Assembly (NCBI RefSeq): GCF_040892545.1
Contig: NZ_CP156079.1
Coordinates: forward strand, 868,001 to 932,000
DNA: 64,000 bases
Direction of reading: 5' to 3'
Source of the DNA: Paracidovorax avenae
GTDB lineage: Bacteria; Pseudomonadota; Gammaproteobacteria; Burkholderiales; Burkholderiaceae_C
Position numbers and translations under genes: made by a program. Shown here in pieces: positions 1-64,000 of the stretch. Within the stretch, counting starts at the first letter, position 1. The number at the start of each line of letters is the position of its first letter. A model generated the notes under the pieces. That model did no database searches and had not been told where the DNA came from. It saw only the letters and a list, made by a program, of their open reading frames with translations.

Positions 1-1004
1 ACCACGGCCGCAACATGATCCTGGCGGCGGGCATCCTCTTCGCCGTCGCGCAGATTCCCCCGCAGCGGCTCATGGCCCTGGCGGTACCGCTCTACGCGGT
101 GGGGGTGGCCCTGCTGGTGGCGGTGGCGATGTTCGGCATCATCAAGAAGGGCGCCCAGCGCTGGATCAACGTGGGCATCGTGATCCAGCCGAGCGAGATC
201 CTCAAGATCGCCATGCCGCTCATGCTGGCCTGGTGGTTCCAGAAGCGCGAGGGGCAGCTGCGTCCGCTGGATTTCGCGGTGGCCGGCGTGCTGCTCGCCG
301 TGCCCGTGGGCCTCATCATGAAGCAGCCCGACCTGGGCACCTCGCTGCTGGTGCTCGCGGCCGGGCTTTCGGTCATCTTCTTCGCGGGACTGCCCTGGAA
401 GCTGGTGCTGCCCCCGGTGATCCTGGGCGGCATCGGCATCGCCCTCATCGTGTGGTTCGAGCCACAGCTCTGCGCGGACGGCATGCGCTGGCCGGTGCTG
501 CACGACTACCAGCAGCAGCGCATCTGCACGCTGCTCGATCCCACGCGCGATCCGCTGGGCAAGGGCTTCCACATCATCCAGGGCATGATCGCGATCGGCT
601 CGGGCGGTGTGTGGGGCAAGGGCTTCATGGCCGGCACGCAGACCCACCTGGAATTCATCCCCGAGCGCACCACCGACTTCATCTTCGCGGCCTATTCCGA
701 GGAGTTCGGCCTGGTGGGCAACCTGTTCCTGATCGTCTGCCTGCTGCTGCTCGTCTGGCGCGGGCTGGCCATCGCCCTGGGCGCGACGACGCTCTTCGCG
801 CGCCTGATGGCCGGCGCCGTGTCGATGATCTTCTTCACCTACGCCTTCGTGAACATGGGCATGGTGAGCGGCATCCTGCCCGTGGTGGGCGTGCCGCTGC
901 CCTTCGTGAGCTACGGCGGCACCGCCATGGTCACGCTGGGGCTGGCACTTGGCGTGCTGATGTCCATCGCCCGCGCGCAGCGGCAGCCGCTGGCCCCGGG
1001 CTGA
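1..1004 (+). CDS. rodA: Rod-shape SEDS peptidoglycan glycosyltransferase RodA (5' end outside window)
   Basis: The reading frame is already open at the window edge (codons for H-G-R-N precede the first visible Met), so roughly the first 40 residues are missing. The visible part has the polytopic membrane pattern of SEDS proteins and the conserved block HLEFIPERTTDFIFA followed by a C-terminal LPFVSYGGTAMV motif, which points to RodA rather than FtsW. By family knowledge RodA polymerises lipid II with its class B PBP partner in the elongasome at the inner membrane. The partner gene mrdA is normally directly upstream and would lie outside the window. A convergent amidase gene ends 25 bases downstream. 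Confidence 0.93.
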   Translation, partial: HGRNMILAAGILFAVAQIPPQRLMALAVPLYAVGVALLVAVAMFGIIKKGAQRWINVGIVIQPSEILKIAMPLMLAWWFQKREGQLRPLDFAVAGVLLAVPVGLIMKQPDLGTSLLVLAAGLSVIFFAGLPWKLVLPPVILGGIGIALIVWFEPQLCADGMRWPVLHDYQQQRICTLLDPTRDPLGKGFHIIQGMIAIGSGGVWGKGFMAGTQTHLEFIPERTTDFIFAAYSEEFGLVGNLFLIVCLLLLVWRGLAIALGATTLFARLMAGAVSMIFFTYAFVNMGMVSGILPVVGVPLPFVSYGGTAMVTLGLALGVLMSIARAQRQPLAPG

Positions 1005-1029
1005 GGGGCTGGCGGCCACCCTCAATCCG

Positions 1030-2403
1030 TCAGTCCGCGCGCAGGCACGCCTCCACGGCGCGGCCTGCCCGCAGGATGCGGGCATCCGCGCCGTGCAGCC
1101 CCGCCACCGACAGCCCCACCGGCAGTTCGCCCGGGGCCTCGCAGGGCAGCGACAGCGCGCAGCCATCCAGAAAGTTGATCACCGACGTATTGCGCAGCAC
1201 CAGGGCGTTGGTCGCGAAGAAGTGGGCGTCGTCCTGCTCCAGCGGTGCACGCAGCGGCGCACGCACCGCCACCGTGGGCATCAGCCAGGCGTCCAGGGGG
1301 CCCAGACGCTCCTGCGCGGCGGCCTGCAGCAGGGTGCGGGCATCCTGCACATCGATGTAGTCCGCTGCCAGGATGGCTTCCCCCCGCCGGGTGCGCTGCG
1401 CCACGCGCGGGTCGTAGCGGGCCGCCACGGAGACGTCCACGAGGCGTGCGCGATGCACCTGCCAGGCCTCCGCCGCGATCAGCCCGCCCGCCGCGTTGAT
1501 GCGCGGCAGCCCTTGCAGCTCCGGAAAGGCCACCCGTTCGATGCGGGCCCCCGCCGCGGAAAGCCGGCGCAGCGCGCTCTCGAACGCGGCGGCCACCTCG
1601 GGCTCCAGCCCGTCCATGACGAGATCCTGCACCACCCCCAGCCGCATCCCGGCCAGCGGCAACGCGCCGGCAGCGTCGGCATCGCTTCCCTCGCCGGACA
1701 GCACCGCGTCCAGGATCGCGCAGCAATCCACGCTGCGCGCCAGCGGACCGATGGAGTCGAGGCTGCGCGAGAGCGGATACGCGCCCGCGAGCGGCACCCG
1801 CCGTGCCGTCGGCTTGAAGCCCGTGAGCCCGCAGAATGCCGACGGAATGCGGATGGAGCCACCTGTGTCCGTGCCCAGTGCCGCGGCAGCCAGGTCCAGC
1901 GCCACCGTGGCCGCCGCGCCGGAGCTCGATCCGCCGGTGACCCGGCCGGCATCCCGCGGGTTCGCCGGCGTGCCGTGGTGGGGGTTGAGGCCCAGGCCGG
2001 AAAAGGCGAACTCGCTCATGTTGGTGCGGCCCAGCAGAATGGCGCCCGCGGCGCGCAACCGGGCCACGGCGGCCGCGTCGCGCGGGGCGGGCGCGGCATC
2101 GGCCAGTACGGCGGAGCCGGCGCGCGTCACCTGCCCGCGCACATCGAACAGGTCCTTGACCGACACCGGCAGGCCCGCGAGCGGGGACGGCACGTGGCCC
2201 GCGGCACGGGCCAGGTCGCTCGCCCGCGCCGCCAGCCGCGCGGCCAGCGCGTCCACTTCGCCGACGTAGGCGGCGCCTCCGCCGGCACGGTGCGCCGCGA
2301 TGCGCTCCAGTGCCGCCTCCACCAGGGCCTCGCTCGTCGTGGCGCCTTCGGCCAGGGAGCGGGCGAGTTCGCGGATCGTGGGAAGGGTGGGGCGGTCGGA
2401 CAT
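1030..2403 (-). CDS. Amidase-signature family hydrolase
   Basis: A 457-residue protein with the full amidase signature: Lys in SVKDLFDV, the GGSSSGAAATVA glycine/serine loop and the TDTGGSIRIPSAFCG segment supply the Lys-cisSer-Ser triad of this family. Members hydrolyse amides of varied substrates; the sequence alone does not tell which. It is not likely to be GatA, because no gatB or gatC is nearby and the gene stands alone. The start is the Met of MSDRPTLP; the same frame stays open far upstream only because it runs antisense to tldD. It is divergent from tldD, with 174 bases between them for both promoters. Confidence 0.85.
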   Translation of the reverse strand: MSDRPTLPTIRELARSLAEGATTSEALVEAALERIAAHRAGGGAAYVGEVDALAARLAARASDLARAAGHVPSPLAGLPVSVKDLFDVRGQVTRAGSAVLADAAPAPRDAAAVARLRAAGAILLGRTNMSEFAFSGLGLNPHHGTPANPRDAGRVTGGSSSGAAATVALDLAAAALGTDTGGSIRIPSAFCGLTGFKPTARRVPLAGAYPLSRSLDSIGPLARSVDCCAILDAVLSGEGSDADAAGALPLAGMRLGVVQDLVMDGLEPEVAAAFESALRRLSAAGARIERVAFPELQGLPRINAAGGLIAAEAWQVHRARLVDVSVAARYDPRVAQRTRRGEAILAADYIDVQDARTLLQAAAQERLGPLDAWLMPTVAVRAPLRAPLEQDDAHFFATNALVLRNTSVINFLDGCALSLPCEAPGELPVGLSVAGLHGADARILRAGRAVEACLRAD

Positions 2404-2577
2404 GGGCGGCGGTCTCCTGGGCTGGGCCGGGTGGATGAAGCAGGGAAAGGGCTGACCGTGCATTCTTGCAGGCCGGCGCTGCGCCCCGGCCCCGGACGGG
2501 TCCCGAGAGGCCACGACGGCAGGCGGGATGTGGCGCCCCCGCGGACGGGCGGCGGCGGGCCCTTCTAGAATCTCCGG

Positions 2578-4038
<1,461 letters not shown>

Positions 4039-4078
4039 GGGCACGCTCCCGCCCGGCGCGCAGTGCGCGCGGGCAGCG

Positions 4079-4118
4079 AAAAGCCCGGCGGTGAATGCGT
4101 CACCGGCCGGGCTTTTTT
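4079..4118 (+). terminator. Rho-independent terminator of tldD, probably bidirectional
   Basis: GCCCGGC and GGTGA pair with TCACC and GCCGGGC around a short loop, followed by six T on the plus strand and four T-equivalents on the minus strand. It lies between the convergent stops of tldD and the membrane-protein gene at 4137 and can serve both. Confidence 0.85.
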
Positions 4119-4136
4119 CATCCCCGCAGGACTGCG

Positions 4137-5144
4137 TCAGGCCGCGACCACCACGCCCGCAGGGCGCTGGCGACGGAAGCCCAGCACGCCGGCGCCGGCG
4201 GCGACCAGGGCGCCGATCAACAGCACCACCAGGGTGCCCCAGGATCCGCGCGCAACGTTCCTGGCGGCTTCTGCGCCGGCCTCGCGGGCCTTCTGCTCGG
4301 CCTGCTGCTTGGCTTCCTCCAGCTTGGCGCGGGCCTGGTTGTAGGTCTGCTCATAGTTGCTGGCGATCTGCTCGGCCTCGGCGCGGGACTTGCCCGTGCG
4401 TGCCACGATGATGTTCACCAGCGCTTCCTTGTCCGCCGCGTTCAGCACCCGCTCGCCGCGCTGCATCACGCCGGCCAGCCAGCTCTTCGCATCCACGTCG
4501 GCGGTCTGCGGGGCCTGCGCCGCGCTGCTCGCGCTGGCCTGGGCCTGGCTGGCGGCGGCCTGGGCTTCGTTCTTCAGGTTCTCGGGCTGCAATTCCGGCT
4601 TGCCGGTCTGGCGCAGCAGCTTTTCGAGTTCGGCCTGCAGACTGTTCGCATCCAGCGAGATGCCGGCCTGGTCGAGCTGGCGCTGCACCACGTTGCCCAG
4701 TGCCGGAGCGGCTGCGGAAACCCCTGCACCGGCCACGGCACCCACCGTGGTCAGCCCGGTCTTCGCCGCGCCACCCGCTGCGTTGAGGGCGCTGCCCGTG
4801 GCGCTGACGACCAGGTACACGGTCACCAGCGTCGTCATGCCCCAGGCCAGCAGGCCGTGCAGGGCGCCCGAGCGGCGCGCGAGATAGCCTGACACGAAGC
4901 CGCCGACGGCGATGGCCAGCAGCGTCGTCACCCCGGCCCAGATGCCGGCGCCCACGCCGAAGCCGCTGAAGGGATTGCGATCGCCCAGGGGGTCGATCGC
5001 CGAGGCACCGATGGCCGTGCCCAGCACGGAGAGCACGAGATAGACGATCAGCGAAAGGACGAGGCCGGCGAAGACGGCGCCCCAGGAGACGGTGGGCACC
5101 CCGAGGCGCTCCTCGTGGATGACGGCGGTGGTGTGGACGGACAT
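4137..5144 (-). CDS. Membrane protein with alanine/glutamine-rich coiled region, function unknown
   Basis: A 335-residue protein that I do not recognise functionally. The N-terminal third holds about three hydrophobic helices (WGAVFAGLVLSLIVYLVLSVLG, AGVTTLLAIAVGGFVSGYLA and LLAWGMTTLVTVYLVVSA) linked by glycine-rich turns. The middle is long, polar and rich in Ala, Gln and Glu with coiled-coil character, and one more helix (LVVLLIGALVAAGAGVLGF) closes the protein before a short basic tail. The N-terminal part resembles small YrzE/TIGR04086-type membrane proteins; this is a weak resemblance. It is a single gene, with the tldD terminator at its 3' side. Confidence 0.75.
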   Translation of the reverse strand: MSVHTTAVIHEERLGVPTVSWGAVFAGLVLSLIVYLVLSVLGTAIGASAIDPLGDRNPFSGFGVGAGIWAGVTTLLAIAVGGFVSGYLARRSGALHGLLAWGMTTLVTVYLVVSATGSALNAAGGAAKTGLTTVGAVAGAGVSAAAPALGNVVQRQLDQAGISLDANSLQAELEKLLRQTGKPELQPENLKNEAQAAASQAQASASSAAQAPQTADVDAKSWLAGVMQRGERVLNAADKEALVNIIVARTGKSRAEAEQIASNYEQTYNQARAKLEEAKQQAEQKAREAGAEAARNVARGSWGTLVVLLIGALVAAGAGVLGFRRQRPAGVVVAA

Positions 5145-5509
5145 GGCAGCTCCTCAGGTAGATATGCACGGCGCTGGGCACCGCGGCGATGGCGACCCGG
5201 CGGCCACGCTGTCACCGTGTCGCACCGTGATCCGCAGGCTTCGGCCCCGGATGCTGTCGAGCTTAGGAAGCGCCTGTAAGCATTCGCGTCTCCCGATACA
5301 CCGTGCACCGGTAGGACGGGGCCGTATGGAAGAGCTGCGTTCCGCTTTGCAGCATGCCCGGGCATCGCAGTCTTGCTACATTGGGCCCATGTCCCACGGT
5401 TTCCGCCGCCTGCGCCCGTCGCACCTCCCTGGTCCCCGCACATGCGGCGGGGAGCGCCTGGCCGCTGCCGGCCTGGTCCCGCAACGTTGACGCATCGCCC
5501 CGGTCTCGC
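5145..5509. other. 365-base gene-free region between divergent genes
   Basis: It holds the 5' regions of the membrane-protein gene (minus strand) and the hypothetical gene at 5510 (plus strand). An extended -10-like element TGCTACATT lies at 5374-5382 on the plus strand without a good -35. The same 11-mer TGCTACATTGG recurs upstream of the aroG leader at 6156. Small frames through it (for example from 5390) have no support, and I see no RNA gene or long repeat. Confidence 0.5.
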
Positions 5510-6076
5510 ATGGCGACGCATCCTGCCCCGCTTCCCAGCAGCCTGCAGACCTTCGGCGACATCAGCCGCTGGCTGCGCGAAAGCGTGGCGGACGAGGATT
5601 CCCTGCAATTCCGGGAAGCCGTGACGGCGCTGTCGGCGCGGGTCGAGGCGGCCGTGCAGATCCGCCGTGCCCGGCAGGTCGATCCGCAGGCCGTGCTGGA
5701 GTGTGCAGGCCAGTTGCTGGACGAGGCGCGCGCGCACCAGCTCTTCCTCTCCGGCCTGGGGTCCGCGTGGCATGCCCTGTACGAGTTCGGGGCCTATGAA
5801 AGCGCGCTGCGCCAGCTGATCCGGGCCACGGCGGCCTGGCAGGAGGCCCTGCAGCGGCGCAGCCGCAACGAGGCACAGCGCTTCCATGCATTCGAAGGGG
5901 ATGCATGGAGGGCCCTGGGCGAGGCCGTGCTCGCGATCGACCTGTACCAGCAGGGCGGCGTGGGCCCGAGCGACATGCAGGACCTGCTCGCCAGCAGTCC
6001 CCTGTCCCCGCCCGCCCACGGCTGGTGGTCGCGCCTCGGGGCCTGGCTGGGCCGCCGGCGCGGCGCGGCGCGCTGA
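5510..6076 (+). CDS. Hypothetical cytosolic protein
   Basis: A 188-residue, mostly helical, soluble-looking protein that I do not recognise. It contains the segments LQTFGDISRWLRESVADEDSLQF and AVTALSARVEAAVQIRRARQ and ends in a basic GRRRGAAR tail. I chose the Met of MATHPAPLP because the upstream extension of the frame has unlike composition and would overlap the likely promoter near 5374. No clear Shine-Dalgarno precedes it, so the start is uncertain. It lies upstream of the aroG leader on the same strand but has its own possible promoter. Confidence 0.6.
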   Translation: MATHPAPLPSSLQTFGDISRWLRESVADEDSLQFREAVTALSARVEAAVQIRRARQVDPQAVLECAGQLLDEARAHQLFLSGLGSAWHALYEFGAYESALRQLIRATAAWQEALQRRSRNEAQRFHAFEGDAWRALGEAVLAIDLYQQGGVGPSDMQDLLASSPLSPPAHGWWSRLGAWLGRRRGAAR

Positions 6077-6155
6077 CCGGGGCCGTGCTGCCGCCGCCGA
6101 TGCGTGTCGCCGATGCGCAACGTGGCGCGCTGCCGTGCCGCGCCGGGAAAAAGAG

Positions 6156-6164
6156 TGCTACATT
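6156..6164 (+). promoter_or_regulatory. Possible extended -10 promoter for the aroG leader transcript
   Basis: TGCTACATT fits TGnTATAAT at most core positions and sits 8 bases before the leader start codon region. The matching -35 position (TGCCGC) is poor, so the call rests on the extended -10 and on its placement; the leader peptide would then start very near the 5' end of the RNA. Confidence 0.35.
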
Positions 6165-6171
6165 GGCAGAT

Positions 6172-6231
6172 ATGCCGATTCGCAGCGCGTTTTACTTTTG
6201 GTCCTTTTGGTTCTCTGTCCCTGGCGGATGA
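6172..6231 (+). CDS. Aromatic-amino-acid-rich leader peptide of aroG
   Basis: A 19-codon frame, MPIRSAFYFWSFWFSVPGG, with four Phe, two Trp and one Tyr packed into residues 7-14. Such clusters are the hallmark of leader peptides that sense aminoacyl-tRNA supply through ribosome stalling. It is followed 44 bases later by a terminator hairpin and then by the DAHP synthase gene, the first step of aromatic biosynthesis, so context and codons agree. The frame is too short for ordinary gene finding. A Shine-Dalgarno is weak (GGCAGAT just upstream). Confidence 0.8.
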   Translation: MPIRSAFYFWSFWFSVPGG

Positions 6232-6302
6232 GAGGTTAGCGCGCAGCCACCCCTGAAAGCACCTACCCCCTGAAGACCGCCGAAGCTGAAAAGCCCGGCG
6301 GT
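6223..6302 (+). promoter_or_regulatory. Transcription attenuator: antiterminator/terminator switch before aroG
   Basis: Segment 2 (6223-6236) contains GGCGG and AGGT, which can pair with CCGCC (6277-6281) and ACCT (6261-6264) in segment 3. Segment 3 also contains the 5' arm of the terminator (ACCGCCG, 6276-6282; partner CGGCGGT, 6296-6302). The two pairings exclude each other. Segment 2 overlaps the leader stop codon, so a ribosome that reaches the stop would mask it and favour termination. A ribosome stalled on the Phe/Tyr/Trp codons would leave it free for antitermination. The pairing is seen by eye; the mechanism is inferred from known attenuators. Confidence 0.7.
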
Positions 6303-6307
6303 TTTTT
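6276..6307 (+). terminator. Attenuator terminator hairpin upstream of aroG
   Basis: ACCGCCG and CGGCGGT form a 7-bp stem around a 13-base loop, followed by a run of six T and, one base later, five more. It lies 46 bases before the aroG start, so read-through is needed for expression. Confidence 0.8.
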
Positions 6308-6352
6308 GTTTTTCCCGTCCCACTTTTCGAACCACCTCACGAGGAAGCAGCC

Positions 6353-7498
<1,146 letters not shown>

Positions 7499-7618
7499 CC
7501 TGCGCCGGGCCTGCCCGCGCGACCCCCGGGTTTACCGGGAGGCGGCGGCGGTTGCGGACGGGGGAGGCCGCCGTGTAAGCTTTTCGGCATCTCCCTCACC
7601 GGCACAAAGGCTTTTCCC

Positions 7619-7927
7619 ATGCGCAGCGAAGTCACCGTCCTCCTCGGGCCCGGCCAGGAATTCCGCTTCGATCTCGAAGGCGAGGTACCCATGGCCCACG
7701 AGATCGCGCGCCGCTGGCTCGACGAGGAGTTCGTTCGCCTGGAATGCGAGCCGCTGCGCGCCAGCGGCAAGGTGCTGACGGCCGACAAGGTGCTGGTCGT
7801 CGCCCAGGCCGCGGGCCCGGCCCTGCTGGCGCAGGAATGGGGCCGCCGGTTCGCCGCGGCGGCGTCCGCGGCGCTGGCCCGGCCGGTGGTGCGCGTCGAT
7901 CTGCCGGCGATGGCGATCAGCTACTGA
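7619..7927 (+). CDS. Small conserved hypothetical protein
   Basis: A 102-residue soluble protein of unknown function (MRSEVTVLLGPG start, VVRVDLPAMAISY end) with a regular alternating hydrophobic pattern in the central part and an AAQA/FAAAASAAL helix near the end. Codon use is like its neighbours and AAAGG lies 7 bases before the ATG. Its stop overlaps the stop of the convergent mpl gene by 7 bases, so the two transcripts probably end inside each other. Confidence 0.65.
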   Translation: MRSEVTVLLGPGQEFRFDLEGEVPMAHEIARRWLDEEFVRLECEPLRASGKVLTADKVLVVAQAAGPALLAQEWGRRFAAAASAALARPVVRVDLPAMAISY

Positions 7928-9342
7928 CCGGCGCGCTCCGCCAGGGCGCCCAGCAGCCGGGCGTGGATGCCGCCGAAGCTGCCGTTGCTCATGCACACGA
8001 CATGGTCGCCCGGCCGTGCCGCCGCGGTGATCCGTTCCACCAGGGTGGCGATGTCGCCCGCCGTGCAGGCCCTGCTCCCCAGCGGGGCGAGCGCCTCGGC
8101 TGCATCCCAGTCCAGCCCCGCCGTGTGGCAGAAGGCGAGGTCGGCGGCTTCCAGCGCCCAGGGCAGCTGCGACTTCATCGTGCCGAGCTTCATGGTATTG
8201 CTGCGCGGCTCGAAGGCCGCGAGGATGCGCGCATGCGGCCCGACACGGCGGCGCAGGCCGTCCAGCGTGGTGCGCAGCGCGGTGGGGTGGTGCGCGAAAT
8301 CGTCGTACACCGAGACGCCGCCGGCCGTGCCGCGCAGTTCCATGCGCCGCTTGACGTTGCGGAACCGTCCCAGCGCCGCCGCGGCCTCGGAGGGCGCCAC
8401 GCCCACATGGTCCGCGGCCGCGATGGCCGCCAGTGCGTTGAGCTGGTTGTGCACGCCGCTCAGCTCCCACTCCACGCGGCCGACGGCATGGCCGCCGCGC
8501 AGCACGTCGAAGGCCTGCGGCTCGCCGCGCGCCGTGAAATCGCTCACCGCCGCACCGAAACTGGCCATGCCGCTCCAGCAGCCCTGGTGCAGCACCCGTG
8601 CCAGGCTTTCCTCCAGCCCGTTGAACACCACCCGGCCCGAAGGCGGCACCGTGCGAACGAGGTGGTGGAACTGCCGCTCGATCGCGGCCAGGTCGTCGAA
8701 GATGTCCGCGTGGTCGAACTCGAGGTTGTTCAGCACCGCGGTGCGCGGGCGGTAGTGGACGAACTTGCTGCGCTTGTCGAAGAAGGCCGTGTCGTATTCG
8801 TCGGCCTCGATCACGAACAGCGGCGCGCCGCCGGCCGGGCCGTCCTGCGCCACCGGCCGCTGCGCCGCGCCCAGCCGGGCGGAGACACCGAAATCCAGTG
8901 GAACGCCGCCCACCAGGAAGCCGGGCTGCAGGCCCGCGCATTCGAGGATCCAGGCGAGCATGGACGTGGTCGTGGTCTTGCCGTGCGTGCCCGCCACCGC
9001 GAGCACATGGCGCCCCTGCAGCACATGCTCGGCCAGCCACTGCGGGCCGCTCGTGTAGGGGGTTCCCGCGTCGAGGATGGCTTCCATCAGCGGGAACTTG
9101 GGACTGCCGTCGGGAAGCCGCGCGCGGCTCACCACGTTGCCCACCACGAACATGTCCGGTGCCAGGTCCAGCTGTTCGGCGCCGTAGCCTTCGATCAGTT
9201 CGATGCCCAGCGCGCGCAACTGGTCGCTCATCGGTGGATACACCCCGGCATCGCAGCCCGTGACCTTGTGGCCCGCCTCCCGCGCCAGCGCGGCCAGGCC
9301 TCCCATGAACGTTCCGCAAATGCCCAGAATGTGAATATGCAT
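7921..9342 (-). CDS. mpl: UDP-N-acetylmuramate:L-alanyl-gamma-D-glutamyl-meso-diaminopimelate ligase
   Basis: A 473-residue Mur-ligase family protein that attaches recycled murein tripeptide to UDP-MurNAc. It begins with the Rossmann-like MHIHILGICGTFMGGLAALA (the ICGTFMGG form is typical of Mpl rather than MurC), has the ATP-binding AVAGTHGKTTTTSML, the DEYDTAFFDKRSKFVHY block and YDDFAHHPTA in the C-terminal domain. The start chosen is the Met of this motif; the frame upstream is not conserved in character. With ampD at 21.9 kb it indicates an active peptidoglycan recycling route. Confidence 0.95.
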   Translation of the reverse strand: MHIHILGICGTFMGGLAALAREAGHKVTGCDAGVYPPMSDQLRALGIELIEGYGAEQLDLAPDMFVVGNVVSRARLPDGSPKFPLMEAILDAGTPYTSGPQWLAEHVLQGRHVLAVAGTHGKTTTTSMLAWILECAGLQPGFLVGGVPLDFGVSARLGAAQRPVAQDGPAGGAPLFVIEADEYDTAFFDKRSKFVHYRPRTAVLNNLEFDHADIFDDLAAIERQFHHLVRTVPPSGRVVFNGLEESLARVLHQGCWSGMASFGAAVSDFTARGEPQAFDVLRGGHAVGRVEWELSGVHNQLNALAAIAAADHVGVAPSEAAAALGRFRNVKRRMELRGTAGGVSVYDDFAHHPTALRTTLDGLRRRVGPHARILAAFEPRSNTMKLGTMKSQLPWALEAADLAFCHTAGLDWDAAEALAPLGSRACTAGDIATLVERITAAARPGDHVVCMSNGSFGGIHARLLGALAERAGQ

Positions 9343-9532
9343 GGGCGCCGATTCTAAGGTTCGGCCCGCACGCTCCGGCGGGCGGGCTGTCGATGCTATG
9401 CATTCAATAGCGACAGGCTGCCGCTGGCAGGGCTGCAGGGCAAGACCCCGCTCCGGGCGGGCGCATTGTGTCTCCCCGCCGCCGCCCCATCCCGCCACAA
9501 TGCGGGTATTCCCTCCCTACCGAGACGCCGCC

Positions 9533-10135
9533 ATGTCCAACGCCCTCGCCACCGAGATCGCCAATGCCGCAGCCCGCCTCGTCGTCGAGGAGGGGCTCGA
9601 ATGGGGCCCGGCCAAACGCCGGGCCGTCCGGCAGCTGGGCCTGCCCGCCCGCACCGCGCTGCCCGACAACGATTTGGTGGAAAACGCCGTGCGCGAGTAC
9701 ATCGGCCTTTTCTGCGCCGACACCCAGCCTGCCGAACTGCGTGCACTGCGCGAACTGGCCCTGGTCTGGATGGAGCGCATGGCGGAGTTCCGCCCGCACC
9801 TCGGCGGGGCCGTCTGGTACGGCACGGCCACGCGGCTCTCGGACATCTACCTGCAGCTCTTCTGCGACGACTGCAAATCCGCCGAGATCGCGCTCATCGA
9901 CCACCACGTGGATTACGAACCCCGCACGGTCACCGGCTTCCACGGCGAATCGGTGGAGGCGCTCAGCCTCTCCAGCCATGCCCCCGGCCTGGGCGAGACC
10001 GTCGGCGTGCACCTGCTTGTCTATGATCTGGACGACCTGCGCGGCGCGCTGCGCCCCGATGCGCGCGGGCGCGTGCCCCGGGGCGACGCCCGGGCCGTGC
10101 GCAGACTGCTGGACAACGAGGACACCCCCGAATGA
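9533..10135 (+). CDS. Conserved hypothetical protein, possibly a degenerate nucleotidyltransferase fold
   Basis: A 200-residue protein. The first half is helical and arginine-rich; the second has GGAVWYGTATRLSDIYLQLFCDDCKSAEIALID, which has the spacing of a nucleotidyltransferase core (Gly-rich turn, then S-D-I-x-L) but lacks a clear DxD metal pair. That similarity is by eye and weak. The start is the Met of MSNALATEI. Its stop overlaps the start of the next gene (ATGA), so the two are translationally coupled; the partner is a membrane-anchored thioredoxin. Confidence 0.7.
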   Translation: MSNALATEIANAAARLVVEEGLEWGPAKRRAVRQLGLPARTALPDNDLVENAVREYIGLFCADTQPAELRALRELALVWMERMAEFRPHLGGAVWYGTATRLSDIYLQLFCDDCKSAEIALIDHHVDYEPRTVTGFHGESVEALSLSSHAPGLGETVGVHLLVYDLDDLRGALRPDARGRVPRGDARAVRRLLDNEDTPE

Positions 10136-10716
10136 CCGATACCCCCTCCGCGGCAGGAGCTGCCGCTTCCGGCGCCGCGCCGGTGAGCCGGCCGCGGCGC
10201 CGCGCCCTGTATGCCGCCGCCGCGGCCGTGGCTGCAGCGGGCGGCGCGGGCCTGGCGTGGTGGCGCTTCCAGCCGCACGCTACCGCTTCGGATGCCGAGG
10301 CCGCGCTCTGGGGCATGCGCTTCGACGCGCCCCAGCCCGGCAGTCCGCCTCTGGACATGCAGGCCTTTCGTGGCCGGCCGCTCCTGGTGAATTTCTGGGC
10401 GACCTGGTGCCCGCCCTGCGTGGAAGAGCTGCCCATGCTCAATACCTTCTACCGGACGCAGCAGGCCAGGGGCTGGCAGGTGGTGGGCCTCGCGATCGAC
10501 CAGCCCTCGTCGGTGCGGCAGTTCCTGGCCCGGATACCGCTGGACTTTCCCATCGGACTGGCAGGCCTGCAGGGCACGGACCTGGGACGCAGTTTGGGCA
10601 ACCTGGCGGGCGGGCTTCCCTTCACCGTCCTGTTGGGCGCAGATGGCACCATCATGCATCGTAAAATGGGGCAGATCACGGCCGATGACCTCCGCCGGTG
10701 GGCCGCGCTGGGATGA
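10132..10716 (+). CDS. Membrane-anchored TlpA/ResA-like thiol-disulfide oxidoreductase
   Basis: A 194-residue protein with a basic N-terminus (SRPRRRALYA), a single hydrophobic anchor near residues 24-42 (AAAAVAAAGGAGLAWW) and a periplasmic thioredoxin domain carrying FWATWCPPCVEELP, with the redox WCPPC pair. The C-terminal half keeps the cis-Pro region (GGLPFTVLLGADG). Family members reduce cytochrome c apoproteins or other exported thiol proteins; the target here cannot be read from the sequence. It is coupled to the upstream gene by an ATGA overlap. Confidence 0.88.
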   Translation: MTDTPSAAGAAASGAAPVSRPRRRALYAAAAAVAAAGGAGLAWWRFQPHATASDAEAALWGMRFDAPQPGSPPLDMQAFRGRPLLVNFWATWCPPCVEELPMLNTFYRTQQARGWQVVGLAIDQPSSVRQFLARIPLDFPIGLAGLQGTDLGRSLGNLAGGLPFTVLLGADGTIMHRKMGQITADDLRRWAALG

Positions 10717-10825
10717 TTTCAGTGCAACCCATTCGTAGATGATGGAATTTGCGCTCGGATAGGGGTGGAAAGGGCCAAATTGGGGTAAATTCGCGCCCTA
10801 TTTCGTTTTAGGCGTTGGAGTCCCC

Positions 10826-11284
10826 ATGGATTTGCGAAAACTCAAGACCTTGATTGACCTCGTCTCCGAGTCGAACGTGTCGGAGCTCGAGATTACCGAG
10901 GCGGAAGGCAAGGTCCGCATCGTCAAGAGCGGCGGCGCGGTCGTCCAGCAATTCGTGGCGGCGCCGGCTCCGGCTCCCGTCGCGGCGCCCGCTCCGGCCG
11001 CCGCCGCACCGGCGCCCGTCGCCGAGCTGCCGGCACCGTCCGTTCCTGCCGGCCACATCGTCAAGTCGCCCATGGTGGGCACGTTCTACCGCGCTTCGAG
11101 CCCCGGTGCCAAGGCATTCGTCGAAGTGGGCAGCCAGGTCAAGGAAGGCGACACCATCTGCATCATCGAGGCGATGAAGATCCTCAACGAGATCGAGGCC
11201 GACAAGTCCGGCACGGTCACGCGCATCCTCGGCGAGAACGGCCAGGCGGTGGAATACGGGCAGCCGCTGTTCGTCATCGAGTAA
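10826..11284 (+). CDS. accB: Acetyl-CoA carboxylase biotin carboxyl carrier protein
   Basis: A 152-residue BCCP. It has an N-terminal helical part ([23 protein letters not shown]), an Ala/Pro-rich flexible linker (about residues 48-75), and a biotinyl domain with the thumb region ([14 protein letters not shown]) and the [12 protein letters not shown] motif, in which Lys118 is the biotin site. It carries carboxybiotin between AccC and AccAD in fatty acid synthesis. accC follows after an unusual 151-base spacer that contains a copy of the accC start. No convincing promoter consensus is visible in the 109 bases upstream. Confidence 0.97.
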
Positions 11285-11327
11285 GCCTCGCTGCGCCACC
11301 GCAGACCTGCAGCGAACCAGGAATTTC

Positions 11328-11361
11328 ATGTTTAAAAAGATCCTTGTCGCCAATCGCGGCG
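11328..11361 (+). repeat. Direct repeat: copy of accC nucleotides 1-34
   Basis: Positions 11328-11361 match 11436-11469 at all but one base (TTT versus TTC at codon 2), including every other third codon position. The copies are 108 bases apart. The identity stops abruptly at GCGGCG; beyond it the two sequences have nothing in common, so this is not a simple tandem duplication of the whole unit. Confidence 0.95.
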
Positions 11362-11420
11362 TTCTTGCCGTGGGCAAGGCGCAGCAAAGCGCCCTGGCAC
11401 GCGTCAGCGTGCAGCGATGA
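11328..11420 (+). CDS. Short leader ORF repeating the first 11 codons of accC
   Basis: A 30-codon frame that begins [11 protein letters not shown], identical to the N-terminus of AccC, and then diverges (VLAVGKAQQSALARVSVQR) to a TGA stop 15 bases before the accC ATG. It has an AGG-containing ribosome site (CCAGGAATTTC). The diverged part is the stem-loop region, so its peptide sequence may be incidental. It may be translated and coupled to accC, or it may be only the scar of a partial duplication. I see no transposase or other agent. Confidence 0.5.
   Translation: MFKKILVANRGVLAVGKAQQSALARVSVQR
11364..11412 (+). other. Three consecutive hairpins between the two accC start copies
   Basis: Back-to-back perfect inverted repeats fill the spacer. 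CTTGCC-GTG-GGCAAG is at 11364-11378, GGCGC-AGCAAA-GCGCC at 11378-11393 and GCACGC-GTCA-GCGTGC at 11397-11412. None is followed by a T-run, so they are not terminators. They could form a structured 5' leader for accC, a processing site, or a remnant of a small palindromic element. Confidence 0.8.
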
Positions 11421-11435
11421 GCCGCGAGAAAGCCT

Positions 11436-12785
11436 ATGTTCAAAAAGATCCTTGTCGCCAATCGCGGCGAAATCGCCCTGCGCATCCAGCGCGCCTGCCA
11501 TGAGCTGGGCGTGAAGGCCGTCATGGTGTATTCCGAGGCCGATCGCGACGCCAAGTACGTCAAGCTGGCCGAAGAGGCCGTGTGCATCGGCCCCGCGCCC
11601 TCGCCGCTGTCCTACCTCAACATGCCGGCGATCATCTCGGCCGCCGAGGTGACCGATGCCGAGGCCATCCACCCCGGCTATGGCTTCCTGTCCGAGAACG
11701 CCGACTTCGCCGAGCGCGTGGAAAAGAGCGGCTTCCAGTTCATCGGTCCCACGCCCGAGTCCATCCGCACGATGGGCGACAAGGTGTCTGCCAAGCAGGC
11801 CATGATCCGCGCGGGCGTGCCCTGCGTGCCGGGTTCGGACGGCGAGCTGCCCGACGATCCGGTGCAGATCCGCCGCATCGCACGCACCGTCGGCTACCCC
11901 GTCATCATCAAGGCGGCGGGTGGTGGCGGTGGCCGCGGCATGCGCGTGGTGCACACCGAGGCCGCGCTGGTGAATGCCGTGCAGATGACCAAGGCCGAAG
12001 CGCAGGCCGCGTTCGGCAACCCGGCCGTGTACATGGAGAAGTTCCTCCAGAACCCGCGCCACATCGAAATCCAGATCCTGGCGGACAAGTTCCGCAACGC
12101 GGTCTACCTGGGCGAGCGCGACTGCTCCATGCAGCGCCGCCACCAGAAGGTGATCGAGGAAGCGCCGGCGCCCGGCATTCCGCGCAAGCTCATCGAGAAG
12201 ATCGGCGAGCGCTGCGTCGCCGCGTGCAAGAAGATCGGCTACCGCGGCGCGGGCACGTTCGAGTTCCTCTACGAGAACGGCGAGTTCTACTTCATCGAAA
12301 TGAACACGCGCGTGCAGGTCGAGCACCCGGTGACGGAGTGGATCACGGGCGTGGACATCGTGAAGACGCAGATCATGGTCGCCGCGGGCGAGAAGCTGCC
12401 CTTCACCCAGCGCCAGATCGAGATCCGCGGCCACGCCATCGAATGCCGCGTGAATGCCGAAGACGCCTACAAGTTCACGCCGTCGCCCGGCCGCATCACC
12501 ATGTGGCACGCGCCGGGCGGCCCGGGGGTGCGCGTGGATTCGCACGCCTACACCAACTACTACGTGCCGCCCAACTACGACTCCATGATCGGCAAGATCA
12601 TCGTGCACGGCGACACGCGCGAGCAGGCCCTGGCCCGCATGCGCACGGCCCTGTCCGAGACGGTGATCGAGGGCATCCACACCAACATCCCGCTGCACCG
12701 CGAGCTGATGGTGGATGCCAAGTTCGTCGCCGGGGGCACGAACATCCATTACCTGGAAGAGTGGCTGGGCGCGCACAAGCGCTGA
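11436..12785 (+). CDS. accC: Acetyl-CoA carboxylase biotin carboxylase subunit
   Basis: A 449-residue biotin carboxylase of normal length. It carries the N-terminal [17 protein letters not shown], the ATP-grasp glycine loop ([14 protein letters not shown]), the [15 protein letters not shown] segment, and [14 protein letters not shown], which holds catalytic and metal-binding residues. It carboxylates the biotin of AccB using ATP and bicarbonate. GAGAAAG precedes the ATG. The gene forms an operon with accB; prmA follows after 87 bases on the same strand. Confidence 0.98.
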
Positions 12786-12872
12786 CCGGCACCGGCCCGT
12801 CGCCGGTCACTGGCATGCTGGCCGCCCGGAAACGGGGGCCAGCATTGTCGTTTCTGCAGGAGATTGACATCC

Positions 12873-13754
12873 ATGTATGAGCTGAGCCTGTTGTGCCCCG
12901 AGGGGCGGATCGAAGCCGTGGGCGAAGCCCTCGAAGCGCTGGATGCCCTGAGCGTGTCGGTCGAGGATGCCGATGCGCAGACCGAGGCGGAACAGGCCCT
13001 GTTCGGCGAGCCCGGGATGCCGCCGCCCCGCGACGGCTGGCAGCGCAGCCGGGTGGTGGCGCTGTTTCCCACGCAGGAGGCCGCCGGGGAGGCGCGCGCG
13101 CTGCTGGAGGTGCAGGATTTCTTCGACGGCTGCCGCGTCCTGGGCCTGGCCGAGGTGCCCGACCAGGACTGGGTGCGCCTGACCCAGTCGCAGTTCGCGC
13201 CGGTGGAGATCACGCCCGAGTTCTGGATCGTGCCCACCTGGCACGAGTTGCCCGCGCAGGCGACGCGCCACATCCGGCTGGACCCGGGCCTGGCCTTCGG
13301 CACCGGCACGCACCCGACCACGCGCATGTGCCTGCGCTGGATCGCCGGGCGCGGCGGCGACTTCGGCCGGGTGCTGGACTACGGTTGCGGCTCGGGCATC
13401 CTTGCGATCGGTGCCGCCAAGTTCGGCGCCACCGACATCGACGCGGTGGACATCGATCCCGCCGCCGTGGAGTCGACGCGGCTCAATGCAGAGGCCAACG
13501 GCGTGGCCCTGAAGGCCGGCCTGCCCGAGGCCGCGCAGGGCCGCTACGGCACGGTGCTGGCCAACATCCTCGCGACGCCGCTCAAGGTGCTGGCGCCGCT
13601 GCTGTGTGCCCACGTCGATGCGGGAGGGCACCTGGTGCTCGCGGGCATCCTGGAGCGCCAGGCCGAGGAACTGCGCGAGGCCTATGCCCCCTGGCTCCCG
13701 CTGCAGGTGAGCGACGCCGAGGACGGCTGGATCCTGATGACCGCCGCGCGCTGA
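12873..13754 (+). CDS. prmA: Ribosomal protein L11 methyltransferase
   Basis: A 293-residue SAM-dependent methyltransferase. An N-terminal substrate-recognition domain with the DWVRLTQSQFAP turn is followed by DPGLAFGTGTHPTTRMCL and the SAM loop VLDYGCGSGILAIGAAKFGA, VDIDPAAVEST and ANILATPLKVLAP. PrmA methylates lysines and the N-terminus of L11. The ATG at 12873 was chosen over an in-frame TTG at 12864 because AGGAG (12858-12862) is 10 bases before the ATG but touches the TTG. The accBC-prmA order is common in betaproteobacteria. Confidence 0.95.
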   Translation: MYELSLLCPEGRIEAVGEALEALDALSVSVEDADAQTEAEQALFGEPGMPPPRDGWQRSRVVALFPTQEAAGEARALLEVQDFFDGCRVLGLAEVPDQDWVRLTQSQFAPVEITPEFWIVPTWHELPAQATRHIRLDPGLAFGTGTHPTTRMCLRWIAGRGGDFGRVLDYGCGSGILAIGAAKFGATDIDAVDIDPAAVESTRLNAEANGVALKAGLPEAAQGRYGTVLANILATPLKVLAPLLCAHVDAGGHLVLAGILERQAEELREAYAPWLPLQVSDAEDGWILMTAAR

Positions 13755-13805
13755 GGCGGCGGCCCCCGCAGGGCGGCGCAGGGCGCCCCCTACAATTCCG
13801 AGTCG

Positions 13806-15344
13806 ATGAGCCAGATCACCCGCTGCCCCGCCTGTGGCACGACCTTCAAGGTCGTCGCGGACCAGTTGCGCATTTCCGAAGGCTGGGTCCGGTGCGGGCA
13901 GTGCAAGGAGGTGTTCGACGCCTCCGCGAATCTCCTGCCGGGGCCGGCGCGGCCTGCGGAGCTGTTGCCGCCCATGGCGTTGCCGGGGAGCGCGCCTGCG
14001 CCTGTTCCCGCGCCGGCGGCCGCCGCCCCGGCTGCGTCGGCGCCCGCCCCGGTGTCCGGCCCGGCCGTACCGAGCGTCCCGACGGCCCGGGCGCAGCAGG
14101 CAGCGCCGCCGCGTCCCGGGGAGCCGGTGGCCCTGCCCGGATCGGCTCCTGCCGCCGTGCCGGTCTTCCTGTCGGCACGGGCAGCCTCTCCGGAGGCGCA
14201 TGGCGAGGATCCCGGCTGGAGCCTCGAGCCGCTGTCGCCCATGGCATGGCGCGTGCGCGCGCCGGCCGCGGCACCGCGGGCGGATCCCCTGCCTGCCCAG
14301 GCGCCGGCACCTTCTGTACCGCGCGCCGCTGCCGAGGAAGCCGCCAGGGAGCCCGGTCCTGCCGGCGCCATCCTGCCCCATCCCCCAGGTGCCTCGCCCG
14401 CGCCGCAGGAGTCCGACTCGGGCGGCTACGAACTGCCTTTCGCCGAGCTGCGCGATTCCGGATGGCCCGACGAGGAGGCGCTGGACGCGGAGGACTCCCT
14501 GTCGCCGCAAGGCGGCATGCCCCTGCCCGGGCGCATGGAAGCCGCCTCCGAACCCGCCCCCGCGCCGCAGGACGAGGATGAACCGCCGCTGGACGATGCG
14601 TCGGAGCAGGCCGTCGCCAGGGAACTGGCGCACGAGGGCATCGATACGGACACCGATCCGGTGGACATCGCCACCCAGGCGATGCCGCTGCCCGAGCCCG
14701 CCATGCCTGCCGTGGCGCCACCGTCCCCGCCCTCGGTATGGCGCTCCGCGCTTACACCGGCGCCCAGCCGGGGCACGGAGGACGACGACGATGACGATCC
14801 GGACGGGGAGGGTGCTCACGCCTCCAACGAGCCGGGATTCATGCGCGCGGCACGGCGCAGGGCGTGGTGGCGCAGGCCGGCGGTGCGCATCGCGCTGGGC
14901 CTGGCCGGCGTGCTGTTGCTGGGGGCGCTGCTGCTGCAGGTCGGCCTGCAGGAGCGGGACCGGCTGGCCTCGCAGCATCCTGCGCTGCGTCCCCTGCTGC
15001 AGGTGCTGTGCGCTCCGCTGCAGTGCCGCATCGCTCCGCCCCGGCGCATTGCCGACGTGGTCATCGACAGCTCTTCCTTCAACAAGGCGCGCGGGGACGG
15101 TTTCCTGCTCGCGCTCACCATCCGCAGCCGCGCGGATTTCCCCGTGGCCATGCCGGCGCTGGAGCTGACGCTCACCGACGCGCAGGAGCAGCCCGTCCTG
15201 CGGCGCGTGCTGCTGCCGCAGGATCTCTCGGCCCCCGCGGAACTGCCCGCCCATGGCGAGTGGGGCGGCACATGGCCGGTGAACGTGGGCGCGGCCGGCG
15301 GTGCGCGCGTGGCGGGCTACCGGTTGCTGGCCTTCTATCCATGA
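13806..15344 (+). CDS. Zinc-ribbon (MJ0042-type) membrane protein with DUF3426 domain
   Basis: A 512-residue protein in four parts. The N-terminal zinc ribbon has Cys7, Cys10, Cys30 and Cys33 (RCPACGTTFK...RCGQCKEVFD). A very long Pro/Ala/acidic linker of low complexity spans about residues 45-340, and a transmembrane helix follows (VRIALGLAGVLLLGALLLQVGL). The C-terminal DUF3426 domain (RIADVVIDSSSFNKARGDGF ... GARVAGYRLLAFYP) would be periplasmic. The function is unknown; the layout suggests a cytosolic sensor domain joined to a periplasmic domain. It follows prmA after 51 bases and may share its transcript. Confidence 0.85.
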   Translation: MSQITRCPACGTTFKVVADQLRISEGWVRCGQCKEVFDASANLLPGPARPAELLPPMALPGSAPAPVPAPAAAAPAASAPAPVSGPAVPSVPTARAQQAAPPRPGEPVALPGSAPAAVPVFLSARAASPEAHGEDPGWSLEPLSPMAWRVRAPAAAPRADPLPAQAPAPSVPRAAAEEAAREPGPAGAILPHPPGASPAPQESDSGGYELPFAELRDSGWPDEEALDAEDSLSPQGGMPLPGRMEAASEPAPAPQDEDEPPLDDASEQAVARELAHEGIDTDTDPVDIATQAMPLPEPAMPAVAPPSPPSVWRSALTPAPSRGTEDDDDDDPDGEGAHASNEPGFMRAARRRAWWRRPAVRIALGLAGVLLLGALLLQVGLQERDRLASQHPALRPLLQVLCAPLQCRIAPPRRIADVVIDSSSFNKARGDGFLLALTIRSRADFPVAMPALELTLTDAQEQPVLRRVLLPQDLSAPAELPAHGEWGGTWPVNVGAAGGARVAGYRLLAFYP

Positions 15345-15439
15345 GGCCGGGCCCTGCGCGCATCCGCATGGCTGCGCAGTGTTCGCGCTTCCTTCCGTTT
15401 CCGTTCCCTTGATTTTCCATCCCGATTGACAGGATTTCT

Positions 15440-16336
15440 ATGGCTGCCCTGATTTGCGGTTCCCTGGCCTTTGACACCATCATGACCTTCGAGGGTCGCT
15501 TCGCCGAGCAGATCCTGCCGGACCAGCTGCACATCCTCAACGTGTCGTTCCTCGTGCCGTCCCTGCGGCGGGACTTCGGCGGCTGCGCGGGCAACATCGC
15601 CTACAGCCTCAAGCTGCTGGGCGGCAATCCCGTGCCCATGGCGATGCTGGGCAGCGATGGCGGCGACTACCTGCAGCGCCTGCAGGACCTCGGCATCGAT
15701 ACGCGCCATGTGGGCCGGGTGGACGAGACCTATACCGCGCAGGCGCTCATCATGACCGACCGCGACAACAACCAGATCACGGCCTTCCATCCGGGCGCGA
15801 TGATGCTCGCGCACCGGTCGCGCATCACCGCCGAGCCCGACCTGCGCCTGGGCATCATCGCGCCGGACGGCCGCGATGCCATGATCGAGCACGCTGCGCA
15901 GTTCGAGGCCGCGGGCATCCCGTTCGTGTTCGACCCGGGCCAGGGCCTGCCGATGTTCGGCGGCGAGGAGCTTGCGCGCTTCATCGGCCAGGCGAGCTGG
16001 GTGACCGTGAACGACTATGAAGGCCGCATGCTGTGCGAGCGCACGGGCTGGAGCTTCGCGGAGATCTCGCGCAAGGTGCGCGGCCTCGTGGTCACCCTGG
16101 GCGCGGACGGCTGCGATGTCTGGGAGGACGGCGTGGCCACGCGCGTGCCGCCCGTGCAGCCGGCCAGCGTGGTGGACCCCACGGGCTGCGGCGACGCATG
16201 GCGTGGCGCACTGCTCTTCGGCCTGGAGCAGGGCTGGCCGCTCGCGCGCTGTGCGGCGCTGGGCAACCGCCTGGGAGCGCTCAAGATCGCGCAGCGCGGG
16301 CCGCAGAACTACCAGCTCGATTTCGTGCCGGCCTGA
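15440..16336 (+). CDS. PfkB-family carbohydrate/nucleoside kinase
   Basis: A 298-residue PfkB (ribokinase superfamily) enzyme. It opens with ALICGSLAFDTIMTFEG and has the GGCAGNIAYSLKLLGG substrate lid region and the C-terminal VVDPTGCGDAWRGALLFGLEQGWPL with the anion hole and the catalytic Asp of GCGD. The close match of the opening to adenosine/ribokinase-like proteins makes a nucleoside or sugar the likely substrate, but I cannot choose between them. It is the last plus-strand gene before the convergent histone-like gene. Confidence 0.88.
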   Translation: MAALICGSLAFDTIMTFEGRFAEQILPDQLHILNVSFLVPSLRRDFGGCAGNIAYSLKLLGGNPVPMAMLGSDGGDYLQRLQDLGIDTRHVGRVDETYTAQALIMTDRDNNQITAFHPGAMMLAHRSRITAEPDLRLGIIAPDGRDAMIEHAAQFEAAGIPFVFDPGQGLPMFGGEELARFIGQASWVTVNDYEGRMLCERTGWSFAEISRKVRGLVVTLGADGCDVWEDGVATRVPPVQPASVVDPTGCGDAWRGALLFGLEQGWPLARCAALGNRLGALKIAQRGPQNYQLDFVPA

Positions 16337-16350
16337 GGCCGTGCAGGCAT

Positions 16351-16376
16351 AAAAAAACCCGGTGCATGCACCGGGT
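16351..16376 (-). terminator. Rho-independent terminator of the histone-like gene
   Basis: ACCCGGTGCA/TGCACCGGGT is a perfect 10-bp inverted repeat with seven A on its plus-strand left side, which read as a T-run after the hairpin on the minus strand. It lies 42 bases beyond the stop of the gene at 16419 and between convergent genes. Confidence 0.85.
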
Positions 16377-16418
16377 GGGACCAGCCCCGCGGACGGGGCG
16401 GCGGGCCGCTGTGGTCGC

Positions 16419-17048
16419 TCAGGGCTTGGTGCCCGTCGGGAAAGGCCATGCGGCCTGCGGGTTCAGCGTGGTCTGTGCTGCAGGAGCAGGCGCAGGGGCA
16501 GAGGCCTTGGAGGCCGCCTTCTTCGGAGCAGCCTTCTTCGGTGCGGCAGCCTTGGTGGTGCCGGTGGCCTTCTTGGCAGGAGCTGCTGCGGCCTTCTTCG
16601 CCGGTGCGGCTGCCTTCTTGGCGGGAGCTGCGGCCTTCTTCGCCGGTGCAGCTGCCTTCTTGGCGGGGGCTGCGGCCTTCTTCGCCGGTGCGGCTGCCTT
16701 CTTGGCGGGGGCTGCGGCCTTCTTTGCCGGTGCGGCTGCCTTCTTGGCGGGGGCTGCGGCCTTCTTTGCCGGTGCAGCTGCCTTCTTGGCGGGGGCTGCG
16801 GCCTTCTTCGCCGGTGCGGCTGCCTTCTTGGCGGGGGCTGCGGCCTTCTTTGCCGGTGCAGCTGCCTTCTTGGCGGGGGCTGCAGCCTTCTTCGCCGGTG
16901 CGGCCTTCTTCGTCGTGGCGGCGGCCTTCTTGGCCGATGCCGGTGCTGCGGCGGCCTTCTTCACGGTCGTCGCTGCCTTGGTGGAAGCCGCTTTCTTCGC
17001 GGCGGGTGCTGCCTTCTTGGCGGCGGTCGTCTTCTTCGCAGTTGCCAT
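16419..17048 (-). CDS. Histone H1-like DNA-binding protein (lysine/alanine/proline repeats)
   Basis: A 209-residue, extremely Lys/Ala/Pro-rich protein resembling the C-terminal tail of histone H1 and the bacterial Hc1/BpH1/AlgP group. The core is repeated APAKKAA heptads (about residues 50-147); flanking parts are less regular KKAA motifs, and the end is a non-basic TTLNPQAAWPFPTGTKP tail. It probably binds DNA through charge and helps organise the nucleoid. Two adjacent ATG codons exist; the second (17048) has AAGGAG at the better distance of 6 bases. Copy number of the repeats is likely to vary between strains. Confidence 0.85.
   Translation of the reverse strand: MATAKKTTAAKKAAPAAKKAASTKAATTVKKAAAAPASAKKAAATTKKAAPAKKAAAPAKKAAAPAKKAAAPAKKAAAPAKKAAAPAKKAAAPAKKAAAPAKKAAAPAKKAAAPAKKAAAPAKKAAAPAKKAAAPAKKAAAPAKKAAAPAKKAAAAPAKKATGTTKAAAPKKAAPKKAASKASAPAPAPAAQTTLNPQAAWPFPTGTKP
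16609..16902 (-). repeat. Seven tandem 42-bp units inside the histone-like gene
   Basis: Unit starts fall exactly at 16609, 16651, 16693, 16735, 16777, 16819 and 16861, each beginning GCTGCCTTCTTGGCGGG on the plus strand. Each unit encodes two APAKKAA heptads. Differences are a few synonymous bases (TTC/TTT, GCG/GCA, GGA/GGG), which shows recent or homogenised duplication. The unit length is a multiple of three, so copy changes keep the frame. Confidence 0.95.
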
Positions 17049-17236
17049 CATTTTCTCCTTGGGTCGATTTGCAAAGAGCGCTCCATGCCTGCATTGGACA
17101 GGGAGCGATCCATGGCGATGGGGGCTCTCGGGCACCCACCGCCATGAACGCGGGAACGCCCCGCACGGCAGGGCCCTTGCGGGCTGCCGGTGCGGGGCGT
17201 GGAATGAAAATACATGGCCTGGAATTACGGGATCGA

Positions 17237-18436
17237 CTAATCCCAGGACAGTGCGCCGCCGGACTGGTACTCGATGACGCGCGTCTCGAAGAAGTTGCGT
17301 TCCTTCTTCAGGTCGATCATCTCGCTCATCCAGGGGAAAGGATTCTCTTCGTTGGGGAAGAGCGCCTCCAGGCCGATCTGCGTGGCGCGCCGGTTGGCGA
17401 TGTAGCGCAGGTAGCCCTTGAACATGGACGCGTTCATGCCCAGCACGCCGCGGGGCATGGTGTCTTCCGCGTACTGGTACTCCAGCTCGACGGCCTTCAT
17501 GAACAGGCCCTTGATCTCTTCCTTGAACTCCGCGGTCCAGAGGTGCGGGTTCTCGAGCTTGAGCTGGTTGATCAGGTCGATGCCGAAGTTGCAGTGCATC
17601 GACTCGTCGCGCAGGATGTACTGGTACTGCTCGGCGGCGCCGGTCATCTTGTTCTGGCGGCCCAGCGCGAGGATCTGCGTGAAGCCGACGTAGAAGAACA
17701 GGCCTTCCATCAGGCAGGCGAACACGATGAGCGACTTCAGCAGGGTCTGGTCGGTCTCGGGCGTGCCGGTCTTGAAGTCGGGGTCCATGATCGCCTCGAT
17801 GAAGGGGATCAGGAACTCGTCCTTGTTGCGGATCGAATCGACTTCGTTGTAGGCGTTGAAGATCTCGCTCTCGTCGAGGCCGAGCGACTCGACGATGTAC
17901 TGGTAGGCGTGCGTGTGGATCGCTTCCTCGAAGGCCTGGCGCAGCAGGAACTGGCGGCACTCGGGCGCGGTGATGTGGCGGTACGTGCCCAGCACGATGT
18001 TGTTGGCGGCCAGCGAATCGGCGGTGACGAAGAAGCCGAGGTTGCGCTTGACGATGCGGCGCTCGTCCTCGGTCAGGCCGTTCGGGTCCTTCCACAGCGC
18101 GATGTCGCGGGTCATGTTGACCTCCTGCGGCATCCAGTGGTTGGCGCAGGTGGCCAGGTACTTTTCCCAGGCCCACTTGTACTTGAAGGGAACGAGCTGG
18201 TTGACGTCGGTCTGGCCGTTGATGATGCGCTTGTCGGCGGCATTCACGCGGCGGTGCTGTGCGGGTGTCGCGGCGTTGGAAGTCGAGGCCGCGGCGGGGG
18301 ATGCGGAGGTGGCCACGGCCTGCAGTGCCGGGCTCTGGAAAGACGCAGGGGGCGCCATGTCGGGACGGTGGCTTTGCAGACCGCCGTCCGGAGTTTTCTG
18401 CGATGAGGGCTTGACTTCTTCGTCCCAGTTCAGCAT
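17237..18436 (-). CDS. nrdB: Ribonucleoside-diphosphate reductase beta subunit
   Basis: A 399-residue R2 protein. The di-metal ligands can be placed by spacing as Asp140, Glu171, His174, Glu244, Glu278 and His281 ([29 protein letters not shown]). The sequence around them resembles the chlamydial R2 group, but the radical position is Tyr178 rather than Phe and the first ligand is Asp rather than Glu. A normal tyrosyl-radical class Ia enzyme is therefore expected. The N-terminal 60 residues are a Ser/Ala/Pro-rich extension. It follows nrdA after 137 bases that contain a strong hairpin. Confidence 0.95.
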
Positions 18437-18529
18437 AGGTCTTCCAATGGTCGGATTATGAAAGCAGCGCTGCAAAAATAAAAGCGCCGCAGCGTGGCGC
18501 AGAGATGTTTTTGTTGCTTCACAGCACAT

Positions 18530-18562
18530 GCGAGGAAGGTCCCGCGCGGGGACCTTCCTCGC
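18530..18562 (-). repeat. Perfect 14-bp inverted repeat between nrdA and nrdB
   Basis: GCGAGGAAGGTCCC and GGGACCTTCCTCGC flank a 5-base loop. It starts 11 bases after the nrdA stop on the minus strand and is not followed by a T-run. Partial termination, mRNA stabilisation or processing that sets the nrdA:nrdB ratio are all possible. Confidence 0.85.
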
Positions 18563-18573
18563 AGCGCGTCACA

Positions 18574-21525
18574 TCACTGGCAGGCTTCGCAGGTGGGGTC
18601 GTCGATGGCGCAGAACTTCACGTCGGTCGCGGGCAGCGCGGCGGCCTGCGATTGCGCTGCGGCGGCGGCCGCATCGAGCGCGCCGGGGCGTGCGGCGCCG
18701 CTGCCGGCGGCCTGCATCGCGCCGTCGCTGCCCGACGAAACGGCGTTGAGCTGGCGCGTGTTCACGGTGCTCATCTCGACGTGCGTCGCGCTCTGCGTGC
18801 GCAGGTAGTACGTGGTCTTGAGGCCGCGCACCCAGGCGAGCTTGTAGGTCTCGTCGAGCTTCTTGCCGGATGCGCCGGCCATGTAGATGTTCAGGCTCTG
18901 CGCCTGGTCGATCCACTTCTGGCGGCGCGATGCGGCCTCCACCAGCCACGTGGGCGCCACTTCGAAGGCGGTGGAATACAGCGCCTTCACGTCCTGCGGC
19001 ACGCGGTCGATCGGGTGCAGCGATCCCTTGAAGTGCTTGAGGTCCATGACCATCACGTCGTCCCACAGGCCCAGGCGCTTGAGGTCGCGCACGAGGTAGC
19101 CGTTGATGACGGTGAACTCGCCCGACAGGTTCGACTTGACCGACAGGTTGCCGAAGGACGGCTCGATCGAGGCGTCCACGCCGACGATGTTGGAGATGGT
19201 GGCCGTGGGGGCGATGGCCACGCAGTTGGAGTTGCGCATGCCGTCGCGGGCGATCTTCTGGCGCAGCGCGTCCCAGTCGAGGGTGGCGGCGCGGTCCACT
19301 TCCACGTAGCCGCCGCGGGCCTTCTCCAGCAGGTCGAGCGTGTCGATCGGCAGGATGCCGCGGTCCCACAGCGAGCCGGGGTAGCTGGAGTACCTGCCGC
19401 GTTCCTGGGCGAGTTCGGTGGAGGCCCAGTAGGCGTAGTAGCAGATCGCTTCCATCGAGCGGTCGGCGAATTCCACCGCGGCCTGCGAGGCGTAGGGAAT
19501 GCGCAGCTCGTACAGGCTGTCCTGGAAGGCCATCAGGCCCAGGCCCACCGGGCGGTGGCGCATGTTGGAGTTGCGAGCCTTCTCGACCGCGTAGTAGTTG
19601 ATGTCGATCACGTTGTCGAGCATGCGCATGGCCGTGGAGATGGTCTTGCGCAGCTTGGCGTGGTCGAGCTCCTTGCCGTTCGGGCCGTCCTTCAGGTGGC
19701 GCACGAGGTTCACCGAGCCGAGGTTGCACACGGCAGTTTCGGCGTCGCTGGTGTTGAGCGTGATCTCGGTGCAGAGGTTGGACGAGTGCACCACGCCGGC
19801 GTGCTGCTGGGGCGAGCGCACGTTGCAGGCGTCCTTGAACGTGATCCAGGGGTGGCCGGTCTCGAACAGCATCGTGAGGATCTTGCGCCACAGGTCGGTG
19901 GCCTGCACGGTGCGCGAAGGCTTGATCTCGCCGCGCGCGGCCTTCTCTTCATAGGCGACGTAGGCCTTCTCGAAGTCGGCGCCGAACAGGTCGTGCAGGT
20001 CCGGCACGGAAGAGGGAGAGAACAGCGTCCAGGTGCCCTTTTCCATCACGCGGCGCATGAACAGGTCGGGGATCCAGTTGGCCGTGTTCATGTCGTGCGT
20101 GCGGCGGCGGTCGTCGCCGGTGTTCTTGCGCAGCTCCAGGAACTCCTCGATGTCGAGGTGCCAGGTTTCCAGGTAGGTGCAGACGGCACCCTTGCGCTTG
20201 CCGCCCTGGTTCACGGCCACGGCCGTGTCGTTCACCACCTTGAGGAACGGCACCACGCCCTGCGATTCGCCGTTCGTGCCCTTGATGTGGGAGCCGAGCG
20301 CGCGCACGCGGGTCCAGTCGTTGCCCAGGCCGCCCGCGAACTTGGAGAGCAGGGCGTTTTCCTTGATGGATTCGTAGATGCCGTCGAGGTCGTCGGGCAC
20401 CGTGGTCAGGTAGCACGAGGACAGCTGCGAGCGCAGCGTGCCGCTGTTGAAGAGCGTGGGCGTGGACGACATGAAGTCGAACGACGACAGCACCTCGTAG
20501 AACTCGATGGCACGGGCCTCGCGGTCGGGCTCGTTCAGCGCCAGGCCCATGGCCACGCGCATGAAGAAGCACTGGGGCAGCTCGATGCGGGTCTTGCGCA
20601 CGTGCAGGAAGTAGCGGTCGTACAGGGTCTGCAGGCCCAGGTAGTCGAACTGCTGGTCGCGGCCGGCATCGAGCGCGGCGCCCAGGCGGGCCAGGTCGTA
20701 CTGCAGCAGGCGGGGGTCTAGCAGTTCGTTGTCCACGCCCTTCTGGATGAACTGCGGGAAGTAGGCGGCATAGGCCGGGCCCATGTCGGCGGGCACCACG
20801 TCCTGGCCCAGCACCTCGCGCACGATGGTGTGCAGCAGCAGGCGGGCGGTGGCGTAGGTGTAGTCGGGGTCCTTCTCGATCAGCGTGCGCGCGGCCAGGA
20901 TGGAGGCCTTGTACACCTCGTCCATCGGGACGCCGTCATACAGGTTGCGCAGCGTCTCGGCCACGATGGGTGCGGCGTGCACGTCCTGGCCGAGGTTGGC
21001 GCAGGCGGAGTCGATCAGGCCGCGCAGGCGGGCCTCGTCGAGCGGCACGCGCTGGCCGTTGTCGATCACGTGCAGCACCGGCGTGGAGGGCACGGGCTGG
21101 CGGTCGTGCTGCTGGTGCGCACGCTCCTGGGTGCGGCGCTCGCGGTAGAGCACGTAGGCGCGGGCGACTTCATGGTGGCCGCCGCGCATGAGGCTCAGTT
21201 CCACGTTGTCCTGCACGTCCTCGATGTGGAACGTGCCGCCGCCCGGGCGCGAGCGCATGAGCGCGCGCACCACGGACTGGGTCAGGGTGTCCACCGTCTC
21301 GCGCACGCTGGCCGAGGCCGCGCCCTGGGTGCCGTGCACCGCGAGGAAGGCCTTCATCATGGCCACGGCGATCTTCTGCGGCTCGAAAGGCACGACCGCG
21401 CCATTGCGGCGGATGATCTGGTAGTGCGAGAGCGGGTGGCCGCCGGCCGCGGGCTCGGTGCCCTGCGCCGCAGGCGTCTGATCGGGTGCGGTCGTGGCGG
21501 ATGATGGGCTCAGCGCAGGCTGCAT
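18574..21525 (-). CDS. nrdA: Ribonucleoside-diphosphate reductase alpha subunit
   Basis: A 983-residue R1 protein, longer than the E. coli form. After a short Ala/Pro-rich start it has an ATP-cone (YQIIRRNGAVVPFEPQKIAVAMMKAF, about residues 34-59) and probably a second cone-like domain (PVLHVIDNGQRVPLDEARLRGLI). The catalytic barrel follows, with SSNLCTEITLN and CNLGSVNLVRHL, and the end is the redox tail DPTCEACQ. It reduces ribonucleotides together with NrdB. The start is the Met of MQPALSPSS with AGG 12 bases upstream; a longer frame upstream runs into the NrdR boxes and is rejected. Confidence 0.96.
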   Translation of the reverse strand: MQPALSPSSATTAPDQTPAAQGTEPAAGGHPLSHYQIIRRNGAVVPFEPQKIAVAMMKAFLAVHGTQGAASASVRETVDTLTQSVVRALMRSRPGGGTFHIEDVQDNVELSLMRGGHHEVARAYVLYRERRTQERAHQQHDRQPVPSTPVLHVIDNGQRVPLDEARLRGLIDSACANLGQDVHAAPIVAETLRNLYDGVPMDEVYKASILAARTLIEKDPDYTYATARLLLHTIVREVLGQDVVPADMGPAYAAYFPQFIQKGVDNELLDPRLLQYDLARLGAALDAGRDQQFDYLGLQTLYDRYFLHVRKTRIELPQCFFMRVAMGLALNEPDREARAIEFYEVLSSFDFMSSTPTLFNSGTLRSQLSSCYLTTVPDDLDGIYESIKENALLSKFAGGLGNDWTRVRALGSHIKGTNGESQGVVPFLKVVNDTAVAVNQGGKRKGAVCTYLETWHLDIEEFLELRKNTGDDRRRTHDMNTANWIPDLFMRRVMEKGTWTLFSPSSVPDLHDLFGADFEKAYVAYEEKAARGEIKPSRTVQATDLWRKILTMLFETGHPWITFKDACNVRSPQQHAGVVHSSNLCTEITLNTSDAETAVCNLGSVNLVRHLKDGPNGKELDHAKLRKTISTAMRMLDNVIDINYYAVEKARNSNMRHRPVGLGLMAFQDSLYELRIPYASQAAVEFADRSMEAICYYAYWASTELAQERGRYSSYPGSLWDRGILPIDTLDLLEKARGGYVEVDRAATLDWDALRQKIARDGMRNSNCVAIAPTATISNIVGVDASIEPSFGNLSVKSNLSGEFTVINGYLVRDLKRLGLWDDVMVMDLKHFKGSLHPIDRVPQDVKALYSTAFEVAPTWLVEAASRRQKWIDQAQSLNIYMAGASGKKLDETYKLAWVRGLKTTYYLRTQSATHVEMSTVNTRQLNAVSSGSDGAMQAAGSGAARPGALDAAAAAAQSQAAALPATDVKFCAIDDPTCEACQ

Positions 21526-21892
21526 ACAGGAAACCTCGGTGGATGGGGTGGCAGAAAAGGACGGTGGTGTAGGCGCACACCGCCAGTTGATTGCGTAATG
21601 CGGAACGCTATAGGTAGTGGTCAAATGACTACCTGGGCACTACATGTAGTGTATCTCTTGAAATTCGATGCGTGTAGCCACGCGATGTTTCCATGCGTTG
21701 GCACGGAAGGGGGAGACCGGTCCTGGAGGCCGCGCCAGACGGTGGTTCCGGAGCGTTCAGCAAGGCCTGGCGCGTGTTGCGGGACCGGAGCGCGGCGCGG
21801 ACCGGCGCCAGTGCTGGTGGGGCGCAAGGGGAGCGAGTGTCGCGATTTGCCCTCGTCCGCGCCAGCGCTTCGGGAAAACCCTTGCTCGCCGG
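21526..21892. other. 367-base region between ampD and nrdA
   Basis: The nrdA-proximal 130 bases hold the promoter region with two NrdR boxes. The remaining part, up to the ampD stop at 21893, has no convincing gene on either strand, and no terminator with a T-run is evident for ampD. Confidence 0.6.
21605..21652 (-). promoter_or_regulatory. Tandem NrdR boxes upstream of nrdA
   Basis: Box 1 (21605-21620, ACGCTATAGGTAGTGG) and box 2 (21637-21652, GCACTACATGTAGTGT) both fit the acaCtAtATaTaGtgt pattern. Box 2 contains a perfect 14-bp palindrome. They start 32 bases apart, three helical turns, which is the usual tandem spacing for the NrdR repressor. They lie 80-127 bases before the nrdA ATG and probably overlap its promoter. 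Confidence 0.85.
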
Positions 21893-22507
21893 TCAGGAGG
21901 GCTTGACTTGCGGCGGGAAGTCGATGCGCGGGCTGCCCAGCCGGGACTGCAGTTCCCGCCAGTCGAACCCCGGTCCGGGGTCCTGCTTGCGCCCGGGCGC
22001 GACATGCTCGTGGCCCGCGACGTGGGCCACGGGATAGCGTTGCGCGATGTCGCGGCACAGCGTGGCGAGCGCCTGGTACTGGGCGGGTTCGAAGGTGTCG
22101 CCTTCCAGTCCTTCCAGTTCGATGCCGATCGAGTCGTCGTTGCAGTTGTCCCGGCCCCGGTAGGCGGACGGGCCGGCATGCCATGCGCGGTCGCCGCAGT
22201 CCACGAACTGCCACACCCGACCGCTGCGCTCGATGAAGAAGTGGGCCGAGACCTGCAGGCCGCGGATGCCGGCGTAGTAGGGGTGGGCATCCCAGTCCAG
22301 CGCATTGGTGAAGAGGCGCTGGACTTCGCCGGTGCCATATTCGCCCGGGGGCAGGCTGATGGAATGCACCACGATGAGATCGATGGCGGCCCGGGTGGGG
22401 CGGGGGCCGAAGTTCGGCGAGGGCAGGGCGGTGGCGGGCAGATACCAGCCACCGTTCCAGCGCGGGCCGGCCTCGCCCGGGCCGCTGCCGCCCCGGGCAT
22501 CGTTCAT
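21893..22507 (-). CDS. ampD: 1,6-anhydro-N-acetylmuramyl-L-alanine amidase AmpD
   Basis: A 204-residue N-acetylmuramoyl-L-alanine amidase of the AmpD type, cytosolic (no signal peptide). It opens around GGWYLPATALPSPNFGPRP and has LIVVHSISLPPGEYGTG with the first zinc His, HFFIERSGRVWQFV, DDSIGIELEG and VAGHEHVAPGRKQDPGPGFDW with the other His and Asp ligands. It removes peptide from recycled anhydro-muropeptides. A Met six codons upstream (22525) would overlap pilR by 14 bases; neither start has a clear ribosome site, and I used the shorter form. Confidence 0.93.
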   Translation of the reverse strand: MNDARGGSGPGEAGPRWNGGWYLPATALPSPNFGPRPTRAAIDLIVVHSISLPPGEYGTGEVQRLFTNALDWDAHPYYAGIRGLQVSAHFFIERSGRVWQFVDCGDRAWHAGPSAYRGRDNCNDDSIGIELEGLEGDTFEPAQYQALATLCRDIAQRYPVAHVAGHEHVAPGRKQDPGPGFDWRELQSRLGSPRIDFPPQVKPS

Positions 22508-22511
22508 GGGA

Positions 22512-24002
22512 TCAGGAGGCTGCATGGTCGTCGGGCGCGTCGTCGTCCTGCGGCGTGGCGATGGCCAGGCGGTCGATGCGGTAGCGGATCTGCCGCAGGC
22601 TGATGCCCAGGCGGGCGGCGGTGGCCGTGCGGTTGAACCCGTGCTCGCGCAGGGCGCGCACCAGGATCTCGCGCTCCTGCTGGTCGAGCCAGCCCTGCAG
22701 GTCGCTGGGCAGAGGCACGTGGGCTGCGGGGAGAGGGTCCGCGGTGCCGGCAGGCGTGCCGGGGGCCTCGGGCGCCGGGGCTGAGGCCGCGGGTGCGCGC
22801 GGCGTGCCGGCAGCGGCGTCCGCGGGGCATTCGATGTGGAGTTCGCCGCCGTCGCTCAGCGCCACGGCGCGGTGCAGCAGGTTCTCCAGTTCGCGCACGT
22901 TGCCGGTGAGCGGGTGCCGGGCGATGTCCGCCAGGGCCTCGCCGGTCAGCGGAGGCGCGGGCAGGCCGGTCTCCGCGGCGATGCGGTCGAGCAGCGCGGC
23001 GCACAGGGCGGGAAGGTCCTCGCGGCGCTCGCGCAGCGGCGGGATCACGACCTCGATCACGTTGAGGCGGTAGTAGAGATCCTGCCGGAAGCGGCCCGCC
23101 TGCACGTCGGCGGCGAGATCGCGGTGGGTGGCGCTGACGATCCGCACGTCCACGGTGTCCTCCTGGGTGGACCCCAGGGGGCGCACGCTGCGCTCCTGGA
23201 TGGCGCGCAGCAGCTTGGCCTGCATGGACAGGGGCAGGTCGCCGATCTCGTCGAGGAACAGCGTGCCCCCGCGGGCGGCCTGGAAGTAGCCGTCCCGGTC
23301 CTGGCTGGCGCCGGTGTAGGAGCCCTTGCGCGCGCCGAAGAATTCCGCCTCCAGCAGGTTCTCGGGGATGGCGCCGCAGTTCACGGCCACCAGCGGGCCG
23401 TCGGCGCGCTGGCTGCAGCCGTGCAGGGCACGGGCGACGAGTTCCTTGCCGGTGCCCGATTCGCCGCGGATCAGCACGGGAGCCATGCTGCGCGCGACCT
23501 TGGCGATGCGCTGCTTGACGTTGCGCATGGCCTCCGAGTCGCCCACGAGCGGATCGAGCCCGGACAGGCTGGCGGCCGTGGAGGCTCCCGGCGGGCCGGG
23601 CCGCGCGGAGCGGGGCGGCGGCACGCCGCCCGTGCCCTGCACGGCCGAGGCGACCACGGAGCGGAACTGCTTGAGGTCCACCGGCTTGGTGAGGTAGTCG
23701 AACGCGCCGGAGCGCAGTGCCTCGACGGCGTTCTCCGCCGAGCCGTAGGCGGTCATCACCACGCAGCGCTCGCGCCGCTTCTGCTGGCGGATCTCCTGCA
23801 GCAGTTCCATGCCGAAGCCGTCCGGCAGGCGCATGTCGGTGATGACGGCGTCGAACCGCCGGGTCTGGAGCTGCCGGCGCGCCTCCTCGACGGTCGCCGC
23901 CGTCTCCACGCGGTAGCCCTCGCGCAGCAGCGTGAGTTCGTAGAGCGTGCGCAGGTCGGGCTCGTCATCGACGACCAGGATGGTGGCGGCGGGGGCATTC
24001 AT
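22512..24002 (-). CDS. pilR: Sigma-54-dependent response regulator PilR
   Basis: A 496-residue NtrC-type protein. The receiver domain has phosphoacceptor Asp56 (VITDMRLPDGFG). The AAA+ domain has Walker A GESGTGKE, Walker B GGTLFLDEIGD and the sigma-54 contact loop as GSYTGA instead of GAFTGA, and a C-terminal helix-turn-helix (NRTATAARLGISLRQIRYRIDRL) follows a long Ala/Pro linker. Pairing with the adjacent multi-membrane-helix kinase and the conserved order with ampD identify it as PilR, which activates pilin genes in relatives. No pilA lies in this window. The pilS stop is 20 bases upstream. Confidence 0.9.
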   Translation of the reverse strand: MNAPAATILVVDDEPDLRTLYELTLLREGYRVETAATVEEARRQLQTRRFDAVITDMRLPDGFGMELLQEIRQQKRRERCVVMTAYGSAENAVEALRSGAFDYLTKPVDLKQFRSVVASAVQGTGGVPPPRSARPGPPGASTAASLSGLDPLVGDSEAMRNVKQRIAKVARSMAPVLIRGESGTGKELVARALHGCSQRADGPLVAVNCGAIPENLLEAEFFGARKGSYTGASQDRDGYFQAARGGTLFLDEIGDLPLSMQAKLLRAIQERSVRPLGSTQEDTVDVRIVSATHRDLAADVQAGRFRQDLYYRLNVIEVVIPPLRERREDLPALCAALLDRIAAETGLPAPPLTGEALADIARHPLTGNVRELENLLHRAVALSDGGELHIECPADAAAGTPRAPAASAPAPEAPGTPAGTADPLPAAHVPLPSDLQGWLDQQEREILVRALREHGFNRTATAARLGISLRQIRYRIDRLAIATPQDDDAPDDHAAS

Positions 24003-24022
24003 GGCGGAGCGGGCAGGCAGTG

Positions 24023-25732
24023 TCAGACGACGATTGTGTCAAACAGCGTGGACGACGGCCCGCCCGGCCTCGCGGCGCGGCGGAAGGCCACCGTGAACGC
24101 GTTGCCGCCGATGGCCCCGCGCTCCAGTACCCGCGTGAGCCGCTGGTAGCCGACGGAGGCGCCATGGCGCTGGCAGAGTTCGCGGCAGATATAGAGGCCC
24201 AGGCCGCTGGAGCGGCTCTCGGACGAGAAGAAGGGCTCGAACAGGTGGCGCTCCACGGTCTTGTCCAGCGGAGCGCCATCGCTCCAGACCTGCAGGTGTG
24301 CCTGGCCTCCGGCATTGGTGTAGGTGGAGATGCACAGCGAGTCCGGCTCGGCGCCCATGTAGCGCAGGGCGTTGTCCAGCAGGTTCACCAGCACGCGCCG
24401 CAGGTGGTCGGCGTCGAATTCCACCTGCGTGCCCGCCGCATGCAGCGACAGCTGGGCGCGGCGGCTGTGCGGGCTGTGCGACTGCCAGTCCCGGCAGACC
24501 TGGGCCACCGAGTCGTCCAGCGGCAGCGTGCCGGCAGGCGCATGGTCGATCTGGTGCTGCACGCGTGCGATGTCCAGCACCTCTTCCGCGATGCGGGCGA
24601 GCCGGTCGGCATTCTGCTGCACCATGTGGGCGAGCCGCCGGTGGGCCGGGTCGGACAGGTCTTCCTCCAGCAGCGCGTTGGCCTGCACGATGGCGGCCAG
24701 CGGATTGCGGATCTCGTGGGCCACGGCGGCGGACATGCGCCCCATGGCGGCAAGCTTCTCGGTGCGCAGGCGCGCCTCCATCTCGCGCAGGTCGTGCAGG
24801 AACATGACGCACATCTGCGCACCGCCGGTGTCGAGCGCGATCAGGGGCGAGGCCGTGAGCCAGGTCCGCACGTGCAGCGCGAGCGGGCTCTGGCCCGTCT
24901 GCAGGATGTCCACATCGGCGCCCTGCGGCTGCGCCAGGCGGAAGGTCTGCCGGGCCATGTCGAGCAGGGGGACCCAGGACGGCGAGCTCGTGAGAGGGAA
25001 CGGCGGTGCAGGCTGGGGCGATTCGCCGAGCAGCAGCAGGGCGGCCGGGTTGGCGAGGCGGACGGTGTCGCGGCCGTCCACCACGATCACGCCGTCGGAG
25101 AGGTGGTCGATCACGAGCGCGCTCACCTGTTCCTGCAGCTTCGCGGCGAGCTGGCCTTCCAGCGCCAGCTGCTGCTCGCGGTGCAGGCGCGTGGCCAGCT
25201 GGTGGACGAGGTAGGCGACGATGAAGTAGCCGGTGCCCGTCAGCGCGGCCTGGAAGTAGCGCTGCGTCGATTCGGCCGTGCCCGCGCCGCCCAGCCACCA
25301 GGTCCAGGCCAGCAGCAGCAGGGTGGCGGCCGCGGTCGTGCCCAGCGCCAGGGTGAGGGTGCCCAGCACGCCCGCCATGAGGATGGGCAGGCCGAACAGG
25401 GGCGTGTAGTTCATCGCGCCCGACTGCAGCATCTGCAGGCTGGCGATCAGCGCCAGGTCCACCCCGATGGTGGGCAGCCAGCGGATGCCGGCCTGCGGCG
25501 GGGGCGGCTTCTCGCCCGAGATGGCCAGCGTCATGACCGCCGCCAGCAGGTAGAGGGTGCACAGGCCCGTGAGGGCCGGGCCGGCGCCCTGGTTGAAGGC
25601 GAAGCCCAGGGCCTGCAGCAGCAGCAGGGCCACGGCCACCACCACGCGGCCGGCGAGGAAGCTGGTCCACAGGCGCGCGAAGGGCGGATCCGCCACGGGC
25701 ACCTGCAGGGTGGAGTGGGACCACTGGGACAC
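24023..25732 (-). CDS. pilS: Sensor histidine kinase PilS
   Basis: A 569-residue kinase with about six N-terminal membrane helices (from RLWTSFLAGRVVVAVALLLL to GTGYFIVAYLVHQLA). A PAS-like segment (VIDHLSDGVIVVDGRDTVRLANPAALLLLG), the dimerisation box AAVAHEIRNPLAAI with the phosphorylated His, and the ATPase N and G boxes (LVNLLDNALRY, SSGLGLYICREL) follow. The polytopic sensor without a periplasmic domain is typical of PilS, which senses pilin in the membrane. It is directly upstream of pilR. Confidence 0.92.
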   Translation of the reverse strand: MSQWSHSTLQVPVADPPFARLWTSFLAGRVVVAVALLLLQALGFAFNQGAGPALTGLCTLYLLAAVMTLAISGEKPPPPQAGIRWLPTIGVDLALIASLQMLQSGAMNYTPLFGLPILMAGVLGTLTLALGTTAAATLLLLAWTWWLGGAGTAESTQRYFQAALTGTGYFIVAYLVHQLATRLHREQQLALEGQLAAKLQEQVSALVIDHLSDGVIVVDGRDTVRLANPAALLLLGESPQPAPPFPLTSSPSWVPLLDMARQTFRLAQPQGADVDILQTGQSPLALHVRTWLTASPLIALDTGGAQMCVMFLHDLREMEARLRTEKLAAMGRMSAAVAHEIRNPLAAIVQANALLEEDLSDPAHRRLAHMVQQNADRLARIAEEVLDIARVQHQIDHAPAGTLPLDDSVAQVCRDWQSHSPHSRRAQLSLHAAGTQVEFDADHLRRVLVNLLDNALRYMGAEPDSLCISTYTNAGGQAHLQVWSDGAPLDKTVERHLFEPFFSSESRSSGLGLYICRELCQRHGASVGYQRLTRVLERGAIGGNAFTVAFRRAARPGGPSSTLFDTIVV

Positions 25733-25741
25733 GTTGCGGCC

Positions 25742-25969
25742 CTAGCGGGGGCCCAGGCGCTGGTGCTCCGGGCCGCAGTAGGTGTGCCCGCCGTGCGCGA
25801 TCGCCTGCGAGGCCGGCACGTGCACGCCGCAGTGGGCGCACGGCACCATGTCCTGCGGCTTCGCCAGGCGGGCGCGGGCCTCGGCGCCGGCCACCTGGCC
25901 GCGCCGCGCGCCGCCGCGCCACAGCCAGAAGGCGACGGCCAGCACGAGCAGCAGCACGAGGTACTTCAC
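25742..25969 (-). CDS. PP0621-family small membrane protein
   Basis: A 75-residue protein starting with GTG (VKYLVLLLVLAVAFWLW), a single N-terminal membrane helix, then a basic linker and a Cys/His cluster VPCAHCGVHVPASQAIAHGGHTYCGPEHQ that looks like a small metal-binding ribbon. The GTG overlaps the stop of the upstream ypjD-like gene (GTGA), which fixes the start and shows translational coupling. The function of the family is not known to me; its place between the cytochrome-biogenesis-like protein and pilS is typical. Confidence 0.85.
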   Translation of the reverse strand: MKYLVLLLVLAVAFWLWRGGARRGQVAGAEARARLAKPQDMVPCAHCGVHVPASQAIAHGGHTYCGPEHQRLGPR

Positions 25970-26763
25970 ACCGAGCGCCCCAGCACCACTTCGAGCACGA
26001 AGCGCGATCCCACGTACGCCAGCAGCAGCAGGCCGGCCCCGGCGTAGAGCACGCGCACCGCGATGCGGCCGCGCCAGCCGAACCGGGAGCGCCCGATGAG
26101 CAGCACGGCGAAGGTGAGCCACGAGAGCACGGAGAACACGGCCTTGTGGTCCCAGTTCCAGGCACGGCCGTAGAGCGTTTCGCCGAACAGCAGGCCCGCC
26201 GCGAGCGTGGCGGTGAGCAGGACGAAGCCGGCCACGACGAAGCGGAAGGTGAGCCGCTCCAGCGTGAGCAGCGGCACCCCGCTGCGCGGGTCCGCCGCCT
26301 GGCGGATGCGGCGCTCGGCGCGGGTCATGAGCCAGGCGTGCACGACGGCCGCGGCGAAGAGTCCGTAGGAGGCGATGCCCAGGGCGAGGTGCAGCGGCAG
26401 CCAGGCCGAGGCGTTGACGTGCAGCGGTTGCCCGGGGAACACCAGGGCCAGCAGCACGGCCGCGGCGCCCAGGGCGGCGAGCATCCAGCGCGTGCGCATC
26501 TGCGGGAAGACCTGGTGCTCGATCGCATAGACGGTGAGCACCAGCCAGGCCGTCATCGAGAGCGCGGGCGCGAAGCCGAAGCGGGGCGTGTCGCCCAGCA
26601 GGCTCCAGGCCAGCACCGCGGCGTGCAGCACCCAGGCCACCCAGAGCGTGGCGCGGCCGCGTTCCGCGCCGATGCGGGCGGCCGCCAGGGCCGGTACCGC
26701 GTAGGCCAGCGCCGCGCCCAGGGAGAGCAGCCAGTGGGCGGAGGAGACGCTGGGTAAAATCAT
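25966..26763 (-). CDS. YpjD/CcsA-family cytochrome c assembly-like inner membrane protein
   Basis: A 265-residue protein with about eight membrane helices, starting MILPSVSSAHWLLSLGAALAYAVPALAAARI. The C-terminal half has the family's WNWDHKAVFSVLSWLTFAVLLIGR loop, with a conserved WDxK and His region related to the heme-handling WWD proteins. YpjD relatives are poorly characterised; a heme-export or cytochrome-assembly role is only inferred. Divergent from ffh with 80 bases between them. Confidence 0.85.
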   Translation of the reverse strand: MILPSVSSAHWLLSLGAALAYAVPALAAARIGAERGRATLWVAWVLHAAVLAWSLLGDTPRFGFAPALSMTAWLVLTVYAIEHQVFPQMRTRWMLAALGAAAVLLALVFPGQPLHVNASAWLPLHLALGIASYGLFAAAVVHAWLMTRAERRIRQAADPRSGVPLLTLERLTFRFVVAGFVLLTATLAAGLLFGETLYGRAWNWDHKAVFSVLSWLTFAVLLIGRSRFGWRGRIAVRVLYAGAGLLLLAYVGSRFVLEVVLGRSV

Positions 26764-26843
26764 GGGCCCACAGTTTAGCCCGCCGCTGCCCAGGCGGCCC
26801 GGCCCGGATGCAGCGTCCGGCCCGCCCAACCGGAATACGTCCC

Positions 26844-28223
26844 ATGGCATCCGCCCTCACCGAAAAACTCTCCCGGCTCGTCAAGGAGATGCGCGGCCAG
26901 GCCCGCATCACCGAATCCAACGTGCAGGACATGCTGCGCGAGGTGCGCATGGCGCTGCTGGAGGCCGACGTGGCCCTGCCGGTGGTGCGCGACTTCATCG
27001 CGCGCGTGAAGGAAAAGGCCCTGGGCCAGGAAGTGCTGGGCTCGCTCAAGCCCGGGCAGACGCTGGTCTCCATCGTGAACCGCGAGCTGGCCGCGACCAT
27101 GGGCGAGGGCGTGTCGGACATCAACCTCGCCGCCCAGCCGCCGGCCGTGATCCTGATGGCGGGCCTGCAGGGCGCCGGCAAGACGACGACCACGGCCAAG
27201 CTCGCCAAGCACCTGATCGAGAAACGCAAGAAGAAGGTGCTCACCGTTTCCGGCGACGTGTACCGCCCGGCGGCCATCGAGCAGCTCAAGACGGTGACCA
27301 GGCAGGCGGGCGCCGAATGGTTCCCCAGCACGCCCGACCAGAAGCCCCTGGACATCGCGCGCGCCGCGATCGACCACGCCCGCCGCCACTATTTCGACGT
27401 GCTGCTGGTCGATACGGCCGGCCGCCTCGCGATCGACGAGGCGCTCATGAACGAGATCAAGGAGCTGCACGCGGCGCTGAACCCGGTCGAGACGCTGTTC
27501 GTGGTCGATGCCATGCAGGGCCAGGATGCGGTCAACACCGCCAAGGCGTTCAAGGAGGCGCTGCCGCTCACCGGCATCGTGCTGACCAAGCTCGACGGCG
27601 ACTCCCGCGGCGGCGCGGCGCTGTCCGTGCGGCAGGTGACGGGCGCGCCCATCAAGTTCGCCGGCGTGTCCGAGAAGATCGACGGCCTGGAAGTGTTCGA
27701 CGCCGAACGCCATGCAGGCCGCGTGCTGGGCATGGGCGACATCGTGGCCCTGGTGGAGCAGGTGAGCGCGGGCGTCGATCTGGAGGCAGCGCAGAAGCTG
27801 GCCGCCAAGGTCAAGAGCGGCGACGGCTTCGACCTGAACGACTTCCTCGGCCAGCTGCAGCAGATGAAGCAGATGGGCGGCATCTCCAGCCTTATGGACA
27901 AGCTGCCCTCCGAACTGATGGCCAAGGCTGGCCAGGTGGACATGAACAAGGCCGAGAAGGACATCCGCCGCAAGGAAGGCATCATCCAGAGCATGACGCC
28001 CCAGGAGCGCCGCAAGCCCGAGATCATCAAGGCCACGCGCAAGAAGCGCATCGCGGCCGGGGCGGGCGTGCAGGTGCAGGAGGTGAACCGCCTGCTCAAC
28101 GAGTTCGACCAGATGCAGGGCATGATGAAGAAGATGAAGGGCGGCGGCCTCATGAAGATGATGAAGAAGATGGGCGGCATGAAGGGATTCGGCGGGGGCG
28201 GCATGCCCAAGCTGCCGTTCTGA
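26844..28223 (+). CDS. ffh: Signal recognition particle protein Ffh
   Basis: A 459-residue SRP54 GTPase. N domain, then G1 GLQGAGKTTTTAKLA, DVYRPAAIEQLK, G3 DTAGR, G4 TKLDGD, and a C-terminal M domain ending in a methionine-rich tail (MKKMKGGGLMKMMKKMGGMKG) that binds signal sequences and 4.5S RNA. It targets inner-membrane proteins co-translationally with FtsY. The 4.5S RNA gene is not visible in this window. A terminator follows about 40 bases after the stop. Confidence 0.97.
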   Translation: MASALTEKLSRLVKEMRGQARITESNVQDMLREVRMALLEADVALPVVRDFIARVKEKALGQEVLGSLKPGQTLVSIVNRELAATMGEGVSDINLAAQPPAVILMAGLQGAGKTTTTAKLAKHLIEKRKKKVLTVSGDVYRPAAIEQLKTVTRQAGAEWFPSTPDQKPLDIARAAIDHARRHYFDVLLVDTAGRLAIDEALMNEIKELHAALNPVETLFVVDAMQGQDAVNTAKAFKEALPLTGIVLTKLDGDSRGGAALSVRQVTGAPIKFAGVSEKIDGLEVFDAERHAGRVLGMGDIVALVEQVSAGVDLEAAQKLAAKVKSGDGFDLNDFLGQLQQMKQMGGISSLMDKLPSELMAKAGQVDMNKAEKDIRRKEGIIQSMTPQERRKPEIIKATRKKRIAAGAGVQVQEVNRLLNEFDQMQGMMKKMKGGGLMKMMKKMGGMKGFGGGGMPKLPF

Positions 28224-28261
28224 TCCTTTCCACGTCGTCTTTCTTCTTCACTCTCGATCCA

Positions 28262-28288
28262 GGCCCTGCCCCGCAGGGCCTTTTCTTT
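28262..28288 (+). terminator. Terminator of ffh
   Basis: GGCCCTGC-CCC-GCAGGGCC, an 8-bp perfect stem followed by TTTTCTTT, 38 bases after the ffh stop. Confidence 0.85.
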
Positions 28289-28314
28289 GGCCGCGGCCCT
28301 GCCGGCCGTCCATG

Positions 28315-28340
28315 AAAAAAGCCGGCCCAGGGGGCCGGCT
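28315..28340 (-). terminator. Terminator of opgH
   Basis: GCCGGCCC-AGG-GGGCCGGC preceded on the plus strand by six A, so it reads as hairpin plus T-run on the minus strand, 42 bases beyond the opgH stop. Confidence 0.85.
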
Positions 28341-28381
28341 TGAAAGTGCGCGCCGTGCGCGCACGAGGGGCAATCGGTGCC

Positions 28382-30466
28382 TCAGGCCGCCTTGAGCAGC
28401 GGCGCGGGCTGGCGCAGCGGGCCGCCGTTCTTCAGCTGGGTGGCGTGCATCCAGGCGCGGCGCAGCACGGGCGGCGACCAGGCCTCTTCGGGGATCAGCA
28501 GCAGGCGCTGGGCGCGCAGGGTGCGGCCGAGGGCGATCTGGCTGGACAGCACCACCAGGGGAATGGCCATCACCAGCGGCAGGCCCACGGGCATCAGCCA
28601 GACCAGCGCGGTGGGGTCGATCAGCGCCACGCCCACGCCCAGCAGGGCGATCACGAGGCTCATCGGGGCCAGTTGGCGCAGGGCGTCCTTCCAGGGCACG
28701 GCATTGGCTTCGCGGGGGGGGGACTTCCAGTCGAGCTTGAGGCCGGTCAGGGCGACGATCACGAAGAGCGAGTGGCCGAGCATGCGGATGGGCGCCTGCA
28801 GGATGGCCATGGCGCTTTCCAGCGCGGCGCTCTTGAACACGCTGGCCGTGCCGCCGTACTGCTTCTGCTCGCCCTTCATGAGGATGGCGGCCACGCCCAG
28901 CACGCGGGGCAGGAACAGCATGCACAGCGTCCACGCCCACAGGGCCATCAGTTCGCCGGGCAGCACGTTCCAGTCGGCCACGAGGCGGGCGCCGGACAGC
29001 CACAGCACGGTGCCGAAGGTGATGAAGGCCAGCCACAGGGGGGCCGAGAGGTAAGCCATGGCGCCGGTCACGAACATGGCGCGGTGCACGGGGTGGATGC
29101 CGGGCTCGGCCATCAGGCGGGCGTTCTGCAGGTTGCCCTGGCACCAGCGGCGGTCGCGCTGCAGTTCGGACAGCAGGTCCGGCGGCTGCTGTTCATAGCT
29201 GCCCACCAGGTCGGAGACCAGCCATACGTGGTAGCCGGCGCGGCGCATCAGCGCGGCCTCGACGAAGTCGTGGCTCATGATGCCGCCGCTCATGCCGCCC
29301 GTGCCCTTGATGGGGGCCAGGGCGCAGTGGTCCATGAAGGGCTTCACGCGGATGATGGCGTTGTGGCCCCAGTAGTGGGATTCGCCGAGCTGCCAGAACT
29401 GCATGCCCAGCGTGAACAGCCGGCCGGTGACGCGCGAGGCGAACTGCTGGGCACGGGCGTGCAGCGTGACGTGGCCGATGGCCTGCGTGGCGGTCTGGAT
29501 GATGCCGGCGCGCGGATGGGCTTCCATGAGCTTGGCCATGGAGACGATGCAGTCGCCGCTCATCACGCTGTCGGCGTCGAGGACCACCATGTACTTGTAG
29601 TCCTTGCCCCAGCGGCGGCAGAAATCGGCCACGTTGCCGGCCTTGCGGTGGCTGCGGCGGGTGCGCAGGCGGTAGTACACCTCGACCTGCGGCTGGTTGG
29701 CGTTGGCGGCCAGCACGGCACGCAGTTCTTCCCAGGCCGCGCGCTCGGCGGCGGCGATCTCGGGGTCATAGCTGTCGGAGAGCACGAAGACGTCGAAGGT
29801 CTTCGCATGGCCCGTGGCGGCCACCGATTCGCAGGTGGCGCGCAGGCCCGCGAACACCGTCGCCACATCCTCGTTGCAGATGGGCATGATGATCGCGGTG
29901 CGGGCGTCGGGGCTCAGCACGTCGTTGCGGACGCTTTTTGCCGACAGGGCGTGGCGGTCGCCGCGCAGCATCACCCAGAAGCCCATCATGGCCGTGAGGA
30001 AGCCGGTCACCACCCAGGTGGAGAGCAGGGCGAAGAGGGCGAGCTGGCCGTATTCGAGCCAGGCGCTGTCATAGCTGGGCTGCACGCCGGCGAAGAGCGT
30101 CGTGGCCAGGGCGCTGGTGGCGAGGGCCAGCAGCAGGAAGATGTTGCGGCGCTGGCGGGCGGCGCGCTCCCAGGGCTCCTGCGGCGCGGCGGGGGCCGCC
30201 GCGGCGGAGGCCTTGCGGCCGTTGAGGCGCATCAGCACGGCGGTGCCGATGCTGTTCCAGAAGCCGCGCCAGGGCAGCGGCGCCATGGAGCCGCGGTGCA
30301 CGGGCGGTGCGGTGAGCGAATTGGGATGGCGGTCTTCGCGCAGCGTGCTGCGCGACGACTCCACCGGTCGGGGGTAGCGTGCGCCACGGCGCGCCACCAC
30401 GGCGGGAGCGGGCGTGCCCGCGGTGTTGCGGGGGGCGGCTTCCGGTCGGGAGGATAGGGATTCCAT
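28382..30466 (-). CDS. opgH: Glucans biosynthesis glucosyltransferase OpgH (MdoH)
   Basis: A 694-residue polytopic GT2 glucosyltransferase that builds the backbone of osmoregulated periplasmic glucans. The N-terminal 130 residues are Arg/Pro-rich and cytosolic. Helices flank the catalytic domain, which has TAIIMPICNEDVATVFAG, VVLDADSVMSGD and QRDRRWCQGN (QxxRW type). More membrane helices follow. I chose the Met of MESLSSRPEAAP; an upstream Met (30577) exists but the intervening composition is unlike coding sequence. The usual partner opgG is not next to it: upstream lie 292 gene-free bases and then an unrelated regulator. Confidence 0.93.
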   Translation of the reverse strand: MESLSSRPEAAPRNTAGTPAPAVVARRGARYPRPVESSRSTLREDRHPNSLTAPPVHRGSMAPLPWRGFWNSIGTAVLMRLNGRKASAAAAPAAPQEPWERAARQRRNIFLLLALATSALATTLFAGVQPSYDSAWLEYGQLALFALLSTWVVTGFLTAMMGFWVMLRGDRHALSAKSVRNDVLSPDARTAIIMPICNEDVATVFAGLRATCESVAATGHAKTFDVFVLSDSYDPEIAAAERAAWEELRAVLAANANQPQVEVYYRLRTRRSHRKAGNVADFCRRWGKDYKYMVVLDADSVMSGDCIVSMAKLMEAHPRAGIIQTATQAIGHVTLHARAQQFASRVTGRLFTLGMQFWQLGESHYWGHNAIIRVKPFMDHCALAPIKGTGGMSGGIMSHDFVEAALMRRAGYHVWLVSDLVGSYEQQPPDLLSELQRDRRWCQGNLQNARLMAEPGIHPVHRAMFVTGAMAYLSAPLWLAFITFGTVLWLSGARLVADWNVLPGELMALWAWTLCMLFLPRVLGVAAILMKGEQKQYGGTASVFKSAALESAMAILQAPIRMLGHSLFVIVALTGLKLDWKSPPREANAVPWKDALRQLAPMSLVIALLGVGVALIDPTALVWLMPVGLPLVMAIPLVVLSSQIALGRTLRAQRLLLIPEEAWSPPVLRRAWMHATQLKNGGPLRQPAPLLKAA

Positions 30467-30758
30467 GGTTGTGCTCACTCGGTTGTGGTGTTCCAGGAAG
30501 ACAGGTGCGTAACCCTCTCGCGAACGCGTTGCGGCCGATGTCGGCGCAGCGCTGGAGGGGGAGTAGGCCTGTGGCATGCGAGCAATAGGGCAAACCCTGT
30601 GCCAGCCTGGAAAAATCCTTGTGAATCAAGGACTTGTGAGCACGAAAGCGTGTAAGTAGTTGTGCGGAGGGCCTGGATGGCCCCAAAACCCCGGTTTTTG
30701 TCGCAAACCAGCGACCATGGATGCCGGTGAAAAGCAAAAATCCTTTGAAATCAACGAC

Positions 30759-32174
<1,416 letters not shown>

Positions 32175-32187
32175 GCTCGGGGCCGGT

Positions 32188-32958
32188 TCAGCGGGGGGAT
32201 TCGGTCGGTGCGGGGTGCGCGGCCCTGCCGTTGCCCGGGGCTCCGGGGCGGGCGTTGAGGCTGCGTTCGATGGCGCGCATGGCCTCCAGGCGCTCGTTCA
32301 GCTGGTCGATGCGCCGCTGCCCCTCCTTGAGCTGCTGGGACTGGCGGTCCAGCTGGTCTTCCAGCCGGCGCTGCTGCAGCAGGCGGTTCTCGAGCAGGCG
32401 CGCCAGCGGCTGCAGCGACGCTGCGGCCGGCCGGTTGTCGGACAGCAGTTTCTGCACCAGCCCCAGCGAGCGCGCGGTGTCGGCCGGCTGGCGCGTCTGC
32501 AGCAGGACCAGGGCCAGCTGGAACGACTTCTCCGGCGGGCTGCCGGCACTGGCCTGCGCGTCCGACAGGCGGGCGATCTCGGCCATGAGTTCGGGCGGCG
32601 GCAGGCTGCGGACGCGGTCGGCGTACAGCAGCATCTGGCGTGGCAGCGAAGCGGCAGGACGGGCGGACTCGGCGGAGGCGGCCGGAGCACTGCCGTCCGT
32701 GGACGGCATGCCGGCGGCATCCGCCCCGGGCTTGTCCGCCTCTTCCGCGGGCACGGGAGAGGGTTCCGGCACGGCGGCGGGAATGGCCGGCACCGGCTCG
32801 GCCGGCGCAGGCTCGGGCACGGCGGCGCAGCCGGCCAGCAGTGCCAGTGCGGTCGCCATTGCCAGATGCGCCAGATGCGTCAGGTGCGCCCCTGCGGGGC
32901 GCGGGGCGCCGGGACGGGGGCGTGCGCCATGGCGCGGCAGCGGATGATCAGGAAGCAT
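32188..32958 (-). CDS. QseG-like outer membrane lipoprotein of the GlrK/GlrR operon
   Basis: A 256-residue protein with a signal region ending in the lipobox LALLAGC, a Pro/Ala/Glu linker, and a C-terminal helical part with coiled-coil character (LLQQRRLEDQLDRQSQQLKEGQRRIDQLNERLEAM). Sequence identity to QseG is not evident to me; the assignment comes from its position between kinase and regulator. I took the upstream Met (MLPDHPLPRHG) because it gives the signal peptide a basic N-region. This start overlaps the kinase stop by 11 bases. The Met directly before the hydrophobic stretch would leave none. Confidence 0.7.
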   Translation of the reverse strand: MLPDHPLPRHGARPRPGAPRPAGAHLTHLAHLAMATALALLAGCAAVPEPAPAEPVPAIPAAVPEPSPVPAEEADKPGADAAGMPSTDGSAPAASAESARPAASLPRQMLLYADRVRSLPPPELMAEIARLSDAQASAGSPPEKSFQLALVLLQTRQPADTARSLGLVQKLLSDNRPAAASLQPLARLLENRLLQQRRLEDQLDRQSQQLKEGQRRIDQLNERLEAMRAIERSLNARPGAPGNGRAAHPAPTESPR

Positions 32959-34408
32959 GGGGCAGTTCGATGCGGAAGGGTGTACGTTCGCCGTCCTCGA
33001 CGAGGCTCACGCGCCCGCCATGGGCGGCGACGTACTCCTGGACGATGGACAGGCCGATGCCGGTGCCACGCGCGGCGTCTTCCGGCTGCCGCACCCCCCG
33101 GTAGAAAGGCTCGAAGATGCGTGCCCGGTCATTTTCATGCACGCCGGGGCCTTCGTCGGCCACATCGATGCGGATACGGTCTTCGAAACGTATGAGTTGA
33201 ATCAGAATCCTGCTGCCCGGGGGCGAGAAACGGATCGCGTTGGAGAGCAGGTTGCCCACGGCCGAGGCGATCTTCTCGGCGTCCACCGGCAGCGTGACGG
33301 GCCTGCCCTCGACCACCACGTCGAGCTTGCGGGCCTGCCACTGCAGGCGCTGGGTCTCGACCTGGGCCTCGATCAGCGCGAGCAGGTCGGTGGGCGCGCG
33401 GTGCAACTGGCGGGCCTCGAAGGCCGCGGCGTTGAAGCGCAGCAGGGCCTCGATCTCGCTTTGCAGCACCAGGGTGTTCTGGTGCAGGATGTCCACCACC
33501 TCGCGCTGGCCCGCGCCCAGTTCGCCGGTCACGCCGTCCTGCAGCAGGGCGACGCCCTCGCGCATGGAGGCCAGGGGGGTCTTGAGTTCGTGCGAGATGT
33601 GCCGCAGGAACCGGGCCTTGTCGGCGTCCAGTTCCAGCAGCCGCACGCGCAGCCACTCGAGCTGCTGGCCCACGCGGCGGATGTCCACCGGGCCGGGGAT
33701 CTCCACCGACTGGGCGAGTTCGTTTTCCCCCAGCAGGCGGATGGCGTGCTCCAGGCGCTTGAAGGGCCGGGCGAGCCAGATGCCCAGGGCCAGCGCCAGC
33801 GCGAGGGCCAGCACGATCACCCCGACCACCTGGTGGGTCACCTCGCGGCGGCTGGCTTCGATTTTTTCCTGCAGTTCGGTGCTGCGGCGGGTGTTGATGT
33901 CCTGCACCGACTGGGCGATGGCGCCGTTCACGCCATCGAGTTCGAGGAAGAGCCCGGCCACGGCGCGCTCGTTGTCCAGCGAGAGGGCGGGAGGGCCGTC
34001 GAGCAGTGCGGTGACCTGGGCGAGGTGCGCGCGCCACTGCGCGGCGAGTTCGTGCGGCAGGCCCTTGGTTTCCAGGCGCTGCAGGATCTCGTGCGCCTCG
34101 CGCGAGATGTCGTCGAACCGGCGGCGCAGCGAGCGGTCGGCCAGCACCAGCGATTGCCGGGCAGCGCGCTCCAGTGTCTGGCCGCGGGCGTTCAGGCTCT
34201 GGGCCGCGGCGTTGAGCTGGATGGCTTCGGCCGCGCCGTTGCGGCTCTGGACCATGAGCTGCTCCAGCGTGAAGATGGCGCGCAGCGAACTGGCGCCCTG
34301 CAGCCCGGCGATGAGCAGGAAGGCCAGCAGCAGCATCTGCTGGAACGACAGCCCCCCGAGGGCGGCGACGCCCTGCTGGCGGCGGAAGAGGCGCGCGGCG
34401 AAGCCCAT
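32948..34408 (-). CDS. glrK: Sensor histidine kinase, GlrK (QseE)-like
   Basis: A 486-residue membrane kinase. An N-terminal helix (LSFQQMLLLAFLLIAGLQG), a periplasmic all-helical sensor of about 150 residues, a second helix (VGVIVLALALALALGIWLA) and a HAMP-like linker are followed by the phosphoacceptor box FLRHISHELKTPLASM and the ATPase boxes (SAVGNLLSNAIRFSP, DEGPGVHEND, GTGIGLSIVQEYV). AGAGGG precedes the ATG. It forms an operon with the QseG-like and GlrR-like genes, and miaB lies 14 bases upstream, so all four may be co-transcribed. Confidence 0.87.
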   Translation of the reverse strand: MGFAARLFRRQQGVAALGGLSFQQMLLLAFLLIAGLQGASSLRAIFTLEQLMVQSRNGAAEAIQLNAAAQSLNARGQTLERAARQSLVLADRSLRRRFDDISREAHEILQRLETKGLPHELAAQWRAHLAQVTALLDGPPALSLDNERAVAGLFLELDGVNGAIAQSVQDINTRRSTELQEKIEASRREVTHQVVGVIVLALALALALGIWLARPFKRLEHAIRLLGENELAQSVEIPGPVDIRRVGQQLEWLRVRLLELDADKARFLRHISHELKTPLASMREGVALLQDGVTGELGAGQREVVDILHQNTLVLQSEIEALLRFNAAAFEARQLHRAPTDLLALIEAQVETQRLQWQARKLDVVVEGRPVTLPVDAEKIASAVGNLLSNAIRFSPPGSRILIQLIRFEDRIRIDVADEGPGVHENDRARIFEPFYRGVRQPEDAARGTGIGLSIVQEYVAAHGGRVSLVEDGERTPFRIELPHAS

Positions 34409-34422
34409 GCGGCCCTCTTCTC

Positions 34423-35772
34423 TCAATGCGCGGCCAGCGCGCCGTGGTCCGCCGTGACCACTTCGCCCCGCAGCGTGTAGGCCTTGGCCTCGGTGATGGT
34501 GACATCGACCATCTGCCCGACGAGCCGCGGGTGGCCCGCGAAGTTGACCACGCGGTTGCATTCGGTGCGGCCCATGAGCTCGCTGCCGTCGCGCCTGGAC
34601 GCGCCTTCCACCAGGATGCGCTGCACGGTGCCCACGCGGCTTTCGCTGATCGACTTGATGTTGGCGTTGATGACGGCCTGCAGTTCCTGCAGGCGGCGCA
34701 GCTTGACCTCGTGCGGCGTGTCGTCGTGCAGGCTGGCGGCGGGCGTGCCGGGGCGCGGGCTGAAGATGAAGCTGAAGCTGTTGTCGAAGTGGATGTCGTC
34801 GATGAGCTTCATCATCTTGCCGAAATCCTCTTCGGTCTCGCCGGGGAAGCCCACGATGAAATCGCTGCTCATGGCCAGGTCGGGCCGGATGGCGCGCAGC
34901 TTGCGGATGGTGCTCTTGTATTCCATGGCCGTGTAGCCGCGCTTCATGGCCATCAGGATGCGGTCGGAGCCGTGCTGCACGGGCAGGTGCAGGTGGCTGA
35001 CCAGCTTGGGGATGCGCGCGTAGGCGTCGATCAGGCGCGGCGTGAATTCGTTGGGGTGGCTGGTGGTGAACCGGATGCGCTCGATGCCCGGGATGTCGGC
35101 CACGTATTCCAGCAGCAGGGCGAAGTCGGCCACCTCGGCCGTGCCGCCCATCTTGCCCAGGTAGGCGTTCACGTTCTGGCCGAGCAGGGTCACTTCCTTC
35201 ACGCCCTGGTCGGCCAGGCCCGCCACTTCGACCAGCACGTCGTCGAAGGGGCGGCTGACTTCCTCGCCGCGCGTGTAGGGCACCACGCAGTAGCTGCAGT
35301 ACTTGCTGCAGCCTTCCATGATGGAGACGAAGGCGCTCGCGCCCTCGACGCGCGCCGGAGGCAGGTGGTCGAACTTCTCGATCTCGGGAAAGCTGATGTC
35401 CACCTGCGGGCGGGCCAGGGCCTCGCGCTGCGCCAGCAGCTCGGGCAGGCGGTGCAGGGTCTGGGGACCGAAGACCACATCGACGTAGGGCGCGCGCTTG
35501 ATGATCTCGTCGCCCTCCTGGCTGGCCACGCAGCCGCCCACGCCGATCTTCACGCCGCGGGCCTTCAGGTGCTTGAAGCGGCCCAGGTCGCTGAAGACCT
35601 TTTCCTGCGCCTTCTCGCGCACGGAGCAGGTATTGAACAGGATCAGGTCGGCCTCTTCGGCGTTCTGCGTGGGCTCGTAGCCCTGGGCGGCATGCAGCAC
35701 GTCCACCATCTTGTCGGAGTCGTACTCGTTCATCTGGCAGCCGAAGGTTTTGACGAAGACTTTTTTGGCCAT
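34423..35772 (-). CDS. miaB: tRNA-2-methylthio-N6-dimethylallyladenosine synthase MiaB
   Basis: A 449-residue radical-SAM methylthiotransferase. The N-terminal UPF0004 domain has three cluster Cys ([24 protein letters not shown]), the radical SAM motif is [18 protein letters not shown], and a C-terminal TRAM domain follows ([13 protein letters not shown] ... [20 protein letters not shown]). It thiomethylates A37 of tRNAs that read UNN codons. The start is the Met of [12 protein letters not shown]. Confidence 0.97.
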
Positions 35773-35889
35773 GGCGGGAAATTCCGGAAAAGGGGAGTGG
35801 CGGCGCCGTGCGGGCGCCGGGTGCGGGCCGCGCGAGGGCGGCCGGGACATCGGGACGAAGGGGCGTGGTCGCGGGGACGGCCCGCGCCC

Positions 35890-36345
35890 TCAGCTGCCGG
35901 AGCCGAACAGCGAATCGAAGAAAGAGCCGCCGCCGCTGCCCTTGCGGGGCACGGCGGCCTCCGCCTTGGTCAGGATCCACACGGTGTGCAGCAGGCCCGT
36001 GGCGGGTTCGGTCGTGTAGTTGACGGTGAACGACTGGCCGATCACCGAGTGGGCCATCACCAGCGTGTTCTGCGGGCTGAAGATGCGCAGGCCGGGCGCC
36101 ATGCGCACGGTGCTGCCATTCAGCTGGGCCTCGGCCGTGCTGAGCACCACCAGGGTGCCGCGCTGGGCGGCCTCGGGGAAGTTGCGCACGCCACCCATGC
36201 CGGGCTGCACCTGCTGCGCGGCGGCCGGAAGGGCCATGAAGGCCGGGGCGGCCGCGCCGAGGGCCAGGAGCAGGGCGGCCGCGCGGGCACCGGGGCGCAA
36301 AAGGATGGGAGTCGTGGGGGGCTTGCAGCGGGTCATGGTGTTCAT
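35890..36345 (-). CDS. Putative periplasmic protein of unknown function
   Basis: A 151-residue protein with a signal peptide (basic MNTMTRCKPPTTPILLRPGARA, hydrophobic AALLLALGAAAPAFMAL, cleavage probably after PAAAQ). The mature part has VRNFPEAAQRGTLVVLSTAEAQLNGSTVRMAPGLRIFSPQNTLVMA, a beta-rich pattern, and ends in a Gly/Ser-rich GGGSFFDSLFGSGS tail. No family is recognised. A second start (36336) is three codons downstream and cannot be excluded. It is a single gene 117 bases upstream of miaB on the same strand. Confidence 0.7.
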   Translation of the reverse strand: MNTMTRCKPPTTPILLRPGARAAALLLALGAAAPAFMALPAAAQQVQPGMGGVRNFPEAAQRGTLVVLSTAEAQLNGSTVRMAPGLRIFSPQNTLVMAHSVIGQSFTVNYTTEPATGLLHTVWILTKAEAAVPRKGSGGGSFFDSLFGSGS

Positions 36346-36424
36346 CCAGGGGCTGAAGCGCGGAATTCTACGGCCGGGCCCCTTGCGGGCATTCCGGGCG
36401 CGCGAGTGGGGATGCAGGAAGTTG

Positions 36425-36452
36425 TTGTGCGGGCGGAAAAAAGCGCTATACT
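36425..36452 (+). promoter_or_regulatory. Promoter of tRNA-Met
   Basis: TTGTGC (36425-36430) and TATACT (36447-36452) are spaced by 16 bases and end 10 bases before the tRNA, a normal distance for a stable-RNA promoter. Confidence 0.6.
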
Positions 36453-36462
36453 TGAGGGCTTA

Positions 36463-36539
36463 GGCGCTTTAGCTCAGTCGGTTAGAGCGATGGAATCATA
36501 ATCCACAGGTCCGCGGTTCGAATCCGTGAAGCGCCACCA
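36463..36539 (+). tRNA. tRNA-Met (anticodon CAT), elongator type
   Basis: A 77-base cloverleaf: acceptor GGCGCTT pairs with AAGCGCC, the D-loop is AGCTCAGTCGGTTAGAGC, the anticodon CAT is at 36497-36499 in TCATAA, the T-arm is CGCGGTTCGAATCCG, and CCA is encoded. The first acceptor pair is G-C, unlike the mismatched initiator tRNA, so this is the elongator or, less likely, the lysidine-modified Ile(CAT) type; the overall sequence fits elongator Met. Confidence 0.92.
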
Positions 36540-36548
36540 GATGCGAAA

Positions 36549-36583
36549 AGCCTTGCAGGTCACGAGCCTGCAAGGCTTTTTTT
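36549..36583 (+). terminator. Terminator of tRNA-Met
   Basis: AGCCTTGCAGG-TCACGAG-CCTGCAAGGCT, an 11-bp perfect stem with seven T, starting 10 bases after the tRNA. The GNAT gene starts 12 bases after it, so that gene must rely on read-through or a promoter I cannot see. Confidence 0.92.
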
Positions 36584-36594
36584 CTTGGAGCCCC

Positions 36595-37020
36595 ATGACC
36601 ATCACCATCCGGCCTGCCACCGCTTCCGACTTCGATGCCGTCGCCGAGGTGTGGGAGGCATCCGTGCGGGCCACGCACCATTTCCTGCCCGTGTCCGAGA
36701 TCGAGGCGTTGCGCCCCGTGCTGCGCGAGCAGTACCTGCCGGCGGTCGATCTGCAGGTCGCCGTCGGCGCCGACGGCGGGATCGCCGGGTTCATCGGCAC
36801 GGCGGCCGGGAAGATCGAAATGCTGTTCGTCGCCCCGGCCGCGCGGGGCTCGGGTGTCGGCACCGCACTGATGGCGCGCACCGATGCGCCGGAGGTGGAC
36901 GTGAACGAGCAGAACACCCAGGCCCTGGACTTCTACCAGCGCCGGGGCTTCCACGTCGTGGGCCGCTCGCCGCTGGACGGGCAGGGCCGTCCGTATCCGC
37001 TGCTGCATCTGCGGCGCTAG
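36595..37020 (+). CDS. GNAT-family N-acetyltransferase
   Basis: A 141-residue GNAT protein with MTITIRPATASDFDAVAEVW at the start, the acetyl-CoA motif LFVAPAARGSGVGTALM and the C-terminal VNEQNTQALDFYQRRGFHVVGRS. This pattern is close to the YjaB group, but the substrate is unknown. The upstream frame overlaps the tRNA, so the Met after GGAGCC is the only sensible start. Its stop overlaps by three bases the stop of the convergent DUF3325 gene. Confidence 0.88.
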   Translation: MTITIRPATASDFDAVAEVWEASVRATHHFLPVSEIEALRPVLREQYLPAVDLQVAVGADGGIAGFIGTAAGKIEMLFVAPAARGSGVGTALMARTDAPEVDVNEQNTQALDFYQRRGFHVVGRSPLDGQGRPYPLLHLRR

Positions 37021-37352
37021 GGCGAGCCCTGGCAGCGCAGATGGCCGAAGGTCGCCAGGACCAGACGCCCCATCCATCGGGGCGCCCAGACCAGCAAGGC
37101 CATGAGGCCGAAACCGCTGGAACTCGACAGGCAGGCCCAGAGCAACGTTCCCATGGCCATGCCGTCGGCAGCCGTGCACGCATGCCACGCCAGCGCTGCC
37201 AGCCCCGCCGAAGCGATCCGCAGTCCCGTCACCGACCTGGGGGGCATGGGGGCGGGCAAGGTGTCCCGCACCCGCCGGGTCGCCAGGTACAGCAGCCACC
37301 ATGCGACGCCCATGCAAGCCGCTGCGCAGGCCGTCAACGCGCCCGCGCTCAT
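37017..37352 (-). CDS. DUF3325-like small membrane protein of an iron-uptake operon
   Basis: A 111-residue protein with about three hydrophobic helices (ALTACAAACMGVAWWLLYLA, GLRIASAGLAALAWHACTA, GMAMGTLLWACLSSSSGFGLMALLVW). It is the last gene of a coupled series after the TonB receptor, DUF3649 and PepSY genes; its ATG overlaps the PepSY stop (ATGA). Small proteins of this kind accompany PepSY ferric reductases in siderophore clusters; their role is unknown and the family call rests on context and topology. Confidence 0.75.
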   Translation of the reverse strand: MSAGALTACAAACMGVAWWLLYLATRRVRDTLPAPMPPRSVTGLRIASAGLAALAWHACTAADGMAMGTLLWACLSSSSGFGLMALLVWAPRWMGRLVLATFGHLRCQGSP

Positions 37353-38890
37353 GCGGCGGCACTTCCGCGTGCAATGCGCTGCGCAGACCATGCCGCCACG
37401 GCGGCCAGCAGCAATAGCAGGATGTCCACCCCGACGACAGCGACCGGCGTGCGCGGCCATGCCGTGCCGTAGGCACCCGTAGTGAGCGCGTTCAGCACGA
37501 CACACCCCACGGCGAGGCCGGAGATGGCCGCGGCCTGGTCGCACCAGGCCTTGGGACCACGCGCTACCGCCAGCGCCAGGCAGGCCAGCCAGGTGCCGTA
37601 GAACGCGGCCGCCTCCAGTTCCGGGCGGGTCCAGCCCATGGCATGCGCTGCATCGGGCAGCAGGCGATTGGCAGCCAGGAAGGCCAGCGTGGCCACCACG
37701 GTGCCGGCGATGCCGGCGATGCACAGCGACTCGACCAGGCGCCACCGCAGGCCCGGTGGCGTGCGTGCGCGCCGCGCGGCCAGCCAGTGCACCAGGCCGC
37801 TCGCGATGAGCACGCAGCCCGAAAGTCCCTGGCCGAAGTACAGCCAGCGCAGCAGCGGATGCTCGAACTGGATGAAATGCAGGCCCGAGATGAAGCGCTG
37901 CACGCCCATGGCCGGAGCAGCCTCGAAGCGGTGCAGCGGATGGCCGGTGGCAGCGTCGAAGAAGAGCTGGTCCAGGTTCATCGGCACCTCGCGCGCATAG
38001 GAGCGGCGCAGCTCCACCGTGGCGTGGCGGTCGCCCGGGTTCCAAACGCGCAGGAAGTACGGCTCGGTCCCCGCGCCCCAGGTGCGGCGTGCAGCGTCGG
38101 CCATGGCGTCCAGCGATGCCATGGGTGCCGTGGCCGGCCCTGCGCGGGGGCGCTGGTAGCGGCCATAGCCGTCGGCCTGCAGGGCGGCGCGGGCTTGGGG
38201 GCCATCGCCATAGACGCCCACGTGCGCCAGCGGAAAATACAGCGACCAGAAGATCACCAGCCCCGATACCGTGATCGCCACATGGAAGGGCAGGCCCATC
38301 ACGCCGGTGATGTTGTGCAGGTCCAGGCTGCTGCGCGGCAGCCGGCTGCGCGGCCGGAAGGTGAAGAAGTCCGCCAGCAGGCGGCGGTGGATCACCACGC
38401 CCCCCACGAGCAGCACCAGCATGCCCATCCCGGCCAGGCCCACCAACCACTTGCCGAGGTCCTTCCAGTCCCAATGCAGGCCATAGTGGAACGGGAAAAT
38501 GAAGCCGCTGGCGCCCCAGGTGCCCGGCGCGGGCAGCACCGCCAGCGTGGCCGCATCCAGGTAGCGCTGGCCACGCCCGCCGTCCGGGCCCTGCCAGGAC
38601 AGTCGCAGCACGGGCGTGCGTGGCGTGGCCCAGTCGATGCGCCATTGGCGCGCGCCGGCCGGCACCAGCGCCTGGACGACGGGCTGCAGCGCGTCGAGCG
38701 GTGGCGGGCGCTGTGGCGCGGGCAGCCGGGTGGCGGGCATCATCCAGCGGTCCAGTTCCCTGTCGAACACGCTGAGCGTACCCATCCAGAAGACGAGCAG
38801 CAGCACCACCCCCAGCACGATGCCGCACCAGGTGTGCACACCTGCCATGCGCCTGCGCCAGCCGGCATTGGAAGCCGGGGCCGCGTTCAT
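37349..38890 (-). CDS. PepSY domain inner membrane protein, probable siderophore-iron reductase
   Basis: A 513-residue PepSY-TM (PiuB-type) protein. It opens with RRRMAGVHTWCGIVLGVVLLLVFWMG, has a second helix block (WLVGLAGMGMLVLLVGGVVIHRR), the LDLHNITGVMGLPFHVAITVSGLVIFW helix with a conserved His, and further helices at the C-terminus after ISGLHFIQFEHPLLRW. Membrane His residues of this family can carry heme; FoxB and FpvG relatives reduce siderophore-bound iron. Coupled to its neighbours on both sides by ATGA overlaps, downstream of the TonB receptor. Confidence 0.87.
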   Translation of the reverse strand: MNAAPASNAGWRRRMAGVHTWCGIVLGVVLLLVFWMGTLSVFDRELDRWMMPATRLPAPQRPPPLDALQPVVQALVPAGARQWRIDWATPRTPVLRLSWQGPDGGRGQRYLDAATLAVLPAPGTWGASGFIFPFHYGLHWDWKDLGKWLVGLAGMGMLVLLVGGVVIHRRLLADFFTFRPRSRLPRSSLDLHNITGVMGLPFHVAITVSGLVIFWSLYFPLAHVGVYGDGPQARAALQADGYGRYQRPRAGPATAPMASLDAMADAARRTWGAGTEPYFLRVWNPGDRHATVELRRSYAREVPMNLDQLFFDAATGHPLHRFEAAPAMGVQRFISGLHFIQFEHPLLRWLYFGQGLSGCVLIASGLVHWLAARRARTPPGLRWRLVESLCIAGIAGTVVATLAFLAANRLLPDAAHAMGWTRPELEAAAFYGTWLACLALAVARGPKAWCDQAAAISGLAVGCVVLNALTTGAYGTAWPRTPVAVVGVDILLLLLAAVAAWSAQRIARGSAAA

Positions 38891-39186
38891 GCGGGCATGC
38901 CCGGTTGCAGCCACCAGCCCGCCGCAGCGCAGCCCGCGGCGGCCAGGCCCAGCACGCCGGCCAGGCGCAGCAGCCGGGGGCACGCCAGCGCCCAGAGCAA
39001 CACGCCCAGGTAGGCTGGAAAGCCCAGCATGGCAGCCGCCACGACGGCATCGGACGGTGCCAGGCCGCCGCGGGCCATCGCGCTGGCGGTGACCGTTACC
39101 GCCAGATGCACCACGCCATAGCCGCCGGCCACGGCCACCACCGCGCGTGCCGCGGCGAACGCCACCGTCGCTGCGCTGTAAGCCAT
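38887..39186 (-). CDS. DUF3649-like small membrane protein of an iron-uptake operon
   Basis: A 99-residue protein made of about three membrane helices (VAFAAARAVVAVAGGYGVVHLAVTVTA, AAMLGFPAYLGVLLWALA, LAGVLGLAAAGCAAAGWWL). The ATG overlaps the TonB receptor stop by one base (TGATG) and its stop overlaps the PepSY start, so it is firmly part of this operon. The family call is from context and size; the molecular role is unknown. Confidence 0.75.
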   Translation of the reverse strand: MAYSAATVAFAAARAVVAVAGGYGVVHLAVTVTASAMARGGLAPSDAVVAAAMLGFPAYLGVLLWALACPRLLRLAGVLGLAAAGCAAAGWWLQPGMPA

Positions 39187-41705
39187 CAGAAGTCCACCGA
39201 ATAGCCCAGCGTCAGTGTGCGGCCGCGGCCCGCGAAGTAACGCAGCGGCTCCACCAGCGCGCTTTGCGAGTAGTAGGTGATGTAGTCGCGGTTGAACAGG
39301 TTGGCCACGGCCAGTCGCACGCGGCCCTTGGGCAGCCTGTACTGCAGGCTGGCGTCCACCAGCGTGTAGCCACTGAAATTCATGGCCGGGTTGTCGAAGG
39401 TGCGGCTGAAGGCGCGCTGCACCTGCACGAAGGACGAGAGCTGTTCATTCCACTGCGCCGTCCAGCTGGCCACCAGCCGGTCGGGCGCGATGTTCAGGCC
39501 GTCGAGCCGCGCGTCCAGGCGGCCATCGTTGTTGCTGTCGTAGCGGCCCCTGGTGCGCGAATAGGCCAGCCTGGCCTTGTGGGCGCGGTGGACCTGCCAG
39601 CCCAGGCTGGCCTCCAGCCCGTCGATGCGGTTCTTCTCGCGTGCGAGCATGAAGGCCTCGTTCACCCGCAGCACCCGCGTGCCGTAGTCGGAGGACGACC
39701 GGAACCAGCTGGCCTCGGCGTCCCAGTCACCGCGTTTCACGCGCGTGCCCAGTTCCACGCTCTGGGTGACGATGGGGCTCAGGCTCTTCATGTCGTCCAC
39801 GTTCTGGCCCGGCGTGTTGATGGACCGCAGCACGCGGCCCACGTCCGGCATGCCGAAGCCTTCGGAATAGCTGGCATAGACGTTCCAGTCCCTGGCAGGC
39901 TCGTAGACGATGCCGGCGTTGTAGAGCGTCTCGTCGAAGTCGAGCGTGCCGCCCTGCACCGCCACGCGGTTGTAGGCCGCCAGCGTGCGGTAGCTGTCGA
40001 CCTTCAGATCCGCGTATTCCCTGCGCACGCCGCCGTGCAGCGTGACCTTGTCGAGCAGCCTGTATTCACCCTGCAGGAAGAGCGCCAGGTTGCGGTATTC
40101 CGATTCGGGCACGTAGGTTCGACCGGTACCGAACAGGTCCTGCTTGCCCTTGTCCACCAGCGTGTCGAAGCCGCCGGTGAGCTTGAGCCGGCTATTCAGC
40201 AGATCGGCCTTGGTCAGCGTGACCTTGGTGCCCAGCTTGGACGACTTGGCGCGCGACTGGTCCACCAGCGTGCCGCGCGGCGCGATCAGCGGGTCCTGGA
40301 AGGTGGCCGAGCGGTCGCCGCCGAACAGCGCCTCGAATTCCTGGCTGAACGCCAGGGCCGACAGCTCCATGCCCGCCAGGTTGTAGTGGTCGTAGGTGAT
40401 GGCCGAGGTCTGGACCTCGTTGAAGGGTGGCGCGCCCGCTGGCGTGCCCTCGATGGAGGTGGTGGGAATGCCGCGCGCGCGATCGCCCGCCACGCCGATG
40501 TAGTGGGACTGCGACTTGATGCGGTAGCGGTTGACAGACAGTTGCAGCCGCTGGTCGTCATCCAGCCAGTAGCCCAGCTTGCCCAGCACGTCATGGCTGC
40601 GCGCGTCCATCAGGTCCCCCTGGGTGTTGTCGGCGCCGATGCCGCGGCCCCGCGCGTCGCGCCACAGGCCCTGGTCCTCGACTGCGATGGAGAACAGGTA
40701 GTCCAGCCTGTCCTGCCGGCCATTGGCGCTGTAGGCCATCTTGGTGGACAGGCTGTCGCTGCCGCCGTGCCCGGCGGGCGCGGTGGCCTGCACGTCCACG
40801 TGCTGGTTGAGCGCGCCGTTCTCGGGTCGCTTGGTGATGAGGTTGATGGTGCCCCCCGTGGCGCCCAGGCCGTTGATGGCGTTGGCGCCCTGGACCACCT
40901 CCACCCGGTCGATCATGGCGAAGTCGATGGTATGCGCCTCGCGCCCCGTGGGACGGATGGGGTTGGACTGCGGCACGCCGTCCACCAGGATCAGCGGCGT
41001 GCGGCCCCGCAGCGTCTCGCCGCTGCCGTTCATCTTCCCGCGGCTGGGCGTGTACGACGGGATCAGGTTGCTCAGCACATCCGACGAATTGGTGGACAGC
41101 GCCAGCTGCTGCTCGATCTGCGCGCGCTGGATGATCTGCACCGTCTGCGGCGCCTTCTCGGCCTCCATGTTGGAGCGCGAGGCCGACACGGTCACCGTTT
41201 CCAGCGTGCCGCGGCCCGCTGTCGCGCGGGCCGCCGGGGCGTCCTGCGCCGCATCGCCGGTGGGAGCGGCCGCGTCGGCGGCCGCGGCCTGCGCGGGGGC
41301 CGGGCGGGTGCCCGTGCGGTCCTGCTCACCGGCCGCGGGTGCCGCAGGCACGGAGGCCGGAAGCGCAGGCGCGAGCCCGTAGCCGGCACCGGTCTTCCGG
41401 ATGGTGTGGCCGCTGCCCTTGAGCAGTTGCGCAAAGCCTTCTTCCACGCCATAGCGGCCCTGCAGGCCGGCGGTGGTGGCTCCGGCCACCCGGCTGGCAT
41501 CCACCGCCAGCGACACGCCCGCCTCTTGCGCGAAGCGGTTGAGCGCCGGGCCCAGGGCGCCGGGCGGGATGTCATAAGCCTGCACCACGGCAGCGGCGCC
41601 GGACTGGGCCTGCACCGCAGGGGACAGCGCCGCCATTGCCAGGGACAGCGACAGTGCCAGGGGCGGGAGGCCGCCGCGCGGGCCGGAACGCATCGAGTCG
41701 CGCAT
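39186..41705 (-). CDS. TonB-dependent siderophore receptor with signalling (STN) domain
   Basis: An 839-residue outer membrane receptor. A signal peptide (LPPLALSLSLAMAALSPAVQAQ) is followed by an N-terminal STN domain (YDIPPGALGPALNRFAQEAGVSLAVDASRV), typical of receptors that signal through FecR, then an Ala/Pro linker. A plug domain (EQQLALSTNSSDVLSNLIPSYTPSRGKMNGSGETLRGRTPLILVDGVPQ) and a 22-strand-type barrel ending in Phe (RTLTLGYSVDF) complete it. Length and STN domain fit the FecA/FpvA class. AAGGA lies 9 bases before the chosen ATG. The fecIR pair upstream is the likely signalling partner; the siderophore is not identifiable. Confidence 0.93.
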   Translation of the reverse strand: MRDSMRSGPRGGLPPLALSLSLAMAALSPAVQAQSGAAAVVQAYDIPPGALGPALNRFAQEAGVSLAVDASRVAGATTAGLQGRYGVEEGFAQLLKGSGHTIRKTGAGYGLAPALPASVPAAPAAGEQDRTGTRPAPAQAAAADAAAPTGDAAQDAPAARATAGRGTLETVTVSASRSNMEAEKAPQTVQIIQRAQIEQQLALSTNSSDVLSNLIPSYTPSRGKMNGSGETLRGRTPLILVDGVPQSNPIRPTGREAHTIDFAMIDRVEVVQGANAINGLGATGGTINLITKRPENGALNQHVDVQATAPAGHGGSDSLSTKMAYSANGRQDRLDYLFSIAVEDQGLWRDARGRGIGADNTQGDLMDARSHDVLGKLGYWLDDDQRLQLSVNRYRIKSQSHYIGVAGDRARGIPTTSIEGTPAGAPPFNEVQTSAITYDHYNLAGMELSALAFSQEFEALFGGDRSATFQDPLIAPRGTLVDQSRAKSSKLGTKVTLTKADLLNSRLKLTGGFDTLVDKGKQDLFGTGRTYVPESEYRNLALFLQGEYRLLDKVTLHGGVRREYADLKVDSYRTLAAYNRVAVQGGTLDFDETLYNAGIVYEPARDWNVYASYSEGFGMPDVGRVLRSINTPGQNVDDMKSLSPIVTQSVELGTRVKRGDWDAEASWFRSSSDYGTRVLRVNEAFMLAREKNRIDGLEASLGWQVHRAHKARLAYSRTRGRYDSNNDGRLDARLDGLNIAPDRLVASWTAQWNEQLSSFVQVQRAFSRTFDNPAMNFSGYTLVDASLQYRLPKGRVRLAVANLFNRDYITYYSQSALVEPLRYFAGRGRTLTLGYSVDF

Positions 41706-41870
41706 GTGAGAGATCCTTTGTTTGTTGGGTTCACAGCCTTGACGGGCCAGAACGCAAAACCGGAACCTCTTCATGGAAAAAAGCGTTGCCTGGACTGTCT
41801 CAGTGGCGGCTTCGACAACATCTTCGACAAGGATTCGCCGATCTGCCTGTCGTGCCGCTCAACGGCTACG

Positions 41871-42668
41871 ATGCCTCCATCCCATGTGCTAACGTGTCGG
41901 CCTGTGGCATCGGGGAACCAGGCAAGCGTGTTCAAGTTGACTAGGCGTGGTCTCATCTATGGGGCTTCCAGCCGTCCGGATGGCCGCAATGTGCGTTTGC
42001 GGCTGGCGATGCTGCGTGAACTGGCTGCCTTTCCCGGAGGGGCGTTCGCCGACATCGGCGGCGGCGAAGGCAGTTATGCGCTGCAGTTGCTGGAGCACTG
42101 CCAGCAGCTGTGCCTGATCGACGTGGAGCCCCATGTGCTGGCGCGTGCACGACAGCGGCTGGCCCATGCCACGCACGTGGTGATCGTCGAGGCGACGGCG
42201 GAGGCGACAGGATTGCCGGGGCAAGGCTTCGATGCCGCGTTTTTGATCGAAGTACTCGATCATGTAGATGATCCGCAGGCGGTCATGGCCGAAGCGTTCC
42301 GGCTGCTCAAGCCAGGAGGGTGGCTCTACCTGACCGTTCCGAACAAGGCGTTTCCGATGGAAACACACCCCGTCCGCCTGGGCAGGGCATTCCTGCCGCC
42401 AAGCTGCATGCCGTTCCTGCCCTGGATCGGTTGGCTTCACACGCGTCTGGCCACGGCGCGGGTGTTTTCCTCTGCTCGGCTGGTGCGGATGACCGAAGCC
42501 GCGGGCTTCGTAGATACCAGGATCGATTATCTGATGCCCCCGTTCGAGCGCCATCCACGCCTGCAGTCGCTCTCGGCGTGGCTCGCACGCACACCGCTGC
42601 GCAGATTCGGTGTCAGCCTGTGTGCGGTCGCGGTAAAGCCTGGCGCCGAGCCCGGTCACGCGGGCTAG
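41871..42668 (+). CDS. Class I SAM-dependent methyltransferase
   Basis: A 265-residue methyltransferase with SAM motif I FADIGGGEGSYALQLLEH, acidic strand CLIDVEPHVLARARQRL, motif IV region GFDAAFLIEVLDHVDDPQAVMAEAFRLLKPGGWLYLTVPNK. This is the UbiE/type 11 pattern, with no visible substrate clue. It is on the opposite strand to the iron genes around it, between fecR and the TonB receptor. The start is uncertain: the first Met (MPPSHVLTC) is used, but the conserved part begins about 25 residues later. Confidence 0.82.
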   Translation: MPPSHVLTCRPVASGNQASVFKLTRRGLIYGASSRPDGRNVRLRLAMLRELAAFPGGAFADIGGGEGSYALQLLEHCQQLCLIDVEPHVLARARQRLAHATHVVIVEATAEATGLPGQGFDAAFLIEVLDHVDDPQAVMAEAFRLLKPGGWLYLTVPNKAFPMETHPVRLGRAFLPPSCMPFLPWIGWLHTRLATARVFSSARLVRMTEAAGFVDTRIDYLMPPFERHPRLQSLSAWLARTPLRRFGVSLCAVAVKPGAEPGHAG

Positions 42669-42898
42669 GCAAAGCGGAGTGTCTCTTGTGCAGGCGTGCC
42701 TGTCGCAGGGATGGAGCGAGCCGGGAGATGATCGCAAACCGGCCCTGGTCGGCCGCGTCTTTTCGGCGATCGTTGCGTCGACGCGTGCAGGGAGACGCTC
42801 CGTGCCTCCGCGCGACAAGTGCTGCGGCACTTCGATCTCGGTGGCAACGGCCAGATGGCGCCCGCCGAGTCGGCCGGGCAGGGCGTGATCCTGCACTC

Positions 42899-43897
42899 TC
42901 AGCGCGAGGCGACCGACCGGATCTGCAACTGCGGGAAGGTCTGCCGCAGCAATTGCAACGCCTGCTCGGGGTCATCCAGCGGCAGCACGCCCGTCATGCG
43001 CACCTGTGACAGTGCAGCCCGGTCGAAATGCAGGCTGCCCTTGTAGTGGCGGGCCAGTTCGTCCAGTACCTCGGACAGGGGCCGGTCATCCACCACCAGT
43101 TGGTGGCGGCGCCAGCCCTGCTCCACGCCTTGCGGGTCCAGAGGCTCGATGCGGCCCACGCCGGCATCGCTCAAGGTCACGCGCTGGCCCGCGCTGACTT
43201 CCACGGCCTCGGGGCTGCCGGACTGCCACTGTTGCGGCGTCTGGACCGCCACGCGCGATTCGAGCATTTCCACGCGTACGCCGGCCGCGTCGTAGGTCAC
43301 GGTGAAACGGGTGCCCAGCGCACGCACCCTGCCCAGCGGCGTCTGCACGTAGAAGGGCCGCGACGCATCGTGTGCCACCTGAACCAGAACGCTGCCGCGC
43401 AGCAACTCCACCACGCGCTGCTGCGCATCCAGGCGCCAGCGCACCGCGCCCGCGCCGCTCAGCGTGAGTTGCGAGCCATCGTCGAGTACCTGATGGCGCC
43501 ACTGTCCTTCGGTGCTGCGCAGGTCGGCCAGTTCCTGCGCCCAGGGGCTGGCGGGGTGGTCGCGCAGCATCCACCCCGCGGGCACGGCCAGCACCGCTGC
43601 CAGCGCCAGCGCACTGCCCCACCGCACGGCGCGCTGGCGGCGGCGCAATTGCCATGCCGCCCGCATCGCCGCATGCGCGGCTTGGCCGTCCCCCGGTGCC
43701 TGACGGCGTACCGCCTGCACTTGCTCGATGAAGGATTCCATGCGCGCCGCCGCCTGCGCGTGCCGCGGATCCTGCGCCTTCCAGGCCGCAAAGCCGGCCT
43801 GGGCCCGGGCGCGTTCTTCCGCGTCGTCGCTGTCCAGGCGCACGATCCAGCCGGCGGCCTGTTCGGCGATGGCCGTACTCTCGTGCAAGGTGCTCAC
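42899..43897 (-). CDS. fecR: FecR-family anti-sigma/signal transducer
   Basis: A 332-residue FecR protein. The cytosolic N-terminal part has EQAAGWIVRLDSDDAEERARAQAGFAAWKAQDPRH (the family's opening), a membrane helix is near ALALAAVLAVPAGWML, and the periplasmic FecR domain has ELLRGSVLVQVAHDASRPFYVQTPLGRVRALGTRFTV and the C-terminal STN-like VDDRPLSEVLDELARHYKG. It should relay receptor occupancy to FecI. The GTG start overlaps the fecI stop (GTGA), which decides the start. Confidence 0.93.
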   Translation of the reverse strand: MSTLHESTAIAEQAAGWIVRLDSDDAEERARAQAGFAAWKAQDPRHAQAAARMESFIEQVQAVRRQAPGDGQAAHAAMRAAWQLRRRQRAVRWGSALALAAVLAVPAGWMLRDHPASPWAQELADLRSTEGQWRHQVLDDGSQLTLSGAGAVRWRLDAQQRVVELLRGSVLVQVAHDASRPFYVQTPLGRVRALGTRFTVTYDAAGVRVEMLESRVAVQTPQQWQSGSPEAVEVSAGQRVTLSDAGVGRIEPLDPQGVEQGWRRHQLVVDDRPLSEVLDELARHYKGSLHFDRAALSQVRMTGVLPLDDPEQALQLLRQTFPQLQIRSVASR

Positions 43898-44409
43898 CCG
43901 TCCACCGCCCGGTGGCAGCACACCAGCGCCTGGACCAGGTACTTCTGCACCATGCGGGTGGACACACCCAGCGCGGCCGCCACATCCGCGTGCGGCAGCC
44001 CTTCCAGGTAATGCAGCAGAAAAGCCTGCTGCGCCCTGGCCGACAGGTCCTGCAGCGCGGCCTCGATGCGTACCAGGCTCTGTACCGTCGCCACCACCTG
44101 CTCGGTCGAAGGCCCGCCATCGGCGGCGGCCACGACGGCCAGCGCGTCCAGGTAGGCCTGCTCGATCACGCGGCGCCGGCCCTCGTCGATCAGCAGTCGC
44201 CTGGCGGTGGTGACCAGGTAGGCGCGAGGCTCGCGCAGCGTCGGCAGCACGGCGGGCGAGCCCAGGATGCGCAGAAAAGTGTCATGGGCCACATCGGCCG
44301 CCTGATGCCCGCAACCGAGCTTGCGGCGCAGCCACGCCAACAACCATCCATGATGTTCGCAATACAGCGCACGGACATGCTGCTGCCGCGCCGTTTCCAC
44401 GGCTGCCAT
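43894..44409 (-). CDS. fecI: FecI-family ECF sigma factor
   Basis: A 171-residue ECF sigma factor with region 2 (ADVAHDTFLRILGSPAVLPTLREPRAYLVTTARRLLIDEGRRR) and region 4 (LSARAQQAFLLHYLEGLPHADVAAALGVSTRMVQKYLVQAL). It should direct transcription of the TonB receptor operon once released through FecR. I prefer the second Met (44409), with AAGGG seven bases upstream, over the first (44424), which has GAGG only two bases away. A Fur-like palindrome lies 40 bases before it. Confidence 0.92.
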   Translation of the reverse strand: MAAVETARQQHVRALYCEHHGWLLAWLRRKLGCGHQAADVAHDTFLRILGSPAVLPTLREPRAYLVTTARRLLIDEGRRRVIEQAYLDALAVVAAADGGPSTEQVVATVQSLVRIEAALQDLSARAQQAFLLHYLEGLPHADVAAALGVSTRMVQKYLVQALVCCHRAVDG

Positions 44410-44448
44410 ACCCCTACCCTTCATAACCTCGGCAGGGCGCCGAGTAAG

Positions 44449-44463
44449 TGAGAACGGTTCTCA
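44449..44463 (-). promoter_or_regulatory. Fur-box-like palindrome upstream of fecI
   Basis: TGAGAACGGTTCTCA is a perfect 15-base palindrome (odd centre) in the pattern of TGAGAATnATTCTCA half-sites used by Fur. Its position, in the 278-base gap before fecI, fits iron repression of the signalling genes. The rest of that gap shows no gene. Confidence 0.6.
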
Positions 44464-44687
44464 GTCTAACTGAGTCGCGGCGGGCTGTCAGGACGCATCT
44501 GCCGGAGACGATGACGCGCCCCGGGCCGCACGGCTTTTTTCGCCGGGTGGCCGCGCAGTGTGCGGGGCCGCGGCCAATAATCCCGGCCATGTCCGAAACG
44601 ACCGGCCCGGTGCGCCCGTGATCCACCTCCCGTTTTTTCCACTCCCCGTCCGCCGCGGCCGGCCGTGCCACCCCGGGCGCCGCTGAC

Positions 44688-45359
44688 ATGCGCATCCTCG
44701 TCGTCGAAGACGATCCCGCGCTGCGGCTGGGCATCCGCCGGATGCTGCAGTCCGAAGGCTGGCAGGTGGATGTCGCCAGCGATGGCGAACTCGCCCTGAC
44801 GGCGGTGGCCACGGCCGAATACGACGCGGCCGTGCTGGACCTGGGCCTGCCGCGGCGCGACGGCTTCGAGGTGCTGCGCCGCTGGCGCGAACAGCGGCGC
44901 GACCTGGCGGTGCTGATCCTCACGGCCCGGGACGAACTGGACCAGCGCGTGCGTGGCCTGAACGAAGGGGCGGACGACTTCCTGGCCAAGCCGTTCGAGG
45001 CGCAGGAGCTGGTGGCCCGCCTGCGGGCGATCACGCGGCGGCGCAGCAAGGGGCTGATGACCAACGTGCTGCGCATCGGCGACCTGAGTTTCGATACCGA
45101 GAGCCGCGAGCTGCGCCTGCGCGAGGAGCGGCTGCCGCTGAGCCCGCGCGAGGCGGCGCTGGTGGAACTGCTCATGGCATCGCCCGCGAAGGCGGTGGCC
45201 AAGAGCCGGATCGTTTCCGCCATGTCCACCTGGGAGACGGATTTCAGCGCGAACGCGGTGGAGATCTACATCCTGAAGCTGCGCCGCAAGCTCGCCGGCA
45301 GCGGCGTGGCCATCGTCACGGTGCGCGGCGTGGGCTACGCCATGGAGTCCGAGCCGTGA
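44688..45359 (+). CDS. OmpR-family response regulator
   Basis: A 223-residue regulator. The receiver opens MRILVVEDDPALRLG, with phosphoacceptor Asp51 (VLDLGLPRRDGF) and the conserved Lys in FLAKPFEAQEL. The winged-helix domain ends KLRRKLAGSGVAIVTVRGVGYAME. It resembles the QseB/PmrA/TctD group. The downstream kinase starts with GTG overlapping its stop (GTGA), so they are a coupled pair. The RND pump genes follow, and I infer that this pair controls them. Confidence 0.9.
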   Translation: MRILVVEDDPALRLGIRRMLQSEGWQVDVASDGELALTAVATAEYDAAVLDLGLPRRDGFEVLRRWREQRRDLAVLILTARDELDQRVRGLNEGADDFLAKPFEAQELVARLRAITRRRSKGLMTNVLRIGDLSFDTESRELRLREERLPLSPREAALVELLMASPAKAVAKSRIVSAMSTWETDFSANAVEIYILKLRRKLAGSGVAIVTVRGVGYAMESEP

Positions 45360-46789
45360 CGCGGCCGCTGCCGTGGCCGCTGCGCGGCGCCAACAGCCTG
45401 CGGCGCAAGCTGGTCGCGCCGCTGCTGTGGACCTGGATCGCCTCGGCCGTGGTGGCGTCGCTGGCGGCGTTCTGGCTGACCGGCCGGGCGACCCAGCTGG
45501 TGCTGGACCGCGTGCTGCGCGACGATGCCGTGGCGCTGGCATCGCAGATCCAGTGGAACCCGGACGGTCCCGTGCTGGCCATCGATTCGCGCACGGCGTC
45601 GTCCATGGTCTATGACTCCTTCGCGCCGTCGCACTTCACGCTGCGCACGGACGACGGTACCGTGCTGGCCGGCAATGCCGAACTCGCCCTGCCGCAGCAG
45701 CGGGGCGACCGCGAGGGCGATGCCGACGGATCGTTCTTTTTCGAGCACGACACGCCCTGGGGGCGGCTGCGGCAGGTGGCGGTGCATGCGCGCCATGCCG
45801 GCTCGCCGGGGGTGTGGGTGATCGTGGGCGAGTCTGTGGCCAAGCGGCAGATGCTGACCCGGGAACTGGCGCAGTCGATCTTCGTGCCGGTCGCGGTGCT
45901 GGGTTTCGTGATCGTGCCGCTGGTGCTGTTCGGCGTGCGCCGCGGCCTGCAGCCGGCCCGCGCCGTAGGCGACGCGATGGGGCGGCGCGGCATCGACGAC
46001 CTCTCGCCCCTGCCGCTGGAGGACGTGCCCGACGAACTGCGCAGCATGGTGCAGCACACCAACGACCTGCTGCGGCGCCTGGGGGAGTCGGTGGATTCGG
46101 AGCGCCGCTTCATCTCGGATGCCGCGCACCAGCTGCGCACGCCCGTGGCCGGCATCCACCTGCTGGTGGAGGACCTGCGCCGGGTGTACCAGGCCGACCC
46201 GGGGCAGCCGCCCGATGCGGAGGTGCTGTTCGAGCTGCATTCGGCCGCCGACCGGGCCACGCGGCTGGTGCGCCAGTTGCTGTCCCTGGCGCATGGCGGC
46301 ACGGACGGTGGCGCGGCGGCCGAGCCCGTGGCCCTGGCGCCGCTGGCGCTGCGCACCGTGGAGCGCCACATGCCTGCAGCGGCGGCAGCCGGGAAAACGC
46401 TCGAGGCCGGCGACGGCCTGCGGGGGAACGGCGTGCAGGCACGCGCACTGGCGCTGCCGCTGTTGCTGGAAGAGGCGCTGGCGAATGTGCTGGACAACGC
46501 CATCCGCTATGGCGGCGCGCATATCCGCGTGGATCTGCTGCCCGACCCCGGGCTGCCCGGCGGCGGCTGGTGCCTGCAGGTGGACGACGACGGGCCGGCG
46601 CTGCCGCAGGCGCACCGCGAGGCCATGCTGGCCCCGTTCTGGCGTGCGGGCGAGTCCACCGCGGAAGGCTCGGGGCTGGGCCTGCCCATCGCCCTCAAGG
46701 CCTTGCGCCGCATGGGGGGCGACCTGCCGGTGCCTGAAGCGCCGCCCGGCGGGGGCACGCGGGTGCGGCTGCTGCTGCGCGCGGCCTGA
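45356..46789 (+). CDS. Sensor histidine kinase paired with the OmpR-type regulator
   Basis: A 477-residue kinase. The first helix is VAPLLWTWIASAVVASLAAFWL, the periplasmic domain of about 130 residues matches the 2CSK N-terminal type (DRVLRDDAVALASQIQWN), the second helix is IFVPVAVLGFVIVPLVLFGV, and HAMP, the phosphoacceptor box FISDAAHQLRTPVAGI and the ATPase boxes (LANVLDNAIRYGG, DDDGPALP, GSGLGLPIALKAL) follow. The 2CSK type suggests sensing of a small anion such as a carboxylate, or a metal complex; this is open. Start GTG, overlapping the regulator stop. Confidence 0.88.
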   Translation: MTRPLPWPLRGANSLRRKLVAPLLWTWIASAVVASLAAFWLTGRATQLVLDRVLRDDAVALASQIQWNPDGPVLAIDSRTASSMVYDSFAPSHFTLRTDDGTVLAGNAELALPQQRGDREGDADGSFFFEHDTPWGRLRQVAVHARHAGSPGVWVIVGESVAKRQMLTRELAQSIFVPVAVLGFVIVPLVLFGVRRGLQPARAVGDAMGRRGIDDLSPLPLEDVPDELRSMVQHTNDLLRRLGESVDSERRFISDAAHQLRTPVAGIHLLVEDLRRVYQADPGQPPDAEVLFELHSAADRATRLVRQLLSLAHGGTDGGAAAEPVALAPLALRTVERHMPAAAAAGKTLEAGDGLRGNGVQARALALPLLLEEALANVLDNAIRYGGAHIRVDLLPDPGLPGGGWCLQVDDDGPALPQAHREAMLAPFWRAGESTAEGSGLGLPIALKALRRMGGDLPVPEAPPGGGTRVRLLLRAA

Positions 46790-46901
46790 GCGCGCGGCAC
46801 GCCGGCTGCCTGCGGGCATTAAGCCAACGATAAGGGTTTCCCCCGAAGAATCGCTCCGCCCGCAGGCCTCGCAGTGAGGCCTCGCTGTCTGGAAGCGATC
46901 C

Positions 46902-48143
46902 ATGAAGACCACGTTCCCGAACCTGAGCAAGCGCATGGCCTGGTGCGGCGGTGCAGCCCTGCTGACCGCCGTCGCCGCCGCGGCGGTGCTGGTGCTGCTG
47001 CCCTCCAGGGAGTCGGCCGCCGCCGATGCGCCCGCGCCGTTGCTGCCCGAGCTGTCGCGGTCCGGCAAGGTGGCCGACGGCGTGGTGCGCGTGTCCTCCA
47101 GCCAGGCCGCCACGCTGGACCTGGGGCCGGTGCAGCAGCGCGCCTTCGAGGACGTGCAGCAGGCCATCGGCAACATCGACTTCAACCAGGACCGCACGGT
47201 GCCCGTCTCCACCGCCTATGCGGGCCGCATCGCGCGGGTGCTGGTCAAGGCCGGCGACACCGTGCGCGCCGGGCAGACGCTCTACACGGTGAACGTGCCC
47301 GACATCGCGCAGGCCGCATCGGCGCTGGTATCGACCGCCGGTACGCTGCGCTCGGCCACCGAAACCCTGCGCCGCGCGCAGGCGCTGGTGGGCGACAACA
47401 GCATCGCGCAGAAGGAATACCAGCAGAACCTGTCGGACCAGCAGGCGGCCGATGCGGCGTACCGGGCCGCGCGCAAGACGCTGCAGCTGTTCGGCCTGGC
47501 CGAGGCCGACATCCAGCGCATCGAGCGGGACCATGCCATCGATGTCGAGATGCCGGTGAAGAGCCCGATCGATGGCCGCGTCGTCGCGCGGTCCGCCCAG
47601 CCGGGGCTGCTGACCCAGCCCGGTGCATCGCCCGCGCCGGTCACGGTGTCGGACGTGCGCACGCTCTGGATGGTGGCCAGCGTGCCCGAGTCGGATTTCT
47701 CGCGCTACAAGGTGGGCCAGCCGGTGAGCGTGCATGTGCAGGCGTGGCCGGGCCGGGACTTCACCGGCCGCATCAGCTACGTGGGGGACACGGTGGATGC
47801 CGGCACGCATCGCTTCGTGGTGCGGGCCGACGTGGCCGACCCCGATCGCGCGCTGCGCCCGCAGATGCTGGCGGACTTCCGCATCACGCTCGCGGCGCCG
47901 CAGGAGGCCGCCGCGGTGCCGGCGACGGCGGTGGTGCGCGAGACCTCGGGCGACAACGTGGTCTGGATGGCGCAGGGCGCCAGGGACCCGCTGGGCGTGC
48001 GGCTGCAGCGCCGCGCCGTCACCGTGGGGCGCAGCGACGGGGGCGAGGTGCAGATCATGGCCGGCCTGCAGCCGGGCGATCGCGTCGCGCAACGCAATGC
48101 GCTGCTGCTGAGCAACCTGTACGAGGCCGGCGCGGCCGAGTAG
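46902..48143 (+). CDS. RND efflux periplasmic adaptor subunit
   Basis: A 413-residue membrane fusion protein. It has an N-terminal anchor (MAWCGGAALLTAVAAAAVLVLLP), a barrel-sandwich half (GRIARVLVKAGDTVRAGQTLYTV), a helical hairpin (AASALVSTAGTLRSATETLRRAQALVGDNSIAQKEYQQNLSDQQAADAAYRAARKTL), the second lipoyl half (VKSPIDGRVVARSAQPG) and a beta-barrel. It resembles CusB/CzcB adaptors but has no His- or Met-rich metal-binding N-terminus. First gene of the pump operon, 112 bases after the sensor kinase. Confidence 0.9.
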   Translation: MKTTFPNLSKRMAWCGGAALLTAVAAAAVLVLLPSRESAAADAPAPLLPELSRSGKVADGVVRVSSSQAATLDLGPVQQRAFEDVQQAIGNIDFNQDRTVPVSTAYAGRIARVLVKAGDTVRAGQTLYTVNVPDIAQAASALVSTAGTLRSATETLRRAQALVGDNSIAQKEYQQNLSDQQAADAAYRAARKTLQLFGLAEADIQRIERDHAIDVEMPVKSPIDGRVVARSAQPGLLTQPGASPAPVTVSDVRTLWMVASVPESDFSRYKVGQPVSVHVQAWPGRDFTGRISYVGDTVDAGTHRFVVRADVADPDRALRPQMLADFRITLAAPQEAAAVPATAVVRETSGDNVVWMAQGARDPLGVRLQRRAVTVGRSDGGEVQIMAGLQPGDRVAQRNALLLSNLYEAGAAE

Positions 48144-48213
48144 CCCACCCCACCCTGGCCGCCGGCCACCCGCCGCGTTCCCCGCCCGCCGATCCTCCGC
48201 AGGAGCCCGTTCC

Positions 48214-51200
48214 GTGTTTCGACCCCTTCTGGCCTTCGTGCTCTCGCGCCGGCCCATCGTGCTGCTGGGCCTGCTGGCCTTCATGGCCGCCGGCATCCTC
48301 GCCTTCCTCCACCTCAACGTGGAGGCCTACCCCAACCCGGCGCCGGTGATCCTGGAGATCACGGCGCAGGCGCCCGGCCAGTCGGCCGAGGAAATGGAGC
48401 GCTACTACACCCGGCCTATGGAAGTGGGCCTGGCCACCACGCCGGGCGTGGACAACATCCGCTCGACCTCGTTCTACGGCCTGTCGTTCGTGCGCGTCAC
48501 CTTCAAGTACGGCACCGACTACTACTTCGCGCTCACGCAGGTGGCCAACAACCTGCAGGCCAACGTCAGCCTGCCGAACAGCGTGCAGCCGCAGATCCAG
48601 GCGTCGAGCCTGGTGGGCGAGATCCTGCGCTACCAGGTCAAGGGGCCGCCGGGCATGGGCCTGACACAGCTGCGCACGCTGCAGGACTGGGTGATCCAGC
48701 GCCGGCTGCTCACGGTGCCCGGCGTGGCGCAGGTGGTGACCTGGGGCGGCACCACCAAGGAATACCACGTGGAGCCGGACCCGAAGCTGCTGGAGTCGCG
48801 CGGCGTGACGCTGCAGCAGCTCATCTCCGCCATCGGCAACGCCAACCTCAACGTGGGCGGGCGCGCCGTCAGCGTGGGCGACCAGTCGGTCAACATCCGC
48901 GGCCTGGGCGCGGTGGAGAACCTGGCCGACATCGGCAACGTGGTCATCACCCAGCAGAACGGGCTGCCGATCCAGGTGAAGGATGTGGCGCGCATTGCCG
49001 AAGGCACGGTGCCGCGCCTGGGCGAGGCCGGGCGCGACGACCAGAACGACGTGGTGACCGGCGTGGTGATCATGAACCGCACGCTGCACACCAAGGACGT
49101 GATGGAGCGCGTGCAGCAGGCGGTGGAGAAGATCAACGGCGACCACAGCCTGCCGCCCGGCGTGCACCTGGCGCCGTACTACGACCGCTCGGCGCTGGTG
49201 AACGTGACCACGCACACGGTGCTGCACAACCTGGTGTTCGGCTGCCTGCTGGTGTTCCTCATCCAGTGGATCTTCCTGGGCGACTTGCGCAGCGCGGTGA
49301 TCGTGAGCGTGAACATTCCGTTCGCGCTGTTCTTCAGCATCATGATCCTGGTCCTGACCAACGAATCGGCCAACCTGCTGTCGCTCGGGGCGGTGGATTT
49401 CGGGATCATCGTGGACTCGGCGGTGATCCTGGTGGAGAACGTGTTCCGCAACTTCCAGCGCAGCCGGGGCGACCGGGCGACGGCGCTGCGCGCGCTGGCG
49501 CGCGAGCCCGACGGGGCGGCGCTCGCTCCCGCCACGGGATGGACGGCGCGGTTGCGCACCATCTACCTGAGCGCCCGGCAGGTGGACAGCTCGGTGCTGT
49601 TCTCCACCTGCATCACGATCGCCGCGTTCACGCCGCTCTTCACCATGCAAGGGGTGGAAGGGCAGATCTTCGGGCCCATGGCGCGCACCTACGGCTACGC
49701 CCTGGCGGGCGCGCTGCTGGCCACCTTCACCGTCACGCCGGTGCTGGCGAGCTACCTGCTGCCGCGCAAGGTGGAGGAGAAGGAGACGCTCATCGTGCGC
49801 GCCATCCACCGCGCCTACCGGCCCGCGCTGCACTGGGTGCTGGCCCATGCGCGCACCACGGTGGCGATCGGCTGCGTCGCGCTGCTGGCGGGCGGCCTGC
49901 TGGCGACGCGCCTGGGCAGCGAATTCCTGCCGGCGCTGGAAGAGGGCAACCTGTGGATACGCGCCTCCATGCCGCCGACCATCTCGCTGGAGGCCGGCAC
50001 CGAGCAGGTCAACCGCATGCGGGCGCTGATCAAGGCCTATCCGGAGGTCGTCACCGTGGTCTCGCAGCATGGCCGGCCGGACGATGGCAGCGATGCCTCG
50101 GGCTTCAACAATGTGGAGCTGTTCGCGCCGCTCAAGCCCTTCGGGGAGTGGCGGCCCGGCATGACCAAGGAACGCCTGGTGGCCGAGCTGCAGTCGAAGT
50201 TCGAAAGCGCCTTCCCGGGCGTGGGTTTCAATTTCTCGCAATACATCCAGGACAACGTGGAAGAGGGCCTGTCTGGCGTGAAGGGGGCCAATTCGGTCAA
50301 GATCATCGGTCCCGACCTGCCCACGCTGGAGCGTCTGGCCGACGAGGTGATGGGGGTGATGCGGCAGGTCGATGGCGTGGCCGACCTGGGGACCTTCCAC
50401 ACGCTGGGCCAGCCGAACATGAACATCCACATCGACCGTGCCCGCGCCGCCCGCTACGGACTGAACACGGGCGACGTGAACGCCACCATCCAGGCCGCGC
50501 TGGCCGGCACCAATGCCACCACGGTGCTGGAAGGCGACCGTCAGTTCGGCCTGACGGTGCGCTTCCCGAAGGAGCAGCGCGGCAGCATCGACGCGGTGCG
50601 GGCGCTGCGCATCGGCTACACCACGAGCGGCGGCGGCACGGCCTTCATCCCGCTGACCGACGTGGCCACGATTTCGGTGGACACGGGCGCCACTTACATC
50701 TACCACGAGAGCAACGAGCGCTACATCCCGATCAAGTTCAGCGCGCGCGGCCGCGACCTGGGCAGCACGGTGTCGGAGGTGCAGCGCAAGGTGGCCGAGC
50801 AGGTACGGCTGCCCGAGGGCTACCGCATCACCTATGCGGGCGAGTTCGAGGAACTGCAACAGGCCAAGGCGCGCATGATGATCGCCATCCCGCTGGCGGT
50901 GGCGCTGATCGTGGTGCTGCTGTATGCGCTTTTCAGCAATTTCGCGTACAGCCTGCTCACGCTGGCGGCCGTGCCCTTCACCGTGCTGGGCGGGGTGCTG
51001 GCGCTCTGGGTGTCGGGCCAGGTGCTGAGCGTGTCGGCCATCATCGGCTTCATCTCGCTGCTGGGCGTGTCGGTGATGGACGGCATCCTGATCCTGACCT
51101 GCTTCAAGGAGCTGCGCGCGGCGGGCCGCAATGCCCTGGACGCGATCACCGAAGCGTACGAGAGCCGCATGCGGCCGCTGTTGATGACGGCGCTCTCGGC

Positions 51201-51420
51201 CTGCATCGGGCTGTTCCCGGCCGCCCTGTCGCACAGCATCGGCAGCGAGGTGCAGCGGCCCCTGGCCACGGTCGTGGTGGGCGGCATGCTGATCGGGCCG
51301 CTGTTCCTGCTGCTGGTCGTGCCGGCCCTGCGCCTGTTGGTGCTGCGGCGCATGAAGTTGTCCAGCCGCCGCCAGGGACTGGGAGGCAAGAGGCCACGCG
51401 TCGAGAGGGAAGGGATATGA
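48214..51420 (+). CDS. RND efflux transporter, heavy-metal-efflux (CzcA/CusA) type
   Basis: A 1068-residue inner membrane RND pump with 12 expected helices and two large periplasmic loops. TM4 carries GAVDFGIIVDSAVILVENVF, the DxxxxxD pattern typical of the heavy-metal-efflux subgroup, and the pump opens LSRRPIVLLGLLAFMAAGILAFLHLNVEAYPNPAPV. Which cation, or another substrate, is not clear; the adaptor lacks metal motifs. The start is GTG at 48214 after GGAGCC. The following outer membrane gene overlaps its stop (ATGA). Confidence 0.92.
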   Translation: MFRPLLAFVLSRRPIVLLGLLAFMAAGILAFLHLNVEAYPNPAPVILEITAQAPGQSAEEMERYYTRPMEVGLATTPGVDNIRSTSFYGLSFVRVTFKYGTDYYFALTQVANNLQANVSLPNSVQPQIQASSLVGEILRYQVKGPPGMGLTQLRTLQDWVIQRRLLTVPGVAQVVTWGGTTKEYHVEPDPKLLESRGVTLQQLISAIGNANLNVGGRAVSVGDQSVNIRGLGAVENLADIGNVVITQQNGLPIQVKDVARIAEGTVPRLGEAGRDDQNDVVTGVVIMNRTLHTKDVMERVQQAVEKINGDHSLPPGVHLAPYYDRSALVNVTTHTVLHNLVFGCLLVFLIQWIFLGDLRSAVIVSVNIPFALFFSIMILVLTNESANLLSLGAVDFGIIVDSAVILVENVFRNFQRSRGDRATALRALAREPDGAALAPATGWTARLRTIYLSARQVDSSVLFSTCITIAAFTPLFTMQGVEGQIFGPMARTYGYALAGALLATFTVTPVLASYLLPRKVEEKETLIVRAIHRAYRPALHWVLAHARTTVAIGCVALLAGGLLATRLGSEFLPALEEGNLWIRASMPPTISLEAGTEQVNRMRALIKAYPEVVTVVSQHGRPDDGSDASGFNNVELFAPLKPFGEWRPGMTKERLVAELQSKFESAFPGVGFNFSQYIQDNVEEGLSGVKGANSVKIIGPDLPTLERLADEVMGVMRQVDGVADLGTFHTLGQPNMNIHIDRARAARYGLNTGDVNATIQAALAGTNATTVLEGDRQFGLTVRFPKEQRGSIDAVRALRIGYTTSGGGTAFIPLTDVATISVDTGATYIYHESNERYIPIKFSARGRDLGSTVSEVQRKVAEQVRLPEGYRITYAGEFEELQQAKARMMIAIPLAVALIVVLLYALFSNFAYSLLTLAAVPFTVLGGVLALWVSGQVLSVSAIIGFISLLGVSVMDGILILTCFKELRAAGRNALDAITEAYESRMRPLLMTALSACIGLFPAALSHSIGSEVQRPLATVVVGGMLIGPLFLLLVVPALRLLVLRRMKLSSRRQGLGGKRPRVEREGI

Positions 51421-52829
51421 CCTTGATGTTTGAAAGAGCGCTTTGCGCTGCCGCCGTGTCGCTGGCGCTGGCCCTGTCGGGTTGCGCGGTGGGGGCCGAC
51501 CATGCCGCGCCCGCCACGCCGGCCCCGGCGTCGCTGACCCGCGAGGCGCTGGCATTGCCGCTGCGGCCCGGGCCGGTGGCGCCGGACTGGTGGAAGGTGT
51601 TCGGCAGCGCGCCGCTCGATGCCCTGGTGGCCGAGGCGCTGGCGCACAGCCCCACGGTCGATGCCGCGCGCGCCACCCTGCGCGCGGCGCAGGAGAACGT
51701 GGCTGCCCAGCGCGGGCTGTTCTATCCGCAGGTACAGGCAAGCCAGAACAACACGCGGCAGAACACGGGGAAAACCCAATCGTCGCCGCTGAATTCGGGC
51801 GACACGGTGTTCAACTACCACACCGCGCAGCTCAGCGTGGCCTACACGCCCGACCTGTTCGGCGGCAACCGGCGCCAGATCGAATCGCTGCAGGCCTCGG
51901 CCGAGCAGCAGCTTTGGCAACTGGAGGGCGCGCGCCTGACGTTGGCGAGCAACCTGGTCGGTGCCGTGCTGCAGGGGGCCATGCTGGCCGAGCAGGTGGA
52001 GCTGACCGGGAAAGCCGTGGCTGCGATGCAGGAGCAACTGCGGGTGATGCGCAACCTGCAGCGCGCCGGCTATGCCAGCGGCCTGGACGTGGCCACGCAG
52101 GAGAACCTGCTGAGCCAGGCGCAGCAGGCGCTGCCGCCGCTGCAGAAGCAGCTGGAGCAGACCCGCAACCTCGTGGCGGTGCTGGCGGGCCGCACGCCCG
52201 ATGCGGTGTTGCCCATGCCAGGGTTGGCAGATCTCGCCCCGCCGCCGCTGCCCCAGGCCGTGCCGTCGCAACTGGTGGCGCAGCGGCCCGACGTGCGCGC
52301 GGCCGAGAGCGCGCTGCATGCAGCCAGCGCATCGATCGGCGTGGCGGAGGCAGCGCGCTTTCCGCAACTGTCGCTGACGGCGGCGCTGGGCGGCGGCGCC
52401 ACGGATTTCGGCCGCATGTTCTCTGCGGGCAATGCGGTCTGGTCGCTGGGCGCCGGCCTGCTCATGCCGATCTTCGACGGCGGGACGCTCGCCGCGCGCC
52501 AGCGCGCGGCCGAGGCGCAGTTCGATGCGGCGGCGGCGCAGTACCGCGGCGCGGTGCTGACGGCGTTCCAGAACGTCGCGGACACGCTGTATGCGCTGTC
52601 CATCGACCAGCGGTCCCTGCAGGTGGCCGATGCCAGCGTGGAGGCCACGCGGTCCGGCTACGAACTCACGCGCTCGCAGCTCGCGCAGGGCTATGCCTCG
52701 CGGCCGTCGCTGCTGGCTGCCGAGCAGGCGTGGCGGCAGGCGCAGGCTGCGCGGGCCGCTGCCTACGGTACGCTGCTGGGCGACAGCGTGGCGCTCTACC
52801 AGGCGGTGGGCGGCGGCGTCCAGCCGTGA
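51417..52829 (+). CDS. Outer membrane efflux lipoprotein (NodT/TolC family)
   Basis: A 470-residue outer membrane factor. Signal peptide with lipobox LALALSGCAVGAD, PDWWKVFGSAPLDALVAEALAHSPTVDAARATL in the first helical repeat, and the duplicated TolC pattern (SQLVAQRPDVRAAESALHAASASIGVAEAARFPQLSLTAALGGG, YRGAVLTAFQNVADTLYAL). It completes the tripartite pump as the exit duct. The ATG overlaps the transporter stop, which fixes the start; longer upstream frames are shadows of the transporter. Confidence 0.92.
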   Translation: MTLMFERALCAAAVSLALALSGCAVGADHAAPATPAPASLTREALALPLRPGPVAPDWWKVFGSAPLDALVAEALAHSPTVDAARATLRAAQENVAAQRGLFYPQVQASQNNTRQNTGKTQSSPLNSGDTVFNYHTAQLSVAYTPDLFGGNRRQIESLQASAEQQLWQLEGARLTLASNLVGAVLQGAMLAEQVELTGKAVAAMQEQLRVMRNLQRAGYASGLDVATQENLLSQAQQALPPLQKQLEQTRNLVAVLAGRTPDAVLPMPGLADLAPPPLPQAVPSQLVAQRPDVRAAESALHAASASIGVAEAARFPQLSLTAALGGGATDFGRMFSAGNAVWSLGAGLLMPIFDGGTLAARQRAAEAQFDAAAAQYRGAVLTAFQNVADTLYALSIDQRSLQVADASVEATRSGYELTRSQLAQGYASRPSLLAAEQAWRQAQAARAAAYGTLLGDSVALYQAVGGGVQP

Positions 52830-52848
52830 GGCCAGCGCCCGCGCCCTG

Positions 52849-54060
52849 TCAGAGACGGAACACGCCGTCGTCGTAGGCGGCGTTGTAGTCGGCCGCGTCG
52901 CGCAGCGTCTTCTCGGCCATCTCCGCCGCGGCGGCCTGCAGCTTGGCCTGCCACTTGCCGCGGCGTGCGTAGTCGATCAGTTCGTCCGCGATGGCCGAAC
53001 CCTGGCGGCCGGCGCTGCGCAGCTGGCCCCAGGCGACCAGCCGGCCCATGGTGGCGACGACGCCGCGGATGTCGGCGAGCTTCTGGCTGGCGCCGGCGAT
53101 GGTCACGCGGTCCTCCAGGGGCTGCAGGCCGCGCAGCACGTAGGGCCGTCCGTCCATCTCCACCGGCTGCAGGAACGCCATCGAGACGGCCTGCACGCGC
53201 CGCTGCACGGCCACCACCCGTTCGGCCTGCGTGCCCCAGCGGGGCTGCTTCGTCTTCAGGTGCGGTACCAGCGATGAGGGCAGGGCCTGCTTGAGGTCCA
53301 GCAGGTAGTTGCCGTCGGGCGAGCCCTTGCCTTCCACGAGGATGGCGTAGCGGTCCACGCCCAGGCTGCCGGTGCCGGCGATGCGGCGGGCCACGTCGAG
53401 CACGCGGAAGAAGTGCGGATGGTCCGGGTCGTGCTGTTGCGCCTTGGCGAAGTCTTCCATGAAACCCAGCACCCCGGCACGCTGGGCGTCGGTGACGGGC
53501 AGGGCCTTGCGTCCGTCGGTGCGCAGTCTGCGCTTGCGGCCTTTCGTGACCGTGCGGCTGTCGAGGAAGGCGGCGCGCTGCCGGTCCCGCAACCCGTCCA
53601 GCAGGGTGCGGACCAGCCCCTGCGCGGTCTGCGGCTCCACCCAGTAGGCCTTGCCGTCGCCCAGGGCATGGACGTAGGCGGACAGGAAGGCCGTGCAGAG
53701 TTCTTCCACCGCGAGGGGTGCGAGTTGCAGGCTGCCGGCACCCACCCGCAGGCTGGCCAGCAGCCGCACGAGGTCCCAGGTGGCGGGGGCGAGCGCGGCT
53801 TCGTCGAAGTCGTTCAGGTCAAAGTACGCGATCCGGTGCTGGCCCTTGTAGCTGCCGAAATTCTCCAGGTGCAGGTCGCCGCAGCACCAGGCGGGCGGCG
53901 CCGACTTGAAGATGCCGCCCCGTGGCAGTCGGGCGTAGAACAGGTGGCAGGTGCCGCGCAGGAAGACGAAGGGATCGCTGCGCATGTGCTCGTACTTGAG
54001 CGCCAGTCGTTCCGGGTCGCGGCCCGCGTTGTAGTGGAGGATTTCCTGTACGGCGTCCAT
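52849..54060 (-). CDS. DUF2252 family protein
   Basis: A 403-residue DUF2252 protein (MDAVQEILHYNAGRDPERLALKYEHMRSDPFVFLRGTCHLFY opening). CCGDLHLENFGSYKG and YFDLNDFDEAALAPATWDLVRL look like the catalytic loop and metal site of aminoglycoside-phosphotransferase-like kinases, so an ATP-dependent small-molecule kinase fold is likely, but no activity is known to me. It is convergent to the RND operon and separated by 108 bases from livF, so it is probably its own transcript. Confidence 0.85.
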   Translation of the reverse strand: MDAVQEILHYNAGRDPERLALKYEHMRSDPFVFLRGTCHLFYARLPRGGIFKSAPPAWCCGDLHLENFGSYKGQHRIAYFDLNDFDEAALAPATWDLVRLLASLRVGAGSLQLAPLAVEELCTAFLSAYVHALGDGKAYWVEPQTAQGLVRTLLDGLRDRQRAAFLDSRTVTKGRKRRLRTDGRKALPVTDAQRAGVLGFMEDFAKAQQHDPDHPHFFRVLDVARRIAGTGSLGVDRYAILVEGKGSPDGNYLLDLKQALPSSLVPHLKTKQPRWGTQAERVVAVQRRVQAVSMAFLQPVEMDGRPYVLRGLQPLEDRVTIAGASQKLADIRGVVATMGRLVAWGQLRSAGRQGSAIADELIDYARRGKWQAKLQAAAAEMAEKTLRDAADYNAAYDDGVFRL

Positions 54061-54168
54061 GGGGATAACTCGGCTGTAGGGAGTCCCATTGTGCGCCCGC
54101 GGGCGGCCGTCCGGGCCCTGGCGGCCCCCTTGTTCCCGGTTCCGCCTTTCGATTGCGCCATCGCGGCA

Positions 54169-54957
54169 TCAGGCCGCCTGCGCCCACTCCTGCGCCGGCA
54201 CGCCTTCGCCGAAGTACAGCGCCCGGATGTCGGCGCGCTCGCGCAGGTCCGCGGCGCTGCCGCACAGGGCGCTGCGGCCGGTCTCGAGCACGGTGGCGCG
54301 GTGGGAGTGGCGCAGTGCCACGGTGGAGTTCTGCTCGGCGATGAGCAGCGTCAGCCCTTCCTCGCGGTTGAGGCGTGCCAGTTCGCGGAAGATGTCCTCC
54401 ACGGTGCGGGGCGCGAGCCCCATGCTGGGTTCGTCCAGCACCAGCAGGCGGGGCCGGGCCATCAGCGCGCGGCCGATGGCGGCCATCTGCTGCTCGCCGC
54501 CGGAGGCGAGCCCGGCGGGCGTGCGGCGCAGGGCCTGCAGGCGCGGGAAGGCGGCATAGACGCGCTCCAGGTCCTGCGCGAGCCGCGAGCGCGGCGCGCC
54601 GCCGCCCAGGCCGCCGGCGACGAGGTTCTCCTCGATCGTGAGCGACGGGAAGCAGTGCCGGCCCTCCAGCACGGGCACCAGGCCGCGGCGCACCAGCGCG
54701 TCCGGCGTGGCGCGCAGCACATCGTCGCCATCGAAAGCGATGCGCCCGCGCGTGACCTGGCCGCGCAGGGCCGGCAGCAACTGCGAGACGGCGCGCAGCA
54801 CGGTGGACTTGCCGGCGCCGTTGGCGCCCAGCAGGGCGTGGATCTCGCCGCCCCGCACGTCCAGGCTCACGCCCTGCAGCGCGGCGATGGCGCCCCGGTA
54901 GTGCACATGCACGTCCTGCAGGCGCAGCAGTGGTGCGTCGTCGTCCCGTGCGGCCAT
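54169..54957 (-). CDS. livF: Branched-chain-type ABC transporter ATPase, LivF component
   Basis: A 262-residue ABC ATPase: Walker A LLGANGAGKSTVLR, signature LASGGEQQMAAIGRAL, Walker B LLVLDEPSMGLAP and the H-loop region LTLLIAEQNSTVAL. The last gene of the nine-gene organosulfur cluster; it starts 5 bases after the sfnB-like stop. Separation of livF from livGHMK by an oxidoreductase gene is unusual and argues that importer and sulfur enzymes are made together. Confidence 0.9.
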   Translation of the reverse strand: MAARDDDAPLLRLQDVHVHYRGAIAALQGVSLDVRGGEIHALLGANGAGKSTVLRAVSQLLPALRGQVTRGRIAFDGDDVLRATPDALVRRGLVPVLEGRHCFPSLTIEENLVAGGLGGGAPRSRLAQDLERVYAAFPRLQALRRTPAGLASGGEQQMAAIGRALMARPRLLVLDEPSMGLAPRTVEDIFRELARLNREEGLTLLIAEQNSTVALRHSHRATVLETGRSALCGSAADLRERADIRALYFGEGVPAQEWAQAA

Positions 54958-54962
54958 GGCGC

Positions 54963-56252
54963 TCAGCTCCAGGCGTGGAAGGGCGGTTTCACGCCGTTCA
55001 GGTGGTAGTTGCCCACGATGGCGTACTTCCACCGCACCGGGTCGTGCAGCGTGTGGGTGCGCGCATTGCGCCAGTGGCGGTCCAGGTGGTACTGGCCCAG
55101 CGTGGAACGCGTGCCGGCGAGTTCGAAGAGCTTGTTGGCGGCCTGCAGGGCGATCTCGGTGGAGAGCACCTTGGCCTCGGCCACCGCGATCTGCGCGGCG
55201 GCCACGGTGTCCGCGTCGGGCGCAGCCAGGGCGCGGTCGATGGCGCGGCCCGCGCGCTCCAGCAGCGCCTCGCTCGCGTGCAGGCGGATCTGCAGGTCGC
55301 CCACCGCGTGGATGGTGTAGGGGTCTTCGGCGGCGGTGTCGCGCTGGCTGTCCACCCAGGGGCGGGTCTTGGTGCGCACGAAGTCCTGCGTATCCTCGAT
55401 GGCGTTGCGCGCGATGCCCACGTCCACCGCGGCCTGGATGATCTGGAAGATCGCGCCGTCCGCGGAAGGCCGGTCGTAGCCCTTCCAGGCCGGCACGAGG
55501 TGGGTGCGGGGCACGCGGACCCGGTCGATGAGCACGGTGCCGCTCAGCGTGGTGCGCTGGCCGAAGCTGCTCCAGTCGTCGATGACCGACAGGCCGGGTG
55601 CGTCACGCTCGGCGATGGCATACCAGGCGCGGCCCTGCGGATCGTTGGCCACGATGGGCACGTAGTGCGCCAGCAGCGCGCCGCTGGAGTAGAACTTGCG
55701 CCCGGTCACCACGACGTGGTCGCCGTCCTCGATGAAACGGGTCTCGAAGTCCGCGGCGCGGCGGGAGCCCGATTCGGAAAAGGCGTTGCCGAAGCGCGCG
55801 CCCGCGAGGATCTCGCCGAACAGCAGGCGCTGCTGGGCCTCGTCCGACACGGTGCGGATGGCGGCCACGATGCCCAGGTGGTTCTGGGTGATCTGGCCGA
55901 TGGAGGGGTCGGCCGCGGAGATGATCGCGATGACCTCAGCGAGCGTGGCATAGGACACCTCCGCGCCGCCGTGGGCGCGCGGCACGTTGATGGCCCAGAG
56001 GCCGCTCTGGGAATAGGCGTCGATCTCCTCCACCGGCCAGAGCCGGTCGCGGTCGCGCAGCGCGGCGCCTTCGCGGAAGCGCTCGGCCAGGCCATGGGCG
56101 ATGGCCAGGGCTTCCCGGTCGTCGCGTATCACGTGGGCCGGGGCTGCGGGACGTGGCAGCCCCGGCACGGGCTGGCCGGGCTGCAGGGCCGCCTGCAGGG
56201 CGTGCGGGCGGACGGGCTGTTCGGTGGCGGGGTTCTGGAGCACGGCGGACAT
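54963..56252 (-). CDS. sfnB: SfnB-like sulfur acquisition oxidoreductase (acyl-CoA dehydrogenase fold)
   Basis: A 429-residue acyl-CoA dehydrogenase-fold flavoprotein. The segments LWAINVPRAHGGAEVSYATLAEVIAIISAADPSIGQITQNH, GNAFSESGSRRAADFETRF, GRKFYSSGALLAHYVP, VIDDWSSFGQRTTLSGTV and HRHWRNARTHTLHDPVRWKYAIVG fit the SfnB group found in dimethyl sulfone use. The catalytic Glu of true acyl-CoA dehydrogenases is not obvious, as expected for the group. It sits between the binding-protein gene and livF. The exact reaction is unknown. Confidence 0.85.
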   Translation of the reverse strand: MSAVLQNPATEQPVRPHALQAALQPGQPVPGLPRPAAPAHVIRDDREALAIAHGLAERFREGAALRDRDRLWPVEEIDAYSQSGLWAINVPRAHGGAEVSYATLAEVIAIISAADPSIGQITQNHLGIVAAIRTVSDEAQQRLLFGEILAGARFGNAFSESGSRRAADFETRFIEDGDHVVVTGRKFYSSGALLAHYVPIVANDPQGRAWYAIAERDAPGLSVIDDWSSFGQRTTLSGTVLIDRVRVPRTHLVPAWKGYDRPSADGAIFQIIQAAVDVGIARNAIEDTQDFVRTKTRPWVDSQRDTAAEDPYTIHAVGDLQIRLHASEALLERAGRAIDRALAAPDADTVAAAQIAVAEAKVLSTEIALQAANKLFELAGTRSTLGQYHLDRHWRNARTHTLHDPVRWKYAIVGNYHLNGVKPPFHAWS

Positions 56253-56302
56253 GGTGATTCCTCCTGGTGGTGGATGAAAGAGGGGCGTAGGGGAACGGTC
56301 GA

Positions 56303-57622
56303 TCAGTCGTCGATGCTGCGGCGCAGCGGGATCTTCCGGTCGCGGGCATAGGCTTCGGAAGAGGCTTCGATCAGCGGACGCAGCAGCTTCCAGTCCGGCG
56401 CGATCCAGTCGGAGACCACCTTCCACTGCGTGCCGTCCCATTGCTGGAAGGCCACGCGGCCGTCGCCTTCGTGGTTGTCCCAGGTGACGTGGATGGAGTG
56501 GAAGAGGCCCTTGGCGCCGAGCGCCGCGGCGCGCGCCTCGTCGATGCGCAGGTTCTCGAAGCCCCAGCGCACTTCGTTGCCGGTGAGGGTGCGCCGGCCG
56601 AACTTCGCCTGCGCGATGCGCACGGCCTCGACGTTGAGGATGCCGTTGAGCACCCCGAGGTTGTGATAGACGCTGCCGATGCGGCGCGTGTCTTCCAGGT
56701 TGCCCTTGCCCGCGGCGTACAGGGTCTTGCGGATCTCCTGCAGCACGGGGTACTGGTCGCCCGCCGCCACCGTGGTGATGGCGGTGTAGCCCTTGGCCGC
56801 GTCCCCCGCGGGCAGCACATCCTCCTCGGAGTTGGACCAGACGTTGCCGATGATGCGCGTGGCGGGAAAGCCCGTCTTCTGCGCCGTGCGCAGGGCCACC
56901 GGGTTCATCACGCCCCAGCCGCGCAGCACCACGTAGTCGGGCCTGGCGCGGCGGATGGCGAGCCACTGCGACTGTTGCTCGTTGCCGGGGTGCGGTACCT
57001 CGATCTGCTGCAGCGCGAAGCCGTACTGCTTCGCCAGCAGTTCGTAGATGGGGATGGTTTCCTTGCCGTAGGGCGAGCCGTGGTAGAGCACCACGATCTT
57101 CTTTCCCTTGAGCTTCTCGGCGCCGCCTTCCTTGCCGGCGATGTAGTTCACGATGCCCGAGGTCTCGCTGTAGGGGTTGAGCAGCAGCGGGAAGGCGTAC
57201 TTGAACACGCGGCCGTCGGTGGTGTCGGTGCGGCCGTGGTTGATGGTGATGAGCGGCACCTTGTCGGCGGTGACGCGGTCCAGCATGGCATAGGCGATGC
57301 CCACCGACAGCGGGTTCCAGGCGGCGATGCCGGGGCGGGTCTTGAAGCGTTCGTACACCTCCACGCCGCGCTCCACCTCGTACTGCGTTTCGCCCTCCGC
57401 CCAGGTCAGCTTCACGCCGCCCACGCCGCCGTCGCGCAGGTTCACGAGGTTGAGGTAATCGATGAAGCCGCCGAAGAAGCCCGTGCCCCCGGCGGCATAC
57501 GGCCCTACGCGGTAGCTCTGCAGCGGGAAGAACTGTTCGTCGGCCCGGGCGGGCTGCACGGCGAGGGCAGCGGTGGCGGCCAGCGCGAGGGCTGCAGCGC
57601 GCAGGTGCGGAAGAAGGCGCAT
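56303..57622 (-). CDS. Branched-chain-type ABC transporter substrate-binding protein (LivK-like)
   Basis: A 439-residue periplasmic binding protein with a signal peptide (RLLPHLRAAALALAATAALAVQPARA). Its type I fold pattern includes the opening segment EQFFPLQSYRVGPYAAGGTGFFGGFIDYLNLVN, IVNYIAGKEGGAEKLKGKKIVVLYHGSPYGKETIP and VLRGWGVMNPVALRTA. It is longer than LivJ/LivK and lacks their obvious amino-acid pocket signature, so the ligand may be something else. Given the enzymes around it, an organosulfur compound is the simplest guess. 50 bases upstream of the sfnB-like gene. Confidence 0.87.
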   Translation of the reverse strand: MRLLPHLRAAALALAATAALAVQPARADEQFFPLQSYRVGPYAAGGTGFFGGFIDYLNLVNLRDGGVGGVKLTWAEGETQYEVERGVEVYERFKTRPGIAAWNPLSVGIAYAMLDRVTADKVPLITINHGRTDTTDGRVFKYAFPLLLNPYSETSGIVNYIAGKEGGAEKLKGKKIVVLYHGSPYGKETIPIYELLAKQYGFALQQIEVPHPGNEQQSQWLAIRRARPDYVVLRGWGVMNPVALRTAQKTGFPATRIIGNVWSNSEEDVLPAGDAAKGYTAITTVAAGDQYPVLQEIRKTLYAAGKGNLEDTRRIGSVYHNLGVLNGILNVEAVRIAQAKFGRRTLTGNEVRWGFENLRIDEARAAALGAKGLFHSIHVTWDNHEGDGRVAFQQWDGTQWKVVSDWIAPDWKLLRPLIEASSEAYARDRKIPLRRSIDD

Positions 57623-57673
57623 GGAAGATAACTCCTGGAGGACGGTGTGAAGCGATGGAAAGGGAAGGGGCGG

Positions 57674-58774
57674 TCAGCGCGGGGCGTGCGGGACGTGCGC
57701 GGCGATGCGGCGCGCACAGGCCTGCCGCAGGCGGCTGCAGAGTGCCGCCAGGCCTTCGGGCTCGGCGATGAGGAAGCCGATGATCAGCACGCCCAGCACG
57801 ATGCGCTGGACCATCTCCAGCACACCGGAATCGAGCACCCCGCCGAGCGCCCAGCCGCCCAGGCGCGAGAGCAGCAGGGGCAAGGCGACCATGAGCCCTG
57901 CGCCGAGGAAGGCGCCGCGCAGGGTGCCGAGCCCGCCCAGGATGACGATGAAGAGGATCTGGAAGGAGCGGTCGAGGTTGAATCCCGCGGGCTCCACGGT
58001 GCGCAGGTACACGAAGGCCCAGAGCACACCGGCCACGCCGACGATGAAGGACGAGACGGCGAAGGCCAGCAGCTTGGTGCGCAGCACCGGGATGCCGATC
58101 ACGCGCGCGGCCAGCTCGTTGTCGCGCACGGCAATGAAATGCTGGCCAGTGCGCGTGGACACGAGCCTCCATGCGGCCGCCGTGAGCAGCGCCACCACGG
58201 TGAGCGCGAACAGGTAGCGTGCTGCGGGGGTATCGAAGACCCAGGGCCCCACGCGCAGCTCGGGCGCATCCACCACGCCCGAGCGGCTGTCCAGGGTGAA
58301 CCAGCCGAAGCGGGTGAGCGCCCATTGCACGAAGAACTGCGCGGCCAGGGTGGCGACGGCAAGATAGAAGCCCCGCAGCCGCAGGCTGGGCAGGCCGAAG
58401 ACGAGGCCCACCGCCATGGCGCACAGGCCGCCCAGGACCATGGCGGCCGGCAGCGGCATGCCGGGCACCCGCAATTGCAGGTTCAGCGCCGCGAACGCAC
58501 CCACTGCCATGAAGGCCGCCGTGCCCAGCGAGAGCTGGCCGGCATAGCCGGTGAGCAGGTTGAGGCCCACCCCGGCGAGCGACAGCACCAGGAAGGGCAG
58601 CAGGATGGCGTCGAACCAGTAGGGCGTGGCCAGCGCGGGCACGAGCCCGTACGCCAGCGCCAGCAGCGCGGCGGGGGGCAGCCAGCGGGGCGCCGTGCGG
58701 CTGCCGGGGACCGTGTGGACGACAGCCGTGGCGTGCGCAGCCGTGGCCGCGGTGGGAGGGAGGATGGCGCTCAT
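57674..58774 (-). CDS. Branched-chain-type ABC transporter permease, LivM component
   Basis: A 366-residue permease with about ten helices and the LivM motif regions NLLTGYAGQLSLGTAAFMAVGAFAA and RTVEPAGFNLDRSFQILFIVILGGLGTLRGAFLGA. It forms the membrane channel with LivH. Two Met codons are possible: the first (58780) overlaps the livH stop as ATGA, the second (58774) has GGAAAGG at better distance and is used here. Confidence 0.9.
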   Translation of the reverse strand: MSAILPPTAATAAHATAVVHTVPGSRTAPRWLPPAALLALAYGLVPALATPYWFDAILLPFLVLSLAGVGLNLLTGYAGQLSLGTAAFMAVGAFAALNLQLRVPGMPLPAAMVLGGLCAMAVGLVFGLPSLRLRGFYLAVATLAAQFFVQWALTRFGWFTLDSRSGVVDAPELRVGPWVFDTPAARYLFALTVVALLTAAAWRLVSTRTGQHFIAVRDNELAARVIGIPVLRTKLLAFAVSSFIVGVAGVLWAFVYLRTVEPAGFNLDRSFQILFIVILGGLGTLRGAFLGAGLMVALPLLLSRLGGWALGGVLDSGVLEMVQRIVLGVLIIGFLIAEPEGLAALCSRLRQACARRIAAHVPHAPR

Positions 58775-58776
58775 GG

Positions 58777-59670
58777 TCATGCCCTTTCCACGAGGCGCTG
58801 GCCGAACAGCCCCTGCGGGCGCACCAGCAGGAAGGCGAGGGCGACGGCGTAGGCGAACCAGCCCTCGATGCCGCTGCCGACGACCGGGCCCAGGTACACC
58901 TCGGCCAGCTTCTCGAATGCGCCCACCAGCAGCCCGCCCACGATCGCGCCCGCGACCGAATCGAAGCCGCCCAGCACCAGCACGGGCAGGGCCTTGAGCA
59001 CCACGAGCGACAGCGAGAACTGCACCCCCAGGCGTGCGCCCCACAGCAGGCCGGCGGCCAGCGCGATCACGCCGGCGGCGGCCCACACCGCGGACCACAC
59101 CCGGGGCAGGCGCAGGCCCACGGCGAGCGCGGCGAAGGTATCGTCCGCCACGGCGCGGAAGGCGAGGCCCGTGCGGGTGAAGCGGAAGAAGGCGGCCAGC
59201 AGGACCACCAGGGTGCCTGCGCACGCGGCGGCCACGAGGTCGAAGCGGGAGACCAGCATGCCGGCGACGTCCAGCGGCGTGTCCTCGATGCCCAGGTCCA
59301 GCGCATGCACCTGCGTGCCCCAGGCGAGTTGCGCCACGCCCTCGATCACGTAGGACAGGCCCAGCGTCGCCACGAACAGCGCCATCGGGGAGCGGCCGGC
59401 CAGCGGCCGCAGCACGGTGCGCTCGATGGCCAGCCCGAGCAGCACCATCAGCACGAGGGTGGCCGCGAGCGCCAGGGCGAAGGGCACGCCGCGCTCCACG
59501 AGGCTCACGAAGGTCAGCGCCGCCAGCAGCAGCTGCGCCCCCTGCGCGAAGTTGAGCACGCCCGAGGTCTTGTAGATGAGCACGAAGCCGATGGCCACGA
59601 GCGCATACATCACGCCCGAAAGCAGGCCGCCCACAAGCACTTCGGCGAAAAAGGTGAAATCCGCGTCCAT
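58777..59670 (-). CDS. Branched-chain-type ABC transporter permease, LivH component
   Basis: A 297-residue permease: LVGGLLSGVMYALVAIGFVLIYKTSGVLNFAQGAQLLLAA at the start and LPVLVLGGFDSVAGAIVGGLLVGAFEKL in the second half are the classical LivH segments. The ATG overlaps the livG stop by one base (TGATG), so it is coupled to the ATPase gene upstream. Confidence 0.92.
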   Translation of the reverse strand: MDADFTFFAEVLVGGLLSGVMYALVAIGFVLIYKTSGVLNFAQGAQLLLAALTFVSLVERGVPFALALAATLVLMVLLGLAIERTVLRPLAGRSPMALFVATLGLSYVIEGVAQLAWGTQVHALDLGIEDTPLDVAGMLVSRFDLVAAACAGTLVVLLAAFFRFTRTGLAFRAVADDTFAALAVGLRLPRVWSAVWAAAGVIALAAGLLWGARLGVQFSLSLVVLKALPVLVLGGFDSVAGAIVGGLLVGAFEKLAEVYLGPVVGSGIEGWFAYAVALAFLLVRPQGLFGQRLVERA

Positions 59671-60473
59671 CACGCGCCCTCCGCTTCGGTGCCGGCCTGC
59701 TCCACGCCCAGGTAGGCGTCGATCACGGCCGGGTCGTGCCGCGCTTCGGCGGGCGTGCCGTCGGCGATCTTGCGGCCGTGGTCCAGCACCGCCACCCGGT
59801 CGGAGAGGCCCAGCACCACGCCGATGTCGTGCTCGATGAGCAGGATGGCGGTGCCGAACCGGTCGCGCGCCGCGCGCACCAGGTGGGCCATGTCGCGCTT
59901 CTCCGAAAGCGTCATGCCGGCCATGGGTTCGTCCAGCAGCAGCAGGCGCGGCGCGGCGGCCAGCGCGCGGGCCAGCTCGACGCGCTTTTGCAGCCCGTAG
60001 GGCAGGGTGGCGGCGGGCCGGTCGCGCACGGATTGGAGGTCCAGGAAATCCAGCACCGCGTCCGCCTGCACGGCCGTGCTGCGGCGGGCGGCGCGGGCGC
60101 CGGGCGCGCCGGCCCACTGCGCGAGCCAGTTCCCCTGCGGATCGGTACAGCCCAGCGCCACGTTGTCCCGCACCGAGAGGCCCCGGAACAGTGCGAGGTT
60201 CTGGAAGGTGCGCGCCACGCCCAGCCGCGCCAGGCGCTGCGTGGGCACATGCGCGAACTCCTCCGCGCCCAGCCGCACGCGGCCGCTGTCGGGGCGGTAC
60301 AGGCCGCACACCACGTTGACCAGCGAACTCTTGCCGGCCCCGTTGGGGCCGATCACGGCGCGGATCTCGGCGGGGGCGATGTCGAGGTCGATGTCCGACA
60401 GCGCCTGCACGCCGCCGAAGGAGAGGGCGACGTGCCGCAGCTGCAGCACGGGAAGCGGGGTGGGCGTGGCCAT
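59670..60473 (-). CDS. livG: Branched-chain-type ABC transporter ATPase, LivG component
   Basis: A 267-residue ATPase with Walker A GPNGAGKSSLVN and Walker B LLLLDEPMAGM. The C-terminal tail (DPAVIDAYLGVEQ) is diagnostic of LivG. The ABC signature is LPYGLQKRVELARAL, with LPYGLQ in place of LSxGxQ, a form common in LivG proteins. The gene starts 45 bases after the sfnG-like stop. Confidence 0.92.
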   Translation of the reverse strand: MATPTPLPVLQLRHVALSFGGVQALSDIDLDIAPAEIRAVIGPNGAGKSSLVNVVCGLYRPDSGRVRLGAEEFAHVPTQRLARLGVARTFQNLALFRGLSVRDNVALGCTDPQGNWLAQWAGAPGARAARRSTAVQADAVLDFLDLQSVRDRPAATLPYGLQKRVELARALAAAPRLLLLDEPMAGMTLSEKRDMAHLVRAARDRFGTAILLIEHDIGVVLGLSDRVAVLDHGRKIADGTPAEARHDPAVIDAYLGVEQAGTEAEGA

Positions 60474-60518
60474 GGTGTGTCGGGCGCGGAATGTTCCGTT
60501 CGTGCGGGTGGGCGGAGC

Positions 60519-61655
60519 TCAGGCCTCCGCCGCCTCCAGTGCGGGCTGCGTGCGCGGCTGCGATGCCTCCGCGGCCTGGCGTGCTTCCAGCTCGCGCACC
60601 AGCGGCAGCACCTTGCGGCCGAAGTACTCCACCTCTTCGATGAAGTGCAGGAAACCGGTCAGCACCAGGTCCACGCCGATGGCCTTGAGCGCGACGATGC
60701 GCTCGGCGATCTGCTGCGGCGTGCCGATCAGGTTGGTGCGGAAGCCGTCGTTGTATTGCACGAGGTCCTCGAAGGTGGACTTCGCCCAGTTGCCTTCGCC
60801 TTCCGGCGAGGCGCGGCCGGCCTGCTTCACGGCATCCCCGAAGGCATGCACCGCTTCCACGTGCGCATGGCGGATGATGTCCTGCAGCACGGCCTGCGCC
60901 TCTTCCTCGGTATCGCGGGCGATCACGAAGGCGTTGACCCCGATGCGCACGGTGTGGCCGTTGACGCGGGCCTTGGCCTGGATGTCGTCGATCTGGGCCT
61001 TGAGCCCCTCGGGCGTGTTGCCGTTGGTGAAGTACCAGTCGGACACGCTGGCCGCGTTGTCGCGCGCGGCGCGCGAGCTGCCGCCCTGGAAGATCTCCGG
61101 ATGGGGCTTCTGCAGCGGCTTGGGACTGAGCGTGTAGTCGTTGAAGCGGTAGAAGTCGCCCTTGAAGGTGAAGTGGTCCTGCGTCCAGATGCCCTTGAGC
61201 GCGCGGATGAATTCGTTGGAGCGGCGGTAGCGCTCGTCGTGCTCCAGCCACGGCTCGCCGATGGCCTGGAACTCGCCCTTGAACCAGCCGCTCACCACGT
61301 TGATGCCGATGCGGCCGCCCGAGATGTGGTCGATGGTGGCGATCTGCTTGGCCACCACCGCGGGGTTCCACGGCCCCGGCAGGATGGCCGCCAGCACCTT
61401 CAGCCGCGTGGTCGCGTGCAGCAGCGCCTGGCTGAACGACACGGACTCGTGCTGGTGCTCCGCCCCGTAGCCTGCCGTGAAACGGATCTGGCTCAGGGCA
61501 TATTCGAAGCCGGCCTTTTCCGCCGCCACCGCCAGCCGCTGGTTGTATTCCAGGCTCCAGTCGGTGCGCTGCTCGATGGTGCTCACGACCAGGCCGCCGC
61601 TGACGTTCGGCACCCAGTAGGCGAATTTGACGGGTTCGTTGCGGGATGTGCTCAT
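60519..61655 (-). CDS. sfnG: FMNH2-dependent dimethyl sulfone monooxygenase SfnG
   Basis: A 378-residue luciferase-like (LLM) flavin monooxygenase. VKFAYWVPNVSGGLVVSTIEQRTDWSLEYN, FEYALSQIRFTAGYGAEHQHESVSFSQALLHAT, LPGPWNPAVVAKQIATIDHISGGRIGINVVSGWFKGEFQAIGEPWLEHDERY and IFQGGSSRAARDNAA match SfnG closely as I remember it. SfnG cleaves dimethyl sulfone to methanesulfinate with FMNH2 from a separate reductase; that reductase is the next gene upstream. SsuD-type alkanesulfonate activity cannot be fully excluded. Confidence 0.9.
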   Translation of the reverse strand: MSTSRNEPVKFAYWVPNVSGGLVVSTIEQRTDWSLEYNQRLAVAAEKAGFEYALSQIRFTAGYGAEHQHESVSFSQALLHATTRLKVLAAILPGPWNPAVVAKQIATIDHISGGRIGINVVSGWFKGEFQAIGEPWLEHDERYRRSNEFIRALKGIWTQDHFTFKGDFYRFNDYTLSPKPLQKPHPEIFQGGSSRAARDNAASVSDWYFTNGNTPEGLKAQIDDIQAKARVNGHTVRIGVNAFVIARDTEEEAQAVLQDIIRHAHVEAVHAFGDAVKQAGRASPEGEGNWAKSTFEDLVQYNDGFRTNLIGTPQQIAERIVALKAIGVDLVLTGFLHFIEEVEYFGRKVLPLVRELEARQAAEASQPRTQPALEAAEA

Positions 61656-61727
61656 GGTGAAGGCTCCTTGGGTGGGATGGAGGAAGGCGTGCGGGATGCG
61701 TTGCGGGTGGGCGGCGCGGGCCGGCCC

Positions 61728-62312
61728 TCAGGCCACGGCGGCCAGCGCGGGGCGCACGGGCGTGGAGGCTTCCCGCCCTGCGCGCAGCAGCGGCAGGGCG
61801 CGTTCCACGGCCAGGTCGGCGCGTGCCAGCAGGGCCGGGTCGGTGATGCGGTAGTCGGTGAAATCCTTGTCGGTGCCGTACACGCCCAGGGGCAGGGTGC
61901 GGGCCTGGAAGAAGCTGAACAGCGGGCGCAACTGGTGGTCGATCACCAGGGCGTGGCGCTCGCTGCCGCCCGTGGCGGCCAGCAGCACCGGCACATCCAC
62001 CAGGGCCTCGTGGTGCACGAAATCGAAGAAGTGCTTGAACAGGCCGGAGTACGTGGCCCGGTACACCGGGCTGCCCACCACGAGCACGTCCGCCTGTTCG
62101 ACGGCGGCGATGTCGGCCTCCACCTCGGGCGGCAGCTGGTTGCGGTAGAGGGCGCCCGCCAGGCGGGGGCCGACGGCGCCGAGTTCGATGGTGCGCACGC
62201 GGACCGGGACGGCGTCGCCGATCCTCTCGACGAGGTGTTCAACGAGCGCGAGGGTGCGCGAGGGGCGCTGGAGGCTGCCGGAGACGGCGACGAGATTCAG
62301 GGTTCGGGCCAT
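61728..62312 (-). CDS. msuE: NADPH-dependent FMN reductase, MsuE/SsuE type
   Basis: A 194-residue flavodoxin-like reductase. LNLVAVSGSLQRPSRTLALVEHL at the start, ALYRNQLPPEVEADIAAVEQADVLVVGSPVYRATYSGLFKHFFDFV and HALVIDHQLRPLFSFFQARTLPLGVYGTDKDFTDY in the core are typical of reductases that feed FMNH2 to sulfonate or sulfone monooxygenases. A frame extension upstream of the chosen Met is not coding. A sigma-54-type promoter lies about 60 bases before the ATG on the minus strand. Confidence 0.88.
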   Translation of the reverse strand: MARTLNLVAVSGSLQRPSRTLALVEHLVERIGDAVPVRVRTIELGAVGPRLAGALYRNQLPPEVEADIAAVEQADVLVVGSPVYRATYSGLFKHFFDFVHHEALVDVPVLLAATGGSERHALVIDHQLRPLFSFFQARTLPLGVYGTDKDFTDYRITDPALLARADLAVERALPLLRAGREASTPVRPALAAVA

Positions 62313-62372
62313 GGTGATCCATTCGTTGCGATGAAGGGGGCGGCACCGCGGCGCGGTGTCCGTCCTGTCTTC

Positions 62373-62388
62373 AGCAGCTTGCGTGCCA
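62373..62388 (-). promoter_or_regulatory. Sigma-54 (-24/-12) promoter for the msuE-sfnG-liv operon
   Basis: On the minus strand TGGCACGCAAGCTGCT keeps the invariant GG and GC separated by exactly 10 bases and matches TGGCACG-N4-TTGCT at all but one base. Start of transcription would be about 50 bases before the msuE ATG. Confidence 0.8.
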
Positions 62389-62442
62389 GAGATTTTTCCC
62401 TTTGGAATCAATGGCTTGCGAATCCGCTGTCACGCAACGGGT

Positions 62443-62488
62443 GTGTGCTGCACAGCACGCTGCTGTCGCGTTGCTGCAGGATCAGCAG
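62443..62488 (-). promoter_or_regulatory. Putative activator binding sites (UAS) upstream of the msuE promoter
   Basis: Inverted repeats TTGCTGCAGGATCAGCAG (62471-62488) and GTGCTGCACAGCAC (62445-62458). The first shares TGCTGC-N3-ATCAGCA with a site in the other intergenic gap of the cluster (63810-63827). They lie roughly 55-100 bases upstream of the sigma-54 element, a normal enhancer distance. Confidence 0.6.
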
Positions 62489-62494
62489 TCCACC

Positions 62495-62522
62495 GGGAAA
62501 CGTGCATGCATATGCGTTTCCC
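62495..62522. repeat. Inverted repeat after the DszC-like gene
   Basis: GGGAAACG and CGTTTCCC flank the 12-base centre TGCATGCATATG, 11 bases beyond the minus-strand gene stop. There is no T-run, so it may be an operator or part of the enhancer region rather than a terminator. Confidence 0.7.
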
Positions 62523-62533
62523 GCAGCAGCGGA

Positions 62534-63718
62534 TCACGAATAGAAGGAGGGCTCGGGCCGCTGCCCGTGCAGGGCCCACCGGCCCAGTTCGCGGCGCTTG
62601 TAGTCCACCGGGTCGTGCAGCGTGTGTACCCGCAGGTTGCGCCAGAAGCGGTCCATGCGCAGGGCGGCCGTGGTGGCGCGCGGGCCGGTCACCTCGAACA
62701 GCCGGTGCGCCACATCGAGCGCGGCGCGGCCCGCGGCCACCTTGGCGGCCGCCACGGCCACGGCCACGTCGCCGCGCGCCTGGGGCGGGAGCGCCAGCCC
62801 TTCGGACCAGGCTGCGTCGAACAGCGCGGCCGCGCGGTCCGCCAGCAGGCGCGCACCTTCGAGGGCCAGCCAGAAGTCGCCGTAATGGCCCAGCAGGTAC
62901 GGGTCTTCGCCCGCCTGGTCCACGCCGGAGGCATGCCATGGGCGCGCATGCTGCAGCGTGAAGCCGCGCGCCTCGGCCAGCGCGCCTTCGCCCAGCCCCA
63001 GGTACACGTGGGCCAGCACCAGCTGGGCGAGCAGCGGGCGCAGCGCCGCGAAGGGGGAGGACAGGGGACCCGGGTCGGTGAGCAGCTCATGCGCCTGCAC
63101 GCGCACCTGGTCGAAGACCACGCTGCCGCTGTCCGTCTGGCGCTGGCCGATGTTGTCCCAGTCGCCCTGCACCTGGATCCCTTCCCGGGTGGTCGGCACC
63201 ACGGCGATCAGCATCCGGCCCGTGGGGTCGAATGCGGAGGCGAGCAGCATGTCGGAATCGCCCGCGCCCGAGCAGAAGCTCTTGCGGCCATGGAACGACC
63301 ATGATCCGTCCGGTTGCTGCGTGGCCACGGTGCCCCGGTCCAGCGGGTTGAGCGCATTGCCCCAGAACCATTGCCGCGCCACGGTGGATTCGAGCCAGGG
63401 CTGCCACTGCGCCGGCCGGCCGAAGAGCTGCGCCGTGGCCAGCAGCAGGTGGTGGAAGCCGAACACGTGGGCGACCGCGCTGTCCACGCGCGCGAAGTGG
63501 CGCACCACGCCCAGTACATCGCTCCAGGAGGCCCCCGCGCCACCCAGGGCGGCGGGAACGGAGAGGGCCAGCAGTCCGCTCTCTCGCAGCAGGCGGCGCT
63601 CGTGCAGCGGCACGCCCCCGGCCTGGTCGCGCTCGATGGCCGTGGCGGCCAGGGATTCGGCCATGCGGTCCCGGGCACCGTGCCAGTCCCGGTGCGCTTC
63701 GGCTGCGAAATGCTTCAT
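62534..63718 (-). CDS. DszC/SfnB-type acyl-CoA dehydrogenase-fold flavoprotein monooxygenase
   Basis: A 394-residue flavoprotein. Its segments include DSAVAHVFGFHHLLLATAQLFG, QWFWGNALNPLDRGTVATQQPDGSWSFHGRKSFCSGAGDSDMLLASAF and QGDWDNIGQRQTDSGSVVFDQVRV. The C-terminal part RLFEVTGPRATTAALRMDRFWRNLRVHTLHDPVDYKRRELG matches the dibenzothiophene monooxygenase/SfnB branch rather than beta-oxidation dehydrogenases. It probably uses reduced flavin from the adjacent reductase to oxygenate a sulfur compound. The Met of MKHFAAEAHRDW has AAAGGA eight bases upstream; longer starts are rejected. A sigma-54-type promoter lies 46 bases upstream. Confidence 0.82.
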   Translation of the reverse strand: MKHFAAEAHRDWHGARDRMAESLAATAIERDQAGGVPLHERRLLRESGLLALSVPAALGGAGASWSDVLGVVRHFARVDSAVAHVFGFHHLLLATAQLFGRPAQWQPWLESTVARQWFWGNALNPLDRGTVATQQPDGSWSFHGRKSFCSGAGDSDMLLASAFDPTGRMLIAVVPTTREGIQVQGDWDNIGQRQTDSGSVVFDQVRVQAHELLTDPGPLSSPFAALRPLLAQLVLAHVYLGLGEGALAEARGFTLQHARPWHASGVDQAGEDPYLLGHYGDFWLALEGARLLADRAAALFDAAWSEGLALPPQARGDVAVAVAAAKVAAGRAALDVAHRLFEVTGPRATTAALRMDRFWRNLRVHTLHDPVDYKRRELGRWALHGQRPEPSFYS

Positions 63719-63763
63719 GGTGGGGGTCCTTTCGTGTCCGTGGTGAAGTGGAGCAGCCGGCAT

Positions 63764-63779
63764 CGCAGGGTCCGTGCCA
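63764..63779 (-). promoter_or_regulatory. Sigma-54 (-24/-12) promoter for the DszC-like gene
   Basis: Minus-strand TGGCACGGACCCTGCG has the GG-N10-GC core and a perfect -24 half (TGGCACG); the -12 half is CTGCG against TTGCA/T. It lies 46-61 bases before the ATG. Confidence 0.65.
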
Positions 63780-63800
63780 TCGCCGCCCGGGGGAGGCGGA

Positions 63801-63887
63801 GCGGGGCGGCTGCTGCGCAATCAGCAACCGCCCCGCCGGGCTGCTGCGGCAGTGTCCGCCAGGGCGCAGTTGCTGCTGCAGCCGCAA
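63801..63887 (-). promoter_or_regulatory. Putative activator binding region upstream of the DszC-like gene
   Basis: A nested palindrome at 63801-63836 (GCGGGGCGG...CCGCCCCGC around CTGCTGCGCAATCAGCAA) and a second similar site TTGCTGCTGCAGCCGCAA at 63870-63887. The inner part shares TGCTGC-N3-ATCAGCA with the msuE upstream region. The remaining bases to the window end show no gene. Confidence 0.55.
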
Positions 63888-64000
63888 AACGTCTATCGAT
63901 GCTTGGAATCCTTATTTGCCGCGGGGCGTCCGGATTCCCAGAATTGCTGTCCAGGCAGCAGTTTTCGTCCTTCCCGCACGCGCCGCGGCCTTCCCGGCGG

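Follow-up and report, generated by a model that had tools for sequence, protein, structure and literature searches.

The window analysed here, a 64,000-nucleotide stretch of the Paracidovorax avenae genome, ends within a cluster of organosulfur genes, and the features of this cluster, both inside the window and just beyond its border, are collected in Table 1. The two msuC-like proteins found their best solved relative in the same structure, the methanesulfinate monooxygenase MsuC (6u76), and the NCBIfam models DszC and SfnB matched them below cut-off.

Table 1. Genes, promoter elements and palindromic sites of the organosulfur cluster, numbered from the first base of the window.
Feature	Position	Strand	Remarks
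sfnG, dimethylsulfone monooxygenase	60519-61655	-	TIGR04021 above cut-off, 640 vs 383 bits
msuE, FMN reductase	61728-62312	-	TIGR03566 above cut-off
Putative sigma-54 -24/-12 element of msuE-sfnG, TGGCACGCAAGCTGC	62374-62388	-	exact pattern match; kept in 8/8 genus genomes with SfnR
TGCTG-N2-CAGCA copy	62445-62458		conserved block, spacing wrong for the motif
SfnR-type site 1, TTGCTGCAGGATCAGCAG	62471-62488		perfect YTGCTG-N6-CAGCAR; centre 93 bp upstream of -24 element (msuE-sfnG)
First msuC-like gene, acyl-CoA-dehydrogenase fold family	62534-63718	-	best solved relative 6u76, E 7e-154
Divergent gap, part inside window	63719-64000		
Putative sigma-54 -24/-12 element of first msuC-like gene, TGGCACGGACCCTGC	63765-63779	-	exact pattern match
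SfnR-type site 2, CTGCTGCGCAATCAGCAA	63810-63827		perfect; 41 bp upstream of -24 element (first msuC-like gene)
One-mismatch SfnR-type site, TTGCTGCTGCAGCCGCAA	63870-63887		101 bp upstream of -24 element (first msuC-like gene)
SfnR-type site 3, TTGCTGTCCAGGCAGCAG	63944-63961		perfect; 175 bp upstream of -24 element (first msuC-like gene)
Second msuC-like gene	64035-65258 (past window end)	+	best solved relative 6u76, E 1e-177
sfnR	65264-66385 (past window end; L001 7265-8386)	+	373-aa sigma-54 activator

The first-pass annotation had placed the regulator of the cluster outside the window, possibly just upstream, and had advised inspecting the genes beyond position 64000. An SfnR-like sigma-54 activator is indeed present there, in the 19-kb locus L001 (genome C1:926000-945000), where its gene begins 1.26 kb beyond the window end and five bases after the stop of the divergent msuC homologue. 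The protein carries the sigma-54 AAA+ domain (PF00158, 235 bits) with GAFTGA in the translation and a C-terminal HTH that matches PF02954 exactly at the cut-off (22.0 bits), and no Pfam family matched before residue 48, leaving no recognised N-terminal sensor domain, the lack of such a domain being a property of SfnR. This architecture, with little before the AAA+ domain, resembles that of PspF-type activators, but the protein scores well below the cut-offs of the PspF models (271 versus 443.6 bits) and, unlike PspF, is linked to sulfur genes. Relatives were gathered by a single-sequence scan of genome contigs (best 80 of at least 591 matches), and among the matches listed residues 26-373 share 66% identity with the activator of a Pseudomonas msuE-msuD-msuC-sfnR contig (L032), the values for two Pseudomonas loci being 66% and 64%. 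No SfnR model appeared among the best 25 of 30 NCBIfam matches, each of those 25 lying below its cut-off. Because of its position behind an msuC homologue and its 66% identity to the Pseudomonas protein, we call the activator SfnR; it shows the SfnR features that were tested, and it is predicted to activate sfnG under sulfur starvation. Two other sigma-54 activator domains lie in the window on the minus strand (23049-23549 and 31230-31730).

Each of the two large gaps had been described in the first pass as holding a minus-strand TGGCACG...(C)TGC element with exact GG-N10-GC spacing, and both elements, TGGCACGCAAGCTGC and TGGCACGGACCCTGC, proved to be exact matches to TGGCACG-N4-YTGC, with the positions given for the sites correct within about one base. 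Sigma-54 promoters follow a TGG/GC consensus with GG-N10-GC spacing and TTGC as the -12 part; both elements satisfy the spacing and carry CTGC, one base off. The window contains three exact matches in total, the third of which lies at 8589, away from the organosulfur cluster, and the two within the gaps compare with a mean of 0.003 in 2000 dinucleotide shuffles, none of which reached two. With one mismatch allowed, the window held 10 matches versus 8.4 expected, a chance level that makes the loose pattern alone uninformative; despite this count, chance promoter matches are ruled out for the two gaps by the shuffles and by the conservation described below. The genome has two matches to PF04552, the family of rpoN-type genes, and these separate sigma-54 DNA-binding domains (C1:532273 and C1:3898817) suggest two rpoN genes.

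Upstream of these elements, an inverted repeat TGCTGC-N3-ATCAGCA had been reported as shared by the gaps. It does occur in both, being exact in the whole window only at 62472-62487 and 63811-63826, but it fails as a unit, since its spacer letters already vary inside the genus alignment and its arms are constant, and the best form of the repeat is YTGCTG-N6-CAGCAR. Of the additional looser copies proposed for the gaps, that at 63870-63887 stands as a one-mismatch site, whereas that at 62445-62458 was rejected as a motif copy for its two-base spacer. The third perfect site (site 3) was absent from the first-pass annotation. Not one of 1000 shuffled versions of these gaps contained a perfect copy of the palindrome, and shuffling thus produced neither two exact promoters nor any perfect palindrome, which bears out the claim that the layout of promoters and sites is beyond chance; as the motif was partly defined from these same gaps, the third site and the relatives are fairer tests.

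Across the 5.6-Mb genome we counted 20 perfect palindromes versus 6 matches to a reversed control pattern, with three of the 20 at this locus and 17 not near it. In a by-eye comparison with 20 genome matches to TGGCAYG-N4-YTGCW, a perfect palindrome lay within 250 bp only at C1:930373 (the second promoter is missing from that list because it ends in G), and no further target with both elements perfect was found in this genome. Within the locus, site 1 alone combines a perfect palindrome with the common promoter spacing, site 2 lying as near as 41 bp to the second promoter and site 3 as far as 175 bp from it. Between site 1 and its promoter, a block TGTGTGCTGCACAGCACGCTGCTGT (62440-62466) is largely invariant in seven genomes and off the SfnR-type spacing. 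Further downstream, in the stretch that runs from the expected start site to the start codon of msuE, lies a perfect inverted repeat CACCGCGGCGCGGTG (62344-62358), one copy of which occurs in each of the eight genus loci with this SfnR; its transcript can fold into a hairpin, though 10 of 200 shuffles fold equally well, and it is a possible 5'-UTR element or operator.

Evaluating the genus further, we found that 12 of 17 genomes (our own included) had an activator match with an E-value of 1e-90 or lower, the identities being 89-100% in eight and 55-58% in four. Gaps were aligned for seven of the eight genomes with this SfnR, L154 being left out because both msuC-like genes are missing there and its gaps are fused. 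Of the motif columns, 25 of 27 were invariant in the first gap, where the other columns gave 108 of 194; for the second gap the figures were 36 of 39 and 93 of 277. In the second gap, the GG and GC of the promoter were kept in 7/7 genomes (with TGGCACA in two), and so were the site spacings of 60 and 74 bp, the one-mismatch site lying 60 bp from site 2 in all seven. Upstream of msuE-sfnG, all eight genomes with this SfnR had a promoter (score 12-13 of 13) and a palindrome, which was perfect in seven and had one mismatch in the eighth, at a start-to-start distance of 99-100 bp in 8/8. The single fused gap of L154 (G203, 6955-7314) places the msuE promoter and sites directly beside sfnR.

Presence of the sites coincided with presence of the regulator. 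sfnG occurs in 15 of the 17 genus genomes, and the seven that have it without this SfnR, four of which carry the more distant 55-58% activator, had no palindrome with one mismatch or fewer in the roughly 1.5 kb upstream. The resulting co-occurrence of 8/8 versus 0/7 gives a Fisher p of 1.6e-4, a value that takes no account of the groups possibly representing two clades, in which case the co-occurrence is not fully independent. Promoter-like matches of score 11 were seen inside msuE in 2/7 genomes without this SfnR, with a similar one in an SfnR genome. The first-pass annotation had let its reading stand or fall with conservation in relatives, and these alignments and counts speak in its favour.

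The palindromes and promoters were also enriched outside the genus, where we sampled 18 gaps (8293 bases) from loci L158-L169, L171 and L172, leaving out L170 and the distant activators L173-L188; gap borders here, as in the genus, were set from tblastn ends or by hand, and the relatives were sampled for having this activator. All tests are uncorrected for kinship. Twenty perfect palindromes fell in 12 of these gaps, whereas 500 shuffled sets averaged 0.012 and never held more than 1; sigma-54 elements scoring at least 11 numbered 22, compared with 1.4 in shuffles (maximum 6). Varying the spacer showed the six-base length to be specific, with 20 matches at six bases, 12 at three, 3 at zero and 1 at nine, with no matches at the remaining lengths up to 12 in the 18 gaps; the three-base form was rejected, as each of its 12 matches overlaps a six-base-spacer site within two mismatches. 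Among 26 promoters tabulated for distance (three from the genus and one from an Erwinia contig), 18 had a site with at most one mismatch 81-105 bp upstream, and nine of these had a second site 30-33 bp nearer. In locus L161, where two promoters diverge, sites stand 63 and 94 bp from each of them. There were exceptions too, with 6 of the 18 gaps having no perfect site and three promoters (L167 A, L168 B and L171 B) lacking any site of at most one mismatch over a range of 260 bp. In a survey of 0.7-1.9 kb upstream of sfnR in 102 non-identical SfnR-like loci, a perfect palindrome was present in 19 of 21 loci that lie outside Pseudomonas and reach at least 66.6% identity, versus 4 of the other 81, the two exceptions among the 21 being L159 (palindrome further away) and L170.

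Pseudomonas sfnG revealed a sister version of the site. Upstream of the gene in 31 loci (29 of 59 sampled genomes of the genus of L032, plus L205 and L206), a sigma-54 element of score 12-13 was found in 29, and YTGTTG-N6-CAACAR in 27 (13 perfect and 14 with one mismatch), whereas the TGCTG version was perfect in none and within one mismatch in three. Two msuE-msuD-msuC-sfnR loci, L032 of Pseudomonas and L034 of Cupriavidus, likewise have TGTTG palindromes ahead of their msuE end. At our own locus, YTGTTG-N6-CAACAR had no copy within one mismatch in the 1.9 kb upstream of sfnR and no perfect copy in the 19-kb L001. One genome, G664, carries the promoter together with a TGTTG site of one mismatch, yet gave no SfnR match at the threshold applied.

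This operator difference followed residue 347 of SfnR, within the HTH sequence NQVQ, in 42 oriented loci (L188 dropped as a duplicate). Where the residue is Gln (27 loci), TGCTG was perfect in 23, among them L187 with its palindrome 5 kb away, and TGTTG in none. His, found in eight loci, went with TGCTG in none and TGTTG in two, and the seven loci with Glu or Arg included one with TGCTG, just downstream of the activator gene. The Pseudomonas SfnR proteins listed in the comparison all have His, and in an Erwinia contig, whose activator shows 51% identity, Gln goes together with TGCTG. As other HTH residues differ as well (mostly SRNVTR in Pseudomonas versus SRNILR in this SfnR) and the split runs largely along phylogeny, residue 347 is a marker and a candidate, no proven cause. 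On balance we lean towards SfnR and its operator having changed together by one base per half-site, giving two natural and possibly non-crossreacting versions of a sulfur switch: YTGCTG-N6-CAGCAR with Gln347 in a Burkholderiales clade and the Erwinia locus, and YTGTTG-N6-CAACAR with His347 in a Pseudomonas-type clade that also occurs in Cupriavidus, both in one and the same promoter layout. The one-base-per-half-site difference would be the new element here, unless already published; among the publication titles listed there was none on SfnR sites in Burkholderiales, which is no proof of absence.

Both gaps very probably hold SfnR-dependent sigma-54 promoters of an organosulfur scavenging regulon, a reading built on sequence comparisons. 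The earlier proposal of an SfnR-type enhancer-binding protein controlling the cluster thus gains support from conservation and from the adjacent regulator gene, and from these we infer the regulation itself. Sigma-54 activators assemble on upstream sites, the DNA loops, and ATP hydrolysis opens the promoter. Here, SfnR would presumably be made when preferred sulfur is short, its dimers would bind the YTGCTG-N6-CAGCAR palindromes, and the bound protein would assemble and, by DNA looping, contact sigma-54 RNA polymerase waiting at TGGCACG-N4-CTGC, upon which ATP hydrolysis would open both promoters, that of msuE-sfnG and that of the first msuC-like gene. Because SfnR has no recognised sensor domain, control is probably exerted through the amount of SfnR, which would itself be the signal. 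In P. aeruginosa, one report gives an increase of about 260-fold for sfnG on sulfur starvation (PMC12581299).

How SfnR itself is controlled bears on the role of the divergent gap. Site 3, and perhaps the whole array there, might serve mainly for SfnR feedback, by activation or repression, on msuC-sfnR, besides the promoters in Table 1; we regard this as possible, though tentative. The site is perfect and conserved, and it lies 73 bp before the start of msuC-sfnR, whereas its distance to the identified promoter is 175 bp, a range over which enhancers can still work. L160, L161, L167 and L168 each have sigma-54 elements pointing in both directions within a single gap, and the L161 sites stand at equal distances from each of its two promoters; an element facing msuC-sfnR in these four loci and in L171 suggests SfnR self-activation there. 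In our genus, however, no msuC-sfnR promoter was recognised: 7 of 8 gaps had no correctly spaced sigma-54 element of score 10 or more facing the operon, the single score-10 match (L152) overlaps an SfnR-like site, and sigma-70 scans of both gaps were empty. A conserved stretch CTATCGAT...GGAATCC (63895-63920) beside the one-mismatch site is a candidate location for the msuC-sfnR promoter.

Two further readings would take the sites or the promoters away from SfnR altogether. The palindromes could bind another regulator, either a sigma-54 activator, the genome having 11 strong PF00158 matches, or a LysR-type protein such as CysB, with this SfnR acting elsewhere; binding by SfnR is predicted, and the title of Endoh 2003 calls SfnR CysB-regulated in P. 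putida, which would put CysB upstream of SfnR. The palindrome nevertheless tracks this SfnR clade both inside the genus and across the surveyed loci, and the form it takes goes with one residue of the SfnR HTH, which makes another regulator quite improbable. The -24/-12 elements, for their part, could be unused look-alikes, with the genes read from sigma-70 promoters, the transcription starts being predicted ones; the conservation of the elements at fixed spacing to the palindrome and the empty sigma-70 scans leave this highly improbable.

SfnR-dependent control of both gaps would make the system a variant of one known from Pseudomonas, where SfnR/sigma-54 control of sfnFG and of the msuEDC-sfnR operon has been reported (Endoh 2003, 2005; Habe 2007; Lundgren 2019; PMC8234197). 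Both systems have sfnG, msuE and msuC homologues, an SfnR-like activator behind msuC, and a sigma-54 element preceded by an 18-bp palindrome, most often at a distance of about 90-115 bp. It is a variant because its half-sites are TGCTG, whereas those at Pseudomonas sfnG are of the TGTTG type. The SfnR circuit would thereby be extended to a group of Burkholderiales, with YTGCTG-N6-CAGCAR as a concrete motif by which SfnR regulons can be mapped in that group, and it may offer a compact natural example of joint change in a regulator and its DNA site; its reach is modest, namely the supply of bacteria with sulfur from dimethylsulfone and similar compounds under sulfate scarcity. The gene order differs from the Pseudomonas msuEDC-sfnR operon as well, in that two msuC-like genes stand head to head here, msuE-sfnG and msuC-sfnR occupy opposite strands, and msuD is not in this gap. 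Such a gene is present in the relatives L155, L156 and L157, which carry an extra luciferase-type monooxygenase gene (msuD-like, about 29% identity to SfnG) that is flanked by the first msuC-like gene on one side and the divergent gap on the other.
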